The position numbers and the translations under genes were made by a program. Below are positions 1 through 27,801 of a stretch of 27,801 nucleotides of DNA, piece by piece. How positions within the stretch are numbered: position 1 is the stretch's first letter; each line of letters opens with the position of its first letter. The DNA is from a virus: positions 1 through 27,801 of IMG/VR virus record IMGVR_UViG_3300030106_004873, one strand, 5' to 3'. The notes under the pieces are model-generated. The model saw only the letters and a program-made list of their open reading frames with translations, searched no databases and was not told the origin of the DNA.

Positions 1-871
1 CTTTTGTTTTTTCGGTACGTGGGTAGTCTAGCCTCAATTTGTCAAAAGCTTTGGCAATCTGGCGTGATGCCCAGATGTCTACTTCTATTCCTGATTCTTT
101 TTTTATGGCCTTTAGTAGTTCTTGTTCTTGGTTCTTCATTTCTTTTTGTAATGCTTCAGCTTTTTCCACTTGTACTCTCACACCTCGCTGACGCATCTTT
201 ATTAATATCGGAAGCAGTTGCTGCTCCATCTCCCAAACAGTAGTTAAACTTTGTGTTGCAATTTCTTGTTTAAATCTTTGCCAAAGTTTTAATGTCAACT
301 CCGCATCTTGTTCTGCATAGTATCCAACATGTTCTGCTGGCAATTTCCACATCTCAGCTTTAGGATCTATACCGTGAGCGGCTGCAGCTTCTCTAAGTTC
401 TGTCTCTGCTTTTATTTCATTCAAGTAATCGACTGATAAAGCGTTTAGAGAATATGAAAACCTATTCTCATCTATTAATGCTGCCGCTATCATTGTATCT
501 ACAATAGGTCCGTGAACCGGGATACCAGATGCTTCTAACCAACCTACATCATATTGAGCATTGTGAAATATTTTAGTGCATGGAAGAGCACATATGTCTT
601 TCATATATTTTTTTACTTGTTCAGGTATCATGTTACCACCACCAAGATGGCCAAAGGGAAAATACCCTTTCCAACCTTCAACGGCTACTGCAAAACCTAC
701 AATCTCTCCCTTACCTAAAGCCCAACCAGCTCCAAGTTTTTCATTAATACCATCATCTCTGGTTTCTAAGTCAATTGCTATTTCTTTATATTGAGATAAA
801 TCTTTATATTCTATCGGTGTATTCCACATTGATTTTTTAAAAGTTAACGTCAGTTGTAGTCCATTACTCAT
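1..871 (-). CDS. polA: DNA polymerase I (family A), N-terminal 290 residues with 3'-5' exonuclease domain; runs off the window
   Basis: Replicative DNA polymerase of phage family A type; only the proofreading exonuclease and the start of the linker to the polymerase domain are visible. Exo I is IAIDLETRDDG (D34, E36), Exo II is HNAQYD (H103, N104, Y107, D108) and Exo III is YYAEQDAELT (Y185, D189). The segment from about residue 215 (MEQQLLPILIKMRQRGV) is the conserved helix that follows the exonuclease in this family. No 5'-3' exonuclease domain precedes it, as in T7-like polymerases. The ATG at 871 overlaps the TGA of the upstream 2OG gene (ATGA), so translation is probably coupled. The frame stays open to base 1, so the polymerase domain lies outside. 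Exonuclease assignment is secure; family A rests on the motif spacing and linker helix. Confidence 0.93.
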   Translation of the reverse strand, partial: MSNGLQLTLTFKKSMWNTPIEYKDLSQYKEIAIDLETRDDGINEKLGAGWALGKGEIVGFAVAVEGWKGYFPFGHLGGGNMIPEQVKKYMKDICALPCTKIFHNAQYDVGWLEASGIPVHGPIVDTMIAAALIDENRFSYSLNALSVDYLNEIKAETELREAAAAHGIDPKAEMWKLPAEHVGYYAEQDAELTLKLWQRFKQEIATQSLTTVWEMEQQLLPILIKMRQRGVRVQVEKAEALQKEMKNQEQELLKAIKKESGIEVDIWASRQIAKAFDKLRLDYPRTEKTK

Positions 872-1482
872 TTTAAATTCTCTTCCTGATACTTCATATT
901 TGAGTTGTCAAAAGCAAAATTACCAGAAATAGTAATTCTATAATCATCACTAGAATAAAATGGATATACCATATGATTTAAATGAGATCTAAAAAGCAGC
1001 CCTCTCTTCTCCCAAGTTTTATCAGTAGGTAGAGCTATCTTTTCTATATGACTTTGCTGATTCTCTCCTAAAAAGAAAAACTGTAAATGACCTGCTAAAT
1101 TATGTTTTGCATTTTTTCCAGGAGATCTTCTTAACTCGTCCCCCATAATAAAAGGTATCTTCATAAATATAATAAAACTAAATACACCATCATGGTCATG
1201 AATAGGATTGAACTCATATTTTTTTTGGAAGTTAACCCATAATGAAGCAATTTTCAAATCAAGTGGGTATGGATTCAATACTTTAAAATTAAACTTTTCA
1301 GTAAATTTACTAAGCTTGATTTGGTTAAGTAAAAAATCTTCAATCAAATTTTTACTTTCATAAATACTATATTCTTCTCTTATGTTTCCAGCTAAATTTT
1401 TATTCCACGGAGTAGTTTTATTATTAATAGAATTATTTAATTTATTATAAATTTCATCTGATATAGTAAAACCGTGTATCAT
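868..1482 (-). CDS. 2OG-Fe(II) oxygenase-like protein (204 aa)
   Basis: Putative Fe(II)/2-oxoglutarate-dependent dioxygenase of the double-stranded beta-helix type common in marine phages. The proximal metal site is FNPIHDHDG (H95/H97, D98 adjacent), inside the typical strand WVNFQKKYEFNPIHDHDGVF. The distal part is LNHMVYPFYSSDDYRITISG, giving H170 as third metal ligand and R182 as the 2OG-binding arginine. The substrate is unknown. In this family it may be a protein side chain, a nucleotide or a small metabolite. It sits just upstream of the DNA polymerase (4-base overlap) and starts at an ATG sharing one base with the stop of a small lipoprotein frame (TAATG). The metal-site pattern is HxH rather than classic HxD, so activity should not be assumed. 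Confidence 0.72.
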   Translation of the reverse strand: MIHGFTISDEIYNKLNNSINNKTTPWNKNLAGNIREEYSIYESKNLIEDFLLNQIKLSKFTEKFNFKVLNPYPLDLKIASLWVNFQKKYEFNPIHDHDGVFSFIIFMKIPFIMGDELRRSPGKNAKHNLAGHLQFFFLGENQQSHIEKIALPTDKTWEKRGLLFRSHLNHMVYPFYSSDDYRITISGNFAFDNSNMKYQEENLK

Positions 1483-1607
1483 TAATTATTATCCATTTTT
1501 ATTATAGTTCTCATTACTGTTGTTGCTGGATTGAGGTCGAAATCTTTTGCGCAACCTGATAAAGATGTCAACATAACAAGAGCCACAATAATAAATTTTG
1601 TTTTCAT
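1482..1607 (-). CDS. Small putative lipoprotein (41 aa), overlapping a zinc-ribbon frame
   Basis: A 41-codon frame beginning MKTKFIIVALVMLTSLSGC. It has a positively charged n-region, a hydrophobic core (residues 5-15) and a lipobox LSGC with Cys19 as the lipidation site, followed by a short polar tail (AKDFDLNPATTVM and on) ending in DNN. This predicts an exported, membrane-anchored peptide of about 23 residues after processing. Phages use such lipoproteins as spanin components or superinfection-exclusion factors, but nothing here identifies the role. Its TAA shares one base with the ATG of the downstream oxygenase (TAATG). No convincing Shine-Dalgarno lies before its ATG. It occupies the same bases as the zinc-ribbon frame 1489-1659 in another frame, so one of the two may be fortuitous. 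Confidence 0.5.
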   Translation of the reverse strand: MKTKFIIVALVMLTSLSGCAKDFDLNPATTVMRTIIKMDNN

Positions 1608-1659
1608 AAATAACTGCATCATTATTACATTCTGAACATTTATGTTTTCTTATTATCAT
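1489..1659 (-). CDS. Small CxxC-CxxC zinc-ribbon protein (56 aa), overlapping a lipoprotein frame
   Basis: A 56-codon frame starting MIIRKHKCSECNND, with a second knuckle YYCGSCYVD. Cysteines 8, 11, 25 and 28 form two CxxC pairs 13 residues apart, the spacing of a minimal zinc ribbon. The tail is basic (RLRKRFRPQ) and then Asn/Ser-rich. Small zinc ribbons of this type are common phage early proteins, often thought to bind nucleic acid or a host protein; the function here is unknown. The ATG overlaps the end of the DUF3310 gene by 20 bases, and the stop lies 6 bases before the next ATG. The SD is weak (ACAGAAA before ATG). It shares 119 bases with the lipoprotein frame; the four well-spaced cysteines make it at least as credible as that frame. 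Confidence 0.55.
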   Translation of the reverse strand: MIIRKHKCSECNNDAVIYENKIYYCGSCYVDIFIRLRKRFRPQSSNNSNENYNKNG

Positions 1660-1894
1660 TTTCTGTAAGGTGTTGTATTTCTAAATCACAGTAATGTTTG
1701 ATTTTTTTAATGTCTTCAATTGATTTACCTTTTAATAGATACCTGCATACATATTTAATTACGTTTGCTTGAAAAGGATTAAGACCATTTTTTCTTATAA
1801 ATGTCCAAGGTTGAATAATAAATTTTTTATAATGTGAGCCTCCTACTTGAACACCGTCTGGAAAAGTTTCGTCAAACATATTTTTATTTGTCAT
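1640..1894 (-). CDS. DUF3310 family protein (84 aa)
   Basis: Small phage early protein of the DUF3310 type, recognised from the order VGGSHYKKFIIQP, then NVIKYVCRYLLKG, then EDIKKIKHY. The family is widespread in phages and, as I recall, forms part of T7 gp1.7, a nucleotide kinase; no kinase motif is visible here, so a role in nucleotide metabolism is only suggested. I chose the ATG at 1894 because GGAG lies 5 bases before it (GCAGGAGAAAAATG). A start at 1909 would add MCRRK but has no better ribosome site. The gene overlaps the end of the upstream helicase by 11 bases, and its own end is overlapped by the zinc-ribbon frame. Confidence 0.85.
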   Translation of the reverse strand: MTNKNMFDETFPDGVQVGGSHYKKFIIQPWTFIRKNGLNPFQANVIKYVCRYLLKGKSIEDIKKIKHYCDLEIQHLTENDNKKT

Positions 1895-3527
1895 TTTTCT
1901 CCTGCACATAAATTAAATAATCTTGTCCAATAGGATAATTAAACTTATAACTAGATCTCAGCAAATGTAAAGTTTTTCTTGCTCTAGTTGCACCAGTATA
2001 CCAAACCTTTCTTTCATCACTTTTATCACTCTTATTTTTGTTTTCATAATCTGATGGGTAATTACCTTTACCATACAGCACTACATGATTCGCTTCTCCA
2101 CCTTTAACTGAGTGTATTGTATCTATAGTTATAAGAGGATCTTTATCTAATTCTTTTTGACCATATCTTCTAAGTAATCTTATGAAGTGCCTTACTTGTC
2201 TAGGTTTAAAATTTCTTCTTAATATCCAAAACCAAGGTTTAGTTTTTTGACTATCTTCTAAAGCAAGACCACACCACTCTTTTAAATCTTGAAAATTGTA
2301 TTCTTTAAAATCAGGTTGTGCCCTCCAAAATTTATCTAATCTATAAGCAGGATCTTCTAGCTCTCTTATATGTTTATACATGTTACGAGCTGCCTTCTTA
2401 TCTATTTTTTTACCTTTAGTAATAGCAGTCCATGCTTTAATTGACTCCCACTGTTTTTGGTCAAAACACTTAGTTCCCTTATTATCTTTGTAATATAAAC
2501 CTGCATCTTTAGCCAACATCCTTAGTTCATTAACAGTTTCATTTATACGTCCTAGGATATACCAATCTTCTTTAAATTTTTCGAATGGTATTTCTTTGAA
2601 AGATAAATAGGCTTTTACATATCCATCTTTACCACCGGGTAAATATTCTTTCTCCTCACTATCATTGATACCTCGTCTAATTATTTGTGAGAAGCTATGT
2701 ATGGCCTCTCCAAATCTTCTTGTTTTTCTTAATTTTACTTTTCGACCAGGAAAAAATTTTGTGAAATATTTTGGGTCAGCACCATTCCATTTGTATATTG
2801 CCTGATCATCATCTCCTGCTAAGTAAATTCTTTTTACTTTAGGAGCCATCTTATAAATTACTGACCATTGTAATGGAGTACAATCTTGTGCTTCATCTAG
2901 TATTAAAACTTTTAACGATGGGAATGTAACTTCTTTGATAGCTCTTTCTATCATATCATCAAAATCAATAAACGATCTTTCTCCGCCACCAGTCTTATAA
3001 TGTTCATAAGTGCTTATCTTTCTTAAAAATACAGTAAGTGAATCTCTCTTATAACTTTCTTGTTTGTATGCTTCCTCTGGAGATATTAATAAATTTCTTG
3101 CTTTACTATAAACACCAAGAGACCAATCCTTATACATAAAATTATCATCTGCTAATCTCTTATCACTTCTTTTAATTACTTTAGTCTGTAGTGCAAAATC
3201 AATCGTGCAATCTTTTGGATCAAATACTTCTTCTGGAAAATATCTCCTACAATAAGTATGTAAAGTTTTAAATCTAGAAAAGTCATCAGTGTTGTATTGA
3301 GGAAAAGATTCTAATGCTCTAGACACTGCAGTATTGACTGCTTTGTTTGTAAAAGATAAATATGCAATCTCGTTTGGCCTTATATTCTTTCTTAAATAAC
3401 CTTTTAAAACTTTTTCAATCAAAGTATATGTTTTACCTGTACCAGGTGGACCAAAGATTTTTATTGTTTTGTGATAAAGCTCCTTTAGTATTTTAAGTTC
3501 TAAACTTTCCTGTGTGGAATTCGTCAT
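1884..3527 (-). CDS. SF1 DNA helicase, UvrD/PcrA-like (547 aa)
   Basis: ATP-dependent DNA helicase/translocase of superfamily 1A. Motif I is GPPGTGKT (26-33), motif Ia is AYLSFTNKA (about 55-63), motif II is DEAQD (211-215) and motif III is LAGDDDQAIYKWNGA (about 236-250). Motif V is THE segment TIDTIHSVKGGEANHV (about 470-485), and motif VI is YTGATRARKTLHL (about 510-522). The length is shorter than cellular UvrD (about 720 aa), mainly through reduced 1B/2B insertions. It probably unwinds DNA in phage replication or recombination beside the primase and polymerase. The ATG at 3527 has a GGAG four bases upstream within the end of the primase gene (35-base overlap), indicating coupled translation. 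Confidence in fold and motifs is high; the exact role in the fork is inferred. Confidence 0.94.
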   Translation of the reverse strand: MTNSTQESLELKILKELYHKTIKIFGPPGTGKTYTLIEKVLKGYLRKNIRPNEIAYLSFTNKAVNTAVSRALESFPQYNTDDFSRFKTLHTYCRRYFPEEVFDPKDCTIDFALQTKVIKRSDKRLADDNFMYKDWSLGVYSKARNLLISPEEAYKQESYKRDSLTVFLRKISTYEHYKTGGGERSFIDFDDMIERAIKEVTFPSLKVLILDEAQDCTPLQWSVIYKMAPKVKRIYLAGDDDQAIYKWNGADPKYFTKFFPGRKVKLRKTRRFGEAIHSFSQIIRRGINDSEEKEYLPGGKDGYVKAYLSFKEIPFEKFKEDWYILGRINETVNELRMLAKDAGLYYKDNKGTKCFDQKQWESIKAWTAITKGKKIDKKAARNMYKHIRELEDPAYRLDKFWRAQPDFKEYNFQDLKEWCGLALEDSQKTKPWFWILRRNFKPRQVRHFIRLLRRYGQKELDKDPLITIDTIHSVKGGEANHVVLYGKGNYPSDYENKNKSDKSDERKVWYTGATRARKTLHLLRSSYKFNYPIGQDYLIYVQEKNDK

Positions 3528-5028
3528 CCATCTCCGATACTGTTTTCTTACTAACTTTTTTTTCTGTTTTCTTATAGTCTACAAACTTTGGCATTTCAAC
3601 TGACCATACATTTTTAACACCTTCATGATAATCAATTCTTTCACAACCTAGTAAATGCATAGCCTCAGAAGCACTTTTAAAAGTTTTGTCATTGCCTAAA
3701 AATTTTTCAAAAGTAATTTTTTTAAAATAACACACATTTGTTTTTGAATCTAATACTACATAGTTGTCTTGTAATTTTTCAAAGTCGTCCTCTTCAATAT
3801 GACTTTCAAAAAACTTTTTAAGAAAATTATATTTCTCTTCTCCAAGTGTATCTTCAAATTTCATCTTTTCATTTTCTACTGCTTGCCTTACTATAGTTGA
3901 CATAAGCATTTCAAATGGTGATGGACCAGTTCGAGGCCTTGGTAAGGTTATCCAATAGATACCATATCTTAATAGTTTTACTCTAAAAGATTTTTCATCT
4001 TTCATATCTTCTGGTCCTATTAAAATTTTTTCTCCTTGAAATTTAAATGAGTATTCTATTGATTTAGTACTTCTAATAAATTCTATTTCTTCAAAGTCAT
4101 CTATTAAATCTGGCACTTGTGAACCAATACCTAGCTTTCTAAACTTACATTTATCCTTATCACATAGAGGTGTGTTGCATCTTAAATTGTAATCTTTTTT
4201 ACTTACAGAATTTGCAACAGTATTAATTACTTCTTTTTCATCTAATGGTGTTGTAAAAACTTCTTTGTTTCTCTCAAGAAGAATATTAGTAATTTCTTTT
4301 TTAGAAAGATTACCATCAGCTTTCCTCATTTCTAAAACGCCTATATTAAACAATAAATCATTTCTGTGATTACCAGACCATTTCTCACTTATCATTTTTT
4401 GACAACAAGGTGGGTATTGTTTCCAATCGCTTTCTGGTTCGTATTCCTTAACTTTTATTTTATTTAGTTGATCCAATGATAAAGTTTTTTTCTTTACTAA
4501 ATCTAAAAAAGTACCAATCATTACAGGTGTGTTTTCATTTGTATATGCAAATTCTGTAGTAGCGTTCATATTAAAATAAGGCATGTTCAAGCATTTATTC
4601 ATTGGGAAAATTTCTTGTGCTTGAAAAAAATCATTATTCCATTGATGTAATTTTTTTAAAACCTCTTTCACTGGATACCAGTCATTTAAAAATAAAAATA
4701 AATGTAACCCGCCAGATTTTGATCTAGTTGGTATTAATGGTAAATTGAATTCTTTTATTATATCTACAATTTTTTTTTGATTATAATTTTTATAATTATG
4801 TGGGTCGACATCTATGCATCCCCATTTACATAAATTATCTTTTTCGGGTTTGATACCTATCCGTTTCTTACCCTCTAAATGTTCCTTCCAGATTGCAAGA
4901 GTAACTGGTTCGTGGACCGTGATTGTTTGACCTACAGTCTTGCCCCGTTCATCTACCTCCCCAGTAAGAGAGGTAGTGATGAACAGTTCAGAATTACCCT
5001 CAAATATTTTTAAGAGCTCCTTTTCCAT
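3493..5028 (-). CDS. Primase, archaeo-eukaryotic primase (AEP/PrimPol) type (511 aa)
   Basis: Likely makes primers, and perhaps extends DNA, for phage replication. The N-terminal AEP catalytic signature is visible: WGCIDVDPHNY (D73-x-D75, metal ligands), then TRSKSGGLHLFLFL (S105-x-x-x-H109), then KCLNMPYFNMN (about 145-155). The segment from about 205 (YPPCCQKM, then GNHRNDLLFNIGVLEMR) matches the C-terminal alpha-helical domain that often follows AEP domains. A cysteine cluster (C284, C289, C294, perhaps with C208/C209) suggests a small metal site. The last 200 residues are unassigned. There is no TOPRIM or helicase domain, unlike T7 gp4. The gene lies between the SSB-like gene (3-base gap) and the SF1 helicase (35-base overlap). 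AEP membership is well supported by motif order; polymerase activity is inference. Confidence 0.8.
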   Translation of the reverse strand: MEKELLKIFEGNSELFITTSLTGEVDERGKTVGQTITVHEPVTLAIWKEHLEGKKRIGIKPEKDNLCKWGCIDVDPHNYKNYNQKKIVDIIKEFNLPLIPTRSKSGGLHLFLFLNDWYPVKEVLKKLHQWNNDFFQAQEIFPMNKCLNMPYFNMNATTEFAYTNENTPVMIGTFLDLVKKKTLSLDQLNKIKVKEYEPESDWKQYPPCCQKMISEKWSGNHRNDLLFNIGVLEMRKADGNLSKKEITNILLERNKEVFTTPLDEKEVINTVANSVSKKDYNLRCNTPLCDKDKCKFRKLGIGSQVPDLIDDFEEIEFIRSTKSIEYSFKFQGEKILIGPEDMKDEKSFRVKLLRYGIYWITLPRPRTGPSPFEMLMSTIVRQAVENEKMKFEDTLGEEKYNFLKKFFESHIEEDDFEKLQDNYVVLDSKTNVCYFKKITFEKFLGNDKTFKSASEAMHLLGCERIDYHEGVKNVWSVEMPKFVDYKKTEKKVSKKTVSEMDDEFHTGKFRT

Positions 5029-5031
5029 AGT

Positions 5032-5847
5032 TTAAAATGGAACGCCAGTTTTTTCTTCAGCTTTATCTTTTGTTAAAGATTGTACGTCTTGTGTAAAATC
5101 TACCTTACCAAAGATATCACTCTTCATTGCACTTTGATAAAATGCTTGAGTAGTTTTTAAAGCCTTTAGATTTTCTTTTGTGTCTAAAAACTTATCAAAC
5201 TCTACAACCCAACCATACCAAGAGTTTTGTGAATTAGACTCTTTAGTCGTGCTTAATTTATAAGCAGTGGACCATGATGGTGGATTATACATACCATTCT
5301 TACCTTGTGCTCTTCGTGACATCATCATAGAGTTCCATGTCTTTGATTTTTTCTTTTGAGTAGATTTCATAGTAATCAAGGCTTGTTCCATTGGATTATA
5401 ATCCTCATCCAAAATGTAAACAAAATGATTACCAGTGTCTTCAACATAGTTACCGTTTTTTAAACGATCTTTGTTGTCAGCACCTCTAGTTGTCTCAGAC
5501 ATAATAGCTGGATCAGTGTGTATTGCCACTGGTCTTCCTGGGCTGTCTCCCTTATCTTTCCATTCATTAAATGTATTAATGTAAAGACAAGGCACTACTA
5601 TTAGTCCTTTTTTACCTTTCCAAACTTTACCAGATGTTTCACTCCATATGTCTCCTTGCTTAGCAGTCTCAACATACTTACCATCAGTCTCATCTAAGAC
5701 TGGTGAGTTAGCATAAAGTATTTTTAAGATTGGTAGTTTTTGATCTCGAGCTGTTACAAACTCTTGACCTTGTCCTGCCATCTGCTCTAAATTTATTGCA
5801 GCTGGAAGGTTATCTTTTTTAGTCGTCATCGCTTTTTTTTCACTCAT
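5032..5847 (-). CDS. Putative single-stranded DNA-binding-like early protein (271 aa)
   Basis: I do not recognise the family with certainty. The protein is soluble, rich in Trp, Lys and Asp, with no membrane segment. It contains a likely beta-barrel-type core (GLIVVPCLYINTFNEW; HFVYILDEDYNPMEQALITM) and a basic patch KSTQKKKSKTW (about residues 161-171). The last residues, DKAEEKTGVPF, are acidic and end in a Pro-Phe tip like the C-terminal tip of bacterial SSB (DIPF), which recruits partner proteins. It lies directly upstream of the primase (3-base gap) and downstream of another early gene (2-base gap), where phages often encode their SSB. An SSB-like role is therefore inferred. ATG 5847 was chosen; the next Met (residue 7) would also fit. 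Confidence 0.5.
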   Translation of the reverse strand: MSEKKAMTTKKDNLPAAINLEQMAGQGQEFVTARDQKLPILKILYANSPVLDETDGKYVETAKQGDIWSETSGKVWKGKKGLIVVPCLYINTFNEWKDKGDSPGRPVAIHTDPAIMSETTRGADNKDRLKNGNYVEDTGNHFVYILDEDYNPMEQALITMKSTQKKKSKTWNSMMMSRRAQGKNGMYNPPSWSTAYKLSTTKESNSQNSWYGWVVEFDKFLDTKENLKALKTTQAFYQSAMKSDIFGKVDFTQDVQSLTKDKAEEKTGVPF

Positions 5848-5849
5848 GT

Positions 5850-6395
5850 TTATTCCTTCGTGGTTATTTTAGTTTTATTTGCAACGTAGGTTCCAAACAG
5901 TTCTGCAGGAACATCCTTACCCAAGTCTTGAATTTGTTCTCTAACAAATCCTCTTAAACTACTTGGATGTACGGTTGTTTTCTGTTTAACTGGAAGACCC
6001 TTTGCTTTCAGCTCCTCTACAATTGATTTAGCTTCATTGTCTTGTTTCATTCCAAATTCCAAAGACACTTGATTTTTAATCAAATCTCCATGGCCATTTT
6101 CTCTAAGCCAATTAAAAGCTTCATCACTTTTAGATGCTGGTATTCTAGCTGAATAGAATGGTTTAACTTCTACAGATGAACCATCTGCTAATTTTAGCAG
6201 AGATAAACCAGCTTGTTGCATTAAGTTAGGAATTGTTTGCTCAGAAAGAGTAGTTTCGACCTCTTTTAACTTCTTGAGTTCTTCTTCAGCCGTCAATATT
6301 TTTTTCTGAGTTTCCAATAACTTATTGCAAGATTTAGCAATGTCTGTCGACATGCCAGTATCTACCGTTATGATAGATTCTGCTTCTAAGTCCAT
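5850..6395 (-). CDS. Conserved early phage protein, coiled-coil N-terminus (181 aa)
   Basis: Function not recognised. Residues about 22-50 (NKLLETQKKILTAEEELKKL and on) are a strong heptad-like coiled coil. They are followed by a compact domain with LKLADGSSVEVKPFYSARI and FNWLRENGHGDLIKNQVSLE, then an alpha-helical region and a Lys/Thr-rich end. The central segment resembles a protein often found beside replication genes of marine podovirus-like phages, but no catalytic motif is visible. It is the first gene of the leftward early operon: its ATG is preceded by a full AAGGAGG Shine-Dalgarno, the strongest in the window, consistent with high expression. It abuts the SSB-like gene (2-base gap) and lies divergent from the SNF2-type helicase. 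Confidence 0.8.
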   Translation of the reverse strand: MDLEAESIITVDTGMSTDIAKSCNKLLETQKKILTAEEELKKLKEVETTLSEQTIPNLMQQAGLSLLKLADGSSVEVKPFYSARIPASKSDEAFNWLRENGHGDLIKNQVSLEFGMKQDNEAKSIVEELKAKGLPVKQKTTVHPSSLRGFVREQIQDLGKDVPAELFGTYVANKTKITTKE

Positions 6396-6468
6396 AAGAA
6401 CCTCCTTGTGCTTGAATCAATATATTATTAATTTGATTTATGCAATTAAATAATTTAAAAAACGGTTT
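6396..6468. promoter_or_regulatory. Divergent intergenic region, probable early promoters in both directions
   Basis: This 73-base, very AT-rich spacer separates the leftward replication operon from the only rightward gene, so transcription has to start here or nearby for the plus-strand gene. On the minus strand it carries the AAGGAGG ribosome site of the 181-aa gene. Several TATATT/TAATAT-like hexamers are present on both strands, but none has a good -35 at 16-18 bases, so I do not place a precise promoter. Confidence 0.45.
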
Positions 6469-7875
6469 GTGTATAAGTACAAAACAAGTCCATTTAAACA
6501 TCAAAGACAAGCATTAATAGAAGGAGCTAAGCTACATAACTTTGCTTACTTTATGGAGATGGGTACGGGTAAAACAAAAGTAGCCATAGATAATACAGCT
6601 TATTTATATCAAGAAAAAAAAATAGATTTTGCCTTTGTTATAGCACCAAACTCAGTCTATCAAAACTGGAAAAAAGAGATTGATTTTCATTGTCCAGAAG
6701 AAACAAATATATACATATGGAAAGTTACCAAAGATAAAACATTTAAATTAGACCCAAATAAACTTACATTTATTTTAATGAATGTAGAAGCATTATCTCA
6801 TGCATCTGGAAAAAAATGGCTAGAATACAAGCTATTGAAACATGGTATGAGAAGTATGGTAATTTTAGATGAAAGCACATCTATAAAAAACTTAAAAGCA
6901 TCAAGAACAAAAGCCATAATAAAACTAGGTAAATTAGCTAGATATAAAAGAATTTTAACTGGATCTCCTATAACAAAATCACCATTGGATTTGTTCTCTC
7001 AATGTGCTTTTTTAGATAAAAAATTATTAGGCTATGAAAATTTTACTGTATTTAAATCAAGGTATGCTGTGATGTATAGCATTGAAAGAGGTGGTTATAA
7101 TATTCAAATACCTAAGTATTATGTTAATTTAGAGGAGCTTGAATATAAACTAAAAAATTTTTCTTACAGAGTGCGTAAAAAAGATTGTCTTGATTTACCA
7201 GAGAAAATGTATGTACAAAGAAACATTGAGTTACCTGATGAACAAAGATTAGCCTATGAAAAACTTAAGGCTACTGCTCTAATATTACTTAAAAATGATG
7301 AAGTATCTTACAATAATAAGCTAACAGAATTACTTAAACTACAACAAGTAGCTAATGGGTTCGTTAAAACAAATGATGGTAATATTGTAGATTTTAAGAC
7401 AAACGCAAAACTAAAAGAATTAATGGGTATATTGGAGGAGAGTGAAGACAAGTGTATTATATGGGCTAATTATGTACATAATATAGAAATGATTAAGAAA
7501 AAACTAGGAGAGGTATATGGAAAAGATTCAGTGGTTTCAATATACGGCAAAGATTCAGTGGATATTCGTAACAAGGCTGTTGAAAGTTTTCAGTCTGATG
7601 ACAGATGTCGTTTCCTCGTTGGGAACCCTACTGTTGGTGGTTATGGTCTTACCCTTACTGCTGCTAAGTATGTTATATATTTTAGTAATTCTTACAACTT
7701 GGAAGTCCGTCAACAAAGCGAGGATCGTGCTCATAGATATGGTCAAACTTCTCAAGTCACATATATAGATCTAATTGCAGCTGACACCATAGATGAAATG
7801 GTATTACATAATTTAGAAAATAAAATTGAACTATCTGCTAAGACTCTTGGGGAACAGGTTCAGAAGTGGCTTTAG
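6469..7875 (+). CDS. SNF2-type SF2 helicase/translocase (468 aa), sole plus-strand gene
   Basis: ATP-dependent double-stranded DNA translocase of the SNF2/Rad54-like branch of SF2. The N-terminal HQRQAL is a Q-motif-like segment. Motif I is MGTGKT (31-36), motif Ia is VIAPNSVYQNW (about 57-67), motif II is ILDESTSIKN (D134, E135; DEST in place of DEAH) and motif III is LTGSPI (163-168). Motif IV is CIIWANYVHNI, motif V is VGGYGLTLTAA, and motif VI is QQSEDRAHRYGQ (415-426). It is close to a minimal SNF2 core with no accessory domain. The start is GTG at 6469, preceded by an in-frame stop only six codons upstream and by no clear SD; the next Met is residue 29, at the Walker A. Its 3' end overlaps the opposite-strand exonuclease gene by 38 bases. 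Likely roles are fork remodelling or recombination. Confidence 0.9.
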   Translation: MYKYKTSPFKHQRQALIEGAKLHNFAYFMEMGTGKTKVAIDNTAYLYQEKKIDFAFVIAPNSVYQNWKKEIDFHCPEETNIYIWKVTKDKTFKLDPNKLTFILMNVEALSHASGKKWLEYKLLKHGMRSMVILDESTSIKNLKASRTKAIIKLGKLARYKRILTGSPITKSPLDLFSQCAFLDKKLLGYENFTVFKSRYAVMYSIERGGYNIQIPKYYVNLEELEYKLKNFSYRVRKKDCLDLPEKMYVQRNIELPDEQRLAYEKLKATALILLKNDEVSYNNKLTELLKLQQVANGFVKTNDGNIVDFKTNAKLKELMGILEESEDKCIIWANYVHNIEMIKKKLGEVYGKDSVVSIYGKDSVDIRNKAVESFQSDDRCRFLVGNPTVGGYGLTLTAAKYVIYFSNSYNLEVRQQSEDRAHRYGQTSQVTYIDLIAADTIDEMVLHNLENKIELSAKTLGEQVQKWL

Positions 7876-8578
7876 TATTGTAATATTTTTCAACTCTTTC
7901 TAACCATTTCTCTTCATATTGTTTTAATTTTAATTCATCCATTTTAAATTCTTGATAATAAATATCTTTAGTACAAATACATATCAAACCTTGTGTTATT
8001 GGCCCATACTGTTTTTTATGCGCTAATGAATAGGCAGCTATTTGAAAATAGTAGTCCTCTACAAACTCTTCTCTTTTAGCTTTGTTTGATTGCTTGAAGT
8101 CAATGATTGTGGGTTTATTGTCATATAGTCCAACAACGTCTGTAGCACCAGCCCATTTATCCTCATAGGCTAGACTTACTTCGTTACCCCACACCTCTTT
8201 AAGTAGGTCAAGATTGTTTACTATCTCATGAGCCATTAAACGGGCCTGAGCCGCCTCAGGAGCGAGGTTAAGGTAGCCACGACCATCTATGTAGTTTTCT
8301 AAGACATAGTGCATCTCCGTGCCTCTCAGGGCTGCCTGTGAGGTTATTTTAGCTGCCTCTACATACCCCACTCTTTCTCTCCACTTATCAAGCCCTGCCT
8401 TTTTTTCGTCACTTTGTGTGGCACTCAATATTGTTGTAACACTTGGTATTTTTTTGTTACCTACGTTATAGGTTCGTGAGCCGTCCTCTTCTTGCCTAGT
8501 ATACTTCTTATAGTTGTATTTCTTTACTTTTTTGAGATCGGTTATAAAGAATTTGGTATCATGTTTTTCGAAACGCAC
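7838..8578 (-). CDS. PD-(D/E)XK exonuclease, RecB/Cas4-like (246 aa)
   Basis: Phage nuclease of the PD-(D/E)XK superfamily. It shows RGTEMHYVLE (H90), a conserved Glu at VWGNEVSL (E133), the motif II aspartate in GATDVVG (D147), motif III IIDFKQS (D160-x-K162), and the downstream QIAAYSLA (Q179), the order seen in RecB-type and MGME1-like exonucleases. It probably degrades host DNA or processes replication and recombination ends. A GTG start at 8578 lies 8 bases after the stop of the small membrane-protein gene; an overlapping ATG two bases upstream is in a different frame and does not encode this product. The 3' end overlaps the convergent SNF2-type helicase by 38 bases. The C-terminal residues are Glu/Pro-rich and probably disordered. 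The substrate polarity cannot be seen. Confidence 0.88.
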   Translation of the reverse strand: MRFEKHDTKFFITDLKKVKKYNYKKYTRQEEDGSRTYNVGNKKIPSVTTILSATQSDEKKAGLDKWRERVGYVEAAKITSQAALRGTEMHYVLENYIDGRGYLNLAPEAAQARLMAHEIVNNLDLLKEVWGNEVSLAYEDKWAGATDVVGLYDNKPTIIDFKQSNKAKREEFVEDYYFQIAAYSLAHKKQYGPITQGLICICTKDIYYQEFKMDELKLKQYEEKWLERVEKYYNTKATSEPVPQES

Positions 8579-8586
8579 ATGATCTT

Positions 8587-8802
8587 TTAATTCAATTTTA
8601 AAATAAGAGCAACAACAATTCCTATTAAAGTTGTTATTATAAAGGCAGAACTAGATATCATAATTTTCTCTAGTCTATGAATATCTTCATGTAGATCTTT
8701 AATTTTTTTATTAGTCTCTCTTTGCATAATCAGACAAAGTTTTTCATGGTCATCAATCCTTTGATGAGCTAAAGAATCTTTATGAGTTGACTTTCTTGGC
8801 AC
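8587..8802 (-). CDS. Small coiled-coil/transmembrane protein, XhlA- or holin-like (71 aa)
   Basis: Small predicted inner-membrane protein. Residues about 15-48 are charged and helical (DDHEKLCLIMQRETNKKI then LHEDIHRLEKI), suitable for a coiled coil. One hydrophobic helix follows (about 48-69, SSSAFIITTLIGIVVALIL) and the chain ends KLN. This layout, an N-terminal amphipathic helix plus a single C-terminal membrane segment, matches XhlA-type hemolysin/holin accessory proteins and pinholin-like proteins, but sequence alone does not prove a lysis function. No endolysin is recognisable nearby. The start is GTG at 8802, after a GGGGGA that is also coding for the end of the large ejection protein (23-base overlap). 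Lysis is the best guess; a role as a membrane anchor is possible. Confidence 0.62.
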   Translation of the reverse strand: MPRKSTHKDSLAHQRIDDHEKLCLIMQRETNKKIKDLHEDIHRLEKIMISSSAFIITTLIGIVVALILKLN

Positions 8803-11401
8803 TTACAATTCCCCCTTTATTAAAAAGATTTAAGGCTTGTGCCAACTGTAAATTTGATTGTTGGCCTCCACCAATAGGTAGGTTAGATGGTGCAACTTCT
8901 GGTAAAGGTATATCAGCTGTAGTCGGTCCTTGAGCAGTACTTGGTTGTGTTGTGCCCTGATTCAAATCAAAAGGTATTGCGTCCGCTTTAGCTGGATTGA
9001 TATCCTCTTCTGGAAAAAAATCTCCATCAGGTATTTCACCTCTAATTAATTTTTCTATATTTTCTTGATTAGTCTTAATATTAGTTTGAACCAATGAATT
9101 ATTCTCTTCTGTAATTAAGCCCTCTGCAACTAAGGCAGAACCAAACTGACCCATAAATCTAGAGAACTGATTAAAGTTTCTAGACTGAGCACCCTTTGTA
9201 CCATCTATTAAAAATTTCATTAGTCTTGGGTTAGTAAATAATCTTGATAAAGCAGCAGGGGCTAAAACAAAAGCTGTGGCGGTACCGGGATCTATGTAAC
9301 CTTGTCCAGATAAAAACACCGTACCCATTTGTGTTATTGCACCAGCTTCTTTTAACTGTATGAAGATAGTACCTCTTCCTGATTTTACTCCTGGTGCAGT
9401 TATTGCCCCATCAGCAAATTTTAAAGTTTTTACAAACTCTTTTAAATATTCAACTTGGTCTTTATTTAACAAACCACCATTTTCAATAAACTCTTTGTAA
9501 TCTCTTTCTACAAAATCTCTAGCTTTGTTAGCTCTTAAATATAAATATTGATCTTTAGGATCTGTAGATTCAGCTATAAATTTTTTTATGAATTGTCCTC
9601 TTATTCCATCTTTAATTTTATTTGCATCTTCCTCTTTAATTAACCTAGTGCCGGCTCCTTTTTGTCCTGCCACTATGCCATTATCTGTCATATCTAATTT
9701 TTTAAAAAAATCATCCGCTACATCATTTTTACCTTTTATCAAAATTTGATCTAATATTTTTTTCTGTCCTACATCCCTTGTGGCTATTCTAGCTAATATT
9801 CCATTGTTAAACATCTCAGGACCCATTTTATTTAAATTTCCTAATTGTACATTCAAGGCTCTTAAATCTTTTGGAAGAGGTGCTCTATCTAACTCTGCTT
9901 TTAAAAGTTTTTGAATTTTTCTACCCGTCTCTTGAAACAGAGGATCTTTACCTCCAGCTTTTAACGCTTGACTCAATGCTCTATATTCATCTGCAACTTG
10001 GTTAAATGTTGCATTACTAGGTAGTGTACTTAACTCATCTAATAAATTTCTAGCTGATAGAGTAGCACTTTTTTGTGCAAAGCTATTTAATCTTTTTCTT
10101 TCATCTTCTATAATACCTTTTAAACTTTTCGATGATTCTGTTCTTTTTGTTGTTGAATTAAATACATAATTTTTTCTTACTCCATCCCAAGACAAATCTA
10201 TACCATACCCTGGTTTAGGTATTACTTTACCATTCTCTAATGTTTGTTCTGTCAATTCAGCTACTCTTGGTCTTAACTGTTTATAACCATCATCAAGTAT
10301 TCTTCTATATGTTTTATTTCCATCCTTGATTGCGTCTACAATTAAAGTTTCTAATTTTGCTTGATCTAAAACACTTTTGTCTACACCTGATACGACTGTG
10401 TTAACAAACTCATCCATACCACCTAATAACCCAAGTCTTGAACCTTGTTGTGCACTTATAAATCTACCACCACCAAAGAAAGATGCTCCTATAACACTTT
10501 CTAAAGTATCAATAATATTATTTTCTGTAACTAATGCAGGTGTTAAAGATCCTTTTTCTACTCTTTCAAAAAAGTCCTCTCCTCTTTCTCTTTTTAAAAG
10601 ATCAGCACTTTCTTTTGCTTTTTTTGGATCTTTTAATATTGCAATTTGTTCATCAGACATTTTTTTACCAAGTTCTTTTTGTACTTTCACAACTAATTCA
10701 TCTGTTACTGGTTTACCACCTGCAGCTTGTTCTAATAAATTATAATAAGCTTTTTGTCTTGCTATGACATTTGCCGCAAAACGGCCACCTTTAATCATTT
10801 GAATTTTTTGACCTGCAACTTTGTTATAAGCTTTACCTAATGCACCTGCCATACCAAAACCTAAAACCTCACCAAACGCACCTTGTGCAGCACCTCTAGC
10901 AACTTCTTTTACTATGTCCTCTTTAGGATCAAATGTTTGTGCAATAGCTGCTCCTGATCCGCCTCCGAGTGCAGCTCCAACTGTACCTGATCCCATTTTT
11001 GCAACTTGTCTTGAAGATAAATTAATTAACGGTCTGACTAACCTTGCTATTCTTGTGGCAGCAGCGGCAGTACCAATTAATGAACTACCACCAGTAAAAG
11101 GGGCAGCTGCAAATCCAGCAACACCTCCAGCTATTGATAGTCCAACTTCAGCAACTAATCTTTTAAATGTAGGTGAAGATAAAAAACTTTCTGTGTCTTT
11201 ATTATATTTACCTTTTTCAGCCTCTGATAAAACATCTTCAGGTGTTATAAAAACCCTACCTTCATCGATATCTTGAATACCGGTCATCTCATCATCAAAG
11301 TTTCTAGCTTTTAAAAATGTATCAATTGCTATTTGTTCCTGAGGTGTAGGCTCATCTCCCTTAATTTCAAAAGTCTGTCCACCTTGTACTATTTCTGCCA
11401 T
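8780..11401 (-). CDS. Large internal virion / DNA-ejection protein (873 aa)
   Basis: Largest protein of the window. The N-terminus (VQGGQTFEIKGDEPTPQEQI) resembles a short module I recall from marine phage virion proteins. Residues about 83-190 contain three Gly/Ala-rich hydrophobic stretches (GLSIAGGVAGFAAAPFTGG; GTVGAALGGGSGAAIAQ; GAFGEVLGFGMAGALG) that could insert in or cross membranes, as in ejected inner-core proteins of podoviruses. The middle (200-700) is charged and largely helical. About 790-855 is Pro/Gln-rich and probably disordered, ending in the motif FNKGGIV (860-866). No peptidoglycan hydrolase motif is visible. It closes a run of four structural genes and is preceded by CGGAG before its ATG. 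The ejection role is inferred from composition, size and position. Confidence 0.72.
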   Translation of the reverse strand: MAEIVQGGQTFEIKGDEPTPQEQIAIDTFLKARNFDDEMTGIQDIDEGRVFITPEDVLSEAEKGKYNKDTESFLSSPTFKRLVAEVGLSIAGGVAGFAAAPFTGGSSLIGTAAAATRIARLVRPLINLSSRQVAKMGSGTVGAALGGGSGAAIAQTFDPKEDIVKEVARGAAQGAFGEVLGFGMAGALGKAYNKVAGQKIQMIKGGRFAANVIARQKAYYNLLEQAAGGKPVTDELVVKVQKELGKKMSDEQIAILKDPKKAKESADLLKRERGEDFFERVEKGSLTPALVTENNIIDTLESVIGASFFGGGRFISAQQGSRLGLLGGMDEFVNTVVSGVDKSVLDQAKLETLIVDAIKDGNKTYRRILDDGYKQLRPRVAELTEQTLENGKVIPKPGYGIDLSWDGVRKNYVFNSTTKRTESSKSLKGIIEDERKRLNSFAQKSATLSARNLLDELSTLPSNATFNQVADEYRALSQALKAGGKDPLFQETGRKIQKLLKAELDRAPLPKDLRALNVQLGNLNKMGPEMFNNGILARIATRDVGQKKILDQILIKGKNDVADDFFKKLDMTDNGIVAGQKGAGTRLIKEEDANKIKDGIRGQFIKKFIAESTDPKDQYLYLRANKARDFVERDYKEFIENGGLLNKDQVEYLKEFVKTLKFADGAITAPGVKSGRGTIFIQLKEAGAITQMGTVFLSGQGYIDPGTATAFVLAPAALSRLFTNPRLMKFLIDGTKGAQSRNFNQFSRFMGQFGSALVAEGLITEENNSLVQTNIKTNQENIEKLIRGEIPDGDFFPEEDINPAKADAIPFDLNQGTTQPSTAQGPTTADIPLPEVAPSNLPIGGGQQSNLQLAQALNLFNKGGIVSAKKVNS

Positions 11402-11404
11402 GCA

Positions 11405-12262
11405 TTACTCCGTTACTATTTTTATTGCACCACTACCAGTTTTTTCATAACCTATTGGTGTAGTAAAATCTACAAACTGACTTACACCACCAGACTTATC
11501 TAATATTTCTATTGCAGTTTTAAGATCCCCTCCAGTATTCTCTGATATGTCTTGTGCTGCTCCTAAATATTTTTCTAGTGATTCTATCTTCGCTTCAAAA
11601 ACTCTTTCAGTGTCTCCTACTTGTGGTATCAGTTCTCTAATTCTTTCTCTCTCTTGATCTGATACTTGCGCACCTGAAATAGCTTTTGTTAAAAAAATTG
11701 TTGCTTGATCTATTTTTGTTTTGAAACCAGCATATCTTTTTGCATATTCTGTGCCGGCTGCTTTACCAAAAAATCCTCTAAGTCTATCAAAATCACCTGG
11801 ACCCACAGGTCTACCAAGTTCAACATAATCCTTTGCAATATCTCCAAGTAGTCTTCTAGTGCTCATAAAACCTCTTCTTTCTTCTAACTCTTTTGAAGTT
11901 GGTTTTGAAACAACTGTTATTTTACCAGTGCCATCTATTTGAGCGACTGTGCCTTTTGGTAATTTATATGCCTCTAATTCTTTTTCTCCTAAAGTTCTTA
12001 CACCTTTTCCACTGCCTTTAGCTTTCTCTACTTCTAAAATTGTTGCAGGTAATTTTTGTATACCTTCTCCTAACGCAGAGAATACTGGTCCTATACCACT
12101 ACCTTTTGCTTGTAACAATGGAGCTGCAAGTGTTGCTGCATATATAGCTTTTTCTTTTGGAGTTAATGAACCTAAACCACCTTTTTGAAAATGCTTTATA
12201 GTTGGTTTAAGTGATTTAAAATATCTATCTTTAAATAATTTTCTTGTTAAAACTTTATCCAT
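11405..12262 (-). CDS. Putative internal virion / ejection protein (285 aa)
   Basis: Not assigned to a named family. It has a Lys-rich N-terminus with the motif FQKGGLG at residues 25-31, a short hydrophobic helix (AIYAATLAAPLLQA, about 38-52), a Gly-rich linker, and then a long helical region (about 120-250) with many Glu/Lys/Arg residues. It lies three bases upstream of the large ejection protein gene and one base downstream of the Gln/Ala-rich protein gene, so it belongs to the same cassette. In podovirus-like phages three or four such proteins are packaged and ejected ahead of the DNA; this is the likely role. ATG 12262 follows GAGGTAGT, an acceptable ribosome site. The 79-codon frame on the other strand is a shadow. 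Confidence 0.65.
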   Translation of the reverse strand: MDKVLTRKLFKDRYFKSLKPTIKHFQKGGLGSLTPKEKAIYAATLAAPLLQAKGSGIGPVFSALGEGIQKLPATILEVEKAKGSGKGVRTLGEKELEAYKLPKGTVAQIDGTGKITVVSKPTSKELEERRGFMSTRRLLGDIAKDYVELGRPVGPGDFDRLRGFFGKAAGTEYAKRYAGFKTKIDQATIFLTKAISGAQVSDQERERIRELIPQVGDTERVFEAKIESLEKYLGAAQDISENTGGDLKTAIEILDKSGGVSQFVDFTTPIGYEKTGSGAIKIVTE

Positions 12263-12263
12263 A

Positions 12264-13109
12264 CTACCTCGGTTGCATTAAGTTGTAAGCAGAATATGCA
12301 CCCAAACCTGCGCCTATTGCTTGTCCAACTGGATTTGCACCGGGAGCCGTTGTTGCTGTAAGTGTACTCTGTGTTGTTGGTAAGTTAGTCATTATACCTT
12401 TTAAAAATTCTATTCTTTGGAAAGGCTCGTAAGATCTTTGTAAAGCAGTTGCTCTTTGCGCATCTAAAGCAGCTTGACCAATACCTCTTTGAACACCACC
12501 TGCCTGCATCTGTGCTTGTATATCAGCTAATGACATTGCTTGTTGTTGAGCACCAAGTGAGCCCAAAGCAGCACCTGCAGCTAATTGTTGTTGTCTTTGT
12601 GTTTGAGCTGCACCTAATGCAGTTTGAAATCCTTGTGCTTGTGCTTGACCAATGTTTGCTAATCTTGCTCTTTCAATTTCTGCCTCGGCTATACCTTGTC
12701 TTGCACCACCGAATGCACCAGCCCCTACAGCCTGTGCACCAAGTCTGTTTGTTGCTATTTGTGCTTGTCTTGTTATTTCATCTGTTACAAAAGATTGAAA
12801 AGGATTTAAAAATTGTTGAATGTTTGGAGCAGCTTGTGCACCTTGTAATGCAGTTATACCTTGACCTACCGTTCCAGCACCAACACCTGTTTGGCCTGCT
12901 TGTGTAATTGCTGCTTGTTCTATGGCAGATATAGGAGCAACCTGTATTGCTGGTAATGATACCGGTTTTGCCGCTAATGCAGCTGCTTGATCATATAAAG
13001 AAAGTTTTCGTGCCTCTACTCCAGGAGCTTCTCTTTGTGTAACTACTGAACTTCCTGATTGTGCAGGAGCACTTCCTCCGCCTCCACCGCCACCAAATAT
13101 GAAACTCAT
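12264..13109 (-). CDS. Gln/Ala/Gly-rich internal virion protein (281 aa)
   Basis: Low-complexity, almost entirely alpha-helical protein opening with a seven-glycine run (FGGGGGGGS, residues 5-13), followed by repeated Gln/Ala/Gly stretches such as FGGARQGIAEAEIERARLAN and QTQRQQQLAAGAALGSLGAQ. The FGGARQ...EAE segment recurs, as I recall, in ejection-cassette proteins of many podovirus-like marine phages. There is no signal peptide or catalytic motif; a C-terminal Gly/Ala helix (GQAIGAGLGAYSAYNLM) could touch membrane. The ATG shares its A with the stop of the GNAT-like gene (TAATG). A role as a packaged, ejected channel component is inferred from composition and position. Confidence 0.7.
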   Translation of the reverse strand: MSFIFGGGGGGGSAPAQSGSSVVTQREAPGVEARKLSLYDQAAALAAKPVSLPAIQVAPISAIEQAAITQAGQTGVGAGTVGQGITALQGAQAAPNIQQFLNPFQSFVTDEITRQAQIATNRLGAQAVGAGAFGGARQGIAEAEIERARLANIGQAQAQGFQTALGAAQTQRQQQLAAGAALGSLGAQQQAMSLADIQAQMQAGGVQRGIGQAALDAQRATALQRSYEPFQRIEFLKGIMTNLPTTQSTLTATTAPGANPVGQAIGAGLGAYSAYNLMQPR

Positions 13110-13570
13110 TATTTAATCTCCTTAGTATATAAATATCTTTTAACAGCCCAACCTTTTGTTTTTAAAAAAGGCTGCCAACCTGGTCTTGCATGCACCGCAA
13201 TTCTTTTACAATCTGCAGATTTTGCAAGTTTTTCTATTGTATCAGCAAGTTCATCTTGCCACAATTCCCTTTTCTCACCTTTAAGCAAAATAACTTCACA
13301 TTGATTAAAGTTAGGAAGGGCCGTGATTCGTGTAACACAAACACCAAATACTTTGTATTGTTTTCCATCATCAGAACCAAAAAAAATAAATAATTGTAGC
13401 TGGCCTTTTTTAATCATAGTTTTTAAATCAGTTATGCTCATTGGATCTCCATCATATTTCAGACCTTCTCTCAACATGAAGTCTACTAATAACCAGTATT
13501 CATCAAGTAAGTTAGGAAAAACTTCTAGAACCTCTACTTTTTTGTTTATTTTAATTTTGTTTGGCTGCAT
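13109..13570 (-). CDS. GNAT-fold-like protein in the ejection cassette (153 aa)
   Basis: Small alpha/beta protein with the layout of a GNAT acyltransferase fold: an N-terminal helical segment (NLLDEYWLLVDFMLREG), central strands (LQLFIFFGS; YKVFGVCVTRI; CEVILLKG), and a late strand-turn KRIAVHARPGWQPFLKTKGW (R129-G131-W132, G140-W141), which resembles the last part of phage GNAT-like proteins. T7 gp13, encoded beside the ejection proteins, is as I recall also GNAT-like, and the position here matches. The classic acetyl-CoA loop (Q/RxxGxG/A) is not evident, so it may be a structural descendant rather than an enzyme. It overlaps the upstream gene by 20 bases and the downstream gene by one (TAATG). 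Confidence 0.6.
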   Translation of the reverse strand: MQPNKIKINKKVEVLEVFPNLLDEYWLLVDFMLREGLKYDGDPMSITDLKTMIKKGQLQLFIFFGSDDGKQYKVFGVCVTRITALPNFNQCEVILLKGEKRELWQDELADTIEKLAKSADCKRIAVHARPGWQPFLKTKGWAVKRYLYTKEIK

Positions 13571-14468
13571 TTGTTATGTCGTAAATTCTTTTAAATTTTT
13601 TTTGCTGATCGTAAAAAAAGTCTGCACCAGCTTTCCTCATACCCTTAAAATTTTTTGGATCAGCACCAGATAAAATACCTGCACCTAATACTGCGTCTGC
13701 ACGAGATACAAACTCTCCATCAGCTAATTGTGCTAACATTGTATCTTCATCTTTGTCTCCAACACCAGCACCATCTTCAACATAACCCTTTGCCCTAACA
13801 TAATTATTTACATCATTTTCATCGTGGTCAACTTTAGATGGTAAGTAATTTACCCCACCCTGATTATATTTTGGTAAAGCAGTTGCAAGACCACCCTGAT
13901 TTGCATAAAACATATTTGAACCAAATGTCTCTCCTCGTGTAGGCATGACGTTAGTTGCTGGTAAAAAACCACCTTCTAGTTTTTTACTTTGTTCTTCATA
14001 CTCTCTTTTGTAATCTTCTTCCGTGAAAGGTGGTTTGAATTCTGGCTCCTCTCCTCCTAGTAAAGGTAAAATTGTTGATCCAATTAATAATGACTCTAAA
14101 GGATTTTCTTTTGCTTTTGTTAATAATGCACTTAAGCCTTTCTTTTTTCCAGCTTCTGTTGCTGCTGCTTTCATAGTGGCATCTGCAGCTTTTGTTGTAG
14201 CTAAATCAGCTCCACCACCTCTTGCTGCAAAAGATCCTAAATCACTCGCAGCTCTTTGTTGTGCAAAAGAACTAGCACCTGCTGATTGACCAAGTCCTAA
14301 ACCTGAAAATGCTGACCCTTGTCCTATACCCATTCCCAGTCCGCCTGCTTGTCCTATTGCATAAGAACCACCGCCAACAATGGCTGCATCTCTTAATGCT
14401 CTTTTTGTTGATTTACCTCTAAGTTTTTGTACGCCAAATGTGGCTAATGCTATTGTAAATGGATCCAT
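13551..14468 (-). CDS. Gly/Ala-rich virion protein with DGEFV motif (305 aa)
   Basis: First gene of the ejection cassette. Residues 28-70 are Gly/Ala/Gln-rich (IVGGGSYAIGQAGGLGMGIG) and probably membrane-active or disordered; a short hydrophobic helix ESLLIGSTILPLLGG lies at about 125-139. The C-terminal part carries two GG motifs (YANQGGL 188-194; YNQGGV 201-206) and the segment MLAQLADGEFVSRADAVLGA (244-263), a signature I know from virion proteins of many marine and enteric podovirus-like phages (usually with SDGEFV). The end is basic (KKFKRIYDI). No enzyme motif is visible. An extended -10 (TGCTATAAT) lies 15 bases upstream of the ATG. The family is recognised by the DGEFV module; the role as inner-core or ejection protein is inferred. 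Confidence 0.68.
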   Translation of the reverse strand: MDPFTIALATFGVQKLRGKSTKRALRDAAIVGGGSYAIGQAGGLGMGIGQGSAFSGLGLGQSAGASSFAQQRAASDLGSFAARGGGADLATTKAADATMKAAATEAGKKKGLSALLTKAKENPLESLLIGSTILPLLGGEEPEFKPPFTEEDYKREYEEQSKKLEGGFLPATNVMPTRGETFGSNMFYANQGGLATALPKYNQGGVNYLPSKVDHDENDVNNYVRAKGYVEDGAGVGDKDEDTMLAQLADGEFVSRADAVLGAGILSGADPKNFKGMRKAGADFFYDQQKKFKRIYDITNAAKQN

Positions 14469-14482
14469 ATACTAATTTCCTA

Positions 14483-14491
14483 ATTATAGCA
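14483..14491 (-). promoter_or_regulatory. Candidate extended -10 promoter before the ejection cassette
   Basis: The 35-base gap between the glycosyltransferase and the ejection cassette holds TGCTATAAT on the minus strand, a perfect TGnTATAAT extended -10. No good -35 stands at 17 bases, which extended -10 promoters can tolerate. The same nonamer occurs again before the nozzle-like gene at 19894-19902. Predicted start of transcription is about 14476, very near the ATG. Confidence 0.38.
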
Positions 14492-14503
14492 TATATTACC
14501 ATT

Positions 14504-15385
14504 TTACTGTTTGCTTATCAACTCATCGGCAAAGCGACCTTCATAAGCATATTCTCCAATATGAGCTATGGCAGAATCTACATAGACATGACATTTACCG
14601 CCTATGTCTTTCCATAATTTACAAAAACTAAAGTCTTCTCCTAAATATGATTTAGTTACTGGATCGTGTAAACAATCGAAAAAATTCCACAAGTGTGGTC
14701 TATCAATATACTTACCGTTTATTACTGTTTTTTGAACAATTCCTTTATCAGGATAAGCTTTTATCATTTTTTCAAACACCGATCTTTTTATTAACATACA
14801 CCCAGTTGGGCTATGTGTAACTTCCATTACACCATTATCTAAAGTTATACTATTAGGATCACTTACTTTCATGGGATATGCATTCAACCATTTTTTTAAA
14901 TCTTCTGGCTTCCTTACTTTCCCTTGTTGAATTTTATCAAACAGTTTATCCCACATCATAGTTTTTAACGGATACGGTATTGATATTAATTCTTTATCTT
15001 TTTCAATCATTTTAAAAATAGATGGAGAGGGAAAATAAATGTCTGAGTCTATAAATAACATATGTGTTCTTTTACTTTCTAAAAAAGCAGATACACATAA
15101 ATTTCTACCTTGAGTAATTAAAGAAGATTTCAATAAACAAAATTGTGTTTCAACACCTTTTTCTAATGCCATTTTTTGAAATTCTAATAAAGCCTGTGTG
15201 TAGTGTATAGAACATTCACTATGAACTGGTGTTGCTACAAAAATAGAATAATCTTTTTTGCTTTCTTTTTGATTTTTTTTCTTCCATAAAGGCATTCTCG
15301 CCTTGTCATTTAATTCTGTATCTATATTTAATTCAGTTAAAGTCTGGTATGTATCTTCGTTTACAAACTGATCATTTTTTTTCAT
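14504..15385 (-). CDS. Glycosyltransferase, GT-A fold (293 aa)
   Basis: Nucleotide-sugar-dependent glycosyltransferase. The Rossmann-like start is DYSIFVATPVHSECSIHYTQ (about 45-64). The metal and sugar-nucleotide motif is MLFIDSDIYFPS (DSD, 113-115). The acceptor-side segments THSPTGCMLIKRSVFE (190-205) and YLGEDFSFCKLWKDIG (247-262, E250-D251) follow, with H275 near the end as a possible metal ligand. GRNLCVSAFL (93-102) is the usual helix before DxD. It could glycosylate virion proteins, DNA bases or host surface sugars; the target cannot be read. It overlaps the GT-B gene by 14 bases and shares its cassette with a 2OG oxygenase, suggesting a joint modification pathway. Confidence 0.85.
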   Translation of the reverse strand: MKKNDQFVNEDTYQTLTELNIDTELNDKARMPLWKKKNQKESKKDYSIFVATPVHSECSIHYTQALLEFQKMALEKGVETQFCLLKSSLITQGRNLCVSAFLESKRTHMLFIDSDIYFPSPSIFKMIEKDKELISIPYPLKTMMWDKLFDKIQQGKVRKPEDLKKWLNAYPMKVSDPNSITLDNGVMEVTHSPTGCMLIKRSVFEKMIKAYPDKGIVQKTVINGKYIDRPHLWNFFDCLHDPVTKSYLGEDFSFCKLWKDIGGKCHVYVDSAIAHIGEYAYEGRFADELISKQ

Positions 15386-16301
15386 TTAAAGCACCTTTCA
15401 AAAACGTAGTCCATTCGAACTTTTTTTTATTCCAATGATAAAATTTTTTATAAAATTTTTGTTGTTCATCTAAATGATCTTGAATAAAATCTTCGTGTAA
15501 GTAATTTGCAGCTGTTTTTATTGCAACTGCTGTGTCCTGAGCCATTTGTTCGTAATTAGTGGAATAACTAATATATACTGGCCACTCTGCACATGTTTCA
15601 TATAAAGCACCGAAGTTGTTCGTAATAACATGTACACCTGATGCTAATGCTTCTAATGCTGACACACATGAAGTTTCTTCAAAAATAGATGGGTAAACAA
15701 ACATATCATAATTTGGCATCACTTCTTTAATATACTCATGTGGTTTATAACCAATATAATTTACATTTGGTAATTGTTTAGCTTGATCGTAAAGAGGGTA
15801 AAAATCTTTGTCATTATCATCACTAAATTCACTTCCATATACTTTAGAAGATGAATAGACATCTAAGGTTATGTTAGGGTCTTTTATATCTTGCATAGCA
15901 AGTAATAAAACATTTAAACCTCGCCAAGGTGTGCAATGATGAATAATTTTAATTGGATCACCTTTTTTATAAATTTTTCTTTTAGGAAAAAAATCTAAAC
16001 CATTTTTTATAACAACTGATCTATCTGTTGGTATATCAAAATAATATCTGAATTTTTCATAGTTCCAATGACTATTAAAAACATACCAATCATACTCCTT
16101 ATGTCTATCCTTGTTTCTAAAAAATTCTTGTAAATTAGGTTGGTTGTATGCGTTCTTCTGCCAAAGTATATTTAATTTATTAGGGTCTAAAGGAACTTTA
16201 CCAGGTATAGAAGTACATATTTGAACTTGGTCTAATATATCTTTGGAAACATATTTTTGTAACATTTCCATTTGTAATTCAGTAGCACCTCTTGGTTTCA
16301 T
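15372..16301 (-). CDS. Glycosyltransferase, GT-B fold, GT4-like (309 aa), apparently lacking its first strand
   Basis: Retaining-type GT4-like glycosyltransferase. The C-terminal donor domain has IIHHCTPWRGL (119-129), YIGYKPHEYI (182-191) and the signature YPSIFEETSCVSALEALASG (203-222) with the E-x7-E pair E209/E217. The N-terminus begins abruptly at MKPRGATELQMEM, the glycine loop that normally follows the first beta strand. The eight in-frame codons just upstream (16302-16325) encode FKFYSAHD, just such a strand, but contain no ATG, GTG or TTG and are preceded by TAA. The gene as drawn starts at an ATG overlapping the stop of the 2OG gene (ATGA). Either the protein is truncated, initiation is unusual, or the sequence has an error. 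It overlaps the GT-A gene by 14 bases. Confidence 0.84.
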   Translation of the reverse strand: MKPRGATELQMEMLQKYVSKDILDQVQICTSIPGKVPLDPNKLNILWQKNAYNQPNLQEFFRNKDRHKEYDWYVFNSHWNYEKFRYYFDIPTDRSVVIKNGLDFFPKRKIYKKGDPIKIIHHCTPWRGLNVLLLAMQDIKDPNITLDVYSSSKVYGSEFSDDNDKDFYPLYDQAKQLPNVNYIGYKPHEYIKEVMPNYDMFVYPSIFEETSCVSALEALASGVHVITNNFGALYETCAEWPVYISYSTNYEQMAQDTAVAIKTAANYLHEDFIQDHLDEQQKFYKKFYHWNKKKFEWTTFLKGALNEKK

Positions 16302-16906
16302 ATCGTGAGCTGAGTAAAATTTAAATTATTTATTTCTCCCTTTACAAAAGTGTTAAATGCCAAAGATACTCTATCTTTGTTAGATTTATTAGTTGGCACT
16401 CTATGTTTTATATGAGAAGGAAAGAGAAGTAAAGTGCCTTTCTTAGTTTTAAAATAGGCTTGTCTATAATTATATTCATTATGATTTTGTTGAAAATGAA
16501 ATAATTGTAAATTAGGATTTGTAAAAATAATTACGTTTTCTTCAATTGTTTCTAAATACATAACACCACTTAAAAAACTATTAGCATGATGATGTTCATG
16601 ATGGCTATGACCAGGCTTGCTTGTTGATATCCAAGACTCTGTAATATAGATTTGATTATTGTTTGATGTTGGCGATATTATATTTCTTAAATAACTGTTA
16701 ATTTTATCTTTAACAAAATTTTTAATTCTTAAAAGTTTTGGATTATTTAAAACAAAAGAATCATATGTAACATTGTTACATACCGCTAAACTAGACTCTT
16801 TTTTATATTCTTGGATACAATTTTTTTCTTCTTCTGTAAAATCGCTATCTAAAACACTTGTTTGAATGATCGTAGGAAATACTTTTAATATTTCATCATT
16901 ACTCAT
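16298..16906 (-). CDS. 2OG-Fe(II) oxygenase, phage type with HxH-x-N-S motif (202 aa)
   Basis: Putative Fe(II)/2OG dioxygenase of the family best known from cyanophages and other marine phages (Pfam 2OG-FeII_Oxy_5-like). The start KVFPTIIQTSVLD is typical. The core is ITESWISTSKPGHSHHEHHH (88-107) followed by ANSFLSGVMYLE, with H105/H107 as likely iron ligands in the H-x-H-x-N-S pattern. The distal part is GTLLLFPSHIKHRV (H168) and NKDRVSLAFNTFV (R179 for 2OG). It is encoded one base after a small basic/acidic protein (TAATG) and directly before two glycosyltransferases (ATGA), so it may modify a sugar or a glycoprotein made by that cassette. The hydroxylation substrate is unknown. Confidence 0.82.
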   Translation of the reverse strand: MSNDEILKVFPTIIQTSVLDSDFTEEEKNCIQEYKKESSLAVCNNVTYDSFVLNNPKLLRIKNFVKDKINSYLRNIISPTSNNNQIYITESWISTSKPGHSHHEHHHANSFLSGVMYLETIEENVIIFTNPNLQLFHFQQNHNEYNYRQAYFKTKKGTLLLFPSHIKHRVPTNKSNKDRVSLAFNTFVKGEINNLNFTQLTI

Positions 16907-17103
16907 TATTTTTTTGTGTGAGCTTCAATGTTTACTCTAGTTACTTTAATTTCTAAATCCTGTCTAAAATCATCGTTTGTTGTATCAGTATTTGGATCTG
17001 CAACATCAGCATCAAATTCTTCTTTACTAGCATAAACTTTTCCTGTTCGCTTATGTTTTATAATTTCTTTTGCTTCAGCAGGTATTTTAGGTAAATCACT
17101 CAT
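16906..17103 (-). CDS. Small conserved marine-phage protein (65 aa)
   Basis: Short protein opening LPKIPAEAKEIIKHKRTGKV, followed by a YASKEEFDADV segment and a charged C-terminus ending HTKK. The combination of a helix, an I-x-H-K-x-T-G-K-x-Y strand and an Asp-rich loop recurs, as I recall, in small proteins near the tail genes of marine phages; no function is known to me. GGGAG lies eight bases before the ATG. The stop shares one base with the oxygenase start (TAATG), and the gene lies two bases after the small basic protein gene, so it belongs to a chain of coupled tiny genes. Confidence 0.75.
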   Translation of the reverse strand: MSDLPKIPAEAKEIIKHKRTGKVYASKEEFDADVADPNTDTTNDDFRQDLEIKVTRVNIEAHTKK

Positions 17104-17105
17104 AA

Positions 17106-17243
17106 TTATCTCCCTTGTTTTCTGTATTTCTTATACATCCTTTTTTCATTTTTATTAAGCCTTTTTTTATGTCTTCCAGGTCTTTTTTTTCTTGTTGAAC
17201 CCTTATATGTATTTACACCAAATAGTGGTTTTTTCTTAGCCAT
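17106..17243 (-). CDS. Very basic 45-aa protein
   Basis: A 45-codon gene starting MAKKKPLFGVNTYKGSTRKK; more than 45 percent of residues are Lys or Arg, including KRPGRHKKRLNK and KRMYKKYRKQGR. The composition suggests binding to DNA or RNA, either as a packaged protein or as a small virion component; no family is recognised. Support for coding: an AGGA five bases before the ATG, an 8-base overlap with the upstream gene end and a 2-base gap to the next gene, so it fills exactly what would otherwise be a 132-base hole. The run of eight A's could slip in sequencing, but the frame is intact as given. Confidence 0.72.
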   Translation of the reverse strand: MAKKKPLFGVNTYKGSTRKKRPGRHKKRLNKNEKRMYKKYRKQGR

Positions 17244-17577
17244 TTTCCTGCGATCTATCTATTTGTGCATAACTGACAATACCTTGTATCTCATTAGCTG
17301 TGCCAGCGGTCATTTTAAGGATATCACTTTCTTCTAGCACTAATGTTTCTTGTATTATATTTTCTACTGTATTTGCTGCTATCGCTTTTCGCCAAATAGA
17401 AAAAGTGGCAGAGGCAGAACTATCAGTAACTTGCACAGACAAATTGATTGGACCTGAAGATGAATTATCAACTTGTATTTGTTTTACTAAACATCTTGCA
17501 CCAGATGGTGATGTTAAAATACTTGTGGTATCTGTGGTTGTTAAATTTATTCCTGCGTTTTTATATTGAATTGTCAT
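17236..17577 (-). CDS. Small beta-rich virion-region protein (113 aa)
   Basis: No named family recognised. The protein is Ser/Thr/Asn-rich with alternating hydrophobic residues (ARCLVKQIQVDN; GPINLSVQVTDSSASATFSI; ETLVLEESDILKMTAG; EIQGIVSYAQID), a pattern of a beta sandwich as in virion decoration or tail accessory proteins. There is no signal peptide, membrane helix or catalytic motif. It starts at an ATG overlapping the stop of the 54-aa gene (ATGA) and ends 8 bases inside the basic 45-aa gene, so it is part of the coupled set downstream of the gp10/nozzle-like protein. A structural role is inferred from composition and location. Confidence 0.7.
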   Translation of the reverse strand: MTIQYKNAGINLTTTDTTSILTSPSGARCLVKQIQVDNSSSGPINLSVQVTDSSASATFSIWRKAIAANTVENIIQETLVLEESDILKMTAGTANEIQGIVSYAQIDRSQENG

Positions 17578-17738
17578 GATAAAAAGAAATTAAATGTGTC
17601 TTGTTCATTTTTTAACTCTTGTTGATAAGATGTATTTAACTTATCTTGCATTGTTCGTAAAGACTGGTTTATTTGTCTTTGATTCTCCTCTGCATATTCC
17701 GGTGATGGTTCTGGTATGATTATATCTATTCTTGCCAT
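17574..17738 (-). CDS. Small helical protein (54 aa) coupled to the tail gene
   Basis: A 54-codon gene beginning MARIDIIIPEPSPEYAEENQ, continuing with a Gln/Asn-rich amphipathic helix (SLRTMQDKLNTSYQQELKNE) and ending FFLS. The Pro-rich opening plus single helix resembles tiny proteins that follow the tail hub gene in marine phages, but the role is unknown; a chaperone or a minor virion component are possible. The evidence for coding is positional: its ATG uses the stop of the 716-aa gene (TAATG) and its TGA overlaps the ATG of the next gene (ATGA), leaving no gap on either side. Confidence 0.7.
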   Translation of the reverse strand: MARIDIIIPEPSPEYAEENQRQINQSLRTMQDKLNTSYQQELKNEQDTFNFFLS

Positions 17739-19888
17739 TATCTCATTCCATCTGGTTGCACATCAGCTCTAAAAGTACCATATCTCCAACTTTGATCAGT
17801 CGATGTGTTAGCTACTTTAATACTAGCAAACCTTGATCTAGCTCTAGTGTCTACTTTTTCTGTTGAACTATTAATAGTAAAAGGACCCAGAGGCGAGGAT
17901 GCTGATGTATCTGCCGGAAACCTTCGTAAGTTAATGGTGATTTGTGCGTCTCCAGTCAATACTTTAAAATCAGGTATAAATCTTTTAACACTCATAAAAA
18001 ATTGACCATCTCCACCTTGAGATAAATCAAAGTCTCCTGATTGAATAAATGCAGGTATGGCAGTTTTATTACCTAATGCATCTACCTGATTATTACCTAC
18101 TTCATGTTCATAAAATGTTGTTGATCCATTTATGTTAGTGACACCTTGCACTGTAGGAAATGTCGGTACACCTGTGGAATCATATTCTGTTGCATAGGGG
18201 TTGTCATATAAATTTGCATCCTGATATGTGGTTCTTGATAAAGACCCAGTAGTCCAAGTGCCTGATTGATAATTATAAGTTACACATCTGTCAATAAAAT
18301 CACTTCCTGATTTTGGATAAAACCAAACAATCTCTTCATATAAAGTGTAAAGCCCTGCGTAAACGGATTCACCATTTTGATAATTTATTCCTAAATTAGT
18401 GCCCTTAGTCGTAAAAACAAAATCCTCAACTAAACAAGGTAGTGCTTTTACGGTTCCGTCATAAACAAAAAAACCACCTGCTTCACCCATCCAATAAACT
18501 GCACCATTTACATATTTAATAGAGTGTTGACCTATTGCACCACAATTAGATCCAACTTGTCTCACAGAAAATATAAAAGGTGGCCCAACAAATTGAATTA
18601 CATAAGCAGCAGTGTTTGTTAACACAAAAGTGTAATCTTTACCTTTAACTGCTCCTACAATTTTTGTGCCTGAGTCTAATCTAAAAAAACCAGAAGTGTT
18701 AACTGAAGTAGGTGTATAATCGGTTATATCTTCTTGATCTGAAAATCTTATGAATAATTTATCTTGTGTGCCAGGTGTTCCAATAGTTGTTTCGGTTCCT
18801 AACATAAACAAATGTCTATCTCTATCTGATACCAATGACATTACTGATGCAGTTGGAGCATTAGAAATAACAGCAGCTCTTGTTGTGAGTGCATTTGGAT
18901 TTGTGTTAATAGGATTCCATGAAAAAGATTTTCCATTTTTAATTGTAGCTATAAGTTGTTCTCCAAAGTTATCCAAAGACCAAGATGCTGGATCTATTGA
19001 TAAAGTTTGTGATAAAGAGGCTTGACCCCACGCAGTGTAATATTCTACACCCGCACCACTAGAATGTGCAGACCTTGTCCCAGCCACTGCTCTGGTAATT
19101 CCAGTCAGCTGTGTTGTGGTCGTACCAGTGTAAGATATAAACTCAGCTCCAACTTTAATTGTTCCTGATGTTGGAAAACCTGTAGTTGATGCTAGTGTGA
19201 TTGAAGTTCCTGATCCGCCAGTTCCTGCAGTGTCATCATTAAGACCTCCGTTTAAAGTAGAAAAAACTTGTTGACCTCCACCCCATAAAGCTGTGCCCCA
19301 TCCAAATCCGTATGTTTGACTTAACGACCCAACTTTAACATAAGGATTTATTTCAGCAGAACCACTTGCTGCTACAGTTGTTCCTGCATTTGAGGCCATT
19401 GTAATTGTAAATGTATCACTTGTCGGTACAGTGATTACTTGAAAAGTGTTTGTCGTAAAATCTGCTGCTGTGTATCCCGCTCCCGTGGGAGGTGTTACAG
19501 AAGTAAATGTAAATAAATCTCCAGGCTCTAATGAGTGTGCTGGTTTATTTACGGTAACTGTTGGTGAAGTATTTGCAGTTGTAAAAGTGCAACCAGTTAG
19601 AGCGGACTCTAAAGGAGTAATATCATAAAAAGCTCCTTCATAATAAACAACTAACAATCTGTTAGTTCCGATTGCAATATATCTTCTACCATCTAAGTCT
19701 GCCCAAATAAATTGTTCTCTTGCTGCACCGACTAAAGTTCCATCAACAAGTTGTTCCCATCCACCAATTTTTTCAGGTAGACCATATCTAAATCTTACAA
19801 AGTCACCATCTATCCATTGACCCTCTGCTCCGGTAGCAGTAACTTGTTTATTAAAACCAGGTGCTATTTGTACGTTTGTTAAAGGCAT
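17738..19888 (-). CDS. Tail nozzle/hub protein, P22 gp10- or T7 gp12-like (716 aa)
   Basis: Large tail protein that probably closes the tail and retains packaged DNA. The N-terminus (IAPGFNKQVTATGAEGQWID then GDFVRFRYGLPEKIGGWEQL) is the recurring start of marine-phage proteins related to the P22 packaged-DNA stabilisation protein gp10. The body is Thr/Ser/Gly-rich beta structure, with an apparent inserted Thr-rich domain at about residues 100-170 (TVTVNKPAHSLEPGDLFTFT) and another at about 225-275 (TSITLASTTGFPTSGTIKVG). Beta-propeller-like blades follow (DRDRHLFMLGT; YVNGAVYWMGEAGGFFVYDG; EEIVWFYPKSGSDFIDRCVT). It lies in the tail region downstream of the oxygenase pair and upstream of several tiny coupled genes. 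The fold assignment is moderately secure; the exact tail position is inferred. Confidence 0.75.
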   Translation of the reverse strand: MPLTNVQIAPGFNKQVTATGAEGQWIDGDFVRFRYGLPEKIGGWEQLVDGTLVGAAREQFIWADLDGRRYIAIGTNRLLVVYYEGAFYDITPLESALTGCTFTTANTSPTVTVNKPAHSLEPGDLFTFTSVTPPTGAGYTAADFTTNTFQVITVPTSDTFTITMASNAGTTVAASGSAEINPYVKVGSLSQTYGFGWGTALWGGGQQVFSTLNGGLNDDTAGTGGSGTSITLASTTGFPTSGTIKVGAEFISYTGTTTTQLTGITRAVAGTRSAHSSGAGVEYYTAWGQASLSQTLSIDPASWSLDNFGEQLIATIKNGKSFSWNPINTNPNALTTRAAVISNAPTASVMSLVSDRDRHLFMLGTETTIGTPGTQDKLFIRFSDQEDITDYTPTSVNTSGFFRLDSGTKIVGAVKGKDYTFVLTNTAAYVIQFVGPPFIFSVRQVGSNCGAIGQHSIKYVNGAVYWMGEAGGFFVYDGTVKALPCLVEDFVFTTKGTNLGINYQNGESVYAGLYTLYEEIVWFYPKSGSDFIDRCVTYNYQSGTWTTGSLSRTTYQDANLYDNPYATEYDSTGVPTFPTVQGVTNINGSTTFYEHEVGNNQVDALGNKTAIPAFIQSGDFDLSQGGDGQFFMSVKRFIPDFKVLTGDAQITINLRRFPADTSASSPLGPFTINSSTEKVDTRARSRFASIKVANTSTDQSWRYGTFRADVQPDGMR

Positions 19889-19893
19889 ATGGT

Positions 19894-19902
19894 ATTATAG
19901 CA
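19894..19902 (-). promoter_or_regulatory. Candidate extended -10 promoter before the nozzle gene
   Basis: The 49-base gap upstream of the 716-aa tail gene contains TGCTATAAT, identical to the nonamer at 14483-14491. The -35 at 17 bases is poor (TTTATT), and TTGTCT stands at only 12 bases. TATAAT ends five bases before the ATG, so a transcript from here would be nearly leaderless; GGAG also lies upstream of it. Treat it as a weak candidate. Confidence 0.3.
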
Positions 19903-19937
19903 TCTCCAATTAGACAAATAAAGTATGGGTAAAATGA

Positions 19938-20156
19938 CTAAGTTTTATCTTTATAATTTAAGTCTGTAGATAAACCTTGAATTTCTTTTGGAAGTCTTTT
20001 GTTAATTTCAAATAAGCAAGTAAATAAAATATTTAATGAATTTCTTAATTTTCTAACATTCAAATGAAAAGTATTATTGTTTTTTTTAATTGAGTCAATC
20101 TCTTCATCAGACATTATAATATTTACACTACCGTCTTTTTCTTGTCGTACTTTCAT
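19938..20156 (-). CDS. Small protein of unknown function (72 aa)
   Basis: No family recognised. A short beta-type start (MKVRQEKDGSVNIIMSDEEI) is followed by a predicted amphipathic helix with hydrophobic positions spaced three to four apart (VRKLRNSLNILFTCLFEINK) and a charged tail. It is soluble by composition; the LNILFTCLF patch is too short for a membrane segment. The ATG overlaps the TGA-containing end of the upstream oxygenase gene by 4 bases (ATGA), so it is co-translated with it, and 49 bases separate it from the tail gene. It could be a dimerising helper of the oxygenase, but this is only a guess from coupling. Confidence 0.65.
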   Translation of the reverse strand: MKVRQEKDGSVNIIMSDEEIDSIKKNNNTFHLNVRKLRNSLNILFTCLFEINKRLPKEIQGLSTDLNYKDKT

Positions 20157-20704
20157 AATTTTGGTCCTCCAATTAAATTTCTTTTATCTTTATGAAACGC
20201 TTTATATTTACCATTTTTATCTACATAATGCAAAAAAAACTGTGCATGCCAATCACCCATAAAATTTTCTCTCCAGTGTGCATCCTCTATACCTAAGTAA
20301 ATTATTCCATCTCCTGGTTCAAGTTCTATTGATTTATCCTCTATAAATATAGGCCATTTAGTGCCGTCCCCTTGAACAAATATGGTACAACTTATTTCAC
20401 AAGATTCTCTATCTTTATGTTTTTCTAATTTTGCATTATGCGTATACATTCTCCAAAAAGAATAAGTAGGCAATAACTCTAATCCTGAATTTTGTTCTAT
20501 AATGTTTTGTTTATTTAACAATAAAGACTCTGTTAATGGATCAGCATAATAATAAGTATCATAAATAGGTGATTGTAATAAATCAAAGGAGTCTTTGTTA
20601 AATCTATGTTTCATTTTAAAATAATCCGTATAAATTTTTATTTCATTTTCATTTAAAATATTTTTTATAACTTTATATCTAAAATCTTGTTTTATCTTGC
20701 CCAT
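20153..20704 (-). CDS. 2OG-Fe(II) oxygenase-like protein (183 aa)
   Basis: Putative dioxygenase of a phage branch. The core strand-turn is SFWRMYTHNAKLEKHKDRES then CEISCTIFVQGD, with H96-x-D98 as iron ligands. The second half is IELEPGDGIIYLGIEDAHWR (H143) followed by GDWHAQFFLHYVD. The usual 2OG-binding arginine about ten residues after the distal His is not obvious: Q155 occupies a comparable place, and R145 is the only nearby Arg. It may therefore use another co-substrate geometry or be inactive. It overlaps the upstream oxygenase gene by 13 bases and the downstream 72-aa gene by 4, so the two oxygenases are translated together. Substrate unknown. Confidence 0.72.
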   Translation of the reverse strand: MGKIKQDFRYKVIKNILNENEIKIYTDYFKMKHRFNKDSFDLLQSPIYDTYYYADPLTESLLLNKQNIIEQNSGLELLPTYSFWRMYTHNAKLEKHKDRESCEISCTIFVQGDGTKWPIFIEDKSIELEPGDGIIYLGIEDAHWRENFMGDWHAQFFLHYVDKNGKYKAFHKDKRNLIGGPKL

Positions 20705-21261
20705 GATACTACTGAATATCTAACGCCTTTTGTAACTTTTGTAACTTCATGTGGATATAAAAAATTACTAGGCCATAGAATTAATTGATTTGGTTCCTTA
20801 TCTACCTCTAAAATTATGTTTTTTGAAACTGGGTCTCTAAATATTAAAGAGCCACCTTCGTAATCATTATTTAATAAATAAATTAAACTATAATTTCTAT
20901 GTGCACTTGCGCATGCATCTGTATGAATTTTGTAAAAATCGCCCTCTTTGTATTTCAAAGCGGTAATTGTTTCTATAATTGGTAAAGATACATTATCAAA
21001 CTTTTTGTTATATTCTTCTATAGCTTTTAAAAATGACCATTCAAAAAAATTAGCCCAATGAACATTAGTCATACTAGGAGATTTATTTGTAAAAAGCTGA
21101 TTATCAACAGAACGTATTTTTTTGTTTTTTATAGATTGACCTTTTGAGTTTAAAACACAAGCCTCCTCAAATTCTAATTTATTAAGATGCATGAGAATTG
21201 TAGAAACGGCTTCTAAATTTAGGAAATTTTTTAAAACACTTATTGCATCTTTTGTTTGCAT
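20692..21261 (-). CDS. Prolyl-4-hydroxylase-like 2OG-Fe(II) oxygenase (189 aa)
   Basis: The clearest dioxygenase of the window. All ligands are in canonical spacing: ALKYKEGDFYKIHTDACASA gives H113-x-D115, then YSLIYLLNNDYEGGSLIFRD is the conserved beta strand with the EGG turn, LILWPSNFLYPHEVTKVTKG gives H171, and VRYSVVSWAR gives R181 for 2-oxoglutarate. This is the P4Hc/PKHD-type pattern, so it probably hydroxylates a protein side chain, perhaps of a phage or host protein. It lies between the fibre-linked gene and a second oxygenase (13-base overlap). The ATG at 21261 has no clear SD. The function as hydroxylase is well supported; its target is not known. Confidence 0.9.
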   Translation of the reverse strand: MQTKDAISVLKNFLNLEAVSTILMHLNKLEFEEACVLNSKGQSIKNKKIRSVDNQLFTNKSPSMTNVHWANFFEWSFLKAIEEYNKKFDNVSLPIIETITALKYKEGDFYKIHTDACASAHRNYSLIYLLNNDYEGGSLIFRDPVSKNIILEVDKEPNQLILWPSNFLYPHEVTKVTKGVRYSVVSWAR

Positions 21262-21283
21262 AAGTGGTATCTATATAATATTT

Positions 21284-21748
21284 TTACTTTAATTGCAAAA
21301 CAGATAAATAAGTAATCCCTTTTGCTTCTATAACATCCTCAATACCTCTTGGATGAGGGTAGGTCAAATCATCAAAAGTTAATACTTTTATTGAATCTAT
21401 AAAACTTTGACAGGTAGCTAAATCATTAGATTTAGGATGACCTGCAATCCACGACTCTTTACCTTTAATTTCTTCATTCAAAAATTCTGTGACTTCATCA
21501 GCGTTAGCATATGTTTGGCTTGGGATGTCTGAATTTGAAAGGTCAAAAGTATTAATTAAAGTATAAGTGTCCCCTGACCATTGAACCATTTTCTTATTTT
21601 TTCTTATTTGATCAAATTCTTCAGTAGTTATTTCAAAAACTTTATAACAGTCTACAGCAAATTTTGATTTTGCAGAATCGTCAACAGCTAATCTAAGTTC
21701 AGCTCCTGGTGTATTTTCTTTATTTGGATCACATAATACGTATGCCAT
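21284..21748 (-). CDS. Protein following the tail fibre gene (154 aa), unknown function
   Basis: No named family recognised. The protein is acidic and mixed alpha/beta (MAYVLCDPNKENTPGAELRL; YKVFEITTEEFDQIRKNKKM; GDTYTLINTFDLSN; EVTEFLNEEIKG), without membrane or signal segments. Genes at this place, immediately downstream of a tail fibre, are often fibre-assembly chaperones or minor tail parts, which is the best guess. A good ribosome site (AGGAG, six bases before the ATG) and an 11-base gap to the fibre gene support coexpression. It precedes the two oxygenases by 22 bases, so it could also belong functionally with them. Confidence 0.68.
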   Translation of the reverse strand: MAYVLCDPNKENTPGAELRLAVDDSAKSKFAVDCYKVFEITTEEFDQIRKNKKMVQWSGDTYTLINTFDLSNSDIPSQTYANADEVTEFLNEEIKGKESWIAGHPKSNDLATCQSFIDSIKVLTFDDLTYPHPRGIEDVIEAKGITYLSVLQLK

Positions 21749-21759
21749 ATTTTTACTCC

Positions 21760-22983
21760 TTAACTTCCTGAATTATCCCAAAGAAACAGACCACCGTCAG
21801 CTCCTTGTGGTTTAGATCCCTGACCATCACCATTGCCATAAATCGTTATGAATTCTAATTGATCTGTTGTGAATTGAGAATGCACAGTTGTTGTTCCAGC
21901 TGCAGTAGTAGTACCATTAGCTCCTTGTCCAAAACTCGTGTGACTTTGAGTTCCACCTTGTCCTCCACCAACTGAAAAATGTGGTGAAATACCCGCTGGC
22001 TGTCCTGATTGACCGTGATAAGCTCCGCCAACCGCACCACCGGTTCCTCCCGTCCAAGACGCTGAAAAAGGAGCAGAAACTGGAAATGAAAAAAATCCAG
22101 CTGGGCCTGTAGAGCCACCGGGTTGAACATCTCCTCGAGGTGAATTTCCACCGCCTCCGCCTCCGCCTACGCCATATGCATAAATCAATGTCGCTGTTGG
22201 AGTTGCAGTAAATGTTCCTTCACCGCCTTTGGCAGCTAATTTCATAACATAATTTCCGCCACCCGCTGATCCTGATGAAGCAGCAGTAAGTCTTCCTTGA
22301 GCATCTACTGTGATTGATGCTAAGGTATAACTAGCAGCTGTTACTGCCGTATTTGCTAATTGGTCTGCACCAACAGCATCATCAGCAATTTTAGCTTGTG
22401 TTACCGCATCGTCTGCAATTTTTGCAGTGGTCACATTAGAATCTAAAATACCTGCAGTTACAACTGCGTTATTTGAAATTTGTGCAGCTCTAATTGCATC
22501 ATCAGCAATTTTAGCATTCGTAACAGCATCGTCTGCTATCTGAGCAGTCCCAATAGATCCGCCTAAAGTATCTAATGACACTTCATTAAGATTTGTTCCA
22601 TCAGCGTACGCTGCATAAATTTTTTGTGCGTCAGGGCTAAAGCCTGTTCCTGAGGCAGTTTTGATTGTAAGGTTTGTTGGGTTTGTAACTCCAGTTACAT
22701 CAAAGATATAAAATTTTTCAATTGAATCAGGTATTGTGCAAATAGTTCCTGACGTTGCTGTAATAGTTGCAAACTTAATTACTAAATTTCTTGCATTTGA
22801 TAATGCACCATCGGTCATAGCAAGTGCAACAGTTCCCCCAGCAGTTAGTGTTACTTGTTCAAAACCTGCTATAGCTTGTTGTACTAAGTTTAAATTTGTA
22901 TTAGTTTTATCTCCCCATGTACCAGCGTTTTCACCGGTTACCATTAATTCTAGTTTAAGATCAGTTGAATAACTTGAAGCCAT
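21760..22983 (-). CDS. Tail fibre protein with decamer repeats and glycine-rich tip (407 aa)
   Basis: Probable host-recognition fibre. The N-terminal anchor (SSYSTDLKLELMVTGENAGT then WGDKTNTNLNLVQQAIAG) is the typical marine-phage fibre start. A beta-rich domain runs to about 145. Residues 147-216 are seven ten-residue repeats of the form AxIADDAVTx, a shaft-like trimeric repeat. The C-terminus (about 269-400) is glycine-rich, with VGGGGGGGN, GGTGGAVGGAYHG and VGGGQGGTQ runs, reminiscent of polyglycine receptor-binding tips such as T-even gp38-type adhesins, here fused to the fibre itself. A sigma-70-like promoter and TAGGAG precede the ATG. The fibre identity is strong; receptor binding by the Gly-rich tip is inference. 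Confidence 0.87.
   Translation of the reverse strand: MASSYSTDLKLELMVTGENAGTWGDKTNTNLNLVQQAIAGFEQVTLTAGGTVALAMTDGALSNARNLVIKFATITATSGTICTIPDSIEKFYIFDVTGVTNPTNLTIKTASGTGFSPDAQKIYAAYADGTNLNEVSLDTLGGSIGTAQIADDAVTNAKIADDAIRAAQISNNAVVTAGILDSNVTTAKIADDAVTQAKIADDAVGADQLANTAVTAASYTLASITVDAQGRLTAASSGSAGGGNYVMKLAAKGGEGTFTATPTATLIYAYGVGGGGGGGNSPRGDVQPGGSTGPAGFFSFPVSAPFSASWTGGTGGAVGGAYHGQSGQPAGISPHFSVGGGQGGTQSHTSFGQGANGTTTAAGTTTVHSQFTTDQLEFITIYGNGDGQGSKPQGADGGLFLWDNSGS
22336..22545 (-). repeat. Seven 30-bp coding repeats in the tail fibre
   Basis: A tandem block of seven 30-base units in the fibre gene, encoding AQIADDAVTN, AKIADDAIRA, AQISNNAVVT, AGILDSNVTT, AKIADDAVTQ, AKIADDAVGA and DQLANTAVTA. The units are diverged in DNA, so the block is stable but could expand or contract by recombination and change the shaft length. 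Confidence 0.8.
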
Positions 22984-23008
22984 AAATTTTTTCTCCTAAA
23001 TAATTTTA

Positions 23009-23037
23009 ATTATACCTTTGTCAAGCTGCTAAATCAA
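23009..23037 (-). promoter_or_regulatory. Sigma-70-like promoter upstream of the tail fibre
   Basis: In the gap and gene end before the fibre, the minus strand has TTGATT (23032-23037), 17 bases, then TATAAT (23009-23014). The -10 is perfect and the -35 matches four of six with optimal spacing. The predicted start near 23002 gives a leader of about 19 bases containing TAGGAG before the ATG at 22983. This is the best promoter-like sequence I found in the window. Confidence 0.5.
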
Positions 23038-24127
23038 CCTCTGTCCAAGTATTATTTACACCCAGGTCTACCTCTTGCCATGGTGTTACAGCTACATTTC
23101 CGATAGAACCAGTTGTTTGTATTCCGGTAACTGCTATATTTGCAGCACCTGTAATTGTTACAGAACCTATAGAGCTTGATAATTGTAGCCCATCTTGACC
23201 TATAATTTGACCAGGTATTTCAGCATGTTGACCTAATGTTAAAGTACCTTGTATTCCAGTAGGTTGCTCATTAGTGCTTTGAACTAAGTTAATATTACCT
23301 TGACTTGAAGTCATTTGTACACCAGTGACATCAACTGGTGTTTTAAGACCGGCTATAGTAGTGCCAATTGAGCCTGTCAACGAACCAGCACTAGTTACCG
23401 TTACATTAGCATCAGCCTCAAATCCTAAACTACCAATAGTAAAATCAAGTTGATCCTCTGAGGCAAAAACTGTTATATCCTGATCTATTTGAATTGAAAA
23501 AGTTCCAAAAGTAGAACTTAATTCACCGGCACTTGTAACTGACACTGTTACATCTGTAAAAGCATTAGCGGCAGGAAAATTAATAGTAGAAGTTAGTTGT
23601 TGCCCCGTTGCTGCAACAGAGAATGCTTCACCCCAAGATAAATTACCCCAAGTTCGTCTACCCCAACCAATACCTGTCAACTCCGATTCGTCAACTGTAG
23701 CTGCTCCGATACTTGAGGTAGCAACATTACCAGTTATTGGAACACCTATACCTATAGTCGTGCTACCAGCGGAGATTGAAGAAGATAAACCAGTTGCCGC
23801 AAAGGTGAAAGATATTCCTGCTGTTTCCTCTCCTAATGATGATGATAAAGATATTCCAGAAACGTCTACGGTAGCATTTCCAGTTGTTGTAACAGATGCA
23901 ATGCTAAATGATGCGCTTATTCCTGTTATTGTTGGTTGAGAACCAGATAGATCACCCCATTCATTTTCACCCCAGGTGTCTCCACCCCAACCTACTTGGA
24001 TTTCGTTGTCTACTGTTATATTGCCAATACTATAGGATGCACTTATTCCTGTTAGTGTAAGTCCGACATCACCTTGTGCTGCCCAACTACCAGCTCCCCA
24101 TTCAAGTGCACCCCATGTATTTGACAT
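23021..24127 (-). CDS. Repetitive Ser/Thr/Gly-rich virion protein with WG motifs (368 aa)
   Basis: Low-complexity beta-repeat protein. Three Trp-Gly clusters (TWGALEWGAGSW 4-15; WGGDTWGENEWGD 47-59; WGRRTWGNLSWGEAF 155-169) alternate with about ten degenerate units of roughly 25-35 residues built on TGIxxSxSIGxxxV (for example LTGISASYSIGNITV at 25-39 and VTGIQTTGSIGNVAV at 333-347). It ends TWTEVDLAA after a WQEVDLG repeat. Such proteins are recurrent, functionally unassigned virion components of marine podovirus-like phages, often next to the fibre; a fibre- or decoration-like role is likely. The ATG is preceded by TAGGA. There is an 11-base gap after the upstream gene. Confidence 0.75.
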   Translation of the reverse strand: MSNTWGALEWGAGSWAAQGDVGLTLTGISASYSIGNITVDNEIQVGWGGDTWGENEWGDLSGSQPTITGISASFSIASVTTTGNATVDVSGISLSSSLGEETAGISFTFAATGLSSSISAGSTTIGIGVPITGNVATSSIGAATVDESELTGIGWGRRTWGNLSWGEAFSVAATGQQLTSTINFPAANAFTDVTVSVTSAGELSSTFGTFSIQIDQDITVFASEDQLDFTIGSLGFEADANVTVTSAGSLTGSIGTTIAGLKTPVDVTGVQMTSSQGNINLVQSTNEQPTGIQGTLTLGQHAEIPGQIIGQDGLQLSSSIGSVTITGAANIAVTGIQTTGSIGNVAVTPWQEVDLGVNNTWTEVDLAA

Positions 24128-24138
24128 TCATTATAATC

Positions 24139-24585
24139 CTAAGCTAATCTTAAAATTGCTGCAGATGTTGTGAACGCAGGAAACTGAATTGTAAAAGTTC
24201 CAGACGTTGCAGTTTTATCTCCACCAAAATCTAACACAGCAACAGCATCAGTAGTTCCAGAACCACCGTCTGTTGTTGTATTGTAAATTAATGCACCTCT
24301 TGCAGTAAGAGTTACACCAACAAAAGACAAGTCAGCAAAATCAGTTATTGCTACTGAAGATGAAACTTTGACTCCTTGATTAACTAAAGCTTTTCCGCCA
24401 GCAGTATATCCTGATGGTGATGAAACTTCGTTTGCAGTTGCATAGTTTGTTGTTGACTTACCTAAAGTTGCAGATGATGTAAACATCGCTAATTTGTAGG
24501 TGTCAGATGATGTATCAAAATCATGCTTTGCTTGTAGTAATTGTTTTTTAAACGAATCACATATTGCGTTTGTTGTTATTGCCAT
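24139..24585 (-). CDS. Conserved phage virion protein (148 aa)
   Basis: Small beta-rich protein with a recognisable order of segments: SFKKQLLQAKHDFDTSSDTY then KLAMFTSSATLG, NEVSSPSGYTAGGKALVNQG, TARGALIYNTTTDGG and VAVLDFGGDKTATSGTFTIQ. This pattern is common among virion proteins of marine and other tailed phages found near tail genes; its exact place in the particle is unknown to me. No catalytic residues or membrane segments. AAGGAG precedes the ATG by six bases, one of the better ribosome sites here, suggesting high expression. The gap to the adaptor-like gene upstream is 17 bases. Confidence 0.8.
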   Translation of the reverse strand: MAITTNAICDSFKKQLLQAKHDFDTSSDTYKLAMFTSSATLGKSTTNYATANEVSSPSGYTAGGKALVNQGVKVSSSVAITDFADLSFVGVTLTARGALIYNTTTDGGSGTTDAVAVLDFGGDKTATSGTFTIQFPAFTTSAAILRLA

Positions 24586-24602
24586 TTTTTTCTCCTTTAA
24601 AT

Positions 24603-25256
24603 TTAAGGACTAGGAGAATCGACTTTGATCCTTGGAACTCCGTCTGAATACTCTCCTCGTCTTCTTCTACCCATTTGTTGTAGGGCAAAATTTTGTACTT
24701 CTTCATTATACTTTGAATTATAGAGGTTGTATAGATTGTCAGGTCCTTTTAAAAATCTAAATGCCTCAGCTAATACACCATGTAATAACATAGACTCTTG
24801 ATATTTCGCTAAATAAGTTTGATTAGTCGAAGTGAATTCTGGTGGATCTTTAATATAATTAATCTGAACTGTGTCTGCAGCAGCAGGTGTTGGAGCTACT
24901 AATATAGCGAATTCATTAAAGTTAGCGAAATATTTAGGAGTGCCCTGTGTACCAGAGCCGTTAAATTCAGATATAAAACTAGTGTCTCTTTTTTCTAAAA
25001 AAGTTCTAACTCCTCCTGAAGTGATATGTTCTACAGATCTTAATATTAAAGAATCAGATGGTATGGTTACTGCTCTATTTCCAGCTGTAAATGTCGAAGT
25101 AGCGTATTTCCTTAAATCATCATAATCAACTTTCCCTGCTACATCTAATTCAACAGATCTAATGAAATCTTGGATTATAGCATCAGTTAAAACATTACTA
25201 TCGACTTCAGTATAGTCTCTTACTTGTGTTAAAAAATTTGCATGTGTGATTGCCAT
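24603..25256 (-). CDS. Head-to-tail adaptor-like protein (217 aa)
   Basis: Probable connector protein. The N-terminal helical part (TQVRDYTEVDSNVLTDAIIQ then FIRSVELDVAGK) followed by strands (NRAVTIPSDSLILRSVEHIT; FAILVAPTPAAADTVQINYI) and a C-terminal helical part (KYQESMLLHGVLAEAFRFLK) matches the phage adaptor proteins related to SU10/P22 gp4-type connectors. The C-terminus is basic (QQMGRRRRGEY). It starts at an ATG sharing a base with the upstream stop (TAATG). With the 231-aa protein further upstream it gives two adaptor-like proteins in one operon, suggesting a ring on ring connector. The fold assignment is by segment pattern only. Confidence 0.68.
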   Translation of the reverse strand: MAITHANFLTQVRDYTEVDSNVLTDAIIQDFIRSVELDVAGKVDYDDLRKYATSTFTAGNRAVTIPSDSLILRSVEHITSGGVRTFLEKRDTSFISEFNGSGTQGTPKYFANFNEFAILVAPTPAAADTVQINYIKDPPEFTSTNQTYLAKYQESMLLHGVLAEAFRFLKGPDNLYNLYNSKYNEEVQNFALQQMGRRRRGEYSDGVPRIKVDSPSP

Positions 25257-25693
25257 TATGTAATACTTACCTCCACAGATCCAATAGAACCTGAAAGTTC
25301 TCTTCTTCTATTTTGTAAAGATGGATCTTCAGGAACCATGTTATGTATAGTGGTTGTAATACCATTAGATGTAACTTGAAAGTCTTGTGTCTTAAAAGCA
25401 AAATCTCCTGGTAAACTTAAATTAGCTACTCCAACACGAGTTCCTCCTGAATCTGAAATAGTTTGATCGTTAGAAAATTTTTGAGCTGGTTGTTGAAATT
25501 TCATTACTCTTGGATTTTTCAAAGCTATAGCATCAGCTTTGTGATAAGGTGGATCAAGTTGTGGGTGTTTAGGTTCAAATTCAGAAATATGAACTAACGA
25601 ACCATTCCACTCTTTAACCATTTCTCTGTATGGATATTCCATACCTGATCTGTCTGATATTGCTTTTGATCTTTTTCCGCTAGCATAACTCAT
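25256..25693 (-). CDS. Phage virion-region protein with degenerate zinc ribbon (145 aa)
   Basis: The N-terminus (SYASGKRSKAISDRSGMEYP then KEWNGSLVHISEFEPKHPQ) aligns by eye with a widespread phage protein that reads GK-x-A-x-x-I-CDRCG-x-x-Y ... KEW-x-G-x-x-VCPECFEPKHPQ. In that family two CxxC knuckles bind zinc. Here all four cysteines are gone: S13 and S16 in knuckle one, H35 and E38 in knuckle two, while the flanking residues are kept. The remaining 100 residues are Gln/Asn/Ser-rich with a C-terminal beta segment (RRELSGSIGSVEVSIT). Both ends share TAATG overlaps with adaptor-like genes, so it is probably part of the connector or tail. The role is unknown. Confidence 0.75.
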   Translation of the reverse strand: MSYASGKRSKAISDRSGMEYPYREMVKEWNGSLVHISEFEPKHPQLDPPYHKADAIALKNPRVMKFQQPAQKFSNDQTISDSGGTRVGVANLSLPGDFAFKTQDFQVTSNGITTTIHNMVPEDPSLQNRRRELSGSIGSVEVSIT

Positions 25694-26388
25694 TATACAC
25701 CATCTCCAAAATAAGTTTGAGGAGAGATATAAACAGATGCCCTTTGACCATCCTCATTTAATGCTCTTAACAATTCGTCCTCATAAAGCTGTTTTAATAA
25801 TTGAATTCTATCAGGTGCTTTTTTTACAGACAAATAATATGCAAGCCCTGAACACATGCATGGTAAAAATCTATAAACTACATCAGCTTGGTTTGTATAA
25901 ATACCAGCATCTTGAATTCTATCTATTGTATAGAATTTTAATGTTGTAAAAGTTGTAGCATCTGGAGCTAGATATAAAAAAATTTGTGGTGTTGTTTGTC
26001 TATCAACAAAATATTGTGATGGTTGTCCTGTCTCTAATTTATTCGGTAGAGCTGCGTATGCAGATCTATCAATTTTTGTTAATGAAATATCGTTAGTTGA
26101 TGAAGTGTTACTAGCTGCAGCTGTTGTTGAGATATAGGCCTCTAGCACATCATTGACACTTGCATTTACAGCGTACTGTGCAGTGCCTGCTGTTAAAGCT
26201 ACTTCATTAAGAGATACTTTCCATAAATGAATACCTCTATTACCCCATTCTGAAAATAAAAGATTTAAACTTCTTCTTGCACTACGTAAGTCATGACCAC
26301 TGTTGGTTCGCATACCACATCTTTCGTATGCCTCTTCAATAATATCATCGATATTTAAATCGAATGCTGTAGTTCCTGACGTAGCCAT
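25693..26388 (-). CDS. Tail accessory / head-tail adaptor, P22 gp4-like (231 aa)
   Basis: Likely connector below the portal. The N-terminal helical pair IDDIIEEAYERCGMRTNSGH then RSARRSLNLLFSEWGNRGIH, the W-x-V linker, and the beta segment VALTAGTAQYAV followed by VNDVLEAYIS form the typical start of P22 gp4-type tail accessory proteins in marine podovirus-like phages. The middle PQIFLYLAPDATTFTTLKFY and the C-terminal helices (FLPCMCSGLAYYLSVKKAPD) complete the domain. It sits upstream of the second adaptor-like gene, separated by the degenerate zinc-ribbon protein. There is a 6-base gap to the EF-hand gene upstream and no clear SD, so translation probably depends on coupling. Confidence 0.78.
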   Translation of the reverse strand: MATSGTTAFDLNIDDIIEEAYERCGMRTNSGHDLRSARRSLNLLFSEWGNRGIHLWKVSLNEVALTAGTAQYAVNASVNDVLEAYISTTAAASNTSSTNDISLTKIDRSAYAALPNKLETGQPSQYFVDRQTTPQIFLYLAPDATTFTTLKFYTIDRIQDAGIYTNQADVVYRFLPCMCSGLAYYLSVKKAPDRIQLLKQLYEDELLRALNEDGQRASVYISPQTYFGDGV

Positions 26389-26394
26389 AATTCA

Positions 26395-26667
26395 TTACAT
26401 TAAATCTTTATAATAGTCTAAAGATTTTCCTGGAGGTAAACTCTCATCTTGTAAGCCCATGCCTGATGTTCTAGCTGCACCATAGCCTCTAACAGATTTA
26501 CCCATAGATGCTTTCATCATTTCTTTTTCTCTAACTTTTTTAGCAGCCATTCCAACATTAGCTTTTTTTACTTTCATATTTTTTTCTATTGCCATGCCTC
26601 TTCTTTTTTCATAGCTAGATAATTTTCCGTCTTTATCTAGATCAGCTTTTTTTGGGTTCTTTAACAT
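26395..26667 (-). CDS. Lys-rich virion-region protein with EF-hand loop (90 aa)
   Basis: Small basic protein (many Lys, Met and Arg) whose N-terminus carries a canonical calcium-binding EF-hand loop: DLDKDGKLSSYE at residues 9-20, with ligand positions D9, D11, D13, S17 and E20, Gly at position 6 and Leu at position 8. The following KRRGMAIEKNMKVKK is a helix as expected after the loop. The rest (KVREKEMMKASMG, then GYGAARTSGMGLQ) is basic and flexible. Related short proteins recur in marine phages near DUF5872-type genes; function unknown, possibly packaged with DNA or stabilising the virion with calcium. AAGGAG precedes the ATG by eight bases. Confidence 0.8.
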   Translation of the reverse strand: MLKNPKKADLDKDGKLSSYEKRRGMAIEKNMKVKKANVGMAAKKVREKEMMKASMGKSVRGYGAARTSGMGLQDESLPPGKSLDYYKDLM

Positions 26668-26678
26668 ATTAATTCTCC

Positions 26679-26954
26679 TTAGATTTCTATCATACCACCA
26701 TAGTACTTCTTGGTAAAGGTACTGACGTTAGTAGGTTTCCCACCCACTCCTTGGGCTCGTGCTCTTTTCCTTGCAACGGCACTCCTCCTCTGGGATTCTG
26801 TCATCCTTGCCGCTTTGGCAGCAGGGACGCACTTTGGATACTTCCGTTTTCGATCCGCTTTTAATTTTGAACGACCACATGGTGCGTAAGAACCATCTTT
26901 TCGTTTGCTTCCAATATCTACCCATTTTTGATCGAACCATTTTTTTAGTCCCAT
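26679..26954 (-). CDS. DUF5872-like basic protein (91 aa)
   Basis: Strongly basic small protein of a family frequent in marine phages and cyanophages. The signature is WVDIGSKRKDGSYAPCGRSK, then KRKYPKCVPAAKAARMTESQ and RRSAVARKRARAQ, with GGKPTNVSTFTKK at the end. Two cysteines (in CGRS and KCVP) are about 16 residues apart and may bind metal or form a disulfide. No function is established to my knowledge; basic charge suggests nucleic-acid binding. Its ATG shares a base with the upstream stop (TAATG). A 96-codon frame over the same bases (26728-27018) is a shadow. Confidence 0.85.
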   Translation of the reverse strand: MGLKKWFDQKWVDIGSKRKDGSYAPCGRSKLKADRKRKYPKCVPAAKAARMTESQRRSAVARKRARAQGVGGKPTNVSTFTKKYYGGMIEI

Positions 26955-27457
26955 TAGAATACGCCTTTGAATTTTGTACCTTTAATAGCTGCTCCAGCTC
27001 CACGGCACATACCACCATCTGTAAATTTTTTCAGATTAGTACCCATTAATTCAATTCTTTCTTTATCACCACTAGATTTAATTCTATCTTTCTTTTTATA
27101 ATTTTTTGCTGATTTAGCTTCATCTAAAGCTCTTACTTCTGCAGCAGTAAACATTCTGCCTTTTTTAACTTCATTACCTTTATCAAAACTTTTTGAAAAT
27201 GAAAACATAACTTCTTTAGTTTTACCAGTTTTAGAACCAGTTAAAGACAAAAGAGAATCTTTACCTTCTTTAGTAAAAGAAGCTCCTATCGTGCTACTAA
27301 GATTTTCTTTTGATACTTTGCTAAAAGGTTTTGATACACTTACATCAAGTTTTTTTTTACCTTTTTTTATACCAAACTGTGCTTTTGGTTCAGTAACATA
27401 TTCATTATCAAATGCACTAAGTGCACCAGTAATATCAATTCCTTTTTTCTTAGTCAT
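26954..27457 (-). CDS. Lys/Ser-rich virion-region protein with C-terminal GG motif (167 aa)
   Basis: Basic protein with alternating strand-like segments (KAQFGIKKGKKKLDVSVSKP; LSSTIGASFTKEGKDSLLSL; KEVMFSFSKSFDKG) that look like a small beta repeat, then a Lys-rich helix (AAEVRALDEAKSAKNYKKKD). The last 23 residues contain TDGGMCRGAGAAIKGTKFKG, a tail I know from many marine phage proteins (usually GG-x-x-RGAG-A-x-x-G-x-x-F). The function is unknown. It overlaps the next gene by one base (TAATG) and starts 7 bases inside the end of the upstream partial gene, whose stop lies at 27450-27452. Confidence 0.78.
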   Translation of the reverse strand: MTKKKGIDITGALSAFDNEYVTEPKAQFGIKKGKKKLDVSVSKPFSKVSKENLSSTIGASFTKEGKDSLLSLTGSKTGKTKEVMFSFSKSFDKGNEVKKGRMFTAAEVRALDEAKSAKNYKKKDRIKSSGDKERIELMGTNLKKFTDGGMCRGAGAAIKGTKFKGVF

Positions 27458-27801
27458 CTAGCATTCCCTTATAATAGTTTTTATAACTTTTATTAGAGAC
27501 TTCATGACCAGCAAGATTACCTTTGATATAAGTTCCTGAGTATGGTTCTAAAGTTTGTGCAAATCTTCCTTCTTTAGCTTTTACAACTGAGTCTAAAGAT
27601 TTAGCTTGGGCTTTATGAAGTCTTGAAGCTTTGTGTAAAGCACCAGCAACTTTTTTAATTTTAGCTTCTCCACCAGATACTTTACCAGCTGGTTTAGGTC
27701 CTCTGAAATCTTTTCTCTTTACACCTGATGGATCCTTAATTTTACCTGCACAAATTTTACTAGCATATGCGTTAGCGTATGCTGACGGATATACCTTAAA
27801 T
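27450..27801 (-). CDS. Lys/Ala-rich phage protein, C-terminal 116 residues; 5' end outside the window
   Basis: Partial gene entering from the right edge; the frame is open from base 27801 to the TAA at 27450. The visible part begins FKVYPSAYANAYASKICAGK, a signature I recall from marine phage proteins of the same neighbourhood as DUF5872, then KRKDFRGPKPAGKVSGGEA and an Ala/Lys-rich helix (KIKKVAGALHKASRLHKAQA). It ends KNYYKGMLDD after YIKGNLAGHEVSNKS. The composition is basic and helical. Function unknown; with the next three genes it forms a run of basic proteins. The overlap with the following ATG is 8 bases. Confidence 0.75.
   Translation of the reverse strand, partial: FKVYPSAYANAYASKICAGKIKDPSGVKRKDFRGPKPAGKVSGGEAKIKKVAGALHKASRLHKAQAKSLDSVVKAKEGRFAQTLEPYSGTYIKGNLAGHEVSNKSYKNYYKGMLDD

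Follow-up and report, generated by a model that had tools for sequence, protein, structure and literature searches.

In the Rz/Rz1 pair of phage lambda, a lipoprotein gene lies wholly or mostly inside another gene, on the same strand and in a different frame (PMC6139136). Besides the o-spanins (PMC6139136), the small phage lipoproteins with known roles include the superinfection-exclusion factors T5 Llp, which targets an outer-membrane receptor from the periplasm (PMC9586334), and Rtp45, a protein of about 6 kDa that acts on LptD (PMC12685063).

We analyzed a 27.8-kb virus record from IMG/VR (IMGVR_UViG_3300030106_004873, the whole stretch being referred to as the window) in which a putative lipoprotein gene (LIP) shares most of its DNA with the gene of a zinc-ribbon-like protein (ZR). 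As in lambda Rz/Rz1, an out-of-frame lipoprotein gene is nested in another gene, but the host gene is zinc-ribbon-like instead of an i-spanin, the pair is located in the replication region, and LIP relatives occur mostly as free-standing genes. The usual explanation for overlapping genes in viruses is the de novo birth of one gene inside an old one. In the case of ZR/LIP each partner has relatives independent of the other and can disappear on its own, and two alleles of one locus reveal the joint nearly to the base; therefore the origin of the overlap is directly readable. The shared 119-131 bp very probably encode two functional proteins, with ZR codons recruited as the signal peptide of LIP.

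The ZR/LIP locus and its two frames

The DNA of the window is 82% identical to Pelagibacter phage HTVC023P across DUF3310-helicase, and it contains both a ferrochelatase and a 2OG-oxygenase gene, a set that has been described for HTVC023P-type pelagiphages (PMC9599517). The phages with the overlap come from the ocean, and their hosts are probably SAR11 bacteria. LIP is absent from HTVC023P itself, which differs from the window by another small Cys-rich reading at the ZR/LIP place, an unannotated out-of-frame stretch (VCCECNQKAVFVEMKKLYCPKHYAKLKNIP, ~2828-3001 of L142) that overlaps gp06.

DUF3310, helicase, primase and polymerase genes surround ZR/LIP in the window. The upstream neighbour is the DUF3310 gene (1640..1909, minus strand; PF11753, E=3.4e-10), which overlaps the start of ZR by 20 nt (1640-1659), and the downstream neighbour is a 2OG-Fe(II) oxygenase gene (868..1482, minus strand; PF13759, 4.8e-6; phrog_81, 3.7e-24). 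In many relatives the DNA polymerase gene follows LIP directly, without an oxygenase in between; the oxygenase of the window is an optional insertion separating LIP and polymerase, and L063 has an additional 173-aa gene there. The loci nearest to the window (L062, L063, L065, L066 and L069) lack the whole ZR/LIP cassette; here DUF3310 is followed directly by the oxygenase, and a few N-terminal ZR codons remain as a scar, which indicates that the cassette is dispensable for the phage.

Both ORFs of the initial annotation were found again at the same positions on the minus strand. ZR (1489..1659) has 56 aa with cysteines at positions 8, 11, 25 and 28, as annotated, and shares 119 nt (1489-1607) with LIP, which is read in frame +1 of ZR. 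For LIP the annotated lipobox LSGC was retained, whereas the annotated length of 41 aa, counted from the ATG at 1607 (1482-1607), is probably too short: of the 45 distinct sequences with both frames, 44 have an ATG that matches 1619 (MQ...), and position 1607 is mostly TTG in relatives. LIP is therefore probably a 45-aa protein (1482..1619, minus strand; a further alternative start lies at 1622) and the overlap extends to 131 nt. The ZR codons for KIYYCGSCYVDIF are exactly those of the hydrophobic core KFIIVALVMLTSL of LIP in the +1 frame. The LIP stop overlaps the oxygenase ATG in the TAATG noted previously (1480..1484, minus strand), and in relatives LIP often overlaps the start of the next gene, so that translational coupling of the LIP stop to the oxygenase start may be assumed. 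Shine-Dalgarno-like sites are not obvious at the ZR/LIP overlap.

The LIP sequence has the layout of a lipoprotein with a charged n-region, a hydrophobic h-region and a lipobox of the type [LVI][ASTVI][GAS]C (MQLFMKTK-FIIVALVMLTS-LSGC), followed by the mature part CAKDFDLNPATTVMRTIIKMDNN. This layout is alike in overprinted and free-standing LIPs, apart from some departures from the consensus at positions -3 to -1 of the lipobox, and the Pfam family LPAM_1 matched only with E=0.022 in 5 of 16 members. LIP is thus probably a membrane lipoprotein, a more fitting description than the "exported peptide" of the initial annotation. In E. coli, lipoproteins whose residue after the Cys is not Asp go to the outer membrane. 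LIP would be exported, receive a lipid at its Cys and reside in the cell envelope, with the outer membrane as the probable site because its residue after the Cys is not Asp.

ZR shows two conserved CxxC pairs about 13 residues apart (CxxC-x13-CxxC), as in C4 zinc ribbons, and C8, C11, C25 and C28 are invariant in an alignment of 20 sequences. Because the AlphaFold2 model was poor (pLDDT 53), the assignment rests on these cysteines, from which a zinc-ribbon fold is predicted, and we use the term "zinc-ribbon-like". Pfam zinc-ribbon matches were weak (e.g., A2L_zn_ribbon, which matched 10 of the 20 members with an E of 0.004 at best), profile searches of the PDB gave only matches at chance level, mostly to ribosomal proteins, and a search of bacterial genomes did not find ZR. 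By inspection, ZR has a charged, polar tail and no membrane-spanning hydrophobic segment. Small C4 zinc ribbons of the pelagiphages HTVC010P, HTVC134P, Foussvirus and Sieqvirus have the same N-terminal core (e.g., HKCSKCKxxAVIIENKIYxC), but neither the LIP frame nor the tail of ZR. A different small C4 protein, ZR2 (...DYYCAECYIFxLGLPIK...), is located in tandem just before a free-standing LIP in L307 (1158-1331) and L331 (728-904), with no or minimal overlap, and a protein similar to ZR2 starts at 3705 in L113.

Selection on the two frames

A scan of IMG/VR for ZR yielded 61 loci and a scan with the LIP alignment 242 places, among them 45 distinct sequences with both frames (the window included) from several genomic contexts. 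The second Cys pair of ZR and the lipobox Cys are kept in all 45, and the +1 frame is conserved throughout; in L210 and L212 a CxC replaces the first CxxC. The ZR frame is without an ATG in L196, L210 and L212, as is the LIP frame in L022.

Three parts of the overlap can be distinguished on the minus strand: the shared core (1554..1619), in which the ZR codons, read in +1, specify the signal peptide of LIP as far as the residue preceding the lipobox Cys; the TGC codon of this Cys (1551..1553); and the tail (1489..1550), in which the mature part of LIP coincides with a C-terminal ZR tail that appears as its out-of-frame shadow. Dual-frame rates were obtained with an OLGenie-type count (PMC7531306) implemented in in-house code with Jukes-Cantor distances. 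With non-independent pairs and a bootstrap over codon columns only, dNN was 0.10, dSN 0.32 and dNS 0.31 in the shared core, corresponding to an omega of 0.32 (0.13-0.81) for ZR (dNN/dSN) and of 0.33 (0.19-0.51) for LIP (dNN/dNS), and the tail gave 1.8 (CI 0.64-6.5) for ZR and 0.40 (0.18-0.69) for LIP. These values show that purifying selection acts on both frames in the core, while in the tail only LIP is constrained.

A comparison with control genes supports this picture. Their dSN was 0.8-1.0 and the ratio dSN/dNS 14 in the helicase, 10.6 in the polymerase and 5.0 in the DUF3310 gene, versus 1.03 in the core. The dSN of the cassette is about threefold below the controls, but its dNN and dNS match or exceed theirs, and the cassette is therefore not merely less diverged. 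As the controls' own dNN/dNS of 0.6-0.7 is the baseline for judging the LIP omega, the reduced dSN is the stronger signal. Where residues are identical, the ZR overlap reaches a codon identity of 0.83-0.86, compared with 0.63-0.70 for the flanking genes, even though the ZR protein evolves faster.

The lipobox Cys gives further evidence. The ZR codon over its TG is NTG in all 45 dual sequences (30 GTG, 10 TTG, 3 ATG and 2 CTG), and in these phages only 12% of the Val codons are GTG and about 12% of the Leu codons are TTG or CTG. In sequences with ZR only, the position of the Cys reads as Tyr in the +1 translation (RRYIKDL). When ZR was recoded with synonymous codons according to the phages' own codon usage (16 representatives less than 85% identical), the +1 frame stayed open in about 4% of the recodings; for an open frame that also contained a [GSA]C lipobox the figure fell to about 0.05% per sequence (both geometric means).

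Relatives of LIP, independent losses and the origin of the overlap

Judged by its sequence, LIP is a new family of small phage lipoproteins (GCxKDYDLNPxTTxxR, mature part ~20-25 aa) without a Pfam or PHROG family, and neither database gave a match above chance. We counted 71 distinct DNA sequences of free-standing LIPs versus 42 of overprinted ones. The profiles of both sets match over the lipobox and the mature part only (hhalign 99.1%, E 5.8e-19). Free-standing copies precede the DNA polymerase gene or an exonuclease-like gene, lie next to a VRR-NUC-like gene or occupy other places, and they often overlap the start of a DNA-metabolism gene; what we take to be exonuclease-like and VRR-NUC-like neighbours was named by reading of the sequence, without profile hits. 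In a second polymerase clade the free-standing LIP is the common state.

Losses of single frames occurred in both directions. L031 and L053, which contain only ZR, are nested in the polymerase tree as sister to the dual locus L060 (100/98); in these two loci the hydrophobic run and IKDL are still present in the LIP frame, but the Cys is gone and a stop has appeared. Conversely, L175 has kept LIP with a broken ZR and is sister to the dual locus L007 (100/87), and LIP is also kept with a broken ZR in L218 and L188. The N-terminal half of ZR is lost in L218 and L357, and in L011 and L033 stops shorten the ZR tail with LIP left intact. The initial annotation had regarded a frame broken beside a conserved one as evidence against overprinting. 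Such cases do exist in a few nested lineages, but as they run in both directions they indicate that each frame is useful independently and not a coincidence. At about position 2524 of L198 the two frames are joined by a shift (ENKIYYNETLVMLMSLSGC); we set this chimeric frame aside, as it may be due either to a frameshift or to an assembly error.

The joint itself is visible in a comparison of the overprinted L438 with the free-standing L411 and L404, which have homologous genes on both sides. It lies exactly at the Cys codon: upstream, in the part that corresponds to the shared core, DNA identity is 31-36/75 (41-48%) and no similarity is detectable just before the codon, in contrast to 68-69/75 (91-92%) downstream. 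The L411/L404 type carries an ordinary signal peptide at the place where L438 has the ZR core, and we read the pair as an allelic exchange of the signal peptide with the mature part kept. In addition, L052 begins like the overprinted form and ends like the free-standing LIPs of the second clade (..NDSST), a mosaic that suggests recombination within LIP.

We propose that a free-standing LIP gene was joined at the lipobox Cys to an upstream ZR gene in another frame. The +1 reading of the ZR core, which happens to have Lys/Arg in its first part and a hydrophobic run after it, would have become the signal peptide of LIP, and the DNA of the mature part, read in the ZR frame, an unconstrained ZR tail as a by-product. 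ZR would be translated from its own start, LIP from the internal ATG at 1619 inside ZR, and the LIP stop would be coupled to the start of the next gene. Recruitment seems easy, since the +1 frame of ZRs without LIP already reads [KR]xKYIxVLxVI. The L438/L411 alleles alone do not show which form came first, and we infer the direction of the joining. In more general terms, we consider it fairly probable that a class of phage zinc ribbons contains a ready-made +1 start codon and signal peptide, that these came into use when an existing mature lipoprotein domain was joined at the Cys codon, making the metal-binding core an export signal, and that both versions now exchange as alleles. The ZR/LIP overlap suggests that signal peptides, being tolerant in sequence, can be borrowed from the alternative frame of another gene.

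Two other histories have to be weighed. The reverse order, in which LIP arose de novo within ZR and then escaped to other phages as a free-standing gene, is rather unlikely: most free-standing LIPs have unrelated signal peptides, their contexts are more numerous and more distant (polymerase, exonuclease-like, VRR-NUC-like and structural genes, nrdA in HTVC105P), and they prevail in the second polymerase clade. Escape as such does happen, as the copies that outlived ZR in L175, L188 and L218 still have the ZR-derived signal peptide. The initial annotation had also considered that one of the two frames may not be a gene but a coincidence, here of AT-rich composition and close relatedness, and had named homologous loci, dual-frame rates and independent homologues as checks. 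Part of the resemblance is indeed forced by ZR, whose +1 frame is hydrophobic even in the LIP-less L265, L273 and HTVC010P. However, the lipobox Cys depends on an NTG codon that is rare for Val and Leu and nevertheless invariant, low divergence is not the cause of the threefold lower dSN, and both peptides have homologues that do not overlap the other; a coincidence is thus extremely improbable and the overlap is best described as true overprinting.

Possible function of LIP

Homology searches in Pfam and PHROG gave no function for LIP. From its class as a small phage lipoprotein and its position, we tentatively propose that LIP might act on a surface receptor at an early stage of infection, by altering or blocking it, and so serve superinfection exclusion. 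T5 Llp, Cor and Rtp45 are likewise very small phage lipoproteins, but the mature part of LIP is clearly shorter and no receptor-binding protein is encoded beside it; a sequence family shared with these proteins beyond chance was not found (Cor PHROG, E=0.088).

The nested out-of-frame arrangement is that of lambda (PMC6139136), and chance-level matches to Rz-like PHROGs were obtained (E 0.036-0.063), which would be in line with LIP as an outer-membrane spanin of the Rz1 type, encoded within its partner. We rejected this role and regard it as quite improbable: the short ZR has no transmembrane or coiled-coil part and makes an unsuitable i-spanin, LIP is located among replication instead of lysis genes, with free-standing copies beside polymerase and nuclease-like genes, and the tiny mature part of ~20-25 aa has no proline-rich region. 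Very improbable, too, is a LIP frame that merely serves as a leader or coupling ORF, or as an RNA element, for translation of the next gene, its peptide being functionless. Overlaps between the end of LIP and the next start are frequent (offsets -1 to -17), as expected for such an element, but the amino acids GCxKDYDLNPxTT are conserved across different downstream genes and contexts, and the copies in L338 and L340 have no coupled long downstream ORF.

LIP defines an unannotated lipoprotein family of marine phages, probably of SAR11. A tblastn search with overprinted LIP gave no match in cultured phages, but the cultured HTVC105P contains an unannotated ORF (MGKYLIILILLTGCSHINDKVNPTTTLLKQIIKETNK, L381 2492-2605) between nrdA and gp27 that is probably a divergent LIP; its tblastn match is weak (E 0.4) and it was recognised by the lipobox and NPTTTLLKQIIK. 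This member makes the function of LIP testable. A search of bacterial genomes for LIP returned a single match, a LIP-like ORF (L302, 1129-1248) on a short contig binned in a Flavobacteriaceae MAG, which is possibly a misbinned phage contig.
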